A stretch of DNA of 64,000 bases from Massilia niastensis DSM 21313 (GTDB lineage: Bacteria; Pseudomonadota; Gammaproteobacteria; Burkholderiales; Burkholderiaceae_D), in assembly GCF_000382345.1 (NCBI RefSeq), contig NZ_KB908108.1:1-64000 (forward strand), given 5' to 3'. Positions 1-64,000 of this stretch are shown here, piece by piece. Every line of letters begins with the position of its first letter. Within the stretch, counting starts at the first letter, position 1. The translations under genes and the position numbers were made by a program. The notes under the pieces were generated by a model that made no database searches, had not been told where the DNA came from, and saw only the letters and a program-made list of their open reading frames with translations.

Positions 1-207
1 CTGCCGTACCGAACGATGACGGTACAAGGCCAACGCAATGACTAACCACACTACCTGCTGTGCTGGCAAACGTCTTCGTCGAATGCTCGCCTTACCTGTA
101 TGGCTGAGCGCCTGCTCGATCCACTCAACTGGCAGATGCTCACCCAGCCGTTGCCAATCAGGAGCGGGAAGATCTGCGGTTACAAGTGGGAGGGTATCGG
201 CTAGCAT
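1..207 (-). CDS. IS4-family transposase, N-terminal part (runs off window edge)
   Basis: An open frame on the minus strand begins with ATG at 207-205 and stays open for 69 codons to the first base of the window. The product starts MLADTLPLVTADLPAPDW and continues through LPVEWIEQALSHTG and RRRRLPAQQVVWLVIALALY, which is the pattern of the IS4 transposase N-terminal domain. The catalytic DDE domain would lie to the left of the window, so intactness cannot be judged. The gene points away from trpA. The element's right end should lie between 208 and about 285, where an imperfect inverted sequence (GCGGCTTAA / TTAACCGC, 264-281) is seen. I am confident of the family and unsure whether the copy is complete. 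Confidence 0.75.
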   Translation of the reverse strand, partial: MLADTLPLVTADLPAPDWQRLGEHLPVEWIEQALSHTGKASIRRRRLPAQQVVWLVIALALYRHRSVRQ

Positions 208-284
208 CGGAACCGCAGGTTAACAGAGCCGCTACACGTTTACAACAGCCAAATGATCAAAGGCGGCTTAACTTAACCGCATTA

Positions 285-390
285 GACTCTGACCCCAATT
301 ATGAGGAAATTGCTCGCCACGCGGAGAAATAGGGTCAGAGTCGAATAACGGGCAACTTTTAAAAGTTGTCAGTAAATTCGACTCCGACCC
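285..390. repeat. Nested inverted repeats (GACTCTGACCC type) beside trpA
   Basis: GACTCTGACCC at 285-295 is repeated as its exact reverse complement GGGTCAGAGTC at 332-342. The latter, extended to 346, pairs again with ATTCGACTCCGACCC at 376-390 with one mismatch. Between the last two lies a perfect 16-bp palindrome, CAACTTTT/AAAAGTTG, at 353-368. The block fills the space between the IS4 element and the trpA stop codon. It resembles REP/BIME-like or mobile-element-end repeats and could also fold in RNA as the trpA transcript end. Its family cannot be assigned from one copy. Confidence 0.6.
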
Positions 391-395
391 CGGGG

Positions 396-1196
396 TTAGC
401 GGGCGTCGAGGGCGGTGCGGATGCCGGAGGTGAAGGTGCGGACGGCGTCGACGGCCTGCTCTTTCGGCGTGGACTCCAACTCCTGGATGATGCGGCTGCC
501 GATGACGACGGCGTCGGCCACTTCCGCCACTGCCCTGGCGGTGGCGGCGTCGCGGATGCCGAAGCCGACGCCGATCGGGAGCTTCACGTGCTCGCGGATG
601 GCGCTCACGCGGCGCGCCACGTCGGCGGTGTCGATGCTGCCGGCGCCCGTGACACCCTTCAGGGACACGTAGTAGCTGAAGCCGCCGCCATGCCTGGCTA
701 CCTGCTTCACGCGCTCGGTCGTCGACGTCGGCGCCAGCAGGAAGATCAGGTCGAGGCCGTTCTCGCGCATCGCCGACGCGAATTCGGTGCATTCCTCGGG
801 CGGGTAGTCCACCACGATCGCGCCGTCCGCGCCGGCTTCCTTCGCGCAGCGGATGAATTCGTTCTGGCCGATGCGCTCGATCGGATTCGCGTAGCCCATC
901 AGGACCACCGGCGTGGTCTGGTCATTCTTGCGGAACTCGCGCACGAAATTGAAGACGTCCTTCAGGCCGATGCCGAATTTCAGGGCGCGCTCGCAGGCGC
1001 GCTGGATCACCGGGCCTTCGGCCATCGGATCCGAGAAGGGGACGCCCAGTTCCAGGACGTTGGCGCCGCCCTCGACCAGGGCGTGCATCAGCGGCACGGT
1101 CAGCTCGGGGCCCGGGTCGCCCGCGGTGATGAAGGTGACGAGGCCGGTCTTGTTCTGCGCCTTGAGCGCGTTGAAGGTCTGTTCGATTCGGGACAT
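396..1196 (-). CDS. trpA: Tryptophan synthase alpha subunit TrpA
   Basis: TrpA splits indole-3-glycerol phosphate into indole and glyceraldehyde 3-phosphate; indole is channelled to TrpB in the cytoplasmic alpha2-beta2 complex. The 266-residue product has the full family length. Catalytic Glu49 ([12 protein letters not shown]) and the motif around Asp56 are present, and GVGFGIRD and VIGSRI are the phosphate-binding loops. It lies 39 bp downstream of trpB in the trpF-trpB-trpA order. The upstream sequence has only a weak ribosome site (GAAAGAAA). In related genomes accD usually follows trpA; here a repeat block and an IS4 gene follow instead. Confidence 0.97.
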
Positions 1197-1235
1197 GCTG
1201 TTTCTTTCAGTGTGTTGTCATCAATGGTCGAGGGA

Positions 1236-2463
<1,228 letters not shown>

Positions 2464-2480
<17 letters not shown>

Positions 2481-3156
2481 GGGTGGTCTCGCTCGAAATG
2501 ATGGCATCGGCAGCCCGCACGGCCGACACGAAGTCGGCGATCTTGCGGGCGTCCTTGATCCCCTTCTGCGCTTCGACACCACTGCTGATGTCGACGGCAA
2601 AGGGACGTACACGCACCACTGCGTCAGTCGCGTTTTGTACGCTCAAGCCACCACTCAAAACGACCCGAGGCGCGAGCTCTTTTGGGATGAGAGACCAATC
2701 GAAGACCTTTCCTGCCCCGCCATAAGCGTCCACGAAGGTATCGAGCAGCAGGCTCGAGAACCATGGACTGGCGGCGCGGTATGCAAGTTCGTATTCTAGC
2801 AAAGCCGATGGCGCGGTGTCCGGCTTTACGCGGAAGGCGCGCACGAAGGGCCGCTGCACGGCGGCGGCGATCTGCGCGCACTGCTCGGGCGTTTCATCGC
2901 CGTGGAACTGGATCAGCGCCAGCGGCGCGCGCTCCGCCACCGCGCGCACCTCCTCCACGCTCGGGTTCACGAACAGCGCGACCGCACTGACGAAAGGCGG
3001 CAGCGCCGCGCACAGCCGCCCCGCCTGTTCGGGCGTGACGTAGCGCGGGCTCTTCGGGTAAAACACGAAGCCGAGGGCGTCGGCGCCGGCATCGACCGCC
3101 GCGCGCAGGTCTTGCTCGCGGGTGATGCCGCAGATCTTGATACGGGTGCGTTGCAT
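2464..3156 (-). CDS. trpF: Phosphoribosylanthranilate isomerase TrpF
   Basis: TrpF carries out the Amadori rearrangement of N-(5-phosphoribosyl)anthranilate to CdRP. The product is 230 residues starting [12 protein letters not shown]; the KICG motif holds the catalytic cysteine, and LSGGL and DISSGVE are typical of the phosphate-binding end of the TIM barrel. The ATG at 3156 is preceded by TAAGGAAGAGC, and this ribosome site overlaps the truA stop codon (3165-3167), which fixes the start and implies coupling to truA. A longer in-frame extension upstream is not needed. Confidence 0.95.
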
Positions 3157-3164
3157 GCTCTTCC

Positions 3165-3965
3165 TTACAGCCAGGGAAGGGGCGGCGCCGACTCCTGCGG
3201 CAGGCCCCACTTCGGATCGTACTCGATTTTGGCGAAATACAGCCCGTCCGGCATGAAGGTGGGCGCGGCCACGTCGCGCGAGCGGCTCGCCAGCACCTCG
3301 GCCATCCAGCCCGGTTCGTTGCGGCCGGTGCCGACGTAGATGAGCGAACCGACGATGTTGCGCACCATGTGGTGCAGGAAGGCGCTGGCGCGCACGGTGA
3401 AGACGATGATGTCGCCGTGGCGCACGATGCTCACCTCGTGCATGTCCTTGACCGGCGTGTTGGCCTGGCAGCCCGAGGCGCGGAAGGCCGAGAAGTCATG
3501 GGTGCCGATCAGGTGCCGGCCGGCTTCCAGCATGCGCTCGACGTCGAGCGGACGGAACACCCACCCTGCCCGTCCCGCCAGCAGCGCCGACGGATTGGCG
3601 TGGTTGTACAGCACGTAGTGGTAGGTGCGCGAGCGCGCCGAGAAGCGCGCGTGGAAGTCCTGGCCGTCGGCGTCCTGCGGGACCTCGGCGGCCCAGCGCA
3701 CCACGATCGAGTCGGGCAGGAAGGTATTCACGCCGCGCACCCAGGACTGCGGCGCGCGGTCGAGCTCCGTGTCGAAATGGACCACCTGCTCGATCGCGTG
3801 CACGCCGGCGTCGGTGCGGCCGGCGCAGGTCGTGTGCAGCGGCACGGTGGCGAACTTCTCCAGCGCGATCTCGAGCCGGTCCTGCACGGTGTTGCGGTCG
3901 GGTTGCTTCTGGTAGCCGCTCCAGCCGGTGCCCACGTACTGGACACCGAGTGCGATGCGCCTCAC
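3165..3965 (-). CDS. truA: tRNA pseudouridine(38-40) synthase TruA
   Basis: TruA converts uridines 38-40 of the tRNA anticodon stem-loop to pseudouridine. The 266-residue product carries the nucleophile Asp52 in the signature CAGRTDAGVHA and the family motifs GYQKQP and HHMVRNIVG. The gene begins with GTG at 3965, and GTGA overlaps the fimV stop codon by four bases, so translation is probably coupled. truA between fimV and trpF is a common arrangement in Burkholderiales. Confidence 0.96.
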   Translation of the reverse strand: MRRIALGVQYVGTGWSGYQKQPDRNTVQDRLEIALEKFATVPLHTTCAGRTDAGVHAIEQVVHFDTELDRAPQSWVRGVNTFLPDSIVVRWAAEVPQDADGQDFHARFSARSRTYHYVLYNHANPSALLAGRAGWVFRPLDVERMLEAGRHLIGTHDFSAFRASGCQANTPVKDMHEVSIVRHGDIIVFTVRASAFLHHMVRNIVGSLIYVGTGRNEPGWMAEVLASRSRDVAAPTFMPDGLYFAKIEYDPKWGLPQESAPPLPWL

Positions 3966-6900
3966 GCCAGCAGCTCGCGCATGGCGCTGGCCTTGCCGAC
4001 CTGCTCGTGGTTGCCGCCCTTGATGACTTCATCCAGCAGTTCGCGCGCGCCCTCCTTGTCGCCGATCTCCTGGTAGGCGATCGCCAGGTCGAGCTTGGTT
4101 TCCATTTCCATGTGCTCGGGCGACATCTCGCCCACGGCCACGTCCTGGTCGGCGAAGTCCAGGTCCGGCAGCGCGCCGGCGGATTCGAAGGCCGCCGGCG
4201 CGCCCCTCGGCGCGTCGGACGGCAGGTCGAGGTCGATGTCGGCCAGGTCGAACTTCGGCTCCATCGGCGCGGCCGGCGCCGGCGCCGCCGCGACGATCGG
4301 CTCCTCGGTGGAAAACTCCGGCAGCGCGAACGGATCGTCGTCCGGTTCGACGCTCTCCACCGGAGCAGCCGCTGCGGCCGCCGGAGCGGCCGGCGCGCCG
4401 AAGTCCATCATGTCGAGGTCGAACAGCGGATCGTCCGACAGGCTGGCGGCGGGCGCAGGCGCCGGGCGGACCTCCGGGGCTTCCTCGGCGGCCGGGGCGC
4501 CTGGCGCGGCCGGGGCGCTGAAGTCCATGGCGTCGAGGTCGAACAGCGGGTCGTCCAGCTCCTTGCCTGGGGCGGCCTGCTCCGGCATCGCCGGCAGCGG
4601 CGGCAGCTCGTCGAATTCCCTGGCCAGGCCGGCCATGTCGACGGACGGCTGCTGCGCCTGCGGCGACAGGGCGAGCGTGAAGTCTTCGTCATCCGCCTCG
4701 ACGGCCGGCTCGGCCTTGGCGGGTTCGTCGAAGCTCATGTCGAAGGCCAGGTCGAAGGGCTCGCTGGATGCCGTCGGCCCGGCAGCGGGAGCAGCCGCTT
4801 CCGGCGCGCCGGGCGCTTCGATCGGATCCAGCGTGAATTCGAATTCCGGCAGCGCGGTGGCGTCGGCGTTCGCCTGCGGCGCCATGGCCGGCTCGCTGTT
4901 CGTCACCGGCTCGAAGCTCAGGCCGCCGAGATCGAAGTCGAGCGAGTTGTCGTCGGCCTGCTGGGCCGTGTCCAGCTCGGGCGCCAGGGCGGTAGCCGAC
5001 GCGCCGGCGGACGTGATGTCCAACGCGGTATCCGGCACCGCGGTGAAGTCGGCGTCGTCGTGCTTGGCGAGCGCAACGCCGCCCACCGCGCCCGCCGCGA
5101 ACGCCGCCGCTGCCGGCGCGCCGCCACGGAAGGCGTTTTCCAGCTGCTGCGACAGCATCGACTGCTGGCTGCGTTCCTGGGTCGCCGGCGCGGCGCCCGC
5201 ATACAGCGGATTCTGCGGATCGATGCCCAGCCCCAGCGTGGCGGCCTGGGCCCACTCCTCGCCCTGGCCACGGGTCAGGCCATACAGCTCGCTGGCCTGG
5301 CTCTCGAAGGCGCGCAGGTCCTTGCGCGCCGCGTAGATCTCCAGCAGCTTGAGGCGCACCGCATGGCGCTCCGGATGGGTGCGCAGCGCTTCCTTCAGGA
5401 TTTCCTCGGCCTGGGCGTCGCGGCCGTAGGCGATGTAGACATCCGCTTCGGCGACCGGATCGACTTCATTGGTGTCGAGCTGGCTGGCCGAGGGCGCGAA
5501 GCTGGAGTTGAACACGCTGTTGTTGGTATCGACGCTCTGGCCGCCGGTTTCGGCGAACAGCGAGTGCGCGGCCTGGGTCGGCGCGCCCGGCACGGACGGC
5601 TCGGCATGGACCGGCTTGTCCGCTTCCTGCCTGCGCTTGCGGCGCTGGGCCAGGCCCAGGCCGCCCAGCAGCAGCACGGCGGCGCCGGCGGCGAGCAGCT
5701 GGATGTTGTCCATCAGGGTGTCGACCAGGGTCGGCTCCGGCGGCGGCGGCGGCGTGGCCCGCTTCGGCTTGGCGACCGGCTTCTTCTCGACAGGCGCCTC
5801 GCCCTCGGCAGCCGCCGCCGGTTCGCCAGCCGCGGTGTTCTGCGCCTCGGCGCCCGCGCGGCTCTTCACCGTCATCATGCTTTCGAGTTCGTTGACGTTC
5901 TTTTCGAGTTCCTTGACGCGGGCCTGGGCCAGGGCCAGTTCCTTTTCCCTCGCCACCGTGTCCTCGACGCTGGCGGTCGCGCCCGCGCTAGCGCCGGCGG
6001 CGCCCGGCACCGCCTTCGACAGGCGCAGCTGGTCGCGCGACTCGTTGGCCGCGGTCGGACGTTCCTCGACCTGGGCCGTGATCTTGCCGGCCGCGCTCTG
6101 GCCGGCCTGCGGCGCCGGCGCCGGGGCGCTGGCGGCCACCTGCCCCGCCAGCTTGTTGCGGTAGGCATTGAAGTCGGCGGCATGGGCGATCACCACGCCG
6201 CGCGCCTCGCCTTCGCCGCTGCCGCGCAGTGCCTGCGCATCCGGCACCGTCAGGATCTGGCCCGACTTCAGGCGGTTCATGTTGTTGCCGATGAAGGCGT
6301 CCGGATTGGCGCGGTACAGCGCCACCAGCATCATGTCGAGCGAGATGTCGGCCGGCTTGAGCCTGGTGGCGATGCGGCCCAGGGTGTCGCCCGCACGCAC
6401 GCGGTAGCGCGACGGCGCATCGGGCGCTGCGCCGGCAGGACCTTCCGCGGCCGCGCGTTCGGTGCGGCGCGCCGGTTCTTCCGCGCGTGGCGCTGGCGCG
6501 GGCGCGGGGGTGCTGGCCGCCGGCGCCTGGGCGCGCGGCGCGGCCGCAGCCGCTGCGCCGGCCGCGGCCACCTGGGCCGGCTGGGGCGTGCGCAATTCGG
6601 CCGGATCGAGCAGGAAGGTGTACTCCCGCACCAGGCGGCCGTTATTCCAGGTCAGCTCGAGCAGCATGTCGACGAAAGGCTCGTTCAAGGGCTGGCTCGA
6701 GGACAGGCGGATGACCGGACGCCCGCCGCGCTGCTCGACGGCGAAGCGCAGCGACAGCAGCGCCGGGTTGAATTCGATATTCGCGCTCCGGAACGCCTCC
6801 GGGGAGGCCAGCTTGACCGTCATGCCGGTCGGATCCTCGCTGGGGGTGGTCGTCAGTTCGATCTCGGCGCGCAAGGGCTGGCCGAGCGCCGACAGCACCG

Positions 6901-7018
6901 TCAGCTTCCCCAGCCCGGCCGCGCTGGACGCCGAGGACAGGAACACTGCACTGGCCACGGCTGCGGTGATCGATTTCAGCGCAAACGCCATGAGCGGAGG
7001 ACGGTGGGAGAAATGCAT
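3962..7018 (-). CDS. fimV: FimV family polar/pilus assembly protein
   Basis: FimV proteins are inner-membrane, peptidoglycan-binding organisers of the cell pole and type IV pilus assembly. The 1018-residue product has an N-terminal signal segment (ALKSITAAVASAVFLSS), the FimV N-terminal domain (LGKLTVLSALGQPLRAEIEL), a LysM motif (YRVRAGDTLGRIATRL), a Pro/Ala-rich and coiled-coil stretch, a transmembrane helix (LLAAGAAVLLLGGLGLA) followed by basic residues, a long acidic low-complexity cytoplasmic region and the FimV C-terminal TPR motif (METKLDLAIAYQEIGDKEGA). Start choice is uncertain: ATG 7018 or the in-frame ATG nine codons later (MAFALKS); neither has a clear ribosome site. The gene overlaps truA by four bases. 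Confidence 0.93.
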   Translation of the reverse strand: MHFSHRPPLMAFALKSITAAVASAVFLSSASSAAGLGKLTVLSALGQPLRAEIELTTTPSEDPTGMTVKLASPEAFRSANIEFNPALLSLRFAVEQRGGRPVIRLSSSQPLNEPFVDMLLELTWNNGRLVREYTFLLDPAELRTPQPAQVAAAGAAAAAAPRAQAPAASTPAPAPAPRAEEPARRTERAAAEGPAGAAPDAPSRYRVRAGDTLGRIATRLKPADISLDMMLVALYRANPDAFIGNNMNRLKSGQILTVPDAQALRGSGEGEARGVVIAHAADFNAYRNKLAGQVAASAPAPAPQAGQSAAGKITAQVEERPTAANESRDQLRLSKAVPGAAGASAGATASVEDTVAREKELALAQARVKELEKNVNELESMMTVKSRAGAEAQNTAAGEPAAAAEGEAPVEKKPVAKPKRATPPPPPEPTLVDTLMDNIQLLAAGAAVLLLGGLGLAQRRKRRQEADKPVHAEPSVPGAPTQAAHSLFAETGGQSVDTNNSVFNSSFAPSASQLDTNEVDPVAEADVYIAYGRDAQAEEILKEALRTHPERHAVRLKLLEIYAARKDLRAFESQASELYGLTRGQGEEWAQAATLGLGIDPQNPLYAGAAPATQERSQQSMLSQQLENAFRGGAPAAAAFAAGAVGGVALAKHDDADFTAVPDTALDITSAGASATALAPELDTAQQADDNSLDFDLGGLSFEPVTNSEPAMAPQANADATALPEFEFTLDPIEAPGAPEAAAPAAGPTASSEPFDLAFDMSFDEPAKAEPAVEADDEDFTLALSPQAQQPSVDMAGLAREFDELPPLPAMPEQAAPGKELDDPLFDLDAMDFSAPAAPGAPAAEEAPEVRPAPAPAASLSDDPLFDLDMMDFGAPAAPAAAAAAPVESVEPDDDPFALPEFSTEEPIVAAAPAPAAPMEPKFDLADIDLDLPSDAPRGAPAAFESAGALPDLDFADQDVAVGEMSPEHMEMETKLDLAIAYQEIGDKEGARELLDEVIKGGNHEQVGKASAMRELLA

Positions 7019-7081
7019 AATTGGCAGCGAGAGAAAAGTTGACCTAGGGAAAGACGAATTCCGGGAGTCTCAACATAACAT

Positions 7082-7097
7082 CATGCTCTGGAGCATG
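7082..7097. promoter_or_regulatory. Inverted repeat upstream of fimV
   Basis: CATGCTC (7082-7088) and GAGCATG (7091-7097) form a perfect 7-bp inverted repeat with a 2-bp centre, 64 bp upstream of the fimV start. It has the size of a dimeric regulator site, but no regulator is implied by context. The 241-bp interval 7019-7259 otherwise holds only the asd-distal hairpins and no gene. Confidence 0.3.
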
Positions 7098-7196
7098 CAA
7101 GCTCTCCACGCACATCGGCGCGGGGGGAAGGGAGGATATGTGGCCAGAATGACCGAGGATGATGACGGATATCTAACGACCGATATCGATTATGCA

Positions 7197-7251
7197 CGGC
7201 CGGCGGGCGCCGGCCGCTTTCGCGGGATGGCGGGCGCTGCCCGCCATCCCG
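7197..7251 (-). terminator. Tandem GC hairpins after asd
   Basis: Two perfect stems follow the asd stop codon: a 13-bp stem (arms 7223-7235 and 7239-7251, three-base loop) and a 9-bp stem (7197-7205 and 7208-7216). Neither has a run of T on the minus strand, so they may slow or protect the mRNA end, or act with Rho, rather than be a classical intrinsic terminator. Confidence 0.5.
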
Positions 7252-7259
7252 GCTTGCCC

Positions 7260-8387
7260 TTAGCGGTCCAGCAGGATGCGCAGCATGCGGCGCAGCGGCT
7301 CGGCCGCGCCCCACAGCAGCTGGTCGCCGACGGTGAAGGCCGACAGGTAGTCGCCGCCCATCGACATCTTGCGCAGGCGGCCGACCGGAATCGTCAGGCC
7401 ACCGGTGACGGCGGCCGGCGACAGGTCGCGCATCGACGCTTCGCGGGTGTTCGGCACCACCTTCACCCACTGGTTGTGGGAAGCGATGATGTCGTTGATC
7501 TCGTCCAGCGGCACGTCCCTGGTCAGCTTGATGGTCAGCGCCTGCGAGTGGCAGCGCATCGCGCCGATGCGCACGCACAGGCCGTCCACGGGAATCGCCT
7601 TCGAACCGAAGCTGTCGCCCAGGCCCAGGATCTTGTTGGTCTCGGCGCCGGCCTTCCACTCTTCCTTCGACTGGCCGTTGCCCAGGTCCTTGTCGATCCA
7701 CGGGATCAGGTTGCCGGCCAGCGGCACGCCGAACTGCCTGGTCTCTTCGCCCGAGAGGCCATGCTGGGTCGCCAGCACGGTGCGGTCGATCTCGAGGATC
7801 GCCGACGCCGGGTCGTCCAGCAGCGGCTTGACCGCGCCATTGATGGTGCCGAACTGGGTCAGCAGCTCGCGCATGTGCTGGGCGCCGCCGCCGGAAGCCG
7901 CCTGGTAGGTCATGGAGGTCATCCACTCGACCAGGCCCTTCTCGAACAGGCCGCCCAGGCCGATCAGCATGCACGACACGGTGCAGTTGCCGCCGATGTA
8001 GTTCTTCACGCCGCGGGTCAGCGCGTTCTTGATCACGTCCTTGTTGACCGGGTCGAGCACGATGACGGCGTCGTCATTCATGCGCAGGGTCGAGGCGGCG
8101 TCGATCCAGTAGCCGTTCCAGCCGGCGGCGCGCAGTTTCGGGAACACTTCGGTGGTGTAGTCGCCGCCCTGGCACGAGATGATGATCTCGCACTTGGACA
8201 GTTCGGCGATGTCGGCGGCGCTCTTCAGCGTGGTTTCGTTCTTCGCCATCTTCGGCGCAGCGCCGCCCGGATTCGACGTCGTGAAAAACACCGGCTCGAT
8301 GTGGTCGAAATCGCCCTCTTCCTGCATGCGCTGCATCAGGACGGAACCGACCATGCCGCGCCAACCTACCAGACCCACTAATTTCAT
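7260..8387 (-). CDS. asd: Aspartate-semialdehyde dehydrogenase
   Basis: Asd reduces aspartyl phosphate to aspartate semialdehyde with NADPH, the branch point to lysine, diaminopimelate, threonine and methionine. The 375-residue product has the nucleotide-binding start [13 protein letters not shown], catalytic Cys135 in GGNCTVSCM and the active-site His in [13 protein letters not shown]. The start is supported by AGAGGGAAG six bases upstream. It lies 30 bp downstream of leuB, the usual Burkholderiales order, and dapA of the same pathway is at the other end of this window. Confidence 0.97.
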
Positions 8388-8417
8388 GATCTTCCCTCTT
8401 TTATATATGTAAATCTC

Positions 8418-9488
8418 TTACGGGAGGGCCGCGAGAACCGCGTTGCCCATCTCTTCGGTGCCCACCTTGGTGGTGCCTGCTTCGTAAATGTCGGGAGTGC
8501 GCAGCCCCTGCGCCAGCACGCGCTTGACGGCCGTCTCGATACGGTCGGCCTGCTCGGTGCGGCCGAGCGAGAAGCGCAGCATCATCGCGGCGGACAAAAT
8601 GGTCGCCAGCGGATTCGCCACGCCCTGGCCGGCGATATCGGGCGCCGAACCGTGCGAAGGCTCGTACAGGCCCTTGTTGTTGGCGTCGAGCGAGGCCGAA
8701 GGCAGCATGCCGATCGAACCGGTCAGCATGGCCGCCGCATCGGACAGGATGTCGCCGAACATGTTGCCGGTGACGATCACGTCGAACTTCTTCGGCGCGC
8801 GCACCAGCTGCATCGCCGCGTTGTCGACGTACATGTGTTCAAGCTCGACGTCCTGGTATTCCTTGTGCACGTCGGTGACGATGTCGCGCCAGAACTGGAA
8901 GGTTTCCAGCACGTTGGCCTTGTCCACGCTGGTCACGCGGCGGTCGCGCTTTTGCGCGGCCTGGAAGGCCACGTGGGCGATGCGGCGGATTTCGCCTTCG
9001 GCGTAGCGCATGGTGTCGAAGCCCTCGCGCTGGCCCTGGAAGGGGCCGTCGGGGCATTCACGCACGCCGCGCGGCTTGCCGAAATAGATGTCGCCGGTCA
9101 GTTCGCGGATGATCAGGATGTCCAGGCCGGACACGACTTCGGGCTTGAGCGTGGAGGCGCCCGCCAGTTCCGGATACAGGATGGCCGGACGCAGGTTGGC
9201 GAACAGGCCGAGTTCCTTGCGCAGGCCGAGGATGGCCTGCTCGGGACGCAGCGCGCGCTCGAGCTTGTCGTACTTGTAGTCGCCGACGGCGCCGAACAGC
9301 ACCGCGTCGGCTTCCTTGGCCAGCTTCAGGGTGCCTTCAGGCAGCGGGTGGCCGTGCGCGGCATAGCCGGCGCCGCCGACTTCCGCGGTTTCCATCTCGA
9401 ACGGTTCGCCGAGCGCATTCAGGACCTTGACCGCCTGGGCCATGATCTCCGGGCCGATGCCGTCACCCGGCAGGATCGCAATTTTCAT
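8418..9488 (-). CDS. leuB: 3-isopropylmalate dehydrogenase LeuB
   Basis: LeuB oxidises and decarboxylates 3-isopropylmalate to 2-oxoisocaproate with NAD+. The 356-residue product has [11 protein letters not shown] at the N terminus, SVDKANVLE with the catalytic lysine, [10 protein letters not shown] for metal binding and [10 protein letters not shown] in the cofactor site. It lies 25 bp after leuD and 30 bp before asd on the same strand, consistent with one leu transcript reading into asd. Confidence 0.97.
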
Positions 9489-9513
9489 CCGCTTATTCCG
9501 TTTCTTTCAGTTC

Positions 9514-10161
9514 TTAAATCGAGTTGGCCAGCCACGGCTGGGCCGCGAGGTGGCGCTGCTCGTAGGCGCGGATCTCGTCCGCGTGGCGCAGGGTCAGGCC
9601 GATGTCGTCCAGGCCGTTGAGCAGGCAGTACTTGCGGAACTCGTCGATCGCGAAGCCGTAGGACAGGCTGCCATCGAGCGTGCCGATACGCTGCTGCTCC
9701 AGGTCCACCACCAGGGTGAAGCCTTCCTTGCCTTCCACCGCCTGGAACAGGGTCTCGACATCCTGCTCGGACAGCACCACCGGCAGCAGGCCGCTCTTGT
9801 AGCAGTTGTTGAAGAAGATGTCGGCGAAGCTCGGCGCGACGATGGCGCGGAAGCCGTACTGCTGCAGCGCCCACGGTGCGTGCTCGCGCGAGGAGCCGCA
9901 GCCGAAGTTCTTGCGGGTCAGCAGGATCGAGGCCCCCTGGTAGCGCGGCTGGTTCAGCACGAACTCCGGGTTCAGCGGACGGCCGCTGTTGTCCTGGCCC
10001 GGCTCGCCGTGGTCCAGGTAGCGCCATTCGTCGAACAGGTTCGGACCGAAGCCGGTGCGCCGGATCGATTTCAGGAACTGCTTCGGAATGATGGCGTCAG
10101 TGTCGACGTTGGCGCGGTCGAGCGGCGCCACCAGTCCTTCGTGTACGGTGAATTTATCCAT
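9514..10161 (-). CDS. leuD: 3-isopropylmalate dehydratase small subunit LeuD
   Basis: LeuD is the swivelling small subunit of isopropylmalate isomerase and works with the iron-sulfur subunit LeuC. The 215-residue product contains the family motif [15 protein letters not shown] and the N-terminal sequence [20 protein letters not shown] ribosome site lies eight bases before the ATG. It is separated from leuC by a small entericidin-like gene. Confidence 0.97.
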
Positions 10162-10199
10162 TTGCTAGGCTCCCCATGCCGCTCTCGCGGCTGTTGTTC

Positions 10200-10322
10200 T
10201 TATTTGCCGCCGGCGCCGGTCACGACCTGGCCGACCTTCTGCACGTCGCGGCCGATGCCGGAGATCGTGTTGCAGCCTGCCAGCAGGACAGCGATAAGCG
10301 AGAGAGCGAATACTTTTTTCAT
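10200..10322 (-). CDS. Entericidin A/B-like small lipoprotein
   Basis: This 40-residue product has a lipoprotein signal peptide with lipobox LLAGC (Cys17) followed by NTISGIGRDVQKVGQVV, the pattern of the entericidin EcnA/EcnB family. The ATG at 10322 is preceded by AGGAAC. In E. coli, entericidins are membrane lipoproteins described as a toxin/antidote pair linked to stationary-phase lysis; here there is one copy, between leuC and leuD and apparently co-transcribed with them. Its role in the leu operon is unknown. Confidence 0.85.
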   Translation of the reverse strand: MKKVFALSLIAVLLAGCNTISGIGRDVQKVGQVVTGAGGK

Positions 10323-10365
10323 GATGTTCCTGGATCCAAAAAACGGTAGGTCTGGTCTTAACGCA

Positions 10366-11766
10366 TCAGAGGGCGCGTACGTCGACAAAGTGGCCCGTGA
10401 TGCCGGCCGCCGCCGCCATCGCCGGCGAGACCAGGTGGGTACGGCCGCCCTGCCCCTGGCGTCCCTCGAAGTTGCGGTTCGAGGTCGAGGCGCAGCGCTC
10501 GCCCGGTTCCAGGCGGTCGGCGTTCATCGCCAGGCACATCGAGCAGCCCGGCTCGCGCCATTCGAAGCCGGCTTCCTTGAAGATCTTGTCGAGGCCTTCG
10601 CGCTCGGCCTGCTCCTTGACCAGGCCGGAACCCGGCACGACCATCGCCAGCTTGACGCTGGACGCGCGCTGGCGGCCGCGCACCACCTCGGCGGCGGCGC
10701 GCAGGTCTTCGATGCGCGAGTTGGTGCAGGAACCGATGAACACCTTGTCGATCGCGATCTCGTCGATCGGGGTGTTGGGCGCCAGGTCCATGTAGGCCAG
10801 CGCCTTTTCCATGGCGCCGCGGCGCACCGGATCGGCTTCCTCGCGCGGATCGGGCACGCGGCCGTCGATCGAGGTCACCATCTCGGGCGAGGTGCCCCAG
10901 GTGACCTGCGGGCGGATTTCCGCGGCGTCGAGCGTGACGACGGTGTCGAATTGCGCGCCTTCGTCGGTGTGCAGGGTGCGCCAGTAGGCGACCGCCTGGT
11001 CCCAGTGCTCCGCCCTGGGCGAGAACGGACGGCCCTTGACGTAGTCGATGGTGGTGTCGTCCACGGCGACCATTCCGGCGCGCGCGCCCGCTTCGATCGC
11101 CATGTTACAGATGGTCATGCGGCCTTCCATCGACAGCGAGCGGATGGTCGAGCCGGCGAATTCGATCGCGTAGCCGGTGCCGCCGGCGGTGCCGATCTTG
11201 CCGATCACGGCCAGCACGATGTCCTTGGCGGTCACGCCCGGCGGCATGTCGCCGTCGACCTGGACCAGCATCGATTTCGACTTCTTGGCCAGCAGGGTCT
11301 GGGTGGCCAGCACGTGCTCGACCTCGGAGGTGCCGATGCCGTGCGCCAGGCAGCCGAAGGCGCCGTGGGTCGAGGTGTGCGAGTCGCCGCACACGACGGT
11401 CATGCCCGGCAGGGTCGCGCCCTGCTCCGGCCCGATCACGTGCACGATGCCCTGGCGCTTGTCGTTCATGTTGAAGTAGGTGAGGCCGAAGCTCTTCGCG
11501 TTGGCGTCGAGGGTTTCGACCTGCAGGCGCGAAGTCGGGTCGGCGATGCCGTGGGCGCGGTCGGTGGTCGGCACGTTGTGGTCGGCCACGGCCAGGTTGG
11601 CCGAGGTGCGCCATAGCCCGCGGCCGGCTTCGCGCAGGCCTTCGAACGCCTGCGGGCTGGTCACTTCGTGCACCAGGTGGCGGTCGATATACAGGACAGT
11701 GGTGCCATCGGCGTCGGCACGCACGACATGGGAATCCCAGAGTTTGTCGTAAAGCGTTTTTTGCAT
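10366..11766 (-). CDS. leuC: 3-isopropylmalate dehydratase large subunit LeuC
   Basis: LeuC is the [4Fe-4S] aconitase-type subunit that isomerises 2- to 3-isopropylmalate. The 466-residue product starts [15 protein letters not shown] and contains [15 protein letters not shown] plus the cluster cysteines in [12 protein letters not shown] and GCSMCLAMN. The ATG at 11766 was chosen over an in-frame TTG two codons upstream because family members start at this point. It is the first gene of the leuC-ecn-leuD-leuB run. Confidence 0.97.
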
Positions 11767-11814
11767 GGTCAATCCAGTAATACGGCAGGCCGCCTTATGC
11801 GGGCCAGGTTTTTG

Positions 11815-11845
11815 ATTATGCCATAATTGTGCAGTGCCGCACCAA
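11815..11845 (-). promoter_or_regulatory. Candidate leuC promoter
   Basis: On the minus strand CATAAT (11820-11815) matches five of six -10 bases, and TTGGTG (11845-11840) is a possible -35 box with a long 19-bp spacer. The position fits leuC, whose start is about 50 bp downstream. The spacing weakens the call. Confidence 0.3.
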
Positions 11846-11921
11846 GAGGGGGCAGTGAACGATTATGCTAAAGAAGTTGCAGGCCAGAAAAGAAAGTTTG
11901 CAACAATTTTGTAATAAGCAA

Positions 11922-11951
11922 ATAAAAAAAGCCCGCGTCAATGACGCGGGC
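11922..11951 (-). terminator. Intrinsic terminator of the cheZ-cheA operon
   Basis: GCCCGCGTCA (11931-11940) and TGACGCGGGC (11942-11951) are fully complementary; on the minus strand the stem is followed directly by seven T residues (11930-11924). It lies 58 bp beyond the cheA stop codon and separates the chemotaxis pair from leuC. This is a textbook Rho-independent terminator. Confidence 0.85.
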
Positions 11952-12009
11952 TTCTTAGTTGCGCTTTTATGACAGCGCCGGATTTGTTCCCTTTTTACAC
12001 CAGATCGCC

Positions 12010-13929
12010 TCAGGCAGCCAGGCGCACGCTGCTGCGGCAGCCGTCCATCAGGAAGGACAGGCCGACCACCAGCACCAGCTCGCCTTCGGCGGAACGCGCG
12101 GTGCCGGTGATGCCCTCGACCGTCAGCGCGGTCATCGGCTTGATCACCAGGTCGGCGGTGCCGTCCACCGCTTCCATCGCCAGGATATAGGGCTGGGGCG
12201 CATTGATGACGATGCCGACGCGCTCGGAGCATTCCTCGTAGCCGAGCGCCAGCGCCAGCGAGCGCACCGGCAGCGGACGGCCCTGGTCCTTCAGCACCGG
12301 GGCGCCGCCGACGCACATGAAGTTCTCCGGCAGCTCGACCACGCGCTCGACGACGGCCATCGGCAGCGCCAGCGAGGCGCCCGAGGTCGACACCAGCATG
12401 GTCGGCACGATCGACAGCTCGATCGGCAGGCGGATCGCGAAGCGGGTGCCCTTGCCGAGCTGGGATTCGATGCGGATCGCGCCGCGGTTCTTTTCCACCG
12501 CGGTCTTGACCACGTCCATGCCCACGCCGCGGCCCGAGACCGACGACGCCACTTCCTTGGTCGAGAAGCCCGGCAGGAACACCAGCTGGTAGGCATCCTC
12601 GTCGCTCTGGGCGCCGTTCTCGCCGATCAGGCCCTTGTCGATCGCCTTCTTGCGCAGGCGGACCGGGTCCATGCCCTTGCCGTCGTCCTGCAGCACGATC
12701 ATGACGCTGTTGGCTTCCTGCCACGCCTTCAGCAGGATGAAGGCCTTGGCCGGCTTGCCCGCCGCGACGCGCTCCTCCGGCGACTCGACGCCGTGGTCGA
12801 GCGCATTGCGCAGCATGTGCACCAGCGGGTCGTACAGGCTGTCCACCACCACGCGGTCGACTTCGGTCTCGGCGCCTTCGATGGTCAGCTCGACATCCTT
12901 GCCCAGGTCCTTGGCCAGTTCGCGCACCAGGCGCGGGAATTTCTGGAACAGGCGGCCGACCGGCTGCATGCGGGTCGCCAGGGTGGCGCGCTGCAGTTCG
13001 GCCGAGTAGCGCGAAGCGCGTTCCAGGGTCTCGGTCAGGGTCGCCATCAGGGCCGCGGCCTGGCCTTCGAACTTGAACTGCTGCAGGCGCTCGAGCAGCA
13101 CGGCAGCCTGGTTGGCGGCCTGCACCGACTCGCCCGCCACTTCCAGCAGCGCGTCCAGCTTGACCGCGTCGATGCGGATGCTCTCGTCCTTGGCCGGCGC
13201 GTTCGCCGCGGCCTTGGGGTCCTGGCGGCGATCGATACCGTCCCAGCCGCCCTTGGCGGCAGGCGCGGCGGCCGGCGCGGCAGTTGCCGCAACCGCTGCC
13301 GGGACCGCGGCCGGAGCGGCGCCGCCGCCGGCGGCCGCGGCCGGCGCATCGGCGGCCGGCGCGGCGGCGCTTGCCGGGATCACGGTGCCCGCAGGCACGA
13401 CGGCCGCATACATCGCGGCCCAGTCCAGGCCGTCATCGCCGATGGCGGACGGCGCGGCGGCGGGCGGCGCTGCAGCGGCCGGCGCGGCGGCCACGGCAAG
13501 CGGCGCGGGCGCCGGCGCCGGGGCGGCGGCAGGCGCGCTGCCGCCCTTGCCTTCGATCGCATCCATCAGGATACGCTCGAGGTCGCCCGGCATCTGGGCC
13601 AGCTGTTCCGGCGCCGCGCCATTGTTCAGGTCATTCAGCTGGTCGGCCACGAAACCGGAGGCCTGCAGCGCGGCCTCGATCGCGATCGGGGTCACCGGCG
13701 CGGCGCCGGTGCGCAGCGCGTCGAACAGGTTTTCGGTCAGGTGGCAGGCCGCGACCAGCGCGGGCAGGCCCATGAAACCGGCGCCGCCCTTGATCGTGTG
13801 GAAGGAGCGAAACACCGCATTCAGCGTTTCCTTGTTGTCGGGATCGCGTTCGAGGCGCAGCAGATGCTCTTCTACATTTACTGCCAGGTCCATCGCCTCG
13901 ACGACGAAATCCTTGAGCATATCGTCCAT
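12010..13929 (-). CDS. cheA: Chemotaxis histidine kinase CheA
   Basis: CheA phosphorylates CheY-type partners under the control of chemoreceptors. In order, the 639-residue product has an Hpt domain with phosphorylated His44 (SFHTIKGGAGFMG), a long Ala/Pro-rich linker, the dimerisation helices, an ATPase domain with N box (HMLRNALDHGVE), G1 (QDDGKGMD), F box (LPGFSTKE) and G2 (GRGVGMDVVK), and a C-terminal CheW-like domain. No clear P2 domain is visible in the linker. The start codon shares one base with the cheZ stop (TAATG). No receptor, CheW or CheY gene lies nearby. Confidence 0.93.
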   Translation of the reverse strand: MDDMLKDFVVEAMDLAVNVEEHLLRLERDPDNKETLNAVFRSFHTIKGGAGFMGLPALVAACHLTENLFDALRTGAAPVTPIAIEAALQASGFVADQLNDLNNGAAPEQLAQMPGDLERILMDAIEGKGGSAPAAAPAPAPAPLAVAAAPAAAAPPAAAPSAIGDDGLDWAAMYAAVVPAGTVIPASAAAPAADAPAAAAGGGAAPAAVPAAVAATAAPAAAPAAKGGWDGIDRRQDPKAAANAPAKDESIRIDAVKLDALLEVAGESVQAANQAAVLLERLQQFKFEGQAAALMATLTETLERASRYSAELQRATLATRMQPVGRLFQKFPRLVRELAKDLGKDVELTIEGAETEVDRVVVDSLYDPLVHMLRNALDHGVESPEERVAAGKPAKAFILLKAWQEANSVMIVLQDDGKGMDPVRLRKKAIDKGLIGENGAQSDEDAYQLVFLPGFSTKEVASSVSGRGVGMDVVKTAVEKNRGAIRIESQLGKGTRFAIRLPIELSIVPTMLVSTSGASLALPMAVVERVVELPENFMCVGGAPVLKDQGRPLPVRSLALALGYEECSERVGIVINAPQPYILAMEAVDGTADLVIKPMTALTVEGITGTARSAEGELVLVVGLSFLMDGCRSSVRLAA

Positions 13930-14789
13930 TAGAATCCCAGCTCGGCGAGAAGGTCGTCAACGTTGTCCTGGTCGAGCGCCGCCTCCGGCACCGACGGGCC
14001 CTGCATCAGCGGCGCCGGGGCCGATGGCTGGTGTTTCTGGGCCAGTTTTTCCTTCAGGTCGGCCGGTGCGTTGTCGCGCAGCAGCTGGGCCAGTTCCTGC
14101 TCGACCGTCTGGGTGATCTTCACCACTTTCTTGATCAGCTGGCCGGTGATGTCCTGGAAGTCCTGCGCCATCATGATCTCGAGCAGGCGCGCCTTCTCGG
14201 CTTCGGTCGCTTCCGTCACCAGGGCCGCGAACTGGCGCGAGTCGCAGGCCAGGGCCTTAAACTCATCCAGGCTGAGCTTGCCCGCGAACAGGTCGGCCCA
14301 GCGCGTTTCCATGTCCTTGGCCTGCTTGGACAGCAGGTCCTGGGCCGGCATGCCCTCGTCCAGGGTGTTCAGGACCTTGTTGGCGGCCTGCTCGGTCAGG
14401 CTGGCGACGTATTCCAGGCGGTCCTGGGCGTCCACGATCTGGGACGAGGCTTCGGTCAGCGCCTTGTCGTAGCCCAGTTCGCGCAGCGAGTCGTGCAGCA
14501 GGCGGACGATGCCGCCCAGGCGCTCGAACATGTTGCGGTCGGCCTCGCTCATCGGCGCTTCCTCGGCGGCGGCCGGGACCGCGACGGCGGCAACCGGCGC
14601 GGCGGCGGCCACGACCACGGCAGGGGCCGAGGCCGCCGATACCTGGTCGAACAGCGATTCCAGGTCGTCCTCGTCGGCGGCTACCGCTGCGACGGCGGGC
14701 GCCGCTACCGGTACGGGCGCCGGCGCGCTGGCGCGCTGGGCCGCCACTTCCTCGAATAATGCGTCGAAATCGTCAGCGGCGTCGGTCAT
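13929..14789 (-). CDS. cheZ: CheZ-type protein phosphatase
   Basis: CheZ removes phosphate from CheY-P. The 286-residue product begins MTDAADDFDALFEE after a GGAGAAG ribosome site, has an Ala-rich N-terminal extension, a long helical hairpin with the active-site pattern DFQDITGQLIKK (Asp213 and Gln217, spaced as in E. coli CheZ Asp143/Gln147), and ends NVDDLLAELGF, the C-terminal helix that binds CheY-P. The stop overlaps the cheA start by one base, so the two proteins are probably made together. An upstream in-frame extension to 14831 lacks a ribosome site. Confidence 0.9.
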   Translation of the reverse strand: MTDAADDFDALFEEVAAQRASAPAPVPVAAPAVAAVAADEDDLESLFDQVSAASAPAVVVAAAAPVAAVAVPAAAEEAPMSEADRNMFERLGGIVRLLHDSLRELGYDKALTEASSQIVDAQDRLEYVASLTEQAANKVLNTLDEGMPAQDLLSKQAKDMETRWADLFAGKLSLDEFKALACDSRQFAALVTEATEAEKARLLEIMMAQDFQDITGQLIKKVVKITQTVEQELAQLLRDNAPADLKEKLAQKHQPSAPAPLMQGPSVPEAALDQDNVDDLLAELGF

Positions 14790-14901
14790 CCCTGCTTCTC
14801 CATAATGTATAAGTTCGCGTGCGCTATGCAATCCGGGGTACTGCGTCCGTCAGGCCGTGCTCGGCCAAAAAATATTGATTGACGGTAAGAATATGGATGC
14901 G

Positions 14902-14930
14902 AGTGTAGCAGTGTGGTTGCCGTAGGTAAA
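14902..14930 (-). promoter_or_regulatory. Candidate sigma-70 promoter of cheZ-cheA
   Basis: On the minus strand TTTACC (14930-14925) and TACACT (14907-14902) are separated by 17 bp, each matching four of six consensus bases. The predicted leader to the cheZ ATG would be about 105 nt. No sigma-28 flagellar promoter motif was recognised. Confidence 0.35.
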
Positions 14931-15088
14931 TCTCGGAAAACGCGATGCAACAAAATGGACAAAAAAACTTAATTCCGCGACAATCAAAAGGCCGGGTTCC
15001 TGATTTTTTTCACAAGCACGGTGTTGTATTTTGTAATCGGGAGACTGATGGCGTAAGATGGTTTTGCAACTTAACAACAGCCTGGTGT

Positions 15089-15102
15089 TTGATAGAACTC
15101 AA
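15089..15102 (+). promoter_or_regulatory. FNR-type box upstream of usp
   Basis: TTGATAGAACTCAA matches the FNR/ANR consensus TTGAT-N4-ATCAA at nine of ten specified bases. It is centred 79 bp upstream of the usp ATG. An FNR-like regulator gene with the matching recognition helix lies 1.6 kb downstream, so anaerobic or redox control of the stress protein is plausible. A matching -10 box about 30 bp downstream is not obvious. Confidence 0.5.
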
Positions 15103-15174
15103 CAGTTTGCGTCATAGCAATCGCCACCGCGTCCATTACCTCCAGAATGGACCTGGCCCTTGGGAGGAGTCATC

Positions 15175-15639
15175 ATGTACCGCAAGATCCTGATCACTAC
15201 CGACGGCTCGGCCGTGTCCCAGCACACGGCCTGCGCCGGCGTCAAGTTCGCGCAACAGATGGGCGCCGAGGTGCTGGCCCTGTTCGTCGCACCCGAATAC
15301 CAGTACCCCGTGTATGTCGAGATCATCCCGCCCTCCTACCCGAGCGAGGAGGAATACCTCGCCCAGATGCGGCGCATGGGCGAGGAATACATGGGCAAGA
15401 TCATGAATTCCTGCGCCAGCAGCAACCTGAAGCACGCCTGCATGACCGCGTTTTCCGACACCGCCGCGCTGAAGATCGTCGACGTGGCGGAGCAGGAAGG
15501 CTGCGACCTGATCTTCATGGGCTCGCACGGCCGCAGCGGCTGGGGGCAACTGCTGCTGGGCAGCGTGACCAACAAGGTGCTGTCGCACACGACCAAGCCG
15601 GTGCTGGTGCACCGCCTGATCAAGGAGCCGGGCACCTGA
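15175..15639 (+). CDS. Universal stress protein, UspA family
   Basis: This 154-residue product is a single Usp domain. It starts MYRKILITTDGS with the nucleotide-binding Asp and ends with GSHGRSGWGQLLLGSV...KPVLV, the G-2X-G-9X-G(S/T) signature of ATP-binding Usp proteins. The ATG at 15175 has GGGAGGAG seven bases upstream, which is preferred to an in-frame TTG at 15160. It precedes a response regulator by 106 bp on the same strand. Such proteins in betaproteobacteria are often induced under low oxygen; the FNR box upstream would fit. Confidence 0.93.
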   Translation: MYRKILITTDGSAVSQHTACAGVKFAQQMGAEVLALFVAPEYQYPVYVEIIPPSYPSEEEYLAQMRRMGEEYMGKIMNSCASSNLKHACMTAFSDTAALKIVDVAEQEGCDLIFMGSHGRSGWGQLLLGSVTNKVLSHTTKPVLVHRLIKEPGT

Positions 15640-15745
15640 CAGGCTTGCCCCACCCCGCCTGCATAGTTTGAAGAAGGACACGATTTTGTCCGAAACGGTG
15701 TGCTACCCTCCGGTTTCACGCCGCCCAGGGATCGAGGATGAAGCC

Positions 15746-16390
15746 ATGGTAAGAATCGTCATTGCCGATGACCACACCATCATGCGCGAAGGGCTCAAGC
15801 GCATCCTCGACGGCGCCGCCGACATCGAGATCGCCGGCGAGGCGACCAATGGCTTCGAGGTGCTCGCCCTGGTGCGCCAGGGCGGCTTCGACCTGCTGCT
15901 GCTCGACCTGTCCATGCCGGGCCGCAGCGGGGTCGACCTGATCCGCCAGGTGCGCAGCGAAGCGCCCAAGCTGGCCATCCTGATCCTCACCATGCACGAG
16001 GAGGAGCAGTACGCGGTGCGCGCGATCCGCGCCGGCGCCCAGGGCTACCTGACCAAGGAAAGCGCCGGCACCCAGCTGGTCGGCGCCATCCGCAAGGTCG
16101 CGTCCGGCCGCCCCTACATCAGCACCGAGGTGGCCGAGCAGCTGGCGCTGAACATCATGGCGCCCAGCGAACAGCTGCTGCACAAGCAGCTCTCCGACCG
16201 CGAATTCGAGGTCTTTTCGCTGCTGGTGGGCGGCAAGTCGATCACCGAGATCGCCAACGGCCTGCACCTGTCGGTCAAGACCGTCAGCACGCATAAAACG
16301 CGCATCATGCAGAAGATGGGCATGAGCTCGCTGTCCGAGATGGTCCAGTACGCCGTCGCACACCGCTTGCTGTCGCCGATGCGGGCCTGA
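15746..16390 (+). CDS. NarL/FixJ-family response regulator
   Basis: The 214-residue product has an N-terminal receiver domain (IVIADDHTIMREGLK; phosphoacceptor Asp54 in LLLLDLSMPG; Lys in YLTKES) and a C-terminal LuxR-type helix-turn-helix (LSDREFEVFSLLVGGKSITEIA, VKTVSTHKTRIMQKM). The ATG at 15746 is preceded by GAGG; a longer frame from 15668 adds non-homologous sequence. No sensor kinase is adjacent, so its partner is unknown. Confidence 0.92.
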   Translation: MVRIVIADDHTIMREGLKRILDGAADIEIAGEATNGFEVLALVRQGGFDLLLLDLSMPGRSGVDLIRQVRSEAPKLAILILTMHEEEQYAVRAIRAGAQGYLTKESAGTQLVGAIRKVASGRPYISTEVAEQLALNIMAPSEQLLHKQLSDREFEVFSLLVGGKSITEIANGLHLSVKTVSTHKTRIMQKMGMSSLSEMVQYAVAHRLLSPMRA

Positions 16391-16744
16391 CACCGAAGTG
16401 TTTTGACCCCGGCCCGTCGTTTTGGTGCCGGGTCGCTTCCCCTTGCTCCCTGCCCGATCCGCTCGGCCCGTGCCATTCCGACGCGGCGTCCGATACGGCG
16501 TGCCCGCTTCTTCCCTGGCGCGCCGCCTTGGCCAATAAGATTAATCCTACACAGCCCCCATCTCTCCTACCTGCATATTCAGGCATCGCTGATATTCGAG
16601 CCGGACTCGTGTTGGCATACTGAATCCAGTGTTTCACTTGCTTGCGATCCAAGTCACGGCGTCAGCCAGTCCGCTCCGCAACCCACGCGAGGCTGGCCGG
16701 CCGGGTCGCCGCCTGAAGCCTGAGCCCCTCACCTGGAGATGAGC
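16391..16744 (+). other. Intergenic region before the FNR-like gene
   Basis: No gene is supported in these 354 bp. Just after the response-regulator stop an imperfect hairpin (GACCCCGGC 16415-16423 with GCCGGGTC 16437-16444, one bulge) lacks a T run and is at best a weak terminator. The rest should hold the promoter of the FNR-like gene, but no clear -35/-10 pair was identified. The ribosome site GGAG (16735-16738) marks the start of the next gene. Confidence 0.5.
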
Positions 16745-17599
16745 ATGCAGTCCCCCTCAACCTCGGAACAACGAAATGTTACCCAGCCAACCCTGCATAC
16801 TCCCATGGAAGCCGGCCGCCAGCGACAGGGCCGCCTCTGGTCCAACCTGAAAGAAGTCTGCGACCTGCTCCGCATTCCGGCCAGCGTCTCGGTCACCTCC
16901 GAGGAACTCCTGTTCCAGCATGTACAGTTCAAGACCGGCCAGCGTGTCCACACCATCGGCCAGGCCTTCGACACTTTGTACATCGTCAATTCCGGCTTCC
17001 TCAAGACGGTGCTGATCGACGAATTCGGCAACGAACAGGTGCTGAGCTTCCCGATGAAGGGCGACATGCTCGGCGTCGACGGCATCCACACCCGCCATTA
17101 CGCCTCCGAAGCCGTGGCGCTGTCCGACTGCGACCTGATCCTGCTGCCGTTCAAGAAGCTGACCGCGCTCGGCCGCGTGCATGCCGAACTCGAGAACATG
17201 ATGTACGGCGTCATGAGCCGCGAACTGGTGCGCGAGCAGACCATGATCGGCATGCTGGGCGCGCTGTCGGCCGAGGCGCGGGTGGCCCGCTTCCTGGTCT
17301 CGCTGGCCGACCGTTTCGCGGCGATGGGGTATTCCAGCAAGCTGTTCAACCTGCGCATGACCCGGCACGAGATCGGCAGCTACCTGGGCCTGACCCTGGA
17401 AACGGTGAGCCGCACCCTGTCCGCCTTCAACGAGATCGGCCTGATCACGGTCGACCAGCGCACCATCGGCATCAAGGACCCGGATGCCCTCAAGACCCTG
17501 CGCCGCCTGCCGCCCTCGCGCTCGCGCACCAAGCAGGGCGCCAGGCAGAAGGCCGAGCTGGAGCAGCCGGGCGACGACCAGGTGCTGGCGACCGCCTGA
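16745..17599 (+). CDS. Crp/Fnr-family regulator, FNR-like HTH, incomplete cluster ligands
   Basis: The 284-residue product has a cyclic-nucleotide-binding-type beta-roll (LYIVNSGFLKTVLIDEFGNE), a dimerisation helix and an FNR-type helix-turn-helix, MTRHEIGSYLGLTLETVSR. The E-x-x-S-R of the recognition helix is the one that reads TTGAT half sites. However the N terminus has only one cysteine (EVCDLL) where FNR has three, so a [4Fe-4S] oxygen sensor is unlikely. The ATG at 16745 was chosen over 16739 because GGAG lies six bases before it and directly abuts the other. It ends in a basic, disordered tail. Confidence 0.9.
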   Translation: MQSPSTSEQRNVTQPTLHTPMEAGRQRQGRLWSNLKEVCDLLRIPASVSVTSEELLFQHVQFKTGQRVHTIGQAFDTLYIVNSGFLKTVLIDEFGNEQVLSFPMKGDMLGVDGIHTRHYASEAVALSDCDLILLPFKKLTALGRVHAELENMMYGVMSRELVREQTMIGMLGALSAEARVARFLVSLADRFAAMGYSSKLFNLRMTRHEIGSYLGLTLETVSRTLSAFNEIGLITVDQRTIGIKDPDALKTLRRLPPSRSRTKQGARQKAELEQPGDDQVLATA

Positions 17600-17610
17600 T
17601 CCTCTCTCCA

Positions 17611-17651
17611 TATAAAAGAACGAGGCCGGCGCCGCAAGGCGGCCGGCCTCG
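17611..17651 (-). terminator. Terminator of the glycine-zipper gene
   Basis: CGAGGCCGGC (17621-17630) pairs with GCCGGCCTCG (17642-17651), with an inner GCC/GGC extension capped by GCAA. On the minus strand the stem is followed by TTCTTTTATA. It lies 19 bp beyond the stop codon of the minus-strand gene and may also serve the plus-strand regulator gene. Confidence 0.75.
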
Positions 17652-17669
17652 TCGCATCCAGCCACCCGG

Positions 17670-18779
17670 TTACTGGTCGCGCGCGAGCACGCCGCCGTTG
17701 ACGCGCACCCGGTCGCCGGCGCGGAAGCCCGGATCGTTCTCGTACTGGATCGCCTGCGTCGCTCCGCTGTTGGCGTAGCGCACCACGACCTCGTAGCGCT
17801 GGCTGCTGCGCATGTTCTTCTCGATCTGGCGGCCGGCCAGGGCGCCGCCGACCGCGCCCGCCACCGTGGCCGCCTTGCGGCCGCTGCCGCTGCCGACCTG
17901 GCTGCCCAGCAGGCCGCCGGCCACCGCGCCGCCGATCGTGCCCAGGTAGTTGCCGTCGCCGCTGACCTCGATCACGTTGACGGCCTCCACCACCGCGCAG
18001 TTGGTGCAATAGCGCGCTTCGCGCGGCGCGCCCTGCCCTCCGTGATAGCCGTTCCGCGCCAGCAGCGGCTGGCCCAGCACGGTCGTCGAGTAGCGGCCTT
18101 CGGCGCGGATGGTCGCGGTCACGCGGCTGTCCGGCTGGATGCGGTCGGTGTTGCGCACCGTGTAGACGGCGCTGTACTCGCCCTGCCTTACCTCGGGCAG
18201 GAAGAACACGCCGCGCGCCCCCGCGATCGCCACCTCGACGCGCGCGCCCGGCGTGCCGTTCACGGTGAAGCGCAGCTCGTTGCCCGGGCCCAGGTCGGGG
18301 CTGCCCTGGACGTCGAAGCGTTCGATGCGCGGCAGCGAAGCCAGTTCGCCGCGCCCGTTCTGGCGGCGCTGCACGTCGCCGCGGATCAGCGATTCGCTCA
18401 GCATATTAGTCGCGACCTGGTTGCCCAGGCGCAGGTTGGCGGTGACGCCGCTTTCCGGACGGATGCGGTCGTGGGTGCCGATCGTATAGGTGCCGGTGTA
18501 CTGCCCGGGCTCGACTTCGGTCAGGTGCAGGTTGCGGGTGGCGCCGTCGATGCGCAGGTTCGCGGTGCCGCCCGGGCTGCCATACAGCTCGAAGTGCAGC
18601 TCGACGCCGGGCGCCAGGCGGCGCACTTCCTCGACATTGAAACCATTGATGACCGGGCCGGCGGGCCGGACGGCCCGGGCGAGCTGGCCCGGCTGGGCCT
18701 GGGCCGGGGCGCTTCCCAGCATCGCGCCGACCGGGGCCAGCGCCACCATCAGCGTGCACAACAGGGTACGGACATGCAT
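17670..18779 (-). CDS. Exported glycine-zipper 2TM protein with duplicated N-terminal domain
   Basis: The 369-residue product has a signal peptide ending near APAQAQ. Two homologous modules of about 90 residues follow (PVINGFNVEEVRRLAPGVEL to SESL, and PRIERFDVQGSPDLGPGNEL to QPLL), both with an E-x-GQY/EY-T/S-x-x-YT pattern and R(I)(R/Q)P(E/D)S. The C-terminal part has a GG-rich zipper, GGAVAGGLLGSQVGSGSG and AGAVGGALAGRQIEKNM, as in 17-kDa-antigen-type outer-membrane proteins. The start is fixed by GGAGGAGAAG before ATG 18779. The zipper suggests membrane anchoring; the repeats look like beta-sandwich ligand modules. Function unknown. Confidence 0.8.
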   Translation of the reverse strand: MHVRTLLCTLMVALAPVGAMLGSAPAQAQPGQLARAVRPAGPVINGFNVEEVRRLAPGVELHFELYGSPGGTANLRIDGATRNLHLTEVEPGQYTGTYTIGTHDRIRPESGVTANLRLGNQVATNMLSESLIRGDVQRRQNGRGELASLPRIERFDVQGSPDLGPGNELRFTVNGTPGARVEVAIAGARGVFFLPEVRQGEYSAVYTVRNTDRIQPDSRVTATIRAEGRYSTTVLGQPLLARNGYHGGQGAPREARYCTNCAVVEAVNVIEVSGDGNYLGTIGGAVAGGLLGSQVGSGSGRKAATVAGAVGGALAGRQIEKNMRSSQRYEVVVRYANSGATQAIQYENDPGFRAGDRVRVNGGVLARDQ

Positions 18780-18853
18780 GGGCTTCTCCTCCATTCGAAT
18801 AAGGCTGGGCTTTGATGGAGAAATTACGCCTGTGAATGGGACGGGTCGGTACG

Positions 18854-19504
18854 CTAACGAACGCTGTGAACCGCCTCGCCTGAGCTGACATAGATCCGGT
18901 CGCCCGGCCCAGGGCGCACCGCATGCCCGCCGGTGAAGGCGCCGAAGGATGGCAGGATCATGCGCTGCGTCCCCACCACGAAGCACGGCAGGCGCAGCGC
19001 ATCGAAACGCGTCGCCAGGACATAGACAGGATGCACGTGGCCGGCCAGCGCATAGCCGGGCGTGTCCAGGTCGGGATGGTGGCAGAAGGCGAACGGCCCG
19101 ATGGCATGCGGTTCGTCGACCAGTTCGATGCCGAGCGCGGCCGCCGGGTCGCCCGCATGCAGGTCGTGGTTGCCGCGCACCAGGGTCAAGTTGAGCGCGG
19201 ACTGGCGCTGGCGCCAGGCCAGCATCGCCTGCTGGGTCGAACTGGCGTGGGCCGCGCGCGCATGCAGGAAGTCGCCCAGGAACACCACGTGGCGGGCGCC
19301 GTGCGCTTCGATGAGGGCGTCCAGTCCGGCCAGGTTTTCGCTGGTGGTGCCGCGCGGGACCGGCACGCCGAGCGAGCGGAAGGCCGCCGCCTTGCCGAAG
19401 TGGATGTCGGCGATGACCAGCATGCGCTCGGCCGGCCAGAACACCGCCTTTTCCGGCAGCAGCAGCAGGTCCGCGCCGCCGGCCTCGATCGTGACGCCGT
19501 TCAT
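18854..19504 (-). CDS. pdeM: Ligase-associated DNA-end-processing phosphoesterase (Pde)
   Basis: This 216-residue calcineurin-type metallophosphoesterase has the motifs ADIHFGK (Asp33, His35), FLGDFLHAR, RGNHD and GHVHP that bind two metals. Members next to Lhr-type helicases and ATP-dependent ligases form the Lhr-Exo-Lig-Pde repair set. The ATG overlaps the helicase stop codon by four bases (ATGA), giving tight coupling. The product ends 74 bp before the next gene. Confidence 0.92.
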   Translation of the reverse strand: MNGVTIEAGGADLLLLPEKAVFWPAERMLVIADIHFGKAAAFRSLGVPVPRGTTSENLAGLDALIEAHGARHVVFLGDFLHARAAHASSTQQAMLAWRQRQSALNLTLVRGNHDLHAGDPAAALGIELVDEPHAIGPFAFCHHPDLDTPGYALAGHVHPVYVLATRFDALRLPCFVVGTQRMILPSFGAFTGGHAVRPGPGDRIYVSSGEAVHSVR

Positions 19505-21963
19505 GCCGCGGCCGCCTTTTCCAGTTCGCGCACCATGCGCGCGACCCGCTCGGACAGCTTCTCGCTGCTGACCTTTTCGCGGTAGCGCTCGACCATCAGG
19601 GTGAAGCCGAAGGGCGTGGCGCGCTGCACCTCGTGGAAGGCGATGCGGCGCCCATGCAGGGCGGTGAGCGTGTCGCGCAGGCGGGTCAGCTCCAGTTCCT
19701 GCTCCATCACCTCGCGCTGGGCCTGGCTCAGGAGCAGGTTGCCGGAATCGTGTTTGCGGAACACTTCGAAGAACAGCGAGGACGAGGCCTGCAGCTGGCG
19801 CGCCGATTTCGGCTGGCCCGGATAGCCCTGGAAGATCAGCCCGGCGATGCGCGCCACTTCGCGGAAGCGCTGCTGCGAGAGCTGGGTCGCGTTCAGGCTT
19901 TCCAGCACGTCTTCCAGCAGGGTGCCGGTATCGAACAGGCCGATGCCGGCGCCGGTCTCCGCGTCGAAGATCCCGGCCCAGTCGACCGCCTCGGGCGCCA
20001 GCAGCTCGAAGCCGTAGTCGTTGACGGCGATCGAGAACGTGATCGGCCGGGTGCGCGCGATGCGCCAGGCGAACAGTGAGGCCAGTCCCATGTGCACGGC
20101 GCGCCCGCCGAACGGATACACGAACAGGTGGCAGCCTTCGCGGCTCTTCATGCGCTCGACCACCAGGGTCTCGGGCGTCGGCAGCGACGACCAGCGCTGC
20201 TGGACCTCGATCAGCGGGCGCAGCGCCTTCATCTCGGGTCCGTCGAACACGCCCTGCTCGGCCAGCCGCAGCTCTTCCAGGGCGGCGCGGGACAGCTCGT
20301 CCGACATCGGCATCTTGACGCCCGACCAGCGCACGATGGCGCCGCGCGTGCCGGTGGCGCGCTTCACGAAGGCCGTCATCTCGTGCACGCGGATGAATTC
20401 GAGGATGCGCCCGCTGAACAGGAAGTGGTCGCCCGGCTTGAGGCGCCCGATGAAGGACTCCTCGACGCTGCCGAGCCGTCCGCCGCTCATGTACTTCACC
20501 TGGATCGTCGAATCGGAGACGATGGTGCCGATGCCCATCCGGTGGCGCCGGCCGATGGCGCTGTCCGGCACCCTGAACACGCCCGTCTCGTCGGGCAGCA
20601 CGCGCCGGTATTCCGGGTACACGGTCAGGCTCTGGCCGCCGCGCGCCACGAAATCCAGCGCCCACTGCCATTCCTCTTCGTCGAGCGTGCGGTAGGACCA
20701 GCTGCTGCGCACCTCGTCGAACAGCTCGGCCGCATCGAAGCCGCCGCCCAGCGCCACCGTCACCAGGTGCTGCACCAGCACGTCGAAGGGCTTGTTCGGC
20801 ACGTAGCGTCCCTCGATGCGGCGCGCCGCCACCGCCTTCCTGGCGCCGGCCGCTTCCAGCAGTTCCAGGCTGTTGGTCGGCACCAGGGTCACGCGCGAGA
20901 TCCGTCCCGGCGCGTGGCCGCTGCGCCCCGCCCGCTGCAGCAGGCGCGCGATGCCCTTGGCGCTGCCGACCTGCAGCACCCGCTCGACCGGCAGGAAGTC
21001 CACGCCCAGGTCCAGGCTGGCGGTGCAGATCACCGCCTTCAGCACGCCGTTCTTCAGGCCCAGCTCGACCCATTCGCGCACGTCGCGGTCGAGCGAGCCG
21101 TGGTGCAGCGCGATCACGCCGGCCCAGTCGGGCCGCGCCTCGAGGATGTTCTGGTACCAGATCTCGGACTGCGCACGGGTGTTGGTGAACACCAGGGTCG
21201 CCTCGTAGTCCTCGATTTCCCTGATCACCGGCTCCAGCATCTGCATGCCGAGGTGCGCGCCCCAGGGAAAGCGCGCCACGTTGGCGGGGATCAGGCAGTC
21301 GACCACGATCTTCTTGCGCTGGTCGCCCTCGACCAGCACGCCCTCGTCCCGGCCCAGCAGCACCTGGCGCGCCAGGTCGAGGTCGCCCATGGTGGCCGAC
21401 ACGCCCCACACCAGCAGCTGCGGGCGCCAGCGGCGCAGCCGCGCCAGCGCCAGCTGCACCTGCACGCCGCGCTTGCTGCCCATCAGTTCGTGCCACTCGT
21501 CGACGATGATCATGTCCAGGTGGCGGAACTGCTCCTGCGCCGCCGCGTGGCTGAGCATCAGGGACAGGCTCTCGGGCGTGGTCACCAGGGCGGCCGGCAT
21601 GCTGCGCGTCTGGCGCGCCCGTTCGGCCGAACCGGTGTCGCCGGTGCGCGCGCCGATGCGCCATTCCGGCAGCAGCACGGCGGCCGAATCTTCCAGCGCG
21701 CGCTGGGTGTCGGCGGCGAGCGCGCGCATCGGCGTGATCCACAGCACCCGCAGGCCGGAGGCGCGCCGGTTCGCTTCCAGCCCGGCGCGCTGCAGGGCCG
21801 CGAACCAGACCGCGAAGGTCTTGCCGGCGCCGGTATTCGCGTGCAGCAGGCCCGATTGCCCGGCCAGCGCGGCCTCCCAGACCTCGCGCTGGAACGGGAA
21901 GGCCTTCCAGCCCTTCTCGGCCAGCCAGGCCTTGATACGCTTGCTGACGTCGTTGCCGCTCAT
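19501..21963 (-). CDS. Ligase-associated DEXH-box helicase (Lhr-Core type)
   Basis: The 820-residue product is a superfamily 2 DNA helicase of the Lhr family: Walker A HANTGAGKTF (Lys48), DEWHEL as the DEXH box, GVSATMGD motif III, and LLQRAGRSGHAPG motif VI, followed by the winged-helix and Lhr-specific domains. In the four-gene set it is thought to act with the exonuclease, ligase and phosphoesterase in DNA repair. Its length fits Lhr-Core without a C-terminal extension. Here it is separated from exo and lig by about 2 kb carrying a diguanylate cyclase. The chosen ATG lacks a clear ribosome site. Confidence 0.94.
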   Translation of the reverse strand: MSGNDVSKRIKAWLAEKGWKAFPFQREVWEAALAGQSGLLHANTGAGKTFAVWFAALQRAGLEANRRASGLRVLWITPMRALAADTQRALEDSAAVLLPEWRIGARTGDTGSAERARQTRSMPAALVTTPESLSLMLSHAAAQEQFRHLDMIIVDEWHELMGSKRGVQVQLALARLRRWRPQLLVWGVSATMGDLDLARQVLLGRDEGVLVEGDQRKKIVVDCLIPANVARFPWGAHLGMQMLEPVIREIEDYEATLVFTNTRAQSEIWYQNILEARPDWAGVIALHHGSLDRDVREWVELGLKNGVLKAVICTASLDLGVDFLPVERVLQVGSAKGIARLLQRAGRSGHAPGRISRVTLVPTNSLELLEAAGARKAVAARRIEGRYVPNKPFDVLVQHLVTVALGGGFDAAELFDEVRSSWSYRTLDEEEWQWALDFVARGGQSLTVYPEYRRVLPDETGVFRVPDSAIGRRHRMGIGTIVSDSTIQVKYMSGGRLGSVEESFIGRLKPGDHFLFSGRILEFIRVHEMTAFVKRATGTRGAIVRWSGVKMPMSDELSRAALEELRLAEQGVFDGPEMKALRPLIEVQQRWSSLPTPETLVVERMKSREGCHLFVYPFGGRAVHMGLASLFAWRIARTRPITFSIAVNDYGFELLAPEAVDWAGIFDAETGAGIGLFDTGTLLEDVLESLNATQLSQQRFREVARIAGLIFQGYPGQPKSARQLQASSSLFFEVFRKHDSGNLLLSQAQREVMEQELELTRLRDTLTALHGRRIAFHEVQRATPFGFTLMVERYREKVSSEKLSERVARMVRELEKAAAA

Positions 21964-22000
21964 GGGATGGGTCGAAGTCCGTGTCTCATGGTCGAATACG

Positions 22001-22033
22001 CCCCAAATTCACCTCCGTGTCCGCGGTTTGGGG
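22001..22033. promoter_or_regulatory. Inverted repeat upstream of the Lhr-type helicase
   Basis: CCCCAAA (22001-22007) and TTTGGGG (22027-22033) are perfect 7-bp inverted repeats separated by 19 bp, starting 38 bp upstream of the helicase ATG. The arrangement would suit a dimeric regulator or a looped leader. It does not match the LexA consensus. Confidence 0.3.
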
Positions 22034-22155
22034 TCATCATACACTGCAGGAACCGGCGAGAAAGTGCTAGGTGAAGTAAGCTCATTGCGTGTATTGTTTT
22101 TTTTCGCATCAAGTATGCCGATCGCGTCATCGCAGCCCTGGTTGAGATTAAGGAA

Positions 22156-22392
22156 ATGAGCAATCGTCAAAATCGATCCGATGTCGATACTGCAAAGGCG
22201 GTCACGCGCGGCATCAATATCCTGACCGTGCGCAACCGCTCAGTGGCGCAGAAATACATGGAATACAAGCGTGTTCCCCCGAGTGTCATCACGCGCGTGC
22301 TCGACAATCCGTCGTCGCGTCGCATGCCCAGTGCGGAGCAGCTGATTTCGGAAGCCATCACCCCTTCGTCCCCAAGCCCTGCCGACGAATAG
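22156..22392 (+). CDS. Small conserved-looking protein of unknown function
   Basis: The 78-residue product (starting MSNRQNRSDVDTAKAV) is basic in its first two thirds, with a predicted helical region (RSVAQKYMEYKRVPPSVITRVL) and a Ser/Pro-rich acidic tail. No signal peptide or membrane helix is visible. TTAAGGAA lies immediately before the ATG, closer than usual. The gene is divergent from the helicase and 85 bp before the diguanylate cyclase. I do not recognise the family; coding is likely but not proven. Confidence 0.55.
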   Translation: MSNRQNRSDVDTAKAVTRGINILTVRNRSVAQKYMEYKRVPPSVITRVLDNPSSRRMPSAEQLISEAITPSSPSPADE

Positions 22393-22477
22393 CCGGGCTG
22401 CCAGCCGTAGCCGGATCAGCCCGGTCCGTCACCACGGATCTCCCCGGGCAGCAGCCAACACAGGAGACCCGCGAGCA

Positions 22478-23551
22478 ATGAGGAAGCCTCAGGCAGAAGC
22501 GAGACAGCTCGGCCCGGCCCAGCTGCGCGTACTGCTGACACTGTCGCGCGAACTGCTCCAGGCCGACGAGGCGGGCAGCTCGCTCGAACTGGTCGGCCGC
22601 GCCCTGGCCGAGATGATCCGGCCCGACTCGGCCTTGCTGCTCCTGCGCGGCGAGCGGCTGGATATCGTCGGGTTCGACAACCGCGGCGTCGCCCATCCAG
22701 CCGGAACCGGCCATGCGCTGTATCAAACCGCGATGGCCCTGTTGTCCGGCGTGGGGCCGGCCGTGCACGACAAGGCGCATGGCAACCGGCGGTGCGAACA
22801 CGTCGGGCAGCGTACACTCGCCCTGGCCGTGCCGGCGCATGCCGCGATTGCCGCTCTCGCCGTTGCATGGGACCATGAGCCGAGCGCAGCAGAGCTGGAC
22901 AGGTGCAGACAGGCGCTGTCGCATATCCTGGAGCTGACTGCGGCGGCGCTGGGCAAGATCGAGGCGCGCAGCTCGCTGGAGCGGCTCGTGTGGGACCAGC
23001 GCGAGCAGATCGCACACAGCTCCGATGCCCATGCCGCGGAACTGGCGCGACGGGACGAGACGGCGACCAAGATGCGCATGCTGTCGCTGACCGACGTCCT
23101 GACGGGCTTGTACAACCGGCGCGGCTTTTTCCTGCAGGCGGAGCAGGTCTTCAAGGTGGCGCAGCGCAAGCATGCCAACAGCGCCGTGATCTTCGCGGAC
23201 ATCGATGGCCTGAAGCGCGTGAACGACGACCTCGGCCACGACATGGGCGATCGCCTGATACGGGACGCCGCGATCGTGTTCCGCCAGTCCTTTCGCCAGG
23301 CCGACGTGGTGTCGCGTCTTGGCGGAGACGAGTTCGTCGCCTACACCCTCGACGACGAGCAACCGGAAGCGATCCTGGCGCGTATCCGGGCCAGGCTGCG
23401 CGCGTTCAATCTCAGCCAGGAACGGCCGTACAGCGTGTCGATCAGTGTCGGAGTCGTGCAATGCGATCCGGGCGGCGCGCAGACGCTGTCGCACTATGTG
23501 CAGCTGGCCGACAGGCAGATGTATGCCCAGAAGCGCAGCCGCCTCCATTAA
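22478..23551 (+). CDS. Diguanylate cyclase with GAF-like sensor region
   Basis: The 357-residue product would make cyclic di-GMP from two GTP. The C-terminal GGDEF domain is complete: the active site GGDEF is at residues 282-286, and the product-inhibition site RQAD (273-276) lies exactly five residues before it, so feedback inhibition is expected. DVLTGLYNRRGFF marks the domain start. Residues 1-160 form a soluble, GAF-like region, and a charged helix (160-200) links the two. There is no membrane segment. It stands on the plus strand inside an otherwise minus-strand DNA-repair block. Confidence 0.9.
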   Translation: MRKPQAEARQLGPAQLRVLLTLSRELLQADEAGSSLELVGRALAEMIRPDSALLLLRGERLDIVGFDNRGVAHPAGTGHALYQTAMALLSGVGPAVHDKAHGNRRCEHVGQRTLALAVPAHAAIAALAVAWDHEPSAAELDRCRQALSHILELTAAALGKIEARSSLERLVWDQREQIAHSSDAHAAELARRDETATKMRMLSLTDVLTGLYNRRGFFLQAEQVFKVAQRKHANSAVIFADIDGLKRVNDDLGHDMGDRLIRDAAIVFRQSFRQADVVSRLGGDEFVAYTLDDEQPEAILARIRARLRAFNLSQERPYSVSISVGVVQCDPGGAQTLSHYVQLADRQMYAQKRSRLH

Positions 23552-23585
23552 GGATGCAAACAGGCGCGCCCGGGGCGACTGCGGT

Positions 23586-23837
23586 TCATCTGTCCGTCTC
23601 GAACGATTCTTCGTTCTCCGCGGTCGCGCGCTCCGCAGCCATGCCGTCTTCCCGCGCCTCGAAATCGTCATCGACCTCCGGCGGGTTCAGCATGTCCGCC
23701 AGCATCGCTTGCAGTTCCGGCGTGTCCCACGGCTCGCCACTGCGCTCTTTCGTATGGATATAGTGCCTGATTTCGCTTTCCTGCTCGTCCGTTAACGGAA
23801 GGCCGCGGAAAGTCGTCTTGGGGATGTCCTCATTCAT
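23586..23837 (-). CDS. Small acidic protein of unknown function
   Basis: The 83-residue product (starting MNEDIPKTTFRGLPLTDEQE) is strongly acidic, especially after residue 50. Its middle part, IRHYIHTKERSGEPWDTPEL, looks like a folded helical core. An in-frame TTG eight codons upstream is less likely than the ATG at 23837; neither has a strong ribosome site. It converges with the diguanylate cyclase, with 34 bp between stops, and lies 176 bp after the ligase gene on the same strand. The family is not recognised. Confidence 0.6.
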   Translation of the reverse strand: MNEDIPKTTFRGLPLTDEQESEIRHYIHTKERSGEPWDTPELQAMLADMLNPPEVDDDFEAREDGMAAERATAENEESFETDR

Positions 23838-24013
23838 GATGCTCACACTTTCGATCAACAACGCCGAACGGTTTGCGGTCGGGCCGAGCGCGGCGTTGCG
23901 CCGGCGGCGACGAGACGGGCGCTTCCAACGAACCCGTACACCTCGAATCTATACGTATTTCTTGTCGGCAGGCGCACGTGTGACCGTTTTTTGCGCAGTG
24001 CCGGGTAGCCTGC

Positions 24014-25648
24014 TCATGGCGTCGCCGCGGCCAGCAGGCCCTTGAGGGTGTCGAGGGTGTCGGCTTCCTCGACCGGCTTGTCCTCGCGCCGGCGCAGGAT
24101 GCGCGGGAAGCGCACCGCGATCCCGGCCTTGTGGCGCGGCGAGAGCTGGATGCCTTCGAAGCCGATCTCGAACACCATGGTCGGCTTGACCGAGCGCACC
24201 GGCCCGAACTTCTCGATCGTGGTGCGGCGGATCGCATTGTCGACCTGGGCGATCTCGGCGTCGGTCAGGCCGGAATACGCCTTCGCGAACGGCACCAGGC
24301 GGCGCCCGGCGCCCTCGCCGTCCCAGACCGCGAAGGTGTAGTCGGTGTAGAGCGAGGCGCGCCGTCCGCTGCCCGGCTGGGCGTACAGCAGCACGGCGTC
24401 CACCGTGTAGGGATCGATCTTCCACTTCCACCAGGTGCCCACGTCCTTGGTCCGTCCCACGCCATAGCGCGCCTCGCGCGCCTTGAGCATCATCCCTTCC
24501 ACGCTGCGCGCACGGGAGGCGGCGCGCAGCTCCGCCAGCTCGTCCCAGCTGGCGGCCCGCACCAGCGGCGACAGGCGCAGCTGCGCCTGCGCCAGCGCGG
24601 CGACCTCGGTTTCCAGCAGCGCGCGCCGCTCGTGCTGGGGCAGATGGCGCAGGTCGACGCCATCGAGCTCCAGCAGGTCGTAGCAGCACAGCACGGCCGG
24701 CAGTTCGGCCAGCAGCTTGCCCGACAAGGTCTTGCGGCCGATGCGCTTCTGCAGGTCGGCGAACGGGCTTGGGACGTCGCAGCCGGGCTGCCAGATCAGC
24801 ACCTCGCCGTCCAGCACCATGCCCTCCGGCAGGCGCAGCGCGGCCAGCTCGGGGAAGCGCTCGGTGATCAGGTCTTCGCCGCGCGACCACAGGTAGCTCT
24901 GGCCGCCGCGCCGCACCAGCTGGGCGCGGATGCCGTCGTACTTCCATTCGACGATCCAGTCGTCGACCTCGCCCAGCGCGGATGGCTCGCCCTGCAGCTG
25001 GTGGGCCAGGAAGAAGGGATACGGCTGGCCGCCGCGCAGCTGGTGTTCCGCGTCGGTCTGCTCGGCGATCAGCTGCAGGAAACCCGCGGCGGTCGGCGCC
25101 ACCCGGCCGTCGGTCCAGCCCATCAGGCGCTGGGCGATCACCTTGCTGTCCACCGCCGCGATCGCGGCCAGCGCCCGCGTCACCAGCAGGCGCGAGACGC
25201 CGACCCGGAAGCCGCCGCCGATCAGCTTGACGAGCAGGAAGCGTTCGCGCCAGTCGAGTTCATCCCAGTAGCTGAACAGGGCTTCGCGGATGCGCCCGGG
25301 ATCGGCGCCGCGCAGCGGTCCGATGCGCTGTTCCATCCACTCGGCCAGGCCGACGTCGGAGCGCCGGGTCGGCGCCGGCAGGATGTGGGCGATGGTCTCG
25401 GCGAAGTCGCCGACCGCATGGTAGGACTCGTCGAACAGCCACTCGTCCAGGCCCGCGTAGTCGATCGCGTACTGGCGCAGCAGCTTGACCGGCACCGCCT
25501 GGCGCGGCTTGCCGCCGGCCAGGAAGTACACGGCCCAGGCGGCGTTTTCCGGGGTCGCGTGGGAGAAATACTGCTGCAGGGCGTCGAGCTTGCGGGTGGT
25601 GGACGTGGTTTCGTCCAGTTCGGCGTACAGGCGGGCGAATTCACGCAT
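24014..25648 (-). CDS. ATP-dependent DNA ligase (Lhr/Exo-associated)
   Basis: The 544-residue product seals nicks using ATP. Residues 1-200 form the N-terminal DNA-binding domain; motif I EWKYDGIRAQ contains the adenylated Lys236; LDGEVLIW is motif III and EGMMLKA motif IV; an OB-fold domain follows. It is typical of the stand-alone bacterial ligases encoded with an MBL exonuclease. The ATG has GGGAGAAG before it and lies inside the end of the exonuclease gene (8-base overlap), so the two are coupled. Confidence 0.95.
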   Translation of the reverse strand: MREFARLYAELDETTSTTRKLDALQQYFSHATPENAAWAVYFLAGGKPRQAVPVKLLRQYAIDYAGLDEWLFDESYHAVGDFAETIAHILPAPTRRSDVGLAEWMEQRIGPLRGADPGRIREALFSYWDELDWRERFLLVKLIGGGFRVGVSRLLVTRALAAIAAVDSKVIAQRLMGWTDGRVAPTAAGFLQLIAEQTDAEHQLRGGQPYPFFLAHQLQGEPSALGEVDDWIVEWKYDGIRAQLVRRGGQSYLWSRGEDLITERFPELAALRLPEGMVLDGEVLIWQPGCDVPSPFADLQKRIGRKTLSGKLLAELPAVLCCYDLLELDGVDLRHLPQHERRALLETEVAALAQAQLRLSPLVRAASWDELAELRAASRARSVEGMMLKAREARYGVGRTKDVGTWWKWKIDPYTVDAVLLYAQPGSGRRASLYTDYTFAVWDGEGAGRRLVPFAKAYSGLTDAEIAQVDNAIRRTTIEKFGPVRSVKPTMVFEIGFEGIQLSPRHKAGIAVRFPRILRRREDKPVEEADTLDTLKGLLAAATP

Positions 25649-26699
25649 CGGCTTCTCCCGCGGGCGCCTCCGCTTCCTGCGCGGCGGCCCGGCCGGCCGG
25701 CGGGGTCGACTCGTCTTCTTCCTCGTCCCCGTATTCGGTGTCGAAGCCGGCGGCGTCCAGGCCGTTCTGGCACAGCCAGCGCACCAGCACCGGGATCGAG
25801 CCGTGGGTGACGATCACGCGCCCGGCTTCGGTCGCCTTGATCGCGCTCATCAGGCCCGGCCAGTCGGCATGGTCGGACAGCACGAAGCCGCGGTCCACGC
25901 CGCGCCGGCGGCGCGCGCCGCGCAGCAGCATCCAGCCGCTGGCGAAGGCGTCGCTGTAGTCGCCGAAGCGCTTCATCCAGGGCGAACCGCTGGCGGACGG
26001 CGGCGCCACCACGATGGCGCGGCGCAGGTCGGCCTTGTCGACCTCGCTGACCATGCGGGTCTCGGGCAAGGCCACGCCGCCGGCGCGGTAGACCCGGTTC
26101 AGCGGCTCGACCGCGCCGTGGCAGACGATCGGCCCGATCGACGGATCGAGGCCCGACAGGATGCGCTGCGCCTTGCCGAAGGCGTAGGCGAATACCACCG
26201 AGCAGCGTCCCGCCTCGGCGTTACGGCGCCACCAGGCATTGATCTCGTCGAGGATCTGCTGTTCCGGCTCCCAGCGGTAGATCGGCAGGCCGAAGGTCGA
26301 TTCGGTGATGAAGGTGTCGCAGCGCACCGGCTCGAAGGGCGCGCAGGTCTTGTCCGGCTCGACCTTGTAGTCGCCCGAGGCGACCCAGACCTCGCCGCCG
26401 CATTCCATCCGGACCTGCGCCGAGCCGAGCACGTGGCCGGCCGGGTGCAGCGAGATCGCCACGCCGTTGTGGACGACCCGCTCGCCGTAGGCGACGCCGT
26501 CGATCGAGATGTCGCCCAGCCGCGACTTCAGCACGTTCACGCCGGCTTCGGCCGACAGGTAGTGCCCGTGCCCGTAGCGCGCATGGTCGCCATGGGCATG
26601 CGTGATCACGGCGCGCTCGACCGGCCGCCACGGGTCGATGTAGAACTGGCCCGGTACGCAATACAGTCCTTCCTTGCGGACGACGACCATGTCTCCCAT
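25641..26699 (-). CDS. Ligase-associated metallo-beta-lactamase-fold DNA exonuclease
   Basis: The 352-residue product belongs to the MBL/beta-CASP-like nucleases. The metal site THAHGDHARYG (His34, His36, Asp38, His39) and later SGDYK, SDHADW and VTHG motifs are present. In the Lhr-Lig-Exo-Pde set this enzyme trims DNA ends for the ligase. A GGGGAAGGGA ribosome site precedes the ATG and lies in the 17-bp gap after recQ, so recQ, exo and lig form one transcription unit. The C terminus is an acidic, Ala-rich tail. Confidence 0.93.
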   Translation of the reverse strand: MGDMVVVRKEGLYCVPGQFYIDPWRPVERAVITHAHGDHARYGHGHYLSAEAGVNVLKSRLGDISIDGVAYGERVVHNGVAISLHPAGHVLGSAQVRMECGGEVWVASGDYKVEPDKTCAPFEPVRCDTFITESTFGLPIYRWEPEQQILDEINAWWRRNAEAGRCSVVFAYAFGKAQRILSGLDPSIGPIVCHGAVEPLNRVYRAGGVALPETRMVSEVDKADLRRAIVVAPPSASGSPWMKRFGDYSDAFASGWMLLRGARRRRGVDRGFVLSDHADWPGLMSAIKATEAGRVIVTHGSIPVLVRWLCQNGLDAAGFDTEYGDEEEDESTPPAGRAAAQEAEAPAGEADA

Positions 26700-26716
26700 G
26701 CGGTCCCTTCCCCGGA

Positions 26717-28426
26717 TCAGGCCGGCTCGAGGTAGTCGGCCAGGAAGCTGCGGCTGTCCTGGTCCGGGAACGCCAGCGTCACCTGGTCGCCGGCCACGGC
26801 CGTCACCACGCCTTCGCCATACCTGGGCGCCTTGGCGCGTGCGCCGACCTCGAAGCGCGGACCGCTCGGCTCGGGTGCCGGCGCGCGGTCGAACTCGTCG
26901 TCGCGGATGGCGATGTCTTCGGTCAGGGCGAGCGCCGGCGGGTTCAGGCAGTTATCGCAGCGGCAGCACTTCTCGAAACCGGGCGCCTCGTCGCCGAAAT
27001 AGTCGAGCAGCAGCTTCCAGCGGCAAAAGCCGCTGACCGCATAGCCTACCATCTGCTCGAGCGCTTCGCGATCGCGTTCCTGCTTCTGGACGTAGACCCG
27101 GGCCAGTCCGGCAAAGTCATCGGCCTTGGGCGCGGCCCTGGTCGGCAGGTATTCGAGCTTGCGGTTCTGGCGCAGCAGCTTGGCGTCCTTCAGCAGCTTC
27201 AGGCTGGCCTTGATGCTGGCCTCGGCGAGCTCCTCCAGCCGCTCCTCGATCCGCCCGGCGGTCACGGGGCCGTCGCCGAGCAGCACCTTCACCGTCTCGT
27301 AGATGGCCTTCAGTTCCTCGGCAGTCGGGTAATGCTTGATCAGGAAGAACTGCTGGATGCGCTTGTCGTCCTGCAGGAACAGCAGGGTGCACCGGGCGTC
27401 CAGGCCGTCGCGGCCGGCGCGGCCGGATTCCTGGTAGTAGGACTCCAGGTTGGCCGGGATCTGCAGGTGGATCACGAAGCGGGTATCGCTCTTGTCGATG
27501 CCCATGCCGAAGGCATTGGTCGCGACCATGACCCGCCGTTCGCCGTCCATGAACAGGTCCTGGTTCAGCTTGCGCTCGGCGGCCGGCAGCTTGCCGTGGT
27601 AGATCGTCACCGACTCGCCCGCCTCTTCCAGCACGGCCAGCATCTCTTCGGCGGCCTTGACGGTGGCGGCATAGACGATGCCCACGCCTTCGGTCTCGCG
27701 CACCAGGCGCAGGGCTTGCGCGTATTTCTCTTCCGCGTTCGTCACCTGCACCACGCAGTAATGCAGGTTGGGCCGGTAGATGCCGGTATTGATGACATTC
27801 ATTTTCGGCCGGTCGAGCTGCCGGGCGATGTCGTCCACCACCTCGTCGGTCGCGGTGGCGGTCAGCGCCAGGATCGGCGGCCGGCCCAGGGCGTCGATGG
27901 CGCCGGCCAGGCCGATGTAGGCCGGGCGGAAGTCATGCCCCCACTGCGAAATGCAGTGCGCTTCGTCGATCACGACGATGTCGAGCGTGACCTTGCGCAG
28001 CAACTCGATGAATTCCGGCGTCACCAGGCGCTCGGGGGTGCAGAACACGATCTCGCAGGCTTGCTCTTCGATGGCCTGGAGGGCGGCATGCTCTTCCTCG
28101 GCGTTCAGGCTGGAGTTGACCTGGACCGAGCGGATGCCGAGTTCCTCCAGCTTTTCGAGCTGGTCCTTCATCAGCGAGATCAGGGGCGAGACCACGACCG
28201 TGATCCCTTCCAGCATCCTGGCCGGGATCTGGTAGCACAGCGACTTGCCGCCGCCGGTGGGCATGATGGCCAGGGTGTCGCGACCGTCGAGGACGCTGTC
28301 GATGACGTTCTGCTGGCCTTCACGGAGTTGTTCGATGCCGAAGACGGAGTGCAGCAGCCGGCGGATGGTGTTGCGGCGCACGGCGAGCAGGCCGCGGTGC
28401 AGGAGGGTGGGGTCGTGTCGGGTCAT
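26717..28426 (-). CDS. recQ: RecQ-family ATP-dependent DNA helicase
   Basis: The 569-residue product has helicase motif I MPTGGGKSLCYQIP (Lys61), DEAHCISQWGHDFR, motif VI QESGRAGRDG and the RecQ zinc-binding region (FEKCCRCDNC). No HRDC domain is seen. Instead the last 50 residues form a small domain, VGARAKAPRYGEGVVTAV...FLADYL, like the beta-barrel found at the C terminus of some UvrD-type helicases. The ATG at 28426 is used; a GTG at 28438 is possible. It heads the exo-lig unit, linking RecQ to end processing and ligation. Confidence 0.93.
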   Translation of the reverse strand: MTRHDPTLLHRGLLAVRRNTIRRLLHSVFGIEQLREGQQNVIDSVLDGRDTLAIMPTGGGKSLCYQIPARMLEGITVVVSPLISLMKDQLEKLEELGIRSVQVNSSLNAEEEHAALQAIEEQACEIVFCTPERLVTPEFIELLRKVTLDIVVIDEAHCISQWGHDFRPAYIGLAGAIDALGRPPILALTATATDEVVDDIARQLDRPKMNVINTGIYRPNLHYCVVQVTNAEEKYAQALRLVRETEGVGIVYAATVKAAEEMLAVLEEAGESVTIYHGKLPAAERKLNQDLFMDGERRVMVATNAFGMGIDKSDTRFVIHLQIPANLESYYQESGRAGRDGLDARCTLLFLQDDKRIQQFFLIKHYPTAEELKAIYETVKVLLGDGPVTAGRIEERLEELAEASIKASLKLLKDAKLLRQNRKLEYLPTRAAPKADDFAGLARVYVQKQERDREALEQMVGYAVSGFCRWKLLLDYFGDEAPGFEKCCRCDNCLNPPALALTEDIAIRDDEFDRAPAPEPSGPRFEVGARAKAPRYGEGVVTAVAGDQVTLAFPDQDSRSFLADYLEPA

Positions 28427-28482
28427 GATAAGGCTCACTGTAGGTCCCGGACCCGGACTCGACTATAGGACCCGGCCTACTG

Positions 28483-28492
28483 CCTACGTAGG
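28483..28492. promoter_or_regulatory. Palindrome and short direct repeats upstream of recQ
   Basis: CCTACGTAGG (28483-28492) is a perfect palindrome about 57 bp upstream of the recQ ATG. Between it and the gene, GGACCCGG occurs twice (28449-28456 and 28468-28475), 19 bp apart. On the minus strand a TATAGT lies between the two copies and could be a -10 box. The function is unknown. Confidence 0.3.
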
Positions 28493-28635
28493 ATGCCCTC
28501 TTTTGGCTCATTGCGCCTGTTTGGCGCAAGGTTTATTCCTACAAATTGACGGAGAATTCGCTGATGCCTGCTGTCGGGGTATGTAGCTAATATGGCATCA
28601 CGATCAATAGCGAAGCTTAATCTCGGGAGAACATC

Positions 28636-28755
28636 ATGTCGCGCCGCCATCCAATGACGTGGACCTTTGTCCACCTGGCGCTGGCCAGTGCAGCAACCTG
28701 GTTGCTGCTGGAAACCGAGGCGCTTCCGGGCGCCTTGCTGGTGTTCTTCCACTGA
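28636..28755 (+). CDS. Putative 39-residue membrane peptide
   Basis: A short frame starts with ATG 28636, five bases after a GGGAGA ribosome site (28625-28630), and ends with TGA 28753-28755. The peptide begins MSRRHPMTWTFVHLALASAA and continues as a hydrophobic stretch to VFFH, with basic residues at the start, as in single-pass small membrane proteins. It is divergent from recQ and followed about 150 bp later by a bidirectional terminator. The support is the ribosome site plus composition; homologues could not be checked. Confidence 0.5.
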   Translation: MSRRHPMTWTFVHLALASAATWLLLETEALPGALLVFFH

Positions 28756-28893
28756 CAGCCTGTTTTGCTGCGGCGATGCCGCAGTCGGAATGGTCACTCT
28801 TGTAGTCGGCAGGCTGCTTCCTTCCTGCACGCTGCCGGAGGAGTGGGCCGACAACGATTTCGTTTCCGACCAGTACATACGTCCCGGCGAACA

Positions 28894-28928
28894 AAAAAAG
28901 CCACCTCCCAACCGGGAGATGGCTTTTT
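28894..28928. terminator. Bidirectional intrinsic terminator
   Basis: AGCCACCTCCC (28899-28909) pairs with GGGAGATGGCT (28914-28924) with one mismatch around an AACC loop. The stem is flanked by A residues on the left and T residues (28924-28928) on the right, so it works on both strands. It ends ahpF on the minus strand and could end the small-peptide transcript on the plus strand. Confidence 0.8.
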
Positions 28929-28964
28929 CACAATCCGGCGGGCCCTCAGGGCCCGCCTCATGCA

Positions 28965-30542
28965 TTACGCAGCCTTGGCTTCTTCCTCTTCCTCGACCGG
29001 CAGGCGCACCAGGTAATCGAACGCAGCCAGCGATGCCTTGGCGCCCTCGCCCACCGCGATGACGATCTGCTTGAACGGCACCGTGGTCACGTCGCCGGCG
29101 GCGAACACGCCCGGGACCGAGGTCTGGCCGCGCACGTCGACTTCGATCTCGCCATGCGGCGACAGTTCCATCGTGCCCTTCAGCCACTCGGCGTTCGGCA
29201 CCAGGCCGATCTGCACGAACACGCCTTCCAGGTCCACCCTGTGCATCGCGCCGCTGTTGCGGTCCTTGTAGCTCAGGCCGTTGACGATCTTGCCGTCGCC
29301 GTGGATCTCGGTGGTCTGGGCCGACTTGATCACCTTGACGTTCTTCAGCGAGTGCAGCTTGCGCTGCAGGACCGCGTCGGCGCGCAGTTCCGCGCCGAAC
29401 TCGACCAGGGTTACCTCGGCCACGATGCCGGCCAGGTCGATCGCCGCCTCGACACCCGAGTTACCGCCGCCGATCACCGCCACGCGCTTGCCCTTGAACA
29501 GCGGGCCGTCGCAGTGCGGGCAATAGGCCACGCCGTGGTTGCGGTATTCCTTCTCGCCCGGCACGTTGATCTCGCGCCAGCGGGCGCCGGTCGCGATGAT
29601 GACCGATTTGCTCTTCAGTACCGCGCCGGTCTCGGTATGCACCTCGATCAGCTTGCCGCCCACCAGCTTGCTGGCGCGCTGGGTGTTCATGATGTCGACG
29701 TCGTACTGCTTGACGTGCTCTTCCAGGGCCACGGCGAATTTCGGGCCGTCGGTTTCCTTCATCGAGACGAAGTTCTCGATCGCCAGGGTGTCCAGCACCT
29801 GGCCGCCGAAGCGGTCGGACAGCACGCCGGTCTTGATGCCCTTGCGGGCCGCGTAGATCGCGGCCGCCGCGCCGGCAGGACCGCCGCCGACGATCAGCAC
29901 GTCGAAGGCGTCTTTCTTGTTCAGTTCGGCGGCCTTGCGGGCGCCGGCATTCACGTCGATCTTCGCGAGGATCTCTTCCACGCTGGTGCGGCCCTGGCCG
30001 AAGTGCTGGCCGTTCAGGAACATCATCGGCACCGCCATGATCTGGCGCTCTTCGACTTCCTTCTTGAACACGCCGCCGTCGATGGCCACGACCTTGATGC
30101 GCGGGTTGATGACCGACATCGCGTTGAGGGCCTGCACCACTTCCGGGCAGTTATGGCAGCTCAGCGAGATATAGGTCTCGAATACGTAGTCGCCGTCCAG
30201 GTTCCTGATCTGGTCGATCACCGGCTGGTCCAGCTTGATGGGGTGGCCGCCGACCTGCAGCAGGGCCAGCACCAGCGAGGTGAACTCATGGCCCAGCGGG
30301 ATGCCGGCGAAACGCACGCCGATATCGGTGCCGACACGGTTGATGGCGAACGAGGGCTTGCGCTCGTTGTCATCGTATTTCTGCACGACCGAAATCTTGT
30401 CGCTCAACGCGGCGATTTCGCGGAGCAGTTCATCCATTTCGCGTGCCTTGGGCGAATCATCCAGCGAGGCAACCAGCTCGATCGGCTGCACCACTTTTTC
30501 CAAATAGGCTTGCAACTGTTTCTTGAGGGTTGCGTCCAGCAT
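28965..30542 (-). CDS. ahpF: Alkyl hydroperoxide reductase subunit F (AhpF)
   Basis: AhpF is the FAD-dependent NADH:disulfide reductase that recharges AhpC. The 525-residue product has two N-terminal thioredoxin-like folds with redox pair CHNC (Cys129/Cys132), an FAD motif ([21 protein letters not shown]), the second redox pair CPHC, an NAD motif ([19 protein letters not shown]) and the FAD-binding end [14 protein letters not shown] precedes the ATG. It is 85 bp downstream of ahpC, with a stable hairpin in the gap. Confidence 0.97.
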
Positions 30543-30581
30543 GATTTTTTTTCCTTGAACAGATGAATGGGGTAGAAACGA

Positions 30582-30605
30582 ACCGGGCTGCCGCAGCAGC
30601 CCGGT
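30582..30605 (-). promoter_or_regulatory. Hairpin in the ahpC-ahpF intergenic region
   Basis: ACCGGGCTGC (30582-30591) and GCAGCCCGGT (30596-30605) form a perfect 10-bp stem with a four-base loop. It has no full T run, so partial termination or protection of the ahpC 3' end is likely. This would give more AhpC than AhpF, as the enzyme system needs. Confidence 0.55.
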
Positions 30606-30627
30606 GCGGTAGTGCTAGTCGACCAGC

Positions 30628-31191
30628 TTAGATCTTGCCGACCAGGTCCAGCGACGGGACCAGGGTCTCAGCGCCTTCGTTCCACTTGGCCGGGCACACT
30701 TCGCCCGGGTGGGCGGCGACGTACTGGGCAGCCTTGACCTTGCGCATCAGTTCCGATGCGTCACGGCCGATGCCGTTGTCGTGCACTTCCATCAGCTTGA
30801 TCTGGCCTTCCGGATTGATCACGAAGGTGCCGCGCAGGGCCATGCCTTCTTCTTCGATCATGACTTCGAAGTTGCGCGACAGGGTGCCGGTCGGGTCGCC
30901 GATCAGCGGGTAGTTGACTTTCTTGATCGCTTCCGAGGTGTCGTGCCATGCCTTGTGGGCGAAGTGGCTGTCGGTCGACACGCCGTACACGTTCACACCC
31001 ATCTTTGCGAACTGCGGCTGGTAGTGGGCCAGGTCTTCCAGTTCGGTCGGGCAGACGAAGGTGAAGTCCGCCGGGTAGAACATCAGGACCGACCAGCTAC
31101 CCTTGAAGTTTTCTTCCGACAGTTCGATGAACTTGCCGTTGTGGTAAGCGGTTGCCTTGAACGGTTTGATCTGGGTGTTGATAAGGGACAT
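30628..31191 (-). CDS. ahpC: Peroxiredoxin AhpC
   Basis: AhpC is the typical 2-Cys peroxiredoxin that reduces hydrogen peroxide and organic peroxides in the cytoplasm. The 187-residue product has peroxidatic Cys47 in DFTFVCPTE and resolving Cys166 in GEVCPAKW, with the normal bacterial length. The ATG at 31191 follows AAAGGAG. A promoter and an OxyR-type operator lie directly upstream. Confidence 0.98.
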
Positions 31192-31235
31192 GTAAGCTCC
31201 TTTGTTTCGGGGGTGAATGAATCTCAATGGAAAGC

Positions 31236-31264
31236 AGTGTACTGTTCTGCTCGCCGTTTGTGAA
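31236..31264 (-). promoter_or_regulatory. ahpC promoter (-35/-10)
   Basis: On the minus strand TTCACA (31264-31259) and TACACT (31241-31236) are separated by exactly 17 bp; five and four of six bases match sigma-70 consensus. The predicted leader is about 38 nt. The -35 box abuts the OxyR-type site, the normal geometry for activation. Confidence 0.65.
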
Positions 31265-31301
31265 ATTGATTGAATCGATATTCTTGATTGATTTTAGCTA
31301 T
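31265..31301 (-). promoter_or_regulatory. OxyR-type operator of ahpCF
   Basis: Read on the minus strand, four tetranucleotides ATAG, CAAT, ATCG and CAAT are each separated by 7 bp, matching the OxyR pattern ATAG-N7-CTAT-N7-ATAG-N7-CTAT at 13 of 16 bases. The extra conserved T and A inside both half sites are also present. The site ends directly at the -35 box. This supports peroxide induction of ahpC-ahpF by an OxyR encoded outside the window. Confidence 0.7.
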
Positions 31302-31384
31302 CAGTCAAGCGCGGCTCATTCTGGCCCATGAAAATGGGCCCTGAAGAGCCCGGACAGTGTGGCGTAAATGCCTGGCGGCTGCAA

Positions 31385-31408
31385 CCGGCGCCTCGTTTTG
31401 GGCGCCGG
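31385..31408 (-). terminator. Hairpin after the receiver-kinase gene
   Basis: CCGGCGCC (31385-31392) and GGCGCCGG (31401-31408) form a perfect 8-bp stem 12 bp beyond the stop codon of the minus-strand operon. A second 7-bp stem with a GAAA loop lies at 31323-31340. Neither is followed by a T run, so termination may be Rho-dependent. Confidence 0.4.
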
Positions 31409-31419
31409 CAAGCTGGGGT

Positions 31420-32634
31420 TCAGGCATCCGCTTCGGCGCAGACGGTCTGTTCGCTGCACGGCAGCAACAGGCTGAAGGTCGAGCCCTCGCCCGGACGGCT
31501 GTCCACGCGCAGTTCGCCGCCGTGCGACACCGCCAGCTGGCGCGAGATGTACAGCCCCAGGCCCAGGCCCTTCGGCTCGCCATTGCGCGCGCCGCGCTCG
31601 TAGGGTTCGAAGATGCGCTCGGTGTCGGCCGGCTCGATGCCCTTGCCCTGGTCGCGCACGTTGACCCGCACGGTATCGCCGTCCATCAGCACGCTGATCT
31701 CGACCGGCTGGCCGCAGCCGTAGCGCAGTGCGTTGGTCAGCAGGTTGACGATCACCTGCTCGATGCGGAACTCGTCCCAGCAGCCGACCACTTGCGGGTG
31801 CGGCACCAGGGCCAGGGTCGAGCCGGTCGAGGCCGCCTGCAGCGACAGGTCGCTGACAATGCGCTCGAGCAGGTTCATCAGCTCTACCCGCGCCGGCCGG
31901 ATCGACAGCTTGCCGCTGCGCATGCGCGAGACGTCGAGCATGTCGTCGATCAGCCGGATCATGGCCTTGATCTGGCGCTCGTCGCGCCGCACCATGGCTT
32001 CCATCTGGTCGGCGTTGAAGGCGGCGGCATTGCCGCGCCGCAGCTGCAGGCTGCGCATCTGGGATTCCAGGAACAGCGTATTGAGCGGCGTGCGCAGCTC
32101 GTGCGCGACCAGCGACATGAATTCGTCGCGCATGCGCAGCGAGCGCTGCAGTTCCTGCTGGGTCTGGTTCAGCTCGCGCACCAGCACCTCCTGTTCCTGG
32201 CGGCTGCGTTCCAGCGCCGCCACCTGGCGCCGGGTCTCGCGGCGCTGCTGGTCGAGCGCCACGAACACCTTGACCTTGCTGCGCACCGCGTCGGGATCGA
32301 GCGGCTTGTACAGGAAGTCGACCGCGCCGCTTTCATAGCCCTTGAAGGCATAGTCGAGCTCGCGGCCGGCGGCCGAGACGAACACGATCGGGATGTGGCG
32401 GGTGCGCTCGGTGCCGCGCATCAGCTCGGCCAGCTCGAAGCCGTCCATGCCGGGCATCTGGACATCGAGGATCGCCAGCGCGAATTCGTGGTCGAGCAGG
32501 AGCGCCAGCGCCTGGTCGCCCGAACTCGCCTGGAACACCTGGCACTGTTCGGTGCGCAGCAGGGCGTCGAGCGCATGCAGGTTTTCCGGCAGGTCGTCGA
32601 CGATCAGAAGTTTGCTTGGGTCTTGGACGCTCAT
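31420..32634 (-). CDS. Receiver-histidine kinase hybrid (REC-HisKA-HATPase)
   Basis: The 404-residue cytoplasmic protein starts with a receiver domain (LLIVDDLPENLHALD, phosphoacceptor Asp57, Lys110), followed by a coiled coil and a kinase core with His178 in SLVAHELRTPLN, N box VNLLTNALRYG, G1 VRDQGKGI and G2 GLGLGLYISRQLA. It has no membrane segment. The start is fixed by GGAG and by the four-base ATGA overlap with cheB. It is the last gene of the four-gene signalling operon, probably receiving phosphate from the large hybrid kinase. Confidence 0.92.
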   Translation of the reverse strand: MSVQDPSKLLIVDDLPENLHALDALLRTEQCQVFQASSGDQALALLLDHEFALAILDVQMPGMDGFELAELMRGTERTRHIPIVFVSAAGRELDYAFKGYESGAVDFLYKPLDPDAVRSKVKVFVALDQQRRETRRQVAALERSRQEQEVLVRELNQTQQELQRSLRMRDEFMSLVAHELRTPLNTLFLESQMRSLQLRRGNAAAFNADQMEAMVRRDERQIKAMIRLIDDMLDVSRMRSGKLSIRPARVELMNLLERIVSDLSLQAASTGSTLALVPHPQVVGCWDEFRIEQVIVNLLTNALRYGCGQPVEISVLMDGDTVRVNVRDQGKGIEPADTERIFEPYERGARNGEPKGLGLGLYISRQLAVSHGGELRVDSRPGEGSTFSLLLPCSEQTVCAEADA

Positions 32635-33236
32635 GGTTTCTCCAACAGGGGCAGCAGCGTGCGGATACCAGCCAGCGGCAGCACGAGGTGCGGGGCGCAG
32701 CGCCGGATCGCCTCGGTCGGCATGGTGCCGGCCTGCGCTTCTTGGGGGTCCTGCACGACGGTCAGCCCGCCGCATGCGCGGATGCGGGCCATGCCGTCGG
32801 CGCCGTCGTGGTTGGCGCCGGTCAGCAGGATGCCCGCCAGCGCCGCGCCGTAGACGTCGGCCGCCGACTCCATCAATACGTCGATCGCCGGCCGCGCGAA
32901 ATGCACGGGCGGCTCGCAGCTGAGCGAAAAACTGCGGTCCTGCTCGATGGACAAATGATAGCCCGCTCCCGCGAAGTACACGGTACCCGGTTCGACCGGT
33001 TCCTTGTCGCGCGCCTCGCGCACCGGCAGGGCGACCCGCGCCGCGAACAGCTCGGCCAGCCGGCTCTCGCGGTCGGACGGCACATGCAGGATGCAGGTCA
33101 CGGCCGGTCCGAAGTCCGCCGGCAGGCCGGGCAGCACGCCGATCAGGGCGTCGACCCCGCCGGCCGAGCCGCCGATCACGACCATCCCGAAGCGGCGCCC
33201 GGCAAGCAGGGAGGCGATGCGCTGGTCCAGGCTCAT
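32631..33236 (-). CDS. Stand-alone CheB-type methylesterase domain
   Basis: The 201-residue product is only the CheB catalytic domain: nucleophile Ser24 in IGGSAGGVDAL, His51 in ILHVPSDR and the Asp in LTGANHDGADGM. The receiver domain that normally regulates CheB is absent. It overlaps cheR and the receiver-kinase by four bases on each side (ATGA). CheB removes methyl groups from, or deamidates, chemoreceptor glutamates, but no receptor is encoded here, so its substrate is unclear. Confidence 0.92.
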   Translation of the reverse strand: MSLDQRIASLLAGRRFGMVVIGGSAGGVDALIGVLPGLPADFGPAVTCILHVPSDRESRLAELFAARVALPVREARDKEPVEPGTVYFAGAGYHLSIEQDRSFSLSCEPPVHFARPAIDVLMESAADVYGAALAGILLTGANHDGADGMARIRACGGLTVVQDPQEAQAGTMPTEAIRRCAPHLVLPLAGIRTLLPLLEKP

Positions 33237-34062
33237 GGCGACACCTTGCGGAACAGGCGCTCGCGCCGCGCCAGCGGTTCGAAGCGGGTGGCGTAGCTCG
33301 AGAAGTCGATGCTTTCCTTGCTGCCCAGGCCGAGGAAGCCGCGGTGGCACAGCGATTCGTGGAACAGGCCGAACACGCGGTCCTGCAGGCGCCGGTTGAA
33401 GTAGATCAGCACGTTGCGGCAGCTGACGAAATGGGTTTCCGAGAACACGCTGTCGGTCGCCAGGCTGTGGTCGGCGAAGGTCACGTTCTCGACCAGCGAG
33501 CGGTCGAACAGCACGCCGCCGTAGGCGGCGACGTAATAGTCCGAGAACGCCTGCTTTCCGCCGGCCTTCTGGTAGTTTTCGGTGTACAGGCGCATGCGCT
33601 CGAGCGGGAACACGCCGCGCCGCGCCGCCTCCAGCGATTCCGGGTTGATGTCGGTGGCGTAGATGATGCTGCGCTCGAGCAGGCCTTCCTCCTTGAGCAG
33701 GATGGCCAGCGAATACACTTCCTCGCCGGTCGAGCAGCCGGCCACCCAGATCTTCAGCGACGGATAGGTGCGCAGGAAGGGCACCACCTGCTCGCGCACC
33801 GCCAGGAAGTATTCCGGGTCGCGGAACATCTCGGTGACGGGGATCGTCAGGTATTGCAGCAGCTGGGCGAAGCCGTTCGGCTCGTGCATCACCTTGGCCT
33901 GCAGGGCCGACACGGTGTCGCAGCCCATCTCGCGCATGGCCGCGACCACGCGCCGCTTCTGCGAGGCGCCGGTGTAGTCCCTGAAGTCGTAGTTGTACTT
34001 CAGGTAGACCGCCTCGACCAGCATGCGCAGCTCGATGTCGACATCGTTCGGGGCGTTGGTCG

Positions 34063-34066
<4 letters not shown>
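33233..34066 (-). CDS. CheR-type protein methyltransferase
   Basis: The 277-residue product has the CheR N-terminal helical domain (DFRDYTGASQKRRV), the SAM-binding site KIWVAGCSTGEEVYSLA, IIYATDINPESL and the active-site region FVSCRNVLIYFN. I place the start at TTG 34066: it overlaps the upstream TGA as TTGA and has GGAG six bases before it, while the first ATG (34024) would remove conserved sequence. CheR methylates glutamates of receptors; in this cassette the substrate may be another signalling protein. Confidence 0.92.
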
Positions 34067-37551
<3,485 letters not shown>

Positions 37552-37651
37552 ACATGCTTTTTGTTAAGGAAAAAATATCCCAAGTGTAACGCAAATGTGA
37601 ATTCCGGCGCGCACCCGAGAGCTCATCCGTGCACCCTTTCCACTCTACCAT

Positions 37652-38575
37652 TCAGGCGGCCAGGAAGCGTTGCGCCAGCCGCTGTTCGCGGAACTGCGCG
37701 GTGACGAAATCGACGAAGACGCGGGTCTTGGCGGGCAACAGTTTCTGGCTCGAGAAGTAGAGGGAAATCGGTCCCGCATCCTGCTGCCAGTCCGGCAATA
37801 CCCGCACCAGCTCGCCGCTCTCCAGGTGGCGCAGCACATGCGGCATCGCCGCCAGGCCGATCCCCATGTGCATCAGGACCGCCTGCACCAGCGCATCCGG
37901 ATCGTCGACCGTGATGCGGGCGCGCTGGTCGCAGGCTGCCTGCGCGCCCGAGCGGTGGCGCAGCAGGCGCTCGCGCAGCCGTCCGGTCAGGATCGAGCGC
38001 ATCACCACGCCGTCGACCTCGAGCAGGTCGGCGGGTTCGCGCGGCGCGCGCAGGCCGCGCAGGAACCGGGGGGTGGCCACGGCCACGACGTGGACACGCG
38101 CCAGTTCGCGCGCCACGATGCCCGCCTGGAGCGCGAAGCCGCCGCCGATGGCGGCGTCGAACCCCTCGCGCACCAGGTCGGCCTGGCGGTTGTCGAGATG
38201 CCAGTCGGTCAGCACGCCCGGATAGCGCGCGACGAAGCCCGGCATCAGGGGCAGCAGGTAGTCGCGCGCGAAGCCGTGCGCCGCGCTCAGCTTGAGGGTG
38301 CCGGCCGGCTGCCCGGCCCTGGCCGTGACCTCGGCGATGGCGCCCTGGATGCTGTCCAGGCCCGCACCGACCGCGCCCAGGAAGCGCTCGCCGGCCTCGG
38401 TCAGCGTCAGGCCGCGCGTACTGCGCTGGAACAGGCGCACGCCGAGGTTGCGCTCGAGCTGGGCGACGTTGCGGCTGACCGCCGCCGGGGTCAGCGCCAG
38501 GCGGCGCGCCGCCGCCGAGAAGCTGCCCGACTCGGCGCTGCGCACGAAGGATTCGAGGTTCGAGAGGGTTTCCAT
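37652..38575 (-). CDS. LysR-family transcriptional regulator
   Basis: The 307-residue product has the LysR winged helix-turn-helix (SFSAAARRLALTPAAVSRNVAQLE) and a C-terminal effector-binding domain of the periplasmic-binding-protein type, as in the DsdA/CrgA-like aldehyde/quinone group. The ATG at 38575 fits the family N terminus; a longer version from 38620 would read through the inverted repeat. It is divergent from the SDR gene, which it probably controls through the shared repeat. Confidence 0.92.
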   Translation of the reverse strand: METLSNLESFVRSAESGSFSAAARRLALTPAAVSRNVAQLERNLGVRLFQRSTRGLTLTEAGERFLGAVGAGLDSIQGAIAEVTARAGQPAGTLKLSAAHGFARDYLLPLMPGFVARYPGVLTDWHLDNRQADLVREGFDAAIGGGFALQAGIVARELARVHVVAVATPRFLRGLRAPREPADLLEVDGVVMRSILTGRLRERLLRHRSGAQAACDQRARITVDDPDALVQAVLMHMGIGLAAMPHVLRHLESGELVRVLPDWQQDAGPISLYFSSQKLLPAKTRVFVDFVTAQFREQRLAQRFLAA

Positions 38576-38579
38576 GGTT

Positions 38580-38606
38580 TCACTTTCAAGCTTTGCTTGA
38601 AAGTGA
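38580..38606. promoter_or_regulatory. 12-bp-arm inverted repeat between lysR and the SDR gene
   Basis: TCACTTTCAAGC (38580-38591) and GCTTGAAAGTGA (38595-38606) are perfect inverted arms around TTT. The repeat begins five bases upstream of the lysR ATG and 78 bp before the SDR start. It is the obvious operator for the LysR protein and, if transcribed, would also fold over the lysR translation start. Confidence 0.65.
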
Positions 38607-38683
38607 TTATAGAGATCCATGACTAGCCGTTGCGAGCGGCAGTGTCGATACTGGCCTTACCCACTCACACGAAAGGAAGCATC

Positions 38684-39433
38684 ATGGACCGCACCACTCC
38701 CCTGCAAGGCAAGATCGCCATCGTCACCGGCGCCAGCCGCTCCATCGGCGCCGCCATCGCCCGCCGCCTGGCCCGCGACGGCGCCACCGTCGCCATCACC
38801 TACCACGCCTCGCCCGACAAGGCCGCGGCGGTCGTGGACGAGATCGAGGCGGCGGGCGGACGCGCCGTCGCGCTGCAGGCCGACGCCGGCGACCCGGACG
38901 CCGTGCGCCAGGCCGTCGCCAGCGTCGCCGAGCGCTTCGGCCGGATCGACATCCTGGTCAACAACGCCGGCATCAGCGTGCTGGGCGCGCCGACCGGGAT
39001 CGCCTTCGCCGACTTTCAGCGCATCCTGGCCGTGAACGTCACCGGCGTGTTCGTCGCCACCCAGGAAGCGCTGCGCCACATGGGCGCGGGCGGCCGCATT
39101 ATCCACATCGGCAGCTCGATGGTGCGGTACGCGGCCTTCCCGACCGCGTCCGCCTACACGCTCACCAAGGGCGCGCTGAGCGGCTTCACCCGCGGCCTGG
39201 TGCGCGACCTGGGCCCGCAGGGCATCACCGTGAATACCGTCCATCCCGGCCCGACCGACAGCGACATGAACCCGGCCGACGGCCCGGTCGCCGACTTCGT
39301 CAAGCCCGGCATCGCCGTCGGCCGCTATGGCCAGGGCCAGGACATCGCGGCAAGCGTCGCCTTCCTCGCCTCGGAAGAGGCATCCTTCGTGACCGGCGCG
39401 GAACTGCTGGTGGACGGCGGCTTCACCGCCTGA
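38684..39433 (+). CDS. Short-chain dehydrogenase/reductase (3-oxoacyl-ACP reductase-like)
   Basis: The 249-residue classical SDR has the NAD(P) motif TGASRSIGAA, NNAG, catalytic Ser144/Ser145, Tyr158 and Lys162 (SAYTLTKGAL) and the C-terminal GAELLVDGGF. An AAGGAAG ribosome site precedes ATG 38684. Substrate cannot be assigned; the group includes FabG-like and quinone or aldehyde reductases. It is followed 22 bp later by a second NAD(P)-dependent gene and is divergent from lysR. Confidence 0.93.
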   Translation: MDRTTPLQGKIAIVTGASRSIGAAIARRLARDGATVAITYHASPDKAAAVVDEIEAAGGRAVALQADAGDPDAVRQAVASVAERFGRIDILVNNAGISVLGAPTGIAFADFQRILAVNVTGVFVATQEALRHMGAGGRIIHIGSSMVRYAAFPTASAYTLTKGALSGFTRGLVRDLGPQGITVNTVHPGPTDSDMNPADGPVADFVKPGIAVGRYGQGQDIAASVAFLASEEASFVTGAELLVDGGFTA

Positions 39434-39455
39434 TCCTAGCCATAAGGAGCAGAGC

Positions 39456-40055
39456 ATGAGCATCGGCATCATCGGAGCGGGCGCGATCGGCAGCGCGATC
39501 GCCCGCGCACTGGCGCGCGCCGGCATCGACGCGCGCATCGCCAACCGCAGGGGGCCCGCATCCCTGGCCGGGCTGGCTGCCGAAACCGGCGGGCGCATCC
39601 GGCCCGTGACGGTGGCCGAGGCGGCGCAGTCCGACCTCGTCTTCCTGGCGGTGAACTGGTCGAGGCTTCCGGACGCCGTGCGCGGACTCGGCCCCTGGGG
39701 CGGACGGATCGTCATCGACACCAACAACCCGATCGAGGCGCCGGCCTTCCGTCCGTTCGACCTGGGCGGCCGCAGCTCCAGCGAGATCGTGGCCGGGCTG
39801 GTGCCGGGTGCGCGGGTAGTGAAAGCCTTCAATCACCTGCAGCCGGCGCTGCTGGCGGGCGATCCGGGCGCCGAGGGCGGGCGCAGGGTGCTGTTCCTCG
39901 CGGGCGACGACGCCGCCGCCAAGGGCGAGGTGGCGCAACTGGTGCAGCGCCTGGGCTTCGCAGGCATCGACCTGGGCGCCCTGGGCGAAGGCGGCCGCCT
40001 GATCCAGTTTCCCGGCGGTCCGCTGCCGTCGCTGAACCTGGTCAGGTTCGGCTGA
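39456..40055 (+). CDS. NADPH-dependent F420-reductase-like oxidoreductase
   Basis: The 199-residue product starts with a Rossmann fold, MSIGIIGAGAIGSAIARALA, and has IDTNNPIE and VVKAFNHLQP, typical of the NAD(P)-binding/F420-oxidoreductase-like family that also includes many F420-independent members in proteobacteria. AAGGAG lies before the ATG. It is co-directional with the SDR gene and converges on the UvrA paralogue with only five bases between stops. Confidence 0.88.
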   Translation: MSIGIIGAGAIGSAIARALARAGIDARIANRRGPASLAGLAAETGGRIRPVTVAEAAQSDLVFLAVNWSRLPDAVRGLGPWGGRIVIDTNNPIEAPAFRPFDLGGRSSSEIVAGLVPGARVVKAFNHLQPALLAGDPGAEGGRRVLFLAGDDAAAKGEVAQLVQRLGFAGIDLGALGEGGRLIQFPGGPLPSLNLVRFG

Positions 40056-40060
40056 GGGGT

Positions 40061-42622
40061 TCAGGCCCGGCGCCGGCGCGGCTGCGGCGCCAGCTGGGCC
40101 GCCAGGTAGGGCGCGGTGCGGCTGTCCTGCGCACGCGCCACTTCTTCCGGCGGCCCGCAGGCCACCAGCCTGCCGCCCGCATCGCCCGCGCCGGGGCCGA
40201 TGTCGATCACCCAGTCGCTGCCGGCCACCACGCGCATCGTGTGCTCGACCACGATCACGGTGTTGCCGGCATCGACCAGGCGGTTGAGCTGCACCATCAG
40301 GCGGTCGGCGTCCAGCGGGTGCAGGCCGGTGGTCGGCTCGTCCAGCACGTACAGCGCATTGCCGCGCGTGGCCCGCTGCAGCTCGGCGGCCAGCTTGATG
40401 CGCTGGGCTTCGCCGCCCGACAGTTCGGTGGCCGGCTGGCCCAGGCGCAGGTAGTCCAGCCCCACCTCGGCCAGCACCTCGAGCGAACGCTCGACCAGGG
40501 CTTCGCCCTGGAAGAAATCGATCGCCTCCCCCACCGTCATGCCCAGCACCTCGGCGATGTTGCGGTCGCGGTAGCGTACTTCCAGGGTCTTGTCGTTGTA
40601 GCGCGCGCCGCCGCAGGTCGGGCATGGCGCGTAGACGCTCGGCAGGAACAGCAGCTCGACCATCACGAAGCCTTCGCCGGCGCAGTGCTCGCAGCGGCCC
40701 TTGGCGACATTGAACGAGAAGCGGCCGGCGTCGTAGCGCCGCCTGCGCGCATCCGGCGTGGCCGCGAACAGCTTGCGCACCTGGTCGAACAGGCCGGTAT
40801 AGGTCGCCAGGTTGGAGCGCGGCGTGCGTCCGATCGGCTTCTGGTCCACGCGCACCAGGCGCCGCACGCCCTCCATGCCGGCCACGATCCGCCCCTCCAG
40901 CGGCAGCGCTTCCTCGCGCTCCAGGTCGTGCTCCTCGCCCGCTTCCTCGGCCTCCGCCTTGTGCCCCAGGGCGGCGCCGACCAGCTCGACCAGCACCTGG
41001 CTGACCAGGCTGGACTTGCCGGAACCGGACACGCCGGTCACGCTGGTCAGCACGCCGAGCGGGAACGCGGCGTCCAGCCCATGCAGGTTGTTGCGGCTGA
41101 CGCCCTGCAGGCGCAGCCAGCCGCTCGGCGGACGCGGGGCGCGCTGCGGCGGCGGCGCTTCGTTGAACAGGTAGCGCCGCGTCTGCGAGGCCTCGACCTG
41201 GCGCAGGCCCTCGGGTTCGCCGCTGTACAGGATCTGGCCGCCGCGCTCGCCCGCCATCGGGCCGACGTCGACCAGCCAGTCGGCATGGCGGATCACGTCC
41301 AGCGCGTGCTCGACCACGAACAGCGAGTTGCCGGCCGCCTTCAGCCGGGCCAGCGCATCGAGCAGCGCCTCGGTATCGGCCGGGTGCAGGCCGGCCGAGG
41401 GCTCGTCCAGCACGTACACCACCCCGAACAGGCTGGAACGCACCTGGGTCGCCAGCCGCAGGCGCTGCAGTTCGCCCGGCGACAGGGTCGGCGTGCTGCG
41501 CTCCAGCGCCAGGTAGCCCAGGCCCAGCGCCAGCAGCACCTCGAGGCGCGCCGCCAGGTCGGCCGCGATGCGGCGCCGCACGATCACCTGCTCGGCATGC
41601 AGGTGGCCGATGTCGCCATCCCTGGCTTCGGCATACGGGCCCAGCAACTGCGCCAGGCGCTCGAGCGGCATGCGCGACAGCTCGGCGATGTCGACGCCGG
41701 CGAAGGTGACCGACAGCGATTCCCGGCGCAGGCGCTTGCCCTCGCACACCGGGCAGGCGGTGCTGACCATGTAGCGCGCCACCCGCTTCTTCATGGAGGC
41801 GCTCTCGGTGTTGGCGAAGGTCTGCAGCACGTAGCGGCGCGCGCCGGTGAAGGTGCCCTGGTAGCTGGGCGTGTCCTTGCGCTTCAGGGCGGCCTTCGTT
41901 TCCTTCGGCGTCAATCCGGCGTAGACCGGCACCGTGGGCGTCTCGTCGGTGAACAGGATCCAGTCGCGGTCCTTCTTCGGCAGCTCGCGCCAGGGCGTGT
42001 CGACGTCGTAGCCGAGCGTGACCAGGATGTCGCGCAGGTTCTGGCCGTGCCAGGCCGGCGGCCAGGCCGCCACCGCGCGCTCGCGGATGGTGAGCGAGTC
42101 GTCCGGCACCATCGACTGCTCGGTCACTTCGTAGACGCGGCCCAGTCCCGAGCAGCGCGGGCAGGCGCCCTGCGGGGTGTTCGGCGAGAACGACTCGGCA
42201 TACAGCAGTTCCTGTCCCGGCGGATAGTCGCCGGCGCGCGAGTACAGCATGCGCAGCGAATTCGACAGGGTGCTGACGCTGCCCACCGAGGAGCGCGCGG
42301 TCGGCGTGCCGCGCTGCTGCTGGAGCGCGACCGCCGGCGGCAACCCGTCGATCTCGTCGACCTCGGGCACCGGCATCTGGTGGAACAGCCGGCGCGCATA
42401 GGGCGACACCGATTCGAGGTAGCGCCGCTGCGCCTCCGCGTACAGGGTGCCGAAGGCCAGCGACGACTTGCCGGAGCCGGACACTCCGGTGAACACCACC
42501 AGCGCCCCGCGCGGGATATCGAGGCTGACATTCTTCAGGTTGTGCTCGCGCGCGCCGCGCACGCGCACGTAGCCCTCATCCGGTTCGCGCCCGCCGGCGC
42601 CCTTCCTGTCATTGCTGGGCAT
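40061..42622 (-). CDS. UvrA-like ABC ATPase (UvrA2-type paralogue)
   Basis: The 853-residue product has two ABC modules: Walker [10 protein letters not shown] at 46-54 and again in the second half, with Walker [11 protein letters not shown] and [10 protein letters not shown], and zinc-finger cysteines ([28 protein letters not shown]). It is about 90 residues shorter than UvrA. The first ABC signature reads LSPGE (380-384) instead of LSGGE; the second is normal. Such paralogues are linked to tolerance of DNA-binding drugs rather than general excision repair. It stands downstream of a glycosyltransferase on the same strand. Confidence 0.92.
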
Positions 42623-42701
42623 GTGCCCTCCCGCTGATCGACGATGGCGGCATTACACCCTGCCTGCCGCCCCATGTCGGTGCGATTCCCAACAATCGGC
42701 C

Positions 42702-43958
42702 TCACACTCCGGCCAGCGCCTCCAGGCGTTCGCACAGGGCGTCGATGCCGGACGGCGCCGCCAGGAGCGCGCTGACTTCGCGGCAACGCCGCGCCATCCC
42801 GCCCTCGCCCACCACCCCCAGCAGCGCGCGCGCCATGCGCGCCGGCGTCACCCGCGTCGCGTGCAGGGTGGCGCCGGCGCCCAGCAGCCGCACGCGCGCC
42901 GCGTTGTCGAACTGGTCGTGCGCGAGCGGCACCACCAGTTGCGGCGTGCCCGCGCGCAAGGCCTCGGCCGTGGTGCCGATGCCGCCATGGTGGACCAGCG
43001 CGGCCACGCGCGGCAGCAGCGCCTTGAGCGGCACGTAGTCCTGCCACAGGATGTGCTCCGGCAGGCGGGCGGGCAACTGCTCCCGGTGCGGGGTCAGGAA
43101 GATGGCGCGCAGCCCCAGCCGGCCCACCGCCTGCGCGGCGGCCGCGAAATAACGGTCGGCCTGGCGGTTGCCGGTGCCGGGCGTGAACGCCACCGGCGCC
43201 GCGCCGGCGTCGAGGAAGGCGCGCAGGTCCGCGCCCAGGGCCGCCGCCGGGTTCGGGTCGTAGAGCGGAAAGCCGGCGCCCGCCAGGGGCCGTGGCCAGT
43301 CCGGCTGGCTTGGTGCGAACCATTCCGGGAACAGGGTCAGCGACAGGTCCGGGATGCCGGTCATCAGGGCGATCAGCTCGCGCGCCGGCGCCAGGCCGTG
43401 CGCCGCGCGCGCCGCATTCACGTCCGGCAGCGCGACCGGATCGATGAGGCGCGCGCCCGCCTGCCGCCACAGCCAGCGGCGCACCCCGTGCGGCACCCAG
43501 CGCGGCACCGGCCACGGCCCGAGCAGCAGGGGATCGTGGACGGTCGGCAGGTTCGAGGGCGCCAGATAGGCCGCCGCGATCTTCAGCCCGGGCTGGCGCG
43601 CGCGGCACAGGTCGGCCTCGGGCAGCGCCAGCGGATGGGCCAGCAGCACGCGCGGCCCGCCCGGCGGCAGGGCCGCCACGACGGCCGGCACCGCGGCCAT
43701 GGCCGGGCGGGTCGCCTGCCACACCACGGCCAGGCCGCGGGTCGGATGCCACAGGTCGGGATGGTCGAGCACCGCCGGATCGGCCGGCAGGCCGTGGAAC
43801 GGCAGACCTGCCTGCGCCACGAAGGGCGCGTGCAGGTCCGGCCCCAGGAAATCGACCCGGTGGCCGCGCGCGCGCAGGGCCGTGCCCATCCAGAGGAAGG
43901 GAAACAGGTCGCCGGCCGAGCCGATCGTGACCAGGATGAAGTGCAGGGACCGGGACAC
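42702..43958 (-). CDS. UDP-glycosyltransferase-like protein (GT1/GT28 superfamily)
   Basis: The 418-residue GT-B enzyme begins LHFILVTIGSAGDLFPFLWMG and contains the donor-binding motif LVHHGGIGTTAEALRAGTPQ with the following P-x5-DQ (VPLAHDQFDN), as in rhamnosyl- and macrolide glycosyltransferases. No membrane segment is seen. The gene starts with GTG at 43958 without a strong ribosome site. The acceptor is unknown; the UvrA paralogue downstream may hint at natural-product resistance, but that is speculation. Confidence 0.88.
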   Translation of the reverse strand: MSRSLHFILVTIGSAGDLFPFLWMGTALRARGHRVDFLGPDLHAPFVAQAGLPFHGLPADPAVLDHPDLWHPTRGLAVVWQATRPAMAAVPAVVAALPPGGPRVLLAHPLALPEADLCRARQPGLKIAAAYLAPSNLPTVHDPLLLGPWPVPRWVPHGVRRWLWRQAGARLIDPVALPDVNAARAAHGLAPARELIALMTGIPDLSLTLFPEWFAPSQPDWPRPLAGAGFPLYDPNPAAALGADLRAFLDAGAAPVAFTPGTGNRQADRYFAAAAQAVGRLGLRAIFLTPHREQLPARLPEHILWQDYVPLKALLPRVAALVHHGGIGTTAEALRAGTPQLVVPLAHDQFDNAARVRLLGAGATLHATRVTPARMARALLGVVGEGGMARRCREVSALLAAPSGIDALCERLEALAGV

Positions 43959-43992
43959 GGTGGCCGGGCGGCGGCGGCGTGGCGCTGCGGCG

Positions 43993-44529
43993 TCAGAACG
44001 CCAGCCGGCCTTCGATGGAATCGTCGAGCGTCTTGCCGATCACCGCGCCGACCGCCATCTTGGCGCCCGCCACCGCGTCGCCATGCTTGTTGTCCCAGTA
44101 ATAGCCGGTGCGCGGCGTCACCTTGATCACGGTGATGCGGGGATCGTCTTCGCCGCCGGTGAACCAGGTGCGCAGCATGAAGTTCCAGAGTTGCCCGATG
44201 CGCGCCTTGTCCTGCGAGATCTCGGCATGGCCGTCGATTTCCAGGAAGCCGGAATGGGGGCCGGCCTGGAAATACAGCGTCACGGAAGGATCGGCCGCGA
44301 GCTCGGCATTCTTGTGGCTGTCGCTGGCGCTCAGGAACCACAGGACGCCCTGGTCGTCGGTCTCGCGCACGCTCATCGGGCGTACGCCGCGGCTCGGGCC
44401 GAGGCTGCCCGCGGTACGGAAGAAGCAGGTGTCGGCATCGTCCACCATGGCCTTGAGGCGGGCGATGGCGTCGGCGCCGCTCAGGTCGCGGCGGTTGTGT
44501 TCCGGCTGGTTGCGGTTGATGGAATCCAT
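43993..44529 (-). CDS. Pyridoxamine 5'-phosphate oxidase-like (general stress protein 26 type)
   Basis: The 178-residue product matches the split-barrel flavin-binding family: PSRGVRPMSVRE, LWFLSASDSHKNAEL, VTLYFQA and GYYWDNKHG. Members bind FMN or related cofactors; the physiological reaction is unknown, and true PdxH activity is unlikely. GGAGACC precedes the ATG. The gene is 34 bp upstream of the glycosyltransferase on the same strand. Confidence 0.88.
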   Translation of the reverse strand: MDSINRNQPEHNRRDLSGADAIARLKAMVDDADTCFFRTAGSLGPSRGVRPMSVRETDDQGVLWFLSASDSHKNAELAADPSVTLYFQAGPHSGFLEIDGHAEISQDKARIGQLWNFMLRTWFTGGEDDPRITVIKVTPRTGYYWDNKHGDAVAGAKMAVGAVIGKTLDDSIEGRLAF

Positions 44530-44681
44530 GCGTGGTCTCCGACAGGCTCTGTGCTGATGAGCAAACTCTACCCGGAAACCATGGCCGCGTATGTGGCCCG
44601 GCGAACGGAATGGCGGAAAAGCGCCCGGCGCCGGGTCAAATCCGGGACACCGGGAGCCCGCAGGGCCGCCGCAACGGCGGC

Positions 44682-45152
44682 CTACAGGAAGCGGTCGAGG
44701 ATCTTCCGGCTGTGCTTGTCGATGTGGTACATGTCGCGCACCAGGAAATTGATGCCGTGGCTGTCCGCCACCAGCAGCGAGGCGTCGCCGATGCGACGGA
44801 TGTCCTCGTCCACCTTGAGCACGAACTCGGTGTCGCCGCGGTCGGTTTTCACATGCCAGGTGCAGGGCGTGGCGAAGCTCGACACCTCCTTGATGTGCAG
44901 GATCTCGGGGATGAATTCGCGCCCCGCGATGTCTTCCTGCAGCAGGGTGCGGGCCTGCTCCGGCAGCTCGTCCAGGTCGTCGATCCAGGCGACTTCCTTG
45001 CCGCCGTCGCGCACGATCGAGATGCCCCGGGTCGGCGCCTGGATCGGGAAGGCGCGCACCGCGATCACGCCGGCGTGCTCCTCGCCCGACTCCGTGGTCA
45101 GCACCAGTTTGCCGAAGCTGTCGCGCCGCAGTTGGAAGGGTGTCGTTGCCAT
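44682..45152 (-). CDS. DUF1854 protein of the cyanophycin locus
   Basis: This 156-residue cytoplasmic protein (FQLRRDSFGKLVLTTESGEE, VAWIDDLDELP, REFIPEILHIKEVSSFATPC) fits the DUF1854 family, which is repeatedly found next to cyanophycin synthetase genes. Its ATG directly follows the ABC transporter stop codon (TAAATG), so the two are translated as a pair. A 7-bp GC hairpin overlaps its stop codon. No catalytic motif is evident; a role as accessory subunit or regulator of the transporter is inferred from linkage. Confidence 0.85.
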   Translation of the reverse strand: MATTPFQLRRDSFGKLVLTTESGEEHAGVIAVRAFPIQAPTRGISIVRDGGKEVAWIDDLDELPEQARTLLQEDIAGREFIPEILHIKEVSSFATPCTWHVKTDRGDTEFVLKVDEDIRRIGDASLLVADSHGINFLVRDMYHIDKHSRKILDRFL

Positions 45153-47432
45153 TTAGTCGTCCTTGTCGTCCATGTCCTGGTCCACGTTGCGCGCCTGCGC
45201 TTCGTAGAGGCGGTGGTAGGCGCCTTCGCGCGCCATCAATTCGTCGTGGTTGCCCTCTTCCACCACCACGCCGCGGTCCAGCACGACCAGGCGGTCGGCG
45301 CGGTGCAGGGTCGACAGGCGGTGCGCGATCGCGATCGTGGTGCGGCCCTGCACCAGGTTGTCGAGCGCCTTCTGGATCTCTTTCTCGGTCTCCGAGTCGA
45401 CCGACGAGGTCGCCTCGTCGAGGATCAGGATCGGCGGGTCGATCAGCAGCGCGCGCGCGATCGAGATGCGCTGGCGCTCGCCGCCCGACAGGCCCTGGCC
45501 GCGCTCGCCCACCATCGAGTCATAGCCCTGCGGCAGGCGCAGGATGAACTCGTGCGCGTGCGCGGCGCGCGCGGCGGCGATGATGTCCTCGCGCGTCGCA
45601 CCCGGCTTGCCGTAGGCGATGTTCTCGGCGATGGTGCCGAAGAACAGGAAAGGCTCCTGCAGCACCAGGCCGATGTGGCGGCGGTAGTCGGCCACCGCGA
45701 ACGAACGGATATCCTTGCCGTCAAGCAAGATCGCCCCCTCGGCCACGTCGTAGAAGCGGCAGATCAGGTTGACCAGGGTGCTCTTGCCCGAGCCGCTGTG
45801 GCCGACCAGGCCCACCATTTCGCCGGCATTGATCTTCAGCGAGATGCCGCGGTTCACGGCGCGGTTGCCGTAGCGGAAACCGACTTCGCGCAGCTCGATG
45901 TTGCCCGCCACCTTGTCCAGCTTCGCCGGGTTGACCGGGTCCGGCACGCTCGACACGTGGTCGAGGATGTCGAAGATGCGCTTGGCGGCCGAGGCCGACT
46001 TCTGGGTCACCGAGACGATGCGGCTCATCGAATCCAGGCGCACGTAGAAGCGGCCGCTGTAGGCGATGAAGGCGGACAGCGTGCCGACCGTGATGTCGCC
46101 GCGCGACACCTGCCAGATGCCGAAGCACCAGATCACCAGCAGGCCCAGTTCGGTCAGCAGCGACACGGTCGGCGAGAACAGCGACCACACCCTGTTCAGC
46201 TTGTCGTTGACGTGCAGGTTGTGCTTGTTGGCTTCGCGGAAGCGCACCGCTTCGCGCTTTTCCTGGGCGAAAGCCTTGACCACGCGTATGCCCGGGATGG
46301 TGTCGGCCAGCACGTTGGTGACTTCGCCCCAGACCCGGTCGATCTTCTCGAAGCCGGTGCGCAGCTTGTCGCGCACGATGTGGATCATCCAGGCGATGAA
46401 GGGCAGCGGCACCAGGGTCACCAGCGCCAGCCACGGATTGATCGTGAACAGGATCACGCCCGTCATGATGATCATCAGGACGTCGGACAGGAAGTCCAGC
46501 AGGTGCAGCGACAGGAACACGCAGATCCGGTCCGAGCCGCTGCCGATGCGCGACATCAGGTCGCCGGTGCGCTTGCCGCCGAAGAATTCAAGCGACAGCC
46601 GCAGCAGGTGTTCATAGGTGGTCGAGCGCAGGTCGGCGCCGATCCGTTCGGACACCAGCGCCAGCACATAGGTCTTGGCCCAGCCCAGCGCCCAGGCCAG
46701 CATGGCCGCGCCGAACAGGCCGCCCATATATAGATAGACGAGGTTGATGTCGATCTGCTGGCCGTTCTGGTAAGGAATCAGGACATTGTCCAGCAGCGGC
46801 ATCGTCAGGTAGGGCGGAATCAGGTGCGCCCCGGTCGAGCCCAGCATCAGGATGAAGCCCAGCAGCAGCTGTCCCTGGTAAGGCCGGGCGAAACGCCACA
46901 GTCGGAACAGGGTCCAGGTCGACGGCGGGGTGTGCAGCACCTTTTCGCAGATCGGGCACTCTTCCTGGTCCGGCTCGAGCGGCGCCTTGCAGCTCGGGCA
47001 GGTGTGTTGATCAGGAGGCAACACCTGGACACCCGTGACGACGCTTTCCACCTGGTCGCGGAAATGGTCGACCACGCGGATCGCCTGCAGGTTCTGGCCC
47101 AGGGTGAAGCGCCAGGCGGCCAGCAAGCCGTGCGCATCCACCAGCTCGAGGTGGCCGACGCCGGCATGGTCATGGTGACGCAGCTCCAGGCCGGCCCGGT
47201 AGGGCCAGTCGCGCCAGGCGCTCTCGCCCGGGGCGCGCGCCAGCAGGCGGCGGTCGGTGACGAGCACGATGCCTTTGACGAAATGTAATTTCGCGTCGAG
47301 GTCAACCTCTACGCTAGTTAAAACGTTTTCCCCTGGTGCAAGCTGTTTCGCAACGTCATTTTGCCAATGTTCGGGTAAAAAACTGGCGGCTACCGCCAGC
47401 GACGACGGAATGGCAAGTTGTTGAGTTGTCAT
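45153..47432 (-). CDS. ABC exporter with N-terminal PH-like domain and zinc ribbon, cyanophycin-associated
   Basis: The 759-residue half transporter has three parts. Residues 1-130 form a soluble domain with the pattern FVKGIVLVTDRRLL, like bacterial PH-like domains. Residues 145-162 form a zinc ribbon (CPSC and CPIC, 11 apart). From about 170 a type I exporter membrane domain of six helices is followed by an ABC domain with GHSGSGKST, LSGGERQRISIARA and ILDEATSSVD. It is divergent from the cyanophycin synthetases and coupled to the DUF1854 gene. The family is linked to cyanophycin loci; the substrate is unknown, with peptides or arginine-aspartate compounds as candidates. Confidence 0.9.
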   Translation of the reverse strand: MTTQQLAIPSSLAVAASFLPEHWQNDVAKQLAPGENVLTSVEVDLDAKLHFVKGIVLVTDRRLLARAPGESAWRDWPYRAGLELRHHDHAGVGHLELVDAHGLLAAWRFTLGQNLQAIRVVDHFRDQVESVVTGVQVLPPDQHTCPSCKAPLEPDQEECPICEKVLHTPPSTWTLFRLWRFARPYQGQLLLGFILMLGSTGAHLIPPYLTMPLLDNVLIPYQNGQQIDINLVYLYMGGLFGAAMLAWALGWAKTYVLALVSERIGADLRSTTYEHLLRLSLEFFGGKRTGDLMSRIGSGSDRICVFLSLHLLDFLSDVLMIIMTGVILFTINPWLALVTLVPLPFIAWMIHIVRDKLRTGFEKIDRVWGEVTNVLADTIPGIRVVKAFAQEKREAVRFREANKHNLHVNDKLNRVWSLFSPTVSLLTELGLLVIWCFGIWQVSRGDITVGTLSAFIAYSGRFYVRLDSMSRIVSVTQKSASAAKRIFDILDHVSSVPDPVNPAKLDKVAGNIELREVGFRYGNRAVNRGISLKINAGEMVGLVGHSGSGKSTLVNLICRFYDVAEGAILLDGKDIRSFAVADYRRHIGLVLQEPFLFFGTIAENIAYGKPGATREDIIAAARAAHAHEFILRLPQGYDSMVGERGQGLSGGERQRISIARALLIDPPILILDEATSSVDSETEKEIQKALDNLVQGRTTIAIAHRLSTLHRADRLVVLDRGVVVEEGNHDELMAREGAYHRLYEAQARNVDQDMDDKDD

Positions 47433-47739
47433 GTAATGCGCCCGATGTCAGGCAAAGTTCTGGTGAGGGATGAGCATAGGCAGCCGGCTTGACAAGGGCA
47501 CAAGGGCCGTCCAGTGCGCCGCTGCGTGAAACGCTCCACAGAGCGTTGTAACGTTTCGGCGTATCGTTTGGATGACAAAGAATGAAACTGGCAGAAATAA
47601 TGCTCGGCAGTAAGCTTTGTTTCAGCAAGTATACATGATGTGTGCTAGGGTAGCCGCCTTTTGCTACCCGGCGGACAGTCAGGCACATAAGGCAAAGGCC
47701 AGCGGCGCGCGAGCGCCTGCCGACTATGACATTGATTAC
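47433..47739. promoter_or_regulatory. Divergent control region of the cyanophycin locus
   Basis: This 307-bp region separates the ABC-DUF1854 unit from the two synthetase genes and holds no gene. It contains an inverted repeat AACGCTC/GAGCGTT (47530-47536 and 47541-47547), a possible regulator site, and a TATACA near 47630 that could be a -10 box. No convincing -35 partner was found. Nitrogen-type or arginine-type regulators would be the natural candidates. Confidence 0.4.
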
Positions 47740-49917
47740 ATGACGAAGAAGAACGACATCAAGTTTCTCCGCGTGACGCACCTGCGCGGACCGAACATCT
47801 GGACCTATCGCCCGGTGATCGAGGTCTGGCTCGACCTCGGCGAACTCGAGGAATGCCCCTCGAACACCCTGCCCGGCTTCACCGACCGCCTGACCGCCTG
47901 GCTGCCCGGCCTGGTCGAACACCGCTGCGGCGTCGGCGAGCGCGGCGGCTTCATCGAACGCCTGCGCGACGGCACCTGGGCCGGCCACATCCTCGAGCAT
48001 GTCGTGCTCGAACTGCAGAACCTGGCCGGCATGAAGACCGGCTTCGGCAAGACCCGCTCGACCGGCGAGCATGGCGTCTACAAGATGGCCTTCCGCACCC
48101 GCGACGAAGTCGTCGGCCGCGCCGCCCTCGAGGCCGGCCATGCGCTGCTGATGGCGGCCATCAACGACACCCCGTTCGACCTGCCCGCCACCGTCGCGCG
48201 CCTGACCGACCTGGTGGACCGCTACTGCCTGGGCCCGTCGACCGCCCACATCGTGGACGGCGCCACCGACCGCCGCATCCCCTCGATCCGCCTGACCGAA
48301 GGCAACCTGGTGCAGCTCGGCCATGGCGCCGCGCAGCGCCGCATCTGGACCGCCGAGACCGACCGCACCAGCGCGATCGGCGAAGGCATCGCCAGCGACA
48401 AGGACCTGACCAAGACCCTGCTCGCCTCCTGCGGCGTGCCGGTGCCGGAAGGCGCCGTGGCGCGCAGCGCCGGGCAGGCCTGGGAAGAAGCCCAATACAT
48501 CGGCCTGCCGGTCGCGCTCAAGCCGATCGACGGCAACCACGGCCGCGGCGTCTCGCTCAACCTGATGAGCGAGGCCGACGTGGTCGCCGCCTACGCGATC
48601 GCCGCCGAGGAAGGCGACAGCAAGTCGGTGCTGGTCGAGCGCTTCATTCCCGGCAACGAGCACCGCCTGCTGGTGGTCGGCCGCCAGGTGGTCGCCGCCG
48701 CCAAGGGCGAATCGCTGTGGGTGACCGGCGACGGCAGGCAGAGCGTGATCGCGCTGTGCGACAGCCAGATCAACATCGACCCGCGCCGCGGCGAGAGCGA
48801 GGAATTCCCGCTCGGCACCGTCAAGCCGCACGAGAGCGACGAGATCAAGCTGGACCTGAAGCGCCAGGGCCTGACCCCGGATTCGGTGCCGCAGGCCGGC
48901 CAGAAAGTGCTGATCCAGCTGAACGGCAACGTCGCCGACGACGTCACCGACCTGGTGCACCCGTCGGTCGCCCATGCGGCGGCGCTGGCGGCGCGCATCG
49001 TCGGCCTCGACATCGCCGGCATCGACCTGGTGTGCGAAGACATCTCGCGCCCGCTCGAAGAACAGCGCGGCGCCATCATCGAAGTCAATTCCAGCCCCGG
49101 CCTGCTGGCCCACATCAAGCCGGCGTCCGGCGCGCCGCGCAAGGTCGGGAAGGCGATCGTCGACCACCTGTTCGAGGAGGGCGAGAACGGCCGCATCCCG
49201 GTGGTGGGCGTGACCGGCACCCTCGGCACCAGCCTGATCGCGCGCCTGGTGGGCTGCCTGGTGCACATCGGCGGCAAGCACGTCGGCGTGGCCAACGGCG
49301 AAGGCCTGTACCTGGACGCGCGCCAGGTTTCAAGCAGGGACAGTACCGGCTTCGAGGCCGGCCAGCGCCTGCTGATCAACCGCACCGTGCAGACCGCCGT
49401 GTTCGAATCGAACGCGCGCTCGATCCTGTCCCAGGGCCTGCCCTACGACCGCTGCGCGGTCGGCATCGTGACCGACATGGAAGGCCTGGACGACCTGGCC
49501 GAGTTCTACATCCGCGATGACGACGCCATGCGCAACGTGATCCGCACCCAGGTCGACGTGATCCTGCCGGAAGGCGCGGCGGTGCTGAACGCGGCGAACG
49601 AAGCCGTGGCCGCGCTGGCCGCGCTGTCCGACGGCCGCGTGATCTTCTACGCGGCCGACGAGAACAACGCGGTCCTGGCGCGCCACCGCGCAGCCGGCGG
49701 GTGCGTCGTGTTCCTGCGTGGCGGGCGCGTGGTGCTGGCCGAGGGCGCGGAAGAAACCCCGCTGCTGGAACTGGCGAAGATGAAGCCCTCCACCGTGAAG
49801 CATCCCGAGAATGTGCTGGCGGCCGTGGGTGCGGCCTGGGCGCTGGGCGTGCCGGCCGACCTGATCTGCGGCGGCCTGCGCGCTTTCGACGCCACCCGGA
49901 AAAAAGCAAACGGCTAA
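47740..49917 (+). CDS. Cyanophycin synthetase-like protein with degenerate Mur-ligase half (CphA' / CphA2-like)
   Basis: The 725-residue product has the CphA N domain, an ATP-grasp domain (PVALKPIDGNHGRGVS, IIEVNSSPGL) and a Mur-ligase-like domain. In that last domain the P-loop reads GTLGTS (493-498) instead of GTNGKT, so the ATP-binding lysine is lost, and the C-terminal Mur-ligase domain is missing. The N domain keeps H-x2-E-H-x4-E (His83, Glu86, His87, Glu91). This resembles CphA2, which joins ready-made dipeptides, or the CphA' of Burkholderiales. The ATG at 47740 has no clear ribosome site; it fits the paralogue's start. Confidence 0.9.
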   Translation: MTKKNDIKFLRVTHLRGPNIWTYRPVIEVWLDLGELEECPSNTLPGFTDRLTAWLPGLVEHRCGVGERGGFIERLRDGTWAGHILEHVVLELQNLAGMKTGFGKTRSTGEHGVYKMAFRTRDEVVGRAALEAGHALLMAAINDTPFDLPATVARLTDLVDRYCLGPSTAHIVDGATDRRIPSIRLTEGNLVQLGHGAAQRRIWTAETDRTSAIGEGIASDKDLTKTLLASCGVPVPEGAVARSAGQAWEEAQYIGLPVALKPIDGNHGRGVSLNLMSEADVVAAYAIAAEEGDSKSVLVERFIPGNEHRLLVVGRQVVAAAKGESLWVTGDGRQSVIALCDSQINIDPRRGESEEFPLGTVKPHESDEIKLDLKRQGLTPDSVPQAGQKVLIQLNGNVADDVTDLVHPSVAHAAALAARIVGLDIAGIDLVCEDISRPLEEQRGAIIEVNSSPGLLAHIKPASGAPRKVGKAIVDHLFEEGENGRIPVVGVTGTLGTSLIARLVGCLVHIGGKHVGVANGEGLYLDARQVSSRDSTGFEAGQRLLINRTVQTAVFESNARSILSQGLPYDRCAVGIVTDMEGLDDLAEFYIRDDDAMRNVIRTQVDVILPEGAAVLNAANEAVAALAALSDGRVIFYAADENNAVLARHRAAGGCVVFLRGGRVVLAEGAEETPLLELAKMKPSTVKHPENVLAAVGAAWALGVPADLICGGLRAFDATRKKANG

Positions 49918-49939
49918 CTGGTTAGTGAATCACTGCAAC

Positions 49940-49959
49940 GGCCCGGTGCATGCCGGGCC
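49940..49959 (+). repeat. Hairpin between the two synthetase genes
   Basis: GGCCCGG (49940-49946) and CCGGGCC (49953-49959) form a 7-bp stem with a six-base loop, 22 bp after the first synthetase. No T run follows, so read-through into cphA is expected; it may affect mRNA stability. Confidence 0.4.
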
Positions 49960-50014
49960 ATGGTGCCCGCCCCTGCTTCAGGGTCGTCGCGGCCCGCGAA
50001 AGGATTGAAGGTTT

Positions 50015-52597
50015 ATGGAAGTATCACGCGTACGGGCCCTGCGTGGCCCCAATCTCTGGAGCCACCACACTTCGGTCGAGGCGATCGTCAAGTGCACGCT
50101 GCCGGAAGAGTCGATCAACACCCTTTCCGGTTTCGAAACGCGCCTGCGCGCGCGCTTCCCGCGCATCGGACCGCTGCAGCCGACCGGGCATGACGACACC
50201 GTGCCGATGGCCCAGGTGCTGGAACACGCCGCCCTGGCGCTGCAGGCCGAAGCCGGCTGCCCGGTGACCTTCAGCCGCACCACCGCCACGCTCGAGCAGG
50301 GCGTCTACCAGGTGGTGGTCGAGTACACCGAGGAAGACGTCGGCCGCCTGGCGCTGGAACTGGCGCAGGCACTGTGCGACGCCGCCCTGAACGACCAGCC
50401 CTTCGACCTCGCGGGCGCGCTGGCGCGCCTGCGCGAACTGGACGAGGACGTGCGCCTCGGCCCGTCGACCGGTTCGATCGTGCAGGCCGCGCTGGAGCGC
50501 AACATCCCCTACCGCCGCCTGACCGAAGGCAGCCTGGTGATGTTCGGCTGGGGCAGCCGCCAGCGCCGCATCCAGGCCGCCGAGATCGACGCCACCGGCG
50601 CCATCGCCGAGACGATCGCCCAGGACAAGGAACTGACCAAGAAGCTGCTCGACGCCGCCGGCGTGCCGGTGCCGCACGGCCGCGTCGTGAGCGACCCGGA
50701 AGACGCCTGGGCTGCGGCCCAGGAGATCGGCCTGCCGGTCGTGATCAAGCCGAAGGACGGCAACCAGGGCAAGGGTGTAACCGTCAACGTCACCACCAAG
50801 GAGGCGCTGGCCGCCGGCTTCCACACCGCTTCCGAATTCCGCGACGACATCATGGTCGAGCGCTACCTGCCGGGCCACGACTACCGCCTGCTGGTGATCG
50901 GCGACAAGCTGGTCGCCGCCGCGCGCCGCGATCCGCCCCAGGTGGTGGGCGACGGCAGGCAGAGCGTGCGCCAGCTGGTCGACCAGGTCAACCTCGACCC
51001 GCGCCGCAGCGACGGCCATGCGACCTCGCTGACCAAGATCCGCTTCGACGACATCGCCCTGGCCAGCCTGGCCAAGCAGGGCCTGAACGCCGATTCGGTG
51101 CCGGCCGTGGGCCAGCGCGTGGTGCTGCGGAATAACGCCAACCTGTCCACCGGCGGCTCGGCCACCGACGTGACCGACGACGTGCATCCGGAAGTGGCGG
51201 AGCGCGCCATCGCCGCCGCCCACATGGTCGGCCTGGACATCTGCGGCGTCGACCTGGTGTGCGACAGCGTGCTCAAGCCGATCGAGGAACAGGGCGGCGG
51301 CATCGTCGAAGTCAACGCCGCGCCCGGCCTGCGCATGCACCTCTCGCCTTCGTTCGGCAAGGGCCGCGATGTCGGCGAGGCCATCATCTCGACCCTGTTC
51401 GAGGAAGGCGACGACGGCCGCATCCCGGTGGTGGCGGTGACCGGCACCAACGGCAAGACCACCACCGTGCGCCTGATCGCCCACCTGCTCACCGCTTCGG
51501 GCCTGCGCACCGGCATGACCAACACCGACGGCGTCTACATCGAAGGCCGCCGCATCGACAGCGGCGACTGCAGCGGCCCGCGCAGCGCGCGCAACGTGCT
51601 GCTGCACCCGGACGTGGACGCCGCCGTGTTCGAGACCGCGCGCGGCGGCCTGCTGCGCGAGGGCCTGGCCTTCGACCGCTGCCAGGTGGCGGTGGTGACC
51701 AACATCGGCGCGGGCGACCACCTGGGCCTGAACTACATCACCACGCTCGAGGACCTGGCGGTGCTCAAGCGCGTGATCGTGCAGAACGTGGCCGACGGCG
51801 GCATGGCCGTGCTGAACGCGGCCGACCCGGTGGTGGCCGCGATGGCCGAGACCACCCGCGGCGACGTGACTTTCTTCGCCCAGGACATCGGCAACCCGAT
51901 CATGTCGATGCACCGCGCCCAGGGCCGGCGCGTGGTCTTCGTCGAGGACGGCCACCTGGTCGCCGCGCAGGGCAAGCGCGTCGAGCGCATCGCGCTGGGC
52001 GAAGTGCCGATCACCCGCGGCGGCATGGTCGGCTTCCAGGTCGAGAACGTGATGGCCTCGGTGGCGGCCGCCTGGGCGGTCGGCATCGCCTGGGACGCGA
52101 TCCGCGTGGGCCTGAAGACCTTCGTGGGCGAGAGCGACAACGCGCCTGGCCGCTTCAACGTGTTCGACTACCGCGGCGCGACCCTGATCGCCGACTACGG
52201 CCACAACCCGGACGCGATCGCGGCCCTGGTGAGCGCGGTCGAGAGCATGCCGGCCAGGCGCCGCTCGGTGGTGATCAGCGGCGCCGGCGACCGCCGCGAC
52301 CAGGACATCACCCAGCAGACCGAGATCCTCGGCAAGGCCTTCGACGACGTGCTGCTGTACCAGGACCAGTGCCAGCGCGGCCGCGCCGACGGCGAAGTGA
52401 TCGGCCTGCTGCGCCGCGGCCTGGACGGCGCCACCCGCACCGCGCACGTGGAAGAGATCAATGGCGAATTCGTCGCCATCGACCGCGCCCTGGCGCGCCT
52501 CGAAGCGGGCGACCTGTGCCTGATCCTGATCGACCAGGTCGACGAGGCGCTGGCCCACATCGGGCGCCGCGTCAGGGAAGCGGCGCAGGCGGCCTGA
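50015..52597 (+). CDS. cphA: Cyanophycin synthetase CphA
   Basis: CphA makes the storage polymer multi-L-arginyl-poly-L-aspartate from Asp, Arg and ATP. The 860-residue product has the N domain (MEVSRVRALRGPNLWSHHT), an ATP-grasp domain that adds Asp (PVVIKPKDGNQGKGVTVNV, GIVEVNAAPGL) and a complete Mur-ligase half that adds Arg: P-loop GTNGKTTT (Lys481), TRGGMVGFQVENV and the C-terminal domain with DYGHNPDAI. In the N domain the motif kept by the upstream paralogue is altered (Gln67, Glu70, His71, Ala75). GAAGG precedes the ATG. Confidence 0.96.
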   Translation: MEVSRVRALRGPNLWSHHTSVEAIVKCTLPEESINTLSGFETRLRARFPRIGPLQPTGHDDTVPMAQVLEHAALALQAEAGCPVTFSRTTATLEQGVYQVVVEYTEEDVGRLALELAQALCDAALNDQPFDLAGALARLRELDEDVRLGPSTGSIVQAALERNIPYRRLTEGSLVMFGWGSRQRRIQAAEIDATGAIAETIAQDKELTKKLLDAAGVPVPHGRVVSDPEDAWAAAQEIGLPVVIKPKDGNQGKGVTVNVTTKEALAAGFHTASEFRDDIMVERYLPGHDYRLLVIGDKLVAAARRDPPQVVGDGRQSVRQLVDQVNLDPRRSDGHATSLTKIRFDDIALASLAKQGLNADSVPAVGQRVVLRNNANLSTGGSATDVTDDVHPEVAERAIAAAHMVGLDICGVDLVCDSVLKPIEEQGGGIVEVNAAPGLRMHLSPSFGKGRDVGEAIISTLFEEGDDGRIPVVAVTGTNGKTTTVRLIAHLLTASGLRTGMTNTDGVYIEGRRIDSGDCSGPRSARNVLLHPDVDAAVFETARGGLLREGLAFDRCQVAVVTNIGAGDHLGLNYITTLEDLAVLKRVIVQNVADGGMAVLNAADPVVAAMAETTRGDVTFFAQDIGNPIMSMHRAQGRRVVFVEDGHLVAAQGKRVERIALGEVPITRGGMVGFQVENVMASVAAAWAVGIAWDAIRVGLKTFVGESDNAPGRFNVFDYRGATLIADYGHNPDAIAALVSAVESMPARRRSVVISGAGDRRDQDITQQTEILGKAFDDVLLYQDQCQRGRADGEVIGLLRRGLDGATRTAHVEEINGEFVAIDRALARLEAGDLCLILIDQVDEALAHIGRRVREAAQAA

Positions 52598-52634
52598 GCT
52601 TCCGGCGGGGCACGATCCGCGTTATCCTTCACGG

Positions 52635-53471
52635 ATGAGTGCCCCGCCCTCCCCCCCTCTCCCGCCGATGGGCGCGACGATGCTGTTGCGCGCCCTGCTC
52701 AAGCGGCCGACGCCCTCGGCGCGGAACCCGGTCCAGGCCACCTGGCTGCTCGGCCGGATCGACCTCGGCCACGTGCGCCGCTACTGCGCCGCGTTCGGGT
52801 TTTCCGGCGACGCCGTGCCGCTCACCTTCCTCTACCTGCTGGCGCAGCGCGCCCAGCTGGCGACCATGCTCGAGGGCGACATCCCGTTCCGCCTTCCCGG
52901 CCTGATCCACGTCGACAACACCCTGACCCAGCACGGCCCCGTGCTCCTCGCGCGTCCGCTCGCCATCGCGACGGCGCTGCACATGCAGCCGCCGGCGCCG
53001 AACGGCGCCCTGCACTGCGTGCTGGAAACCCGGGCCCACGACGGCGAGCGCCTGGCCTTCGAGTGCGCCAGCACCTACCTGGTGAAGCGTGGAAGCCGCC
53101 GCTCCGGCGACAAGCCGGCCCAGCAGGAGCTGCCCGCGGGTACGGCGGCCGGCGGCTGGACACTCGCGCGCGACGCGGGCCGGCGCTATGCGGCGCTGTC
53201 GGGCGACTGGAACCCGATCCACCTGTGGCCATGGACGGCGCGTTTGATGGGCATGCGCGCCCCGATCATCCACGGCGCGCACACGATGGCCAAGGCCTGC
53301 GCGCAGCTGGAGCAGGCGTCGGGGCGACGGATGGAATCGATCGCCTGCGCGTTTCGCAGCCCGGCGCCGCTGGGCGCGCAGGTCAGCCTGGCGGCGGGAC
53401 CGGAGGCGGGACAGTTCGCGGCCATCTGCAATGGCCGCGTCGCGGTCGAAGGGCGCGCCCGCTTCGCCTAG
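52635..53471 (+). CDS. MaoC-like double hot-dog dehydratase
   Basis: The 278-residue product has two hot-dog folds; the C-terminal half carries the hydratase signature YAALSGDWNPIHLWPWTARLMG followed by IIHGAHTMAKA, with the Asp and His used for water addition to enoyl thioesters. Most relatives act on acyl-CoA or acyl-ACP in fatty-acid or polyhydroxyalkanoate metabolism. The ATG at 52635 lacks a good ribosome site, and the first ~15 residues are Pro-rich; ATG 52680 (MLLRALLKRP) is possible. It follows cphA by 37 bp and could be co-transcribed. Confidence 0.85.
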   Translation: MSAPPSPPLPPMGATMLLRALLKRPTPSARNPVQATWLLGRIDLGHVRRYCAAFGFSGDAVPLTFLYLLAQRAQLATMLEGDIPFRLPGLIHVDNTLTQHGPVLLARPLAIATALHMQPPAPNGALHCVLETRAHDGERLAFECASTYLVKRGSRRSGDKPAQQELPAGTAAGGWTLARDAGRRYAALSGDWNPIHLWPWTARLMGMRAPIIHGAHTMAKACAQLEQASGRRMESIACAFRSPAPLGAQVSLAAGPEAGQFAAICNGRVAVEGRARFA

Positions 53472-53519
53472 CGGTTGCGCTGGAAAGCAGGTAGGCGCTG
53501 GCCGTGGTTTCGATGACCT

Positions 53520-53610
53520 GGATCCTGTCCCGGCTCGCGCGGGGAAACCGAGGGATTTCAGTCTCTTCAGGCTCTGGAGCGGGTCCCCCGCCCGCTCGTG
53601 CGGGGAACCA
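53520..53610 (+). CRISPR. Two degenerate type I-E-like repeats 61 bp apart
   Basis: The segment around GCTCGCGCGGGGAAACC (53533-53549) matches the segment around GCTCGTGCGGGGAACC (53594-53609), and the register is exactly 61 bp, the 29 + 32 period of type I-E arrays. The shared core CTCGYGCGGGGAA resembles the 3' half of I-E repeats, and the GGGTCCCCCGC before the second copy resembles the 5' half. The 5' half of the first copy is badly degraded. No further copy lies 61 bp on either side, and there are no cas genes. This may be a decayed mini-array or chance. Confidence 0.3.
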
Positions 53611-53716
53611 TACGGGCGGGCCGAAGCATTCATCGACGGCGCGCGTGCTGAAAAATGGAATCGTTAGTTGAGACCTTTAAAGGGCTGGGGCGCATGATCC
53701 GCAGTGCCGATCATCT

Positions 53717-54103
53717 TCAGCCCCCGCTGTACAGGGGGCTTTCTTCCATGTACACAGTGACGCCCGGGGCCCACGGTATTACCTTGGCGAGAGAAAACGA
53801 CCCCAGGCCAAGCGTGTCGAAGGTCCATACGACGCTGTTACCGTCCTTGTTGATCTGGACGGTTTCCAGGCGCGTGACGTTGATGTACTTCTTGCCGCCG
53901 CCGAGATCGACCATCCGCTCGGGGATTCCGGTGCTCGCGTAACCATATGGAGCGATCTGATTGGCCAATGCCGGACGCACTATCTTCACTTGTTGAATGT
54001 CTTGACCGCCACTGCGTTGCGTCGCAGCTTCTTGTGCAAACGACATGGTCGCGACGACGGCGCTACCCGCCAGCAGCGCAAACTTGGTAAGCCGTGCTTT
54101 CAT
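53717..54103 (-). CDS. CzcE-like periplasmic metal-binding protein
   Basis: The 128-residue product has a cleavable signal peptide (LTKFALLAGSAVVATMSFA) and a small beta domain with KKYINVTRLETVQI, VVWTFDTLG and VTVYMEESPLYSGG, the conserved run of the CzcE family, some members of which bind copper in the periplasm. AGGAGAA precedes the ATG. A 7-bp GC hairpin covers its last codons (53719-53740). No metal-efflux genes are nearby, and the flanks are mobile-element debris, so horizontal gain is possible. Confidence 0.75.
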   Translation of the reverse strand: MKARLTKFALLAGSAVVATMSFAQEAATQRSGGQDIQQVKIVRPALANQIAPYGYASTGIPERMVDLGGGKKYINVTRLETVQINKDGNSVVWTFDTLGLGSFSLAKVIPWAPGVTVYMEESPLYSGG

Positions 54104-54242
54104 GATGTTCTCCTATGAATGAGCTTGAGGTTCAAGCTTGATTACAGTGTAGACGCGCCGCACCGACAGGCAAACGAAATGTGACTGTTCAAGCCTGGGC
54201 GAGCACCACGCCAGGTGGTTGTGAACTGAGCCGATTTGACGC

Positions 54243-54453
54243 ATGATGCCGACATGCCAACGAAACCGCCCCGACCTGATCCAGTTGTCCGATACGGGCA
54301 AGGACCGCGTCATTGACGCGCTGTTTGCGCGACTGGGCGCGGTCGAGGCGAAGCTGGGCATAACAGCCAGAACTCAAGCAAGCCGCCATCGTCCGACGGA
54401 CTGGCGAAGCCTCTGGCAGTCGGAGGTGGTAAAGTGTTGGCCTGGCTGTCGCA
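54243..54453 (+). pseudogene. IS66-family transposase (TnpC) N-terminal remnant, frameshifted
   Basis: The first frame reads RPDLIQLSDTGKDRVIDALF and ARLGAVEAKLG, the coiled start of IS66 TnpC. A one-base loss near 54359-54361 shifts the frame, after which the hallmark NSQNSSKPPSSDGLAKP follows (54362-54412). The next part (GGQPG region) is scrambled and the frame stops. About 90% of the gene and both ends are missing. It is a dead fragment, with no role beyond marking an old insertion upstream of mutS. Confidence 0.75.
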
Positions 54454-54666
54454 GCTTGGCAGCGCGTGCATCGAATTGCATGTGTAGTCTCCGGCACAAC
54501 TCTGGCGTAGCTTTTGACACACCATGATGAACAGGAAGCGGATTGTCGCGCAGGTTTCCTTAAGCAAGCTCAAAATGTAAGTCAAACTACAGAGTGTAGT
54601 GGCATGCGGGAGCATGTCCCGGCTACGCAACACACCGAGAAGACAAGCGAATAGCCTCTTAACATC
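54454..54666 (+). other. Non-coding interval before mutS
   Basis: No gene is seen. The sequence is less GC-rich than the genome and may be part of the same insertion scar. It must hold the mutS promoter, but a TTGACA at 54514-54519 has no matching -10 box, and I could not identify the promoter. Confidence 0.4.
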
Positions 54667-57339
54667 ATGCACTTAGACAGAGAAATGCCGCTAGACCAAC
54701 GAATTACGAAAGACGCGAAAAGTAGCGTCACTCCGATGATGCAACAATACCTGCGCATCAAGGCCGACTACCCGACCATGCTGGTGTTCTACCGCATGGG
54801 CGACTTCTACGAACTGTTCTACGAGGATGCCGAGAAGGCCTCCCGCGTGCTCGGCATCACGCTGACCGCGCGCGGCGCCTCGGGCGGCAATCCGGTCAAG
54901 ATGGCCGGCGTGCCCTTCCACTCGCTGGACGGCTACCTGGCCAAGCTGGTCAAGCTGGGGGAGAGCTGCGCCATCTGCGAACAGATCGGCGACCCGGCCA
55001 CCAGCAAGGGACCGGTGGAGCGCAAGGTGGTGCGCGTGGTCACGCCCGGCACCCTGACCGATTCCGACCTGCTGCCCGAGAAATCGGAGCGTCCGCTGCT
55101 GGCGCTGTATGTCCTGAACCAGCGCAAGACCTTCACCGCCGGCCTGGCCTGGCTGTCGCTGGCCAGCGGCGCGCTGCGCCTGATGGAATTCTCGGGCGAA
55201 CAGCGCACGGTGGAGCAGCGCCTGGCCCATGAACTGGAACGCATCGCGCCGGCCGAGATCCTGCGCGCCGACGGCGCCGACCTGTTCGACGACGCCCCGG
55301 TCGCGCACACCCAGCGCGTGCCGGAATGGCATTTCGACGTCGTCAAGGGCCACCAGTCCCTGCTCGAACAGCTCGGCGTGGCCACCCTCACCGGCTTCGG
55401 CGCGGACGGGCTGGGCGCCGCCTTCGGCGCGGCCGGCGCGCTGCTGCGCTACGCCCTGTCGACCCAGGGCCGCGGCCTGCAGCACGTGCGTACGCTGGCC
55501 TGCGAGACCGAGAACGAATACATCGGCCTCGACGCCGCCACCCGCCGCAACCTGGAACTGACCGAGACCATCCGCGGCCAGGAGTCCCCTACCCTGTTCT
55601 CGCTGCTGGACGGCTGCCGCACCGCGATGGGTTCGCGCCTGCTGCGCCACTGGCTGCACCATGCCCGGCGCGACCAGGCGGTCGCGCGCTCGCGCCACCA
55701 GGCGATCGAGGCGCTGACCCAGCTTGATGCCTGCGGCAGCCTGTCCGCGACCCTGGGCCAGGTGCCGGACATCGAACGCATCACCACCCGCGTGGCGCTG
55801 CTGTCGGCGCGTCCGCGCGACCTGTCCTGCCTGCGCGACGGCCTGAAGCAGCTCCCGAGCCTGCGCCAGCAGGTGGCGCGCTGCTTCATCCCGGGCGACA
55901 CCTGCCTGCTGCGCGACATCCACGACGACCTGGCCACGCCGGACGCCTGCCTCGACCTGCTTGCCCGCGCGATCGCCGAGGAACCGGCGGCCATGGTGCG
56001 CGACGGCGGCGTGTTCGCGCGCGGCTTCGACGCCGAGCTCGACGAGCTGCGCGCGCTGTCCGAGAACGCCGGCCAGTTCCTGGTCGACCTCGAGACCCGC
56101 GAGCGGGCGCGCACCGGCATCGCCAACCTGCGCGTCGAGTACAACAAGGTGCACGGCTTCTACATCGAAGTCACCAACGGCCAGGCCGACAAGGTGCCGG
56201 ACGACTACCGCCGCCGCCAGACCCTGAAGAACGCCGAGCGCTACATCACGCCGGAACTCAAGGCCTTCGAGGACAAGGCCCTGTCGGCCCAGGACCGCGC
56301 GCTGGCGCGCGAGAAGATGCTGTACGACCAGCTGCTGGGCGAACTCGCGCCCTTCATCGGCGAACTGCAGACCATCGCGCGCGCGCTGGCGCAGGCCGAC
56401 ACCCTGGTGGCGCTGGCCAGCCATGCGCTGCGCAACAACTGGTGCGCGCCGCAACTGGTCGACGCGCCCTGCCTGAGCATCGTCGAGGGCCGCCACCCGG
56501 TGGTGGAGAACCAGATCGAGCGCTTCATCGCGAACGACTGCCGCCTGTCGAACGACCGGCGCCTGCTGTTGATCACCGGCCCGAACATGGGCGGTAAATC
56601 GACCTTCATGCGCCAGGTCGCCCTGATTACCCTGCTGGCCTACGTCGGCAGCTACGTGCCGGCGACCAGCGCCACGATCGGACCGATCGACCGCATCTTC
56701 ACCCGCATCGGCGCCAGCGACGACCTGGCCAACGGGCGCTCGACCTTCATGGTCGAGATGACCGAGTCGGCCGTTATCCTGAACGGCGCCACCGAGCATT
56801 CGCTGGTGCTGATGGACGAAGTCGGCCGCGGCACCTCGACCTTCGACGGCCTGGCGCTGGCATGGGCGATCGCGCGCCACCTGATCGACGCCAGCCGCAG
56901 CTTCACGCTGTTCGCGACCCACTACTTCGAACTGACCCAGCTGCCGGAATCCCATCCGAGCGCCGCCAACGTGCACCTGTCGGCGGTCGAGCACAAGGAC
57001 AGCATCGTGTTCCTGCACGCGGTGCAGGACGGCCCGGCCTCGCAGAGCTACGGCCTGCAGGTGGCCCAGCTGGCGGGCGTGCCGCCGGCGGTGATCAAGG
57101 CCGCGCGCAAGCACCTGGCGCGGCTGGAAGCCCAGGCGCTCGACGCGACGCCGCAGCTCGACCTGTTCGCCGCTCCTCCCTGCGAGGATGCGGTTCATGC
57201 GATGCGGGAAGGCGAGCCGGCCCAGCCCGCGCCGGCCGACGACGGCCTGCGCGAACTGCTGGCCGACATCGACCCGGACGCGCTCACCCCGCGCGAGGCG
57301 CTCGAGCGTCTCTACGAACTGAAGCGCCTGGCCGCCTGA
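54667..57339 (+). CDS. mutS: DNA mismatch repair protein MutS
   Basis: MutS recognises mismatches and recruits MutL. The 890-residue product has the mismatch-contact motif [11 protein letters not shown] (Phe47, Glu49), connector, lever and clamp domains, the ATPase site [27 protein letters not shown] Walker B and [10 protein letters not shown], and a C-terminal tetramer helix ([16 protein letters not shown]). All key residues are intact. ATG 54667 is used; ATG 54685 (MPLDQRITK) is an alternative, neither with a strong ribosome site. The stop shares a base with the next start (TGATG). Confidence 0.97.
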
Positions 57340-58307
57340 TGCCGGGGCTGCAGCTGTCCGTCGTCCTCGCCGGCATGCTCGCCGCGCTGCTGGCCATCGC
57401 GCCTGCCGGCGCGCGCGAGAATGGCAAGAAGAAGAACAAGGATGGCGACGCGCACCAGTTCGCCGTCATCGGCAACAATGCCGCCGACGGCGGCGAAGCC
57501 TGGCTCAAGCATGCGCTGAAGGCGAGCTCCGAAGCATCCCTGGACTTCGTGGTCCTGACCGGCATCAAGGGCGACAAGGAAACCTGCGGCGACCGGCTGT
57601 ACCAGAAGCGGCGCGACCTGATCGAGGATGCGCGCCGCCCGGTGATCGTGTCGCTGGCCGGCAGCGACTGGACCGGCTGCCGCAATTCGGCCGGCCGGAC
57701 CAATGCGATCGAACGCCTGAACCGGCTGCGCGAGCTGCTGTACGGCGAGCCCAGCTCGCTGGGCAAGGACAAGCTGGCCGTGTCGCGGCTATCGGCCAGT
57801 CCGCGTTTCCGCAGCTATGCGGAGAATGCGCACTGGCAGGTGGGCAAGGTGCTGTACGCCACCATCAACCTGCCCGCCGGGAACAACCATTACCTGCCGG
57901 CCGCCGGCCGCAACAGCGAATACGAAGACCGCATGGTGGCCAACCGCTTCTGGCTGAACCGCCTGTTCGCCATCGCGCGCAGCGACAAGGCCGATGCGGT
58001 GGTGCTGTTTTCCGAAGGCGACGTCAAGCCGCTGCTGCAGGCGCAGCCGGCCGGGTTGCGCGGATTACTGCGGCCCGAGCCGGCGGCCTTCGACGGCTTC
58101 GGCGCGACGCGGCGCCAGATCCAGACGCAGGCGGCGAAGTTCAAGGGGAAGGTGCTGCTGGTCGATAGCGGCGCGGTCGAGAACGGCAAGCCGCTGATCA
58201 AGTGGCGCGACAACCTCGGGCAGTTGTCCGTGGGGACGCAGGCGGTCGAGGTGAAGGTGAGGTCGGGGAAAGAGGCGGTGTTTGCGGTGGAGGATGCGGA
58301 GGGCTAG
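57339..58307 (+). CDS. Secreted metallophosphatase-like protein, probably lacking the metal site
   Basis: The 322-residue product has a signal peptide (VVLAGMLAALLAIAPAGA), a Lys-rich patch and a fold pattern like calcineurin-type phosphoesterases: QFAVIGN, DFVVLTGIKGD, PVIVSLAGSDWTGC, NRLRELLYG, YATINLPAGNN, WLNRLFAIARSDKADAVVLF. Related enzymes have GD and GDNEW at the first and third positions; here Asn and GSDW replace metal ligands, so it is probably a pseudoenzyme. Its ATG overlaps the mutS stop (TGATG), giving coupled translation with an unrelated cytoplasmic protein. Family placement is my inference. Confidence 0.65.
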   Translation: MPGLQLSVVLAGMLAALLAIAPAGARENGKKKNKDGDAHQFAVIGNNAADGGEAWLKHALKASSEASLDFVVLTGIKGDKETCGDRLYQKRRDLIEDARRPVIVSLAGSDWTGCRNSAGRTNAIERLNRLRELLYGEPSSLGKDKLAVSRLSASPRFRSYAENAHWQVGKVLYATINLPAGNNHYLPAAGRNSEYEDRMVANRFWLNRLFAIARSDKADAVVLFSEGDVKPLLQAQPAGLRGLLRPEPAAFDGFGATRRQIQTQAAKFKGKVLLVDSGAVENGKPLIKWRDNLGQLSVGTQAVEVKVRSGKEAVFAVEDAEG

Positions 58308-58354
58308 AGCGCTCGCGTTTTTGGCTGCTCATCCAAACCCGCGGCGCACGACAT

Positions 58355-58379
58355 GGACCGCGGCATGACACCGCGGTCC
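58355..58379 (-). terminator. Hairpin after slyD
   Basis: GGACCGCGG (58355-58363) and CCGCGGTCC (58371-58379) form a perfect 9-bp stem 11 bp beyond the slyD stop codon and about 50 bp beyond the convergent gene. No T run follows, so it may act with Rho or simply protect the mRNA. Confidence 0.45.
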
Positions 58380-58389
58380 CATCGATCAG

Positions 58390-58929
58390 TTATTGCAGCG
58401 GCTGGCTACGGAAGTGATCGCCCGGCTCGCTATCCTCGGACTCTTCATGGTGGTGATGGCCATGCGGACCATGCACGTGGCCATGCTGGACTTCCTCGGC
58501 GCTTGCCGCGCGCACGTCGATGACCGACAGCTCGAAGCGCAGCGCCATGCCTGCCAGCGGGTGGTTGCCATCCAGGACCACCTTGTCGTCGGCGATGTCG
58601 GTGACGGTGAAGATCGTCGGCTCGTCGTCGCCGCCTTCCGCCACGCCTTCGAACTGCATGCCGACTTCGATCGGTTCCGGCAGGCGGTTACGGTCCTCGA
58701 CCTTCACCAGCGCCGGGTCATAGTCGCCGAACGCGTCTTCCGGCTCGATCTGGATCGTCGACGCATAGCCCGGCTCTTTACCGTCGAGCTCTTCCTCGAT
58801 CTTCGGCAGGGTGTTCTCGTAACCGCCGTGCAGGTACACCATCGGCTGCGAGCCCTCTTCGATCAGGTTGTTCTGGGCGTCCGACAGTTTATAGTTGACT
58901 GTCACGACCGTATCTTTGGCAATCTTCAT
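58390..58929 (-). CDS. slyD: FKBP-type peptidyl-prolyl isomerase SlyD
   Basis: SlyD is a cytoplasmic prolyl isomerase and chaperone that binds nickel. The 179-residue product has the FKBP half-domains (VVTVNYKLSDAQ, NHPLAGMALRFELSVIDVR) enclosing the insert-in-flap chaperone domain (PEDAFGDYDPALV) and a metal-binding tail HGHVHGPHGHHHH. AAAGGATG precedes ATG 58929. An upstream in-frame extension is excluded by this ribosome site. It is divergent from roxA, with both -10 boxes in a 77-bp gap. Confidence 0.95.
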   Translation of the reverse strand: MKIAKDTVVTVNYKLSDAQNNLIEEGSQPMVYLHGGYENTLPKIEEELDGKEPGYASTIQIEPEDAFGDYDPALVKVEDRNRLPEPIEVGMQFEGVAEGGDDEPTIFTVTDIADDKVVLDGNHPLAGMALRFELSVIDVRAASAEEVQHGHVHGPHGHHHHEESEDSEPGDHFRSQPLQ

Positions 58930-58956
58930 CGCACATCCTTTCGTTATGAGCTGCGG

Positions 58957-59001
58957 ATTATAACTCCGATGGCGCGCCACCCCGTTCCGGCTGGGTATAA
59001 T
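58957..59001. promoter_or_regulatory. Back-to-back -10 boxes for slyD and roxA
   Basis: A perfect TATAAT lies on the minus strand at 58962-58957, giving slyD a leader of about 20 nt. A perfect TATAAT on the plus strand at 58996-59001 ends five bases before the roxA ATG, so transcription would start at or next to the start codon. Neither has a recognisable -35 box, so strength is uncertain. Confidence 0.5.
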
Positions 59002-59006
59002 GGCGC

Positions 59007-60128
59007 ATGAAAAAATTACAGCTTCTTGGGGATATTACTCCCGCCCAGTTCTTGCGCGAATACTGGCATAAAAAACCTCTTCTGATTCGCCAGGCGATTC
59101 CCGGATTCAAACCTTTAATCAAGTTCGACAAGCTGGCCGACATGGCCCGCCAGAACCATGTCGAATCGCGCCTGGTCTCCTTGCGCGACGGCCAATGGGA
59201 CATGCAGCACGGCCCGCTGGCCGAGCTGCCCGCGCGCACCGAACCCGGCTGGACGATGCTGGTCCAGGGCGCCAACCTGTTCGACGACAAGGCCGACGCG
59301 CTGCTGCGCGAATTCCGCTTCGTGCCGGATGCGCGCCTCGACGACCTGATGATCAGCTACGCCAGCGATGGCGGCGGCGTCGGTCCGCACTTCGATTCCT
59401 ACGACGTGTTCCTGCTGCAGGCGCACGGCAAGCGCCGCTGGCGCATCGGCGCCCAGCAGGACCTGGCCCTGGTCGAGGGCCTGCCGCTGAAGATCCTCGC
59501 CAATTTCGAGCCGGAAGAAGAATTCGTGCTCGAGCCGGGCGACATGCTCTACCTGCCGCCGCACTACGCCCACGACGGCGTGGCCGAGGGCGAGTGCATG
59601 ACCTACTCGATCGGCTTCCGTTCGCCCTCGTTCCAGGAACTGGGCGAAGCCTTCCTGCAATTCATGGCCGACTCGATCGACCTGCCGGGACGCTATGCCG
59701 ACCCGGACCTGCAGCCGGCCAGGAATCCGGCCGAACTGCCGCGCGAGATGCTGGCCAGCGTCACCGAGGAATTGAACAAGGTGCGCTGGACCGAGGAAGA
59801 CGTGACGATCTTCCTGGGCGAATACATGTCCGAGCCGAAGCACAATGTGTTCTTCACCGGCCCGGCCAAGCCGCTCACCGTCGGACGCTTCATGGAGGCG
59901 GCCGCCAAGCGCGGCCTGAAACTATCGAGCAAGACCCTGATGCTGTACCGCGGCAAGCACGTCTTCATCAACGGCGAGTCCTTCGCCGCCGGCCGCGCCG
60001 ACAAGGCGGTGCTGGATGTGCTGGCCAACCAGCGCCGCGTCGAAGGCGCCCTGCTCGACAGCGCCACCGACGACGTGCTGGAAGCCTTGTACACCTGGTA
60101 CCAGGATGGCTGGATCGAACTGGCCTGA
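59007..60128 (+). CDS. roxA: Ribosomal protein arginine hydroxylase RoxA (YcfD-type, JmjC/cupin)
   Basis: RoxA-type enzymes use Fe(II), 2-oxoglutarate and oxygen to hydroxylate an arginine of ribosomal protein uL16. The 373-residue product has the cupin metal triad His128, Asp130 (GPHFDSYDVF) and His189 (LPPHYAHDG), then a dimerisation region and a C-terminal winged-helix domain. Length matches E. coli YcfD. It has no ribosome site and may be translated from a leaderless mRNA. The next gene starts 9 bp after its stop. Confidence 0.92.
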   Translation: MKKLQLLGDITPAQFLREYWHKKPLLIRQAIPGFKPLIKFDKLADMARQNHVESRLVSLRDGQWDMQHGPLAELPARTEPGWTMLVQGANLFDDKADALLREFRFVPDARLDDLMISYASDGGGVGPHFDSYDVFLLQAHGKRRWRIGAQQDLALVEGLPLKILANFEPEEEFVLEPGDMLYLPPHYAHDGVAEGECMTYSIGFRSPSFQELGEAFLQFMADSIDLPGRYADPDLQPARNPAELPREMLASVTEELNKVRWTEEDVTIFLGEYMSEPKHNVFFTGPAKPLTVGRFMEAAAKRGLKLSSKTLMLYRGKHVFINGESFAAGRADKAVLDVLANQRRVEGALLDSATDDVLEALYTWYQDGWIELA

Positions 60129-60136
60129 TTGACATC

Positions 60137-60616
60137 ATGGACGCCGCCGCCGTGACCCGTTTCGACACCCGCGCAGGATGCGAGGCGCAGTTTCGCGCCT
60201 GCGTGGCGGCCTCGCGTCAAGGCCTGGCGCTGTTCGACCCCGATTTCGCCATCTTCCCGCTCGGCGCGCCGGACGTGGACACCCTCCTGCGCACCTTCCT
60301 GGCTGGCGGCGGCCAGTTGCGCCTGGCCATGCATTCCACGGCGCACATCGAGCGCCATTACCCGCGTTTCGTGCGCCTGATGCGCGATTACGGACACCTG
60401 ATAGAATGCCGCATGACCGGCCGCAGCCTGCGCGAACTCGCCGATTCGTTCTGCATCGGCGACGACCTGCACATCGTGCGGCGCTTCCACCGCGATCACC
60501 TGCGCGGCGAAGCGGCTTTTCACTCACCCGGCATATGTGACATGTCGCGCCAGCGTTTTACCGGTATCTGGGAAGAGTCACGGGTCGTTTTACAGCCCAC
60601 GACAATAGGCCTATAA
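60137..60616 (+). CDS. Conserved protein of unknown function linked to roxA
   Basis: The 159-residue product starts MDAAAVTRFDTRAGCEAQFR and contains LALFDPDFAIFPLGAPDVDTLL, HSTAHIERHYPRFVRLMRDYG and FHRDHLRGEAAF. The middle His/Arg-rich part recalls the C-terminal domain found after acetyltransferases in some proteobacteria, but I cannot name the family safely. The gene follows roxA by eight bases on the same strand and is probably co-expressed. No signal peptide or membrane helix is present. Confidence 0.7.
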   Translation: MDAAAVTRFDTRAGCEAQFRACVAASRQGLALFDPDFAIFPLGAPDVDTLLRTFLAGGGQLRLAMHSTAHIERHYPRFVRLMRDYGHLIECRMTGRSLRELADSFCIGDDLHIVRRFHRDHLRGEAAFHSPGICDMSRQRFTGIWEESRVVLQPTTIGL

Positions 60617-60722
60617 GAACAAAAATTGCTTTGAAAACAGGGATTTCGCTAACGGTTGCATCTTGTAACAATATGAACCTTATTTGAGCGCAAAATACTT
60701 TCACCACGGCATGAGTTCGCTA

Positions 60723-60749
60723 TTGCGAATCAGTAAATTTGGCTATAAT
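60723..60749 (+). promoter_or_regulatory. Candidate promoter of the Ala-rich lipoprotein
   Basis: A perfect TATAAT at 60744-60749 is preceded by TTGCGA (60723-60728) with a short 15-bp spacer. The predicted leader of about 130 nt contains two palindromes. The region 60617-60722 is AT-rich and non-coding. Confidence 0.45.
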
Positions 60750-60821
60750 ATCAGGTCAGGAAGGTTCCGTTGCCTCTTTGGCAGTATTGCTATTATGGAA
60801 AGCACGAGAATTCCGCCGAGC

Positions 60822-60864
60822 AATAATTACCGGTAATTATTATTCGCAACAAGTAGTACTACTT
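60822..60864 (+). repeat. Twin perfect palindromes in the lipoprotein leader
   Basis: AATAATTACC/GGTAATTATT (60822-60841) is a perfect 20-bp palindrome. Nine bases later AAGTAGT/ACTACTT (60851-60864) is a perfect 14-bp palindrome. Both lie between the promoter and the ATG at 60884, within 62 bp of it. As DNA they are candidate operators; as RNA they would form two hairpins just before the ribosome site. Confidence 0.65.
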
Positions 60865-60883
60865 TGTAAATCTAAGGAAAATC

Positions 60884-61171
60884 ATGAAAAAATCCCTGCT
60901 GATCGTTTCCCTGATGGCTGTTGCTCTGGCTGCTTGCAGCAAGAAAGAAGAAGCTGCTCCTGCTGCTCCGGCCGCCACCGAAGCTCCGGTCGCTGCTCCT
61001 GCTGCTGACGCAACCGCACCGGCCGCTCCGGCTGCTGACGCTGCTGCTGCTCCGGCTGCTGACGCCGCTGCTGCCGCTTCGACCGCTGCTTCGTCGGCTG
61101 CCGACGCAGCTGCTGCTGCTTCGACCGCTGCTTCGCAAGCTGCTGACGCTGCTGCTGAAGCCAAGAAGTAA
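60884..61171 (+). CDS. Small alanine-rich lipoprotein with repeats
   Basis: The 95-residue product has a lipoprotein signal with lipobox LAAC (Cys18), SKKEE after the cysteine, and then a low-complexity Ala/Pro part turning into repeats of AADAAAAAST and ending EAKK. The mature part is likely an extended or helical rod between membrane and peptidoglycan. Alanine is written mostly GCT, unlike the GCC/GCG of neighbouring genes, which suggests high expression. TAAGGAAAATC precedes the ATG, and a strong terminator follows. The function is unknown. Confidence 0.8.
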   Translation: MKKSLLIVSLMAVALAACSKKEEAAPAAPAATEAPVAAPAADATAPAAPAADAAAAPAADAAAAASTAASSAADAAAAASTAASQAADAAAEAKK

Positions 61172-61195
61172 TCAGATTTTCTCTGATCCGAAAAG

Positions 61196-61219
61196 ACCGG
61201 CCTGCGGGCCGGTTTTTTT
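61196..61219 (+). terminator. Intrinsic terminator of the lipoprotein gene
   Basis: ACCGGCC (61196-61202) and GGCCGGT (61207-61213) form a stem with a four-base loop, followed by seven T residues (61213-61219). It lies 25 bp after the stop codon. Confidence 0.85.
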
Positions 61220-61277
61220 ACGCCTGGCGTTTTGCCGCGTGCCCCCCCCCACCAAGGCCGCGCATCGCCGCGCGAAT

Positions 61278-61303
61278 AAAAAAACCGGCCGCGAAGGCCG
61301 GTT
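61278..61303 (-). terminator. Intrinsic terminator of dapA-bamC
   Basis: AACCGGCC (61283-61290) and GGCCGGTT (61296-61303) form a stem; on the minus strand it is followed by a run of T (61284-61278). It lies 22 bp beyond the bamC stop. It resembles the lipoprotein terminator facing it, so the pair insulates the two convergent units. Confidence 0.85.
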
Positions 61304-61324
61304 CTTCGTTGGCGCGGTGAGCGC

Positions 61325-62473
61325 TTATTTCAGCTCGTCGTTCAGCAGCGTCAGGATCTTGGCCGCGGTCGGCGAGGTATCCGGCTTGCCGTCGTTGCTC
61401 TGGACCGTCACGTTGCTGGCGCTCGCGCCCTGCTCCGACTTGACCAGCACGCGGTAGCGCTGCGCTTCCTTGGCCTTCTCTTCCGAGCCGCCGAAGGTGA
61501 ACAGGCGCTTGAAGAAGCCGTCCTTGTTGACGGCGTCCGGATCGACATAGCGCACGAAGTAGATGCCCTGCACGCGGTCGCGGTCTTCGACGGTGAAGCC
61601 GACGCGGTCCAGCGCCAGGCCGACACGGCGCCAGGCGCGGTCGAAGCCTTCATCGAGCTCGACCTTGTCGCCCACCAGCTTGGCGTGCTGCGGCGCCAGC
61701 GGGGCGCTGGCCACGGTGCCTTCGGCGGTCTTGACGTCCTTGGTGCCGGTCAGGTGCGCGACCATGCGGCTCAGGAACTGCGATTCCAGGCCCGGGTCGT
61801 TGGCGCGCGTGGTCCAGACCGTGGTTTCCTTCTGCGCGCCGGTCAGCACTTCCTCGGCGCCGCGGTGGCTCACGTAGATCTCGGTCGAGCCGTCCGGCAG
61901 GCGCTCCAGGCGGGTGCGGAACTTGTCGCGCTCGCCGGTCGAATAGGCTTTGTCGAACACCTTGCCGATCGCATTGCGCAGGAAGTCCTGCGGGATCTTC
62001 GAGCGGTTCTCGACCCAGGCGGTTTCCATGGTGCCGGTGGGGACCGACTCGGTCTCGAGGGCGAAGCCCATGTCTTCCCAGAACTGGCGCAGTTGCGGCC
62101 ACAGCTGTTCCGGAGTCTGCTTGACCACCAGCCAGCGCTGGTCGCCGGCGCGCTCGACACGCACGGCGTCGCTCGCGATCGGACCGACCACGCTCGGGCC
62201 GCCCGCCACCGGGGCGGCGGCCTGGGCGCCTTGCGACTGCTGGAAGCCCGATGCGGTGGCCACGCCACGGGCATCGGGGACGGCATAGCGGTTATCGCGC
62301 TGCAGCTTGGTCAGGTCGGGCGGCACGTCCAGCGGCGCCGCCTTCTTGGCGCCCCGGTAATCCACCTTGTCCGATTCGAACACGGTGGTGCAGGCCGCCA
62401 GGCTGAATGCGATCACGGTGAGCGTCAGCGCGGCGGGAGCGGAAACCAGGGTCGTTTTCTTGCGAATAGTCAT
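61325..62473 (-). CDS. bamC: Outer membrane assembly lipoprotein BamC
   Basis: BamC is a lipoprotein of the BAM complex that inserts outer-membrane beta-barrels. The 382-residue product has a signal peptide with lipobox LAAC (Cys28), an unstructured N-terminal part binding BamD in known complexes (DYRGAKKAAPLDVPPDLTKL is typical) and two helix-grip domains (RWLVVKQTPEQLWPQLRQFW; DRAWRRVGLALDRVGFTVEDRD). It follows dapA by 48 bp, as in E. coli. Confidence 0.93.
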   Translation of the reverse strand: MTIRKKTTLVSAPAALTLTVIAFSLAACTTVFESDKVDYRGAKKAAPLDVPPDLTKLQRDNRYAVPDARGVATASGFQQSQGAQAAAPVAGGPSVVGPIASDAVRVERAGDQRWLVVKQTPEQLWPQLRQFWEDMGFALETESVPTGTMETAWVENRSKIPQDFLRNAIGKVFDKAYSTGERDKFRTRLERLPDGSTEIYVSHRGAEEVLTGAQKETTVWTTRANDPGLESQFLSRMVAHLTGTKDVKTAEGTVASAPLAPQHAKLVGDKVELDEGFDRAWRRVGLALDRVGFTVEDRDRVQGIYFVRYVDPDAVNKDGFFKRLFTFGGSEEKAKEAQRYRVLVKSEQGASASNVTVQSNDGKPDTSPTAAKILTLLNDELK

Positions 62474-62521
62474 GTCGTTCGATGTCAGAATCTAAAAGCC
62501 GGAACCTCTGCGGGCCCAGGG

Positions 62522-63400
62522 TTATTGGTGGACGCCCGCTTCCACCAGGGCAGCGCGCACGATCTCGTGGTATGGCGCGGACAGCGGCGCCAGCGGCAGG
62601 CGCAGGCCGGCCGGCATCTTGCCCATTTCGGCCAGCGCCCATTTCACCGGCACCGGGTTCGGTTCCACGAACAGCTTGGCGTGCAGGGAGAGGACCCGGT
62701 TGTTGATCTCGACCGCGCGCGCGATATCGCCCGCCATGGCGGCGACGCACAGTTCGTGCATCGCGCGCGGGGCGACGTTGGCGGTGACCGAGATATTGCC
62801 GGCGCCGCCGCAGAACATCAGCGCCATCGCGGTCGGATCGTCGCCCGAGTACACGGCGAAGGACTTGTCGACCATGCGCAGCAGCTCGATGCCGCGGCCG
62901 ATGTTGCCGGTCGCATCCTTGATGCCGACGATATTGTCGATCGGCGCCAGGCGCGCGACGGTCTCGTTGGCCATGTCGGCCACGGTGCGGCCCGGCACGT
63001 TGTACAGGATGAGCGGCAGCTCGACCGCTTCCGCGATGGTGCGGAAGTGGCGGTACATGCCCTCTTGCGTCGGGCGGTTATAGTAAGGCACGACCTGGAG
63101 CGAGGCGTCGGCGCCCACATCCCTGGCGTGGCGGGTCAGTGCGATCGCTTCCGCGGTCGAATTGCCGCCGGTGCCGGCGATGACAGGAATGCGGCCGGCC
63201 ACGTGATCGACCGCCAGCTTGACCAGTTCGCAGTGCTCTTCCGGAGAAACGGTTGCGGACTCGCCCGTCGTGCCGACGATGACGACCCCGTCGGTGCCTT
63301 CCGCGATGTGCCAGTCGAGCAGCTTGCGCAGGGATTCGCGGTCAAGACTGCCATCTTCGAACATCGGGGTGACGATTGCTACGATACTGCCCTTAATCAT
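62522..63400 (-). CDS. dapA: 4-hydroxy-tetrahydrodipicolinate synthase DapA
   Basis: DapA condenses pyruvate with aspartate semialdehyde, the first committed step to lysine and diaminopimelate, using the product of asd in this window. The 292-residue product has the Schiff-base Lys161 (GIKDATGN), Tyr133 (ILYNVPGRT) and GTTGESATV with the active-site threonines. It heads the dapA-bamC unit. The upstream sequence has no strong ribosome site. Confidence 0.97.
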
Positions 63401-63433
63401 AATCTTTGGACCGTGCGAGTAAATAAAAATCTG

Positions 63434-63465
63434 ATTGTAGCGGATACCCCGCCGCTATGGTTCAA
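63434..63465 (-). promoter_or_regulatory. Candidate dapA promoter
   Basis: On the minus strand TACAAT (63439-63434) is a good -10 box giving a leader of about 27 nt. The only -35-like hexamer, TTGAAC (63465-63460), is 20 bp away, which is long. Confidence 0.35.
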
Positions 63466-63547
63466 TTCCCAACCATAATATGGAGCCCCTCGACAAACCT
63501 GCTGCGCGTTGCACTGTTGGCGGGGCCGCCGAGGCCTGCGATACGCG

Positions 63548-64000
63548 CTACGGTTTTTCGAGGTTCCCATGGTCGAGCCGGGCCTCGGTTTTGGCAAAGC
63601 TTGGCCCCGCCGCGCATAGGCGCTGCACCTGGGCCGGATGCGGGGACGCGATATGCCCGTCCTCGTAGGCCAGCACCTGCAAGCCGCCGGCCGCCGCCAT
63701 GGCCAGCAATTCGCCGGGCGCGAGCAGGAAGGCGGGATTCGACGGCTTGCCGTAGACCTGGTTGCCTTGTGCGAAAGTCTCGTAGATCAGGATGCCGTCC
63801 GGACGCAGGCTGGCGGCCAGGTGCGGGAACAGCGGACGGTGCAGGTAATTGGTGACCACGATGGCGGCGAAGCGCCCCGCCTCGAACGGCCAGGGCGCGC
63901 CCTCGGCCTCGAGGTCATATTCCATCGTCGTGATGCCCGGCCCGGCGGCCGTGGCCAGCACCTCCGGCTTGCGGTCCACCGCCAGCACCGCATGGCCGCG
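63548..64000 (-). CDS. Class I SAM-dependent methyltransferase, 5' end outside window
   Basis: The frame is open to the last base of the window and begins there with RGHAVLAVDRKPEVLA, the motif II region of a Rossmann-type methyltransferase. DLEAEGAPWPF and FAAIVVTNYLHRPLFPHLAASL give the later motifs. The SAM-binding glycine loop (motif I) lies outside. The product ends GNLEKP. It resembles tellurite-resistance TehB-like methyltransferases, but the substrate is unknown. It is upstream of dapA on the same strand, 147 bp away. Confidence 0.85.
   Translation of the reverse strand, partial: RGHAVLAVDRKPEVLATAAGPGITTMEYDLEAEGAPWPFEAGRFAAIVVTNYLHRPLFPHLAASLRPDGILIYETFAQGNQVYGKPSNPAFLLAPGELLAMAAAGGLQVLAYEDGHIASPHPAQVQRLCAAGPSFAKTEARLDHGNLEKP

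Follow-up and report, generated by a model that had tools for sequence, protein, structure and literature searches.

Why does a cluster of DNA repair genes that is normally contiguous begin with a recQ-type gene, and why is it split by the gene of a diguanylate cyclase? A locus of Massilia niastensis DSM 21313 raises both questions. It lies in the window, i.e. the whole stretch of 64,000 nucleotides that we analysed; the genome holding it has 6.6 Mb, and the best named matches of the window recQ are in Massilia. Our analysis makes it quite probable that the locus combines a known repair cluster, a conserved RecQ head with a Tudor tail found in the Massilia group, and a passenger cassette that opened the lig-lhr junction of the window strain.

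The repair genes all lie on the minus strand, in the order recQ-exo-lig and, after 2,050 bp, lhr-pde. The recQ-type helicase gene (26717..28438, 573 aa, with an alternative ATG start at 28426; TIGR00614, RecQ_Zn_bind) is separated by 17 bp from exo (25641..26699), which encodes a member of the ligase-associated MBL-fold exonuclease family (TIGR04122, 493 bits against a cut-off of 325) and overlaps by 8 bp with lig (24014..25648), the gene of an ATP-dependent DNA ligase (TIGR04120, 687 bits against 400). The gene of the Lhr-core helicase, lhr (19501..21963; TIGR04121, 1093 bits against 850; WH_Lhr, DEAD_assoc), overlaps by 4 bp with pde (18854..19504), whose product, PdeM, is of the phosphoesterase family (TIGR04123, 229 bits against 150). 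Since all four proteins exceed the curated NCBIfam cut-offs, the locus is, as far as sequence can tell, the known Lhr-Lig-Exo-Pde repair cluster, with its four genes within 10 kb in the window strain and lig and lhr parted by the 2,050-bp insert. The initial annotation had described two tight units about 2 kb apart, recQ joined to exo by 17 bp, and a plus-strand diguanylate cyclase with two small genes in the gap, all of which the coordinates confirm; the two small genes are on opposite strands, A on the plus and B on the minus strand.

We scanned the window for CTGT-N8-ACAG, which we take to be the LexA-type box motif, and with one mismatch allowed found 7 boxes against 14.6 expected, none of them upstream of recQ; the match at 26259 lies inside exo. 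A consensus scan for sigma-70-type sites returned none. The matches of recQ and lhr to helicases of PADLOC (DpdF, BrxH, SngC and others) were read as matches to a shared core.

The position of recQ at the head of the cluster is constant in the genus. The ligase is present in 60 of the 62 genus genomes, and in all 60, the window's included, recQ is directly 5' of exo on the same strand, with 11-153 bp between the match ends (11-62 bp in 54 of them). Both the genus and the family loci were collected via lig and hence are unbiased for recQ. The family count comprises 65 loci, nine of which are also counted as congeners, and leaves out the ligase-bearing genomes G017, G086, G105 and G114; two loci are cut by a contig edge. 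Among the 63 readable ones recQ adjoins exo in 31 and does not in 32. The linked loci represent all or part of the genera g1, g4, g6, g12 and g40, and no linkage was seen outside these five genera in the family sample. In the order sample of 250 genomes, 43 genomes outside the family have exo, and none of them has a RecQ at E<=1e-140, the range that this search covered, beside it; four carry such a RecQ somewhere in the genome, the nearest being 7.7 kb away on the opposite strand (G424). These three counts support RecQ as a lineage-specific fifth gene of the cluster in the Massilia group, as judged from gene order. The proposal of the initial annotation that RecQ is a fifth member holds for this group, where the linkage is clearly not peculiar to the window strain, and fails as a general rule.

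We also collected named loci via recQ, a set that is biased towards recQ by its making and from which a Clostridia match with 24% identity (L043) was left out. In 37 of its 41 loci (L002-L042) exo comes directly after recQ, and the exceptions, Massilia cavernae (L032) and three Duganella, have recQ without the cluster. In Massilia cavernae (L032:3867-6864) the downstream gene and fnr come directly after recQ; exo-lig-lhr-pde are missing from this otherwise conserved place, which is probably a natural deletion that left recQ behind. The linkage of recQ might thus be mere gene order without functional meaning, as the retention of recQ in this species and the confinement of the observed linkage to five genera in the family sample would suggest, but the association is unbroken in the 60 ligase-bearing genus genomes and mostly very close, and we consider this reading possible though rather unlikely.

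What kind of RecQ heads the cluster? The window RecQ passes TIGR00614 (370.5 bits, cut-off 219.8), falls below the equivalog TIGR01389 (462.8 bits, cut-off 640.2) and matches RecQ_Zn_bind (PF16124) with 41.6 bits; the Pfam search gave no HRDC match. The same genome has a second and stronger recQ_fam match on contig 20 (73611-74957), with 523 bits versus 357 for the window RecQ, and this may perhaps be the main RecQ of the genome. At the C-terminus of the window RecQ, the profile and the predicted fold both place a Tudor-like domain at residues about 525-573. A profile built from the last 73 residues and 13 relatives matched the Tudors of UvrD/PcrA (7egt with E 5e-6, 4c2t with 6e-4 and 5dma with 0.03). 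The model of the tail has a mean pLDDT of 79, with about 90 from fragment residue 31 on, and its best Foldseek matches are 7egt, 7egs and 6yi2 with E 1e-3 to 5.5e-3; UvrD/PcrA Tudors occupy ranks 1-3 and 5 (E 1e-3 to 1.1e-2), no match has an E below 1e-3, and other SH3-like barrels score almost as well. By similarity of both sequence and fold, the C-terminus is predicted to be a UvrD/PcrA-like Tudor domain. According to the PDB titles, 7egs is a complex with an RNA polymerase lobe and 7egt a complex with UvrB. In the family search 54 of the 61 RecQ matches reach residue 570 or beyond, linked or not; the presence of the tail is thus not bound to the cluster.

The 2,050-bp insert (21964..24013) interrupts the lig-lhr junction, at which the two genes typically overlap. 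The overlap is 4 bp in all five outgroups (ATGA in four, GTGA in one) and exactly 4 bp in 41 of the 51 listed insert-free genus rows; G179 is not among these rows and was counted from the gap survey of the 60 junctions. Being both the common and the outgroup state, the 4-bp overlap is by this comparison the ancestral one. The cluster is indeed normally contiguous, as had been proposed, with no insert at 52 of the 60 genus junctions, and the remaining eight have the cassette, part of it or a relic. The notion that the insert is unique to the window strain was dropped, as congeners carry it too. The window strain (G000) has A, cyclase and B; G181, G213 and G192 have A and cyclase, G206 has cyclase and B, G175 has A and B, and G217 has A alone, while G079 has a relic of about 190 bp with little kept besides TGCTAGACT. 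Across the window's genome and the six congeners, the cassette genes keep one order and orientation; these parts were called by tblastn matches, so that decayed remnants may be missed. A lig-lhr gap of 706 bp in G223 was rejected as an insert, being an artefact of a split lhr, which matches there (L136) as two overlapping pieces, likely owing to a frameshift.

Our survey of 60 genus genomes and 5 outgroups found TGCTAGACT facing lhr in 5 of the 65 loci, i.e. G181, G192, G213, G217 and the relic of G079, and not in the window strain. We infer that it is a putative promoter for lhr-pde. The window strain alone of the eight carriers has an 8-base repeat, CCATGAGC, at both edges of the insert, and the other seven share 4-6 bases; as a control, 6 of 5000 random 20-mers from the window locus share 8 bases with the right insert edge. 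Because the 8-base repeat is limited to one carrier, we do not claim a target duplication. Among the 25 longest of 78 inverted-repeat pairs none joins both insert edges as a terminal repeat, and neither A, B nor the cyclase matches a transposase in Pfam or PHROGs.

The cassette consists of gene A (22156..22392, plus strand, 78 aa), predicted to be helical from an 18-member alignment and a model with mean pLDDT 72, the diguanylate cyclase (22478..23551, plus strand; PF00990, TIGR00254), and gene B (23586..23837, minus strand, 83 aa), whose relatives adjoin the cyclase in other genomes. The N-terminal half of the cyclase has no Pfam match. Its GGDEF motif and its RxxD I-site, which we take to be the inhibitory site, are intact, and both are kept in all seven cyclases examined. 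Relatives at E<=1e-3 were found in the 175-genome family sample in 20 other genomes for A, many of these matches being weak, and in 19 for B. In the 11 pairs compared across the three genes pN is at most half of pS, with pN 0.19-0.25 and pS 0.44-0.53 for the cyclase, 0.09-0.23 and 0.44-0.62 for A, and 0.15 and 0.53 for B (one pair). With relatives in other genomes and this low pN, A and B are more than chance open reading frames. A comparison of the fold of A with the PDB gave no match better than E 6, and searches of PHROGs and PADLOC gave none for A or B. As judged by eye, each of the two small genes has similar upstream motifs at the junction and at other sites. Upstream of B, positions 23838-23900 of the window have a palindrome-like CAACGCCG...CGGCGTTG in common with G175.

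The cassette is found at other places as well. At E 1e-70 or better the cyclase occurs in 17 of the 62 genus genomes, in 5 at the junction and in 12 elsewhere, the latter in several unlike neighbourhoods. In 10 of these 12, A immediately precedes the cyclase on its strand (in G113 as read across two contig ends), and in 7 of them B is convergent downstream. The junction cyclases together with that of G067, a genome of another genus without this ligase, form one clade with support 100/98, and a clade of the five junction cyclases alone is not rejected (AU p 0.093). A gene for a fatty-acid desaturase lies 5' of gene A in G220 (L118:6011-7222) and G067 (L111:7324-8508) and, by similarity, also in G202; in G220 and G067 the C-terminal part of the same gene also matches DDE_Tnp_ISL3. 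This neighbourhood is perhaps an older home of the cassette.

How did the insert come to its present distribution? On the tree of the five cluster proteins, which is a tree of the cluster's own genes, the carriers are scattered over a 38-row clade that holds all of them (support 92/75). Seven carriers need seven changes if G079 is not scored as a carrier, and a single gain would need 12 losses with G079 included; neither the 12 losses nor about seven separate changes make a simple history. The lhr gene itself gives a further clue. The lhr N-terminus of G181, G079, G213 and G217, which are carriers in a 12-row clade, resembles that of a 9-row clade. In the first 372 nt of lhr, a grouping of these four with their own clade is rejected (AU p 0.0002, 37 rows chosen by clade), and their grouping with the 9-row clade has a limited support of 89/94; 1.5 kb further down lhr, the four join their own clade (SH-aLRT 99) and the data reject the 9-row grouping (p 0.0005, 63 rows). 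We defined the groups with the N-termini already in view, and a first test with 300 nt and without the N-terminal codons, also on 63 rows, was not significant (p 0.083). Since four carriers have lhr 5' ends that fall in with a lineage other than their own, it looks as if homologous recombination between congeners had moved the insert together with flanking lhr and had accounted for part of its spread. The lhr of the window strain groups with its own nearest relatives, which, together with CCATGAGC at both edges, would fit a separate or recent entry.

One could instead assume that the cassette entered once, long ago, in the common ancestor of the 38-row clade, and that vertical descent with many precise losses followed, without any lateral spread. 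Such a history would agree with the confinement of every carrier to that clade and with the cyclase tree, including the five junction cyclases that may stand alone, and G079 and G217 suggest that losses do occur. But most of the 12 losses would have to restore the exact overlap, and the foreign affinity of the four lhr 5' ends also speaks against it, so we hold a history of this kind to be improbable.

GGDEF genes are numerous in these genomes, with 54-128 first-look candidates per genome, not all of them real, and GGDEF neighbours are therefore expected by chance. In genus g9, L104 carries a different CHASE3-GGDEF gene between exo and lig, and a GGDEF match is found at the same place in L105; given the number of candidates, we treat this as a coincidence. 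In L104 (6664-16510), L105 and L106, loci of genera g9 and g35, each junction of the repair genes is interrupted, and in L104 the separators are the CHASE3-GGDEF gene, an unassigned open reading frame and a DRL-type oxidoreductase. It is very unlikely that the cassette cyclase, through its c-di-GMP and together with A and B, adjusts the expression of lhr-pde or repair under stress, a link between signalling and repair that the initial annotation had raised: the same junction, order and orientation in seven genomes and a relic, the cyclase clade with G067 and the g9 genes between exo and lig could be cited for it, but 52 of 60 congeners have no insert, the cassette parts are missing singly (the inserts of G175, G217 and G079 being without the cyclase), the cyclase occurs elsewhere in 12 genomes, it lies on the opposite strand, A and B have conserved upstream motifs of their own as judged by eye, and chance alone would provide GGDEF neighbours, so that a functional tie is not supported. 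Between relatives the inserted genes do vary largely freely, even if the insert is shared beyond the window strain.

We therefore return to the passenger cassette in a RecQ-headed repair cluster. The cassette, with its own transcription, would have entered the lig-lhr junction once or a few times and then have spread partly via homologous recombination between congeners. After insertion, a promoter within the insert would drive lhr-pde; once in, a cassette that supplies the lhr promoter would be hard to lose whole. The cyclase would act independently of repair. The repair set would most likely work here as elsewhere, its helicases opening the DNA or translocating, Exo and Pde acting on ends or single strands and Lig sealing, with RecQ possibly bringing it, via the Tudor tail, to (stalled) RNA polymerase or UvrB. 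That the cassette recurs at exactly the same junction, always in one orientation, speaks against a mere passenger, being unlike free random movement. The clade of the junction cyclases with G067 points to a junction preference or a shared ancestor, and some benefit of the cassette is possible. Taking both parts together, we speculate, as a tentative and rather doubtful proposal, that the Tudor-RecQ is a working fifth part coupling repair to transcription through RNA polymerase or UvrB, and that A-cyclase-B moves as a cassette lacking a transposase, has the lig-lhr overlap as its favoured site and stays there because it replaces the promoter of which its insertion deprives lhr-pde, as the relic of G079 suggests.

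The conserved RecQ with its RNA-polymerase-type Tudor tail offers a testable entry point into the role of the cluster. The insert suggests how a passenger cassette opens a tightly coupled operon and how the allele may then be passed between species, and it advises caution in that c-di-GMP control should not be read from gene neighbourhood in GGDEF-rich genomes. Our literature search brought up no publication that describes a bacterial RecQ with a Tudor tail or an A-cyclase-B cassette, which is weak evidence as most subscription journals were outside its reach.

The closest known system is the LigB-type operon, the original work on which is reportedly that of Ejaz and Shuman in 2018. This operon comprises an Lhr helicase, a DNA ligase, a phosphodiesterase and an MBL-fold exonuclease, and its precise role is not known according to the accessible part of PMC10140301, which makes no mention of RecQ. 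The locus resembles it in that all four proteins score above the NCBIfam cut-offs and in the overlaps of exo with lig and of lhr with pde, and differs from it in the Tudor-tailed RecQ found at the cluster head in the Massilia group and in the cassette that parts lig from lhr in the window strain. The C-terminus of PcrA/UvrD binds RNA polymerase (PMC3797733, accessible part), and its Tudor (PDB 7egs, 7egt, 6yi2, 5dma) has its likeness, in profile and predicted fold, in residues about 525-573 of RecQ; here the Tudor sits on a RecQ-type helicase, for which partner binding is a proposal. The cassette cyclase is like other GGDEF diguanylate cyclases in its intact GGDEF motif and RxxD inhibitory site, and is unlike them in an N-terminal half that matches nothing in Pfam and in being often accompanied by the small genes A and B.
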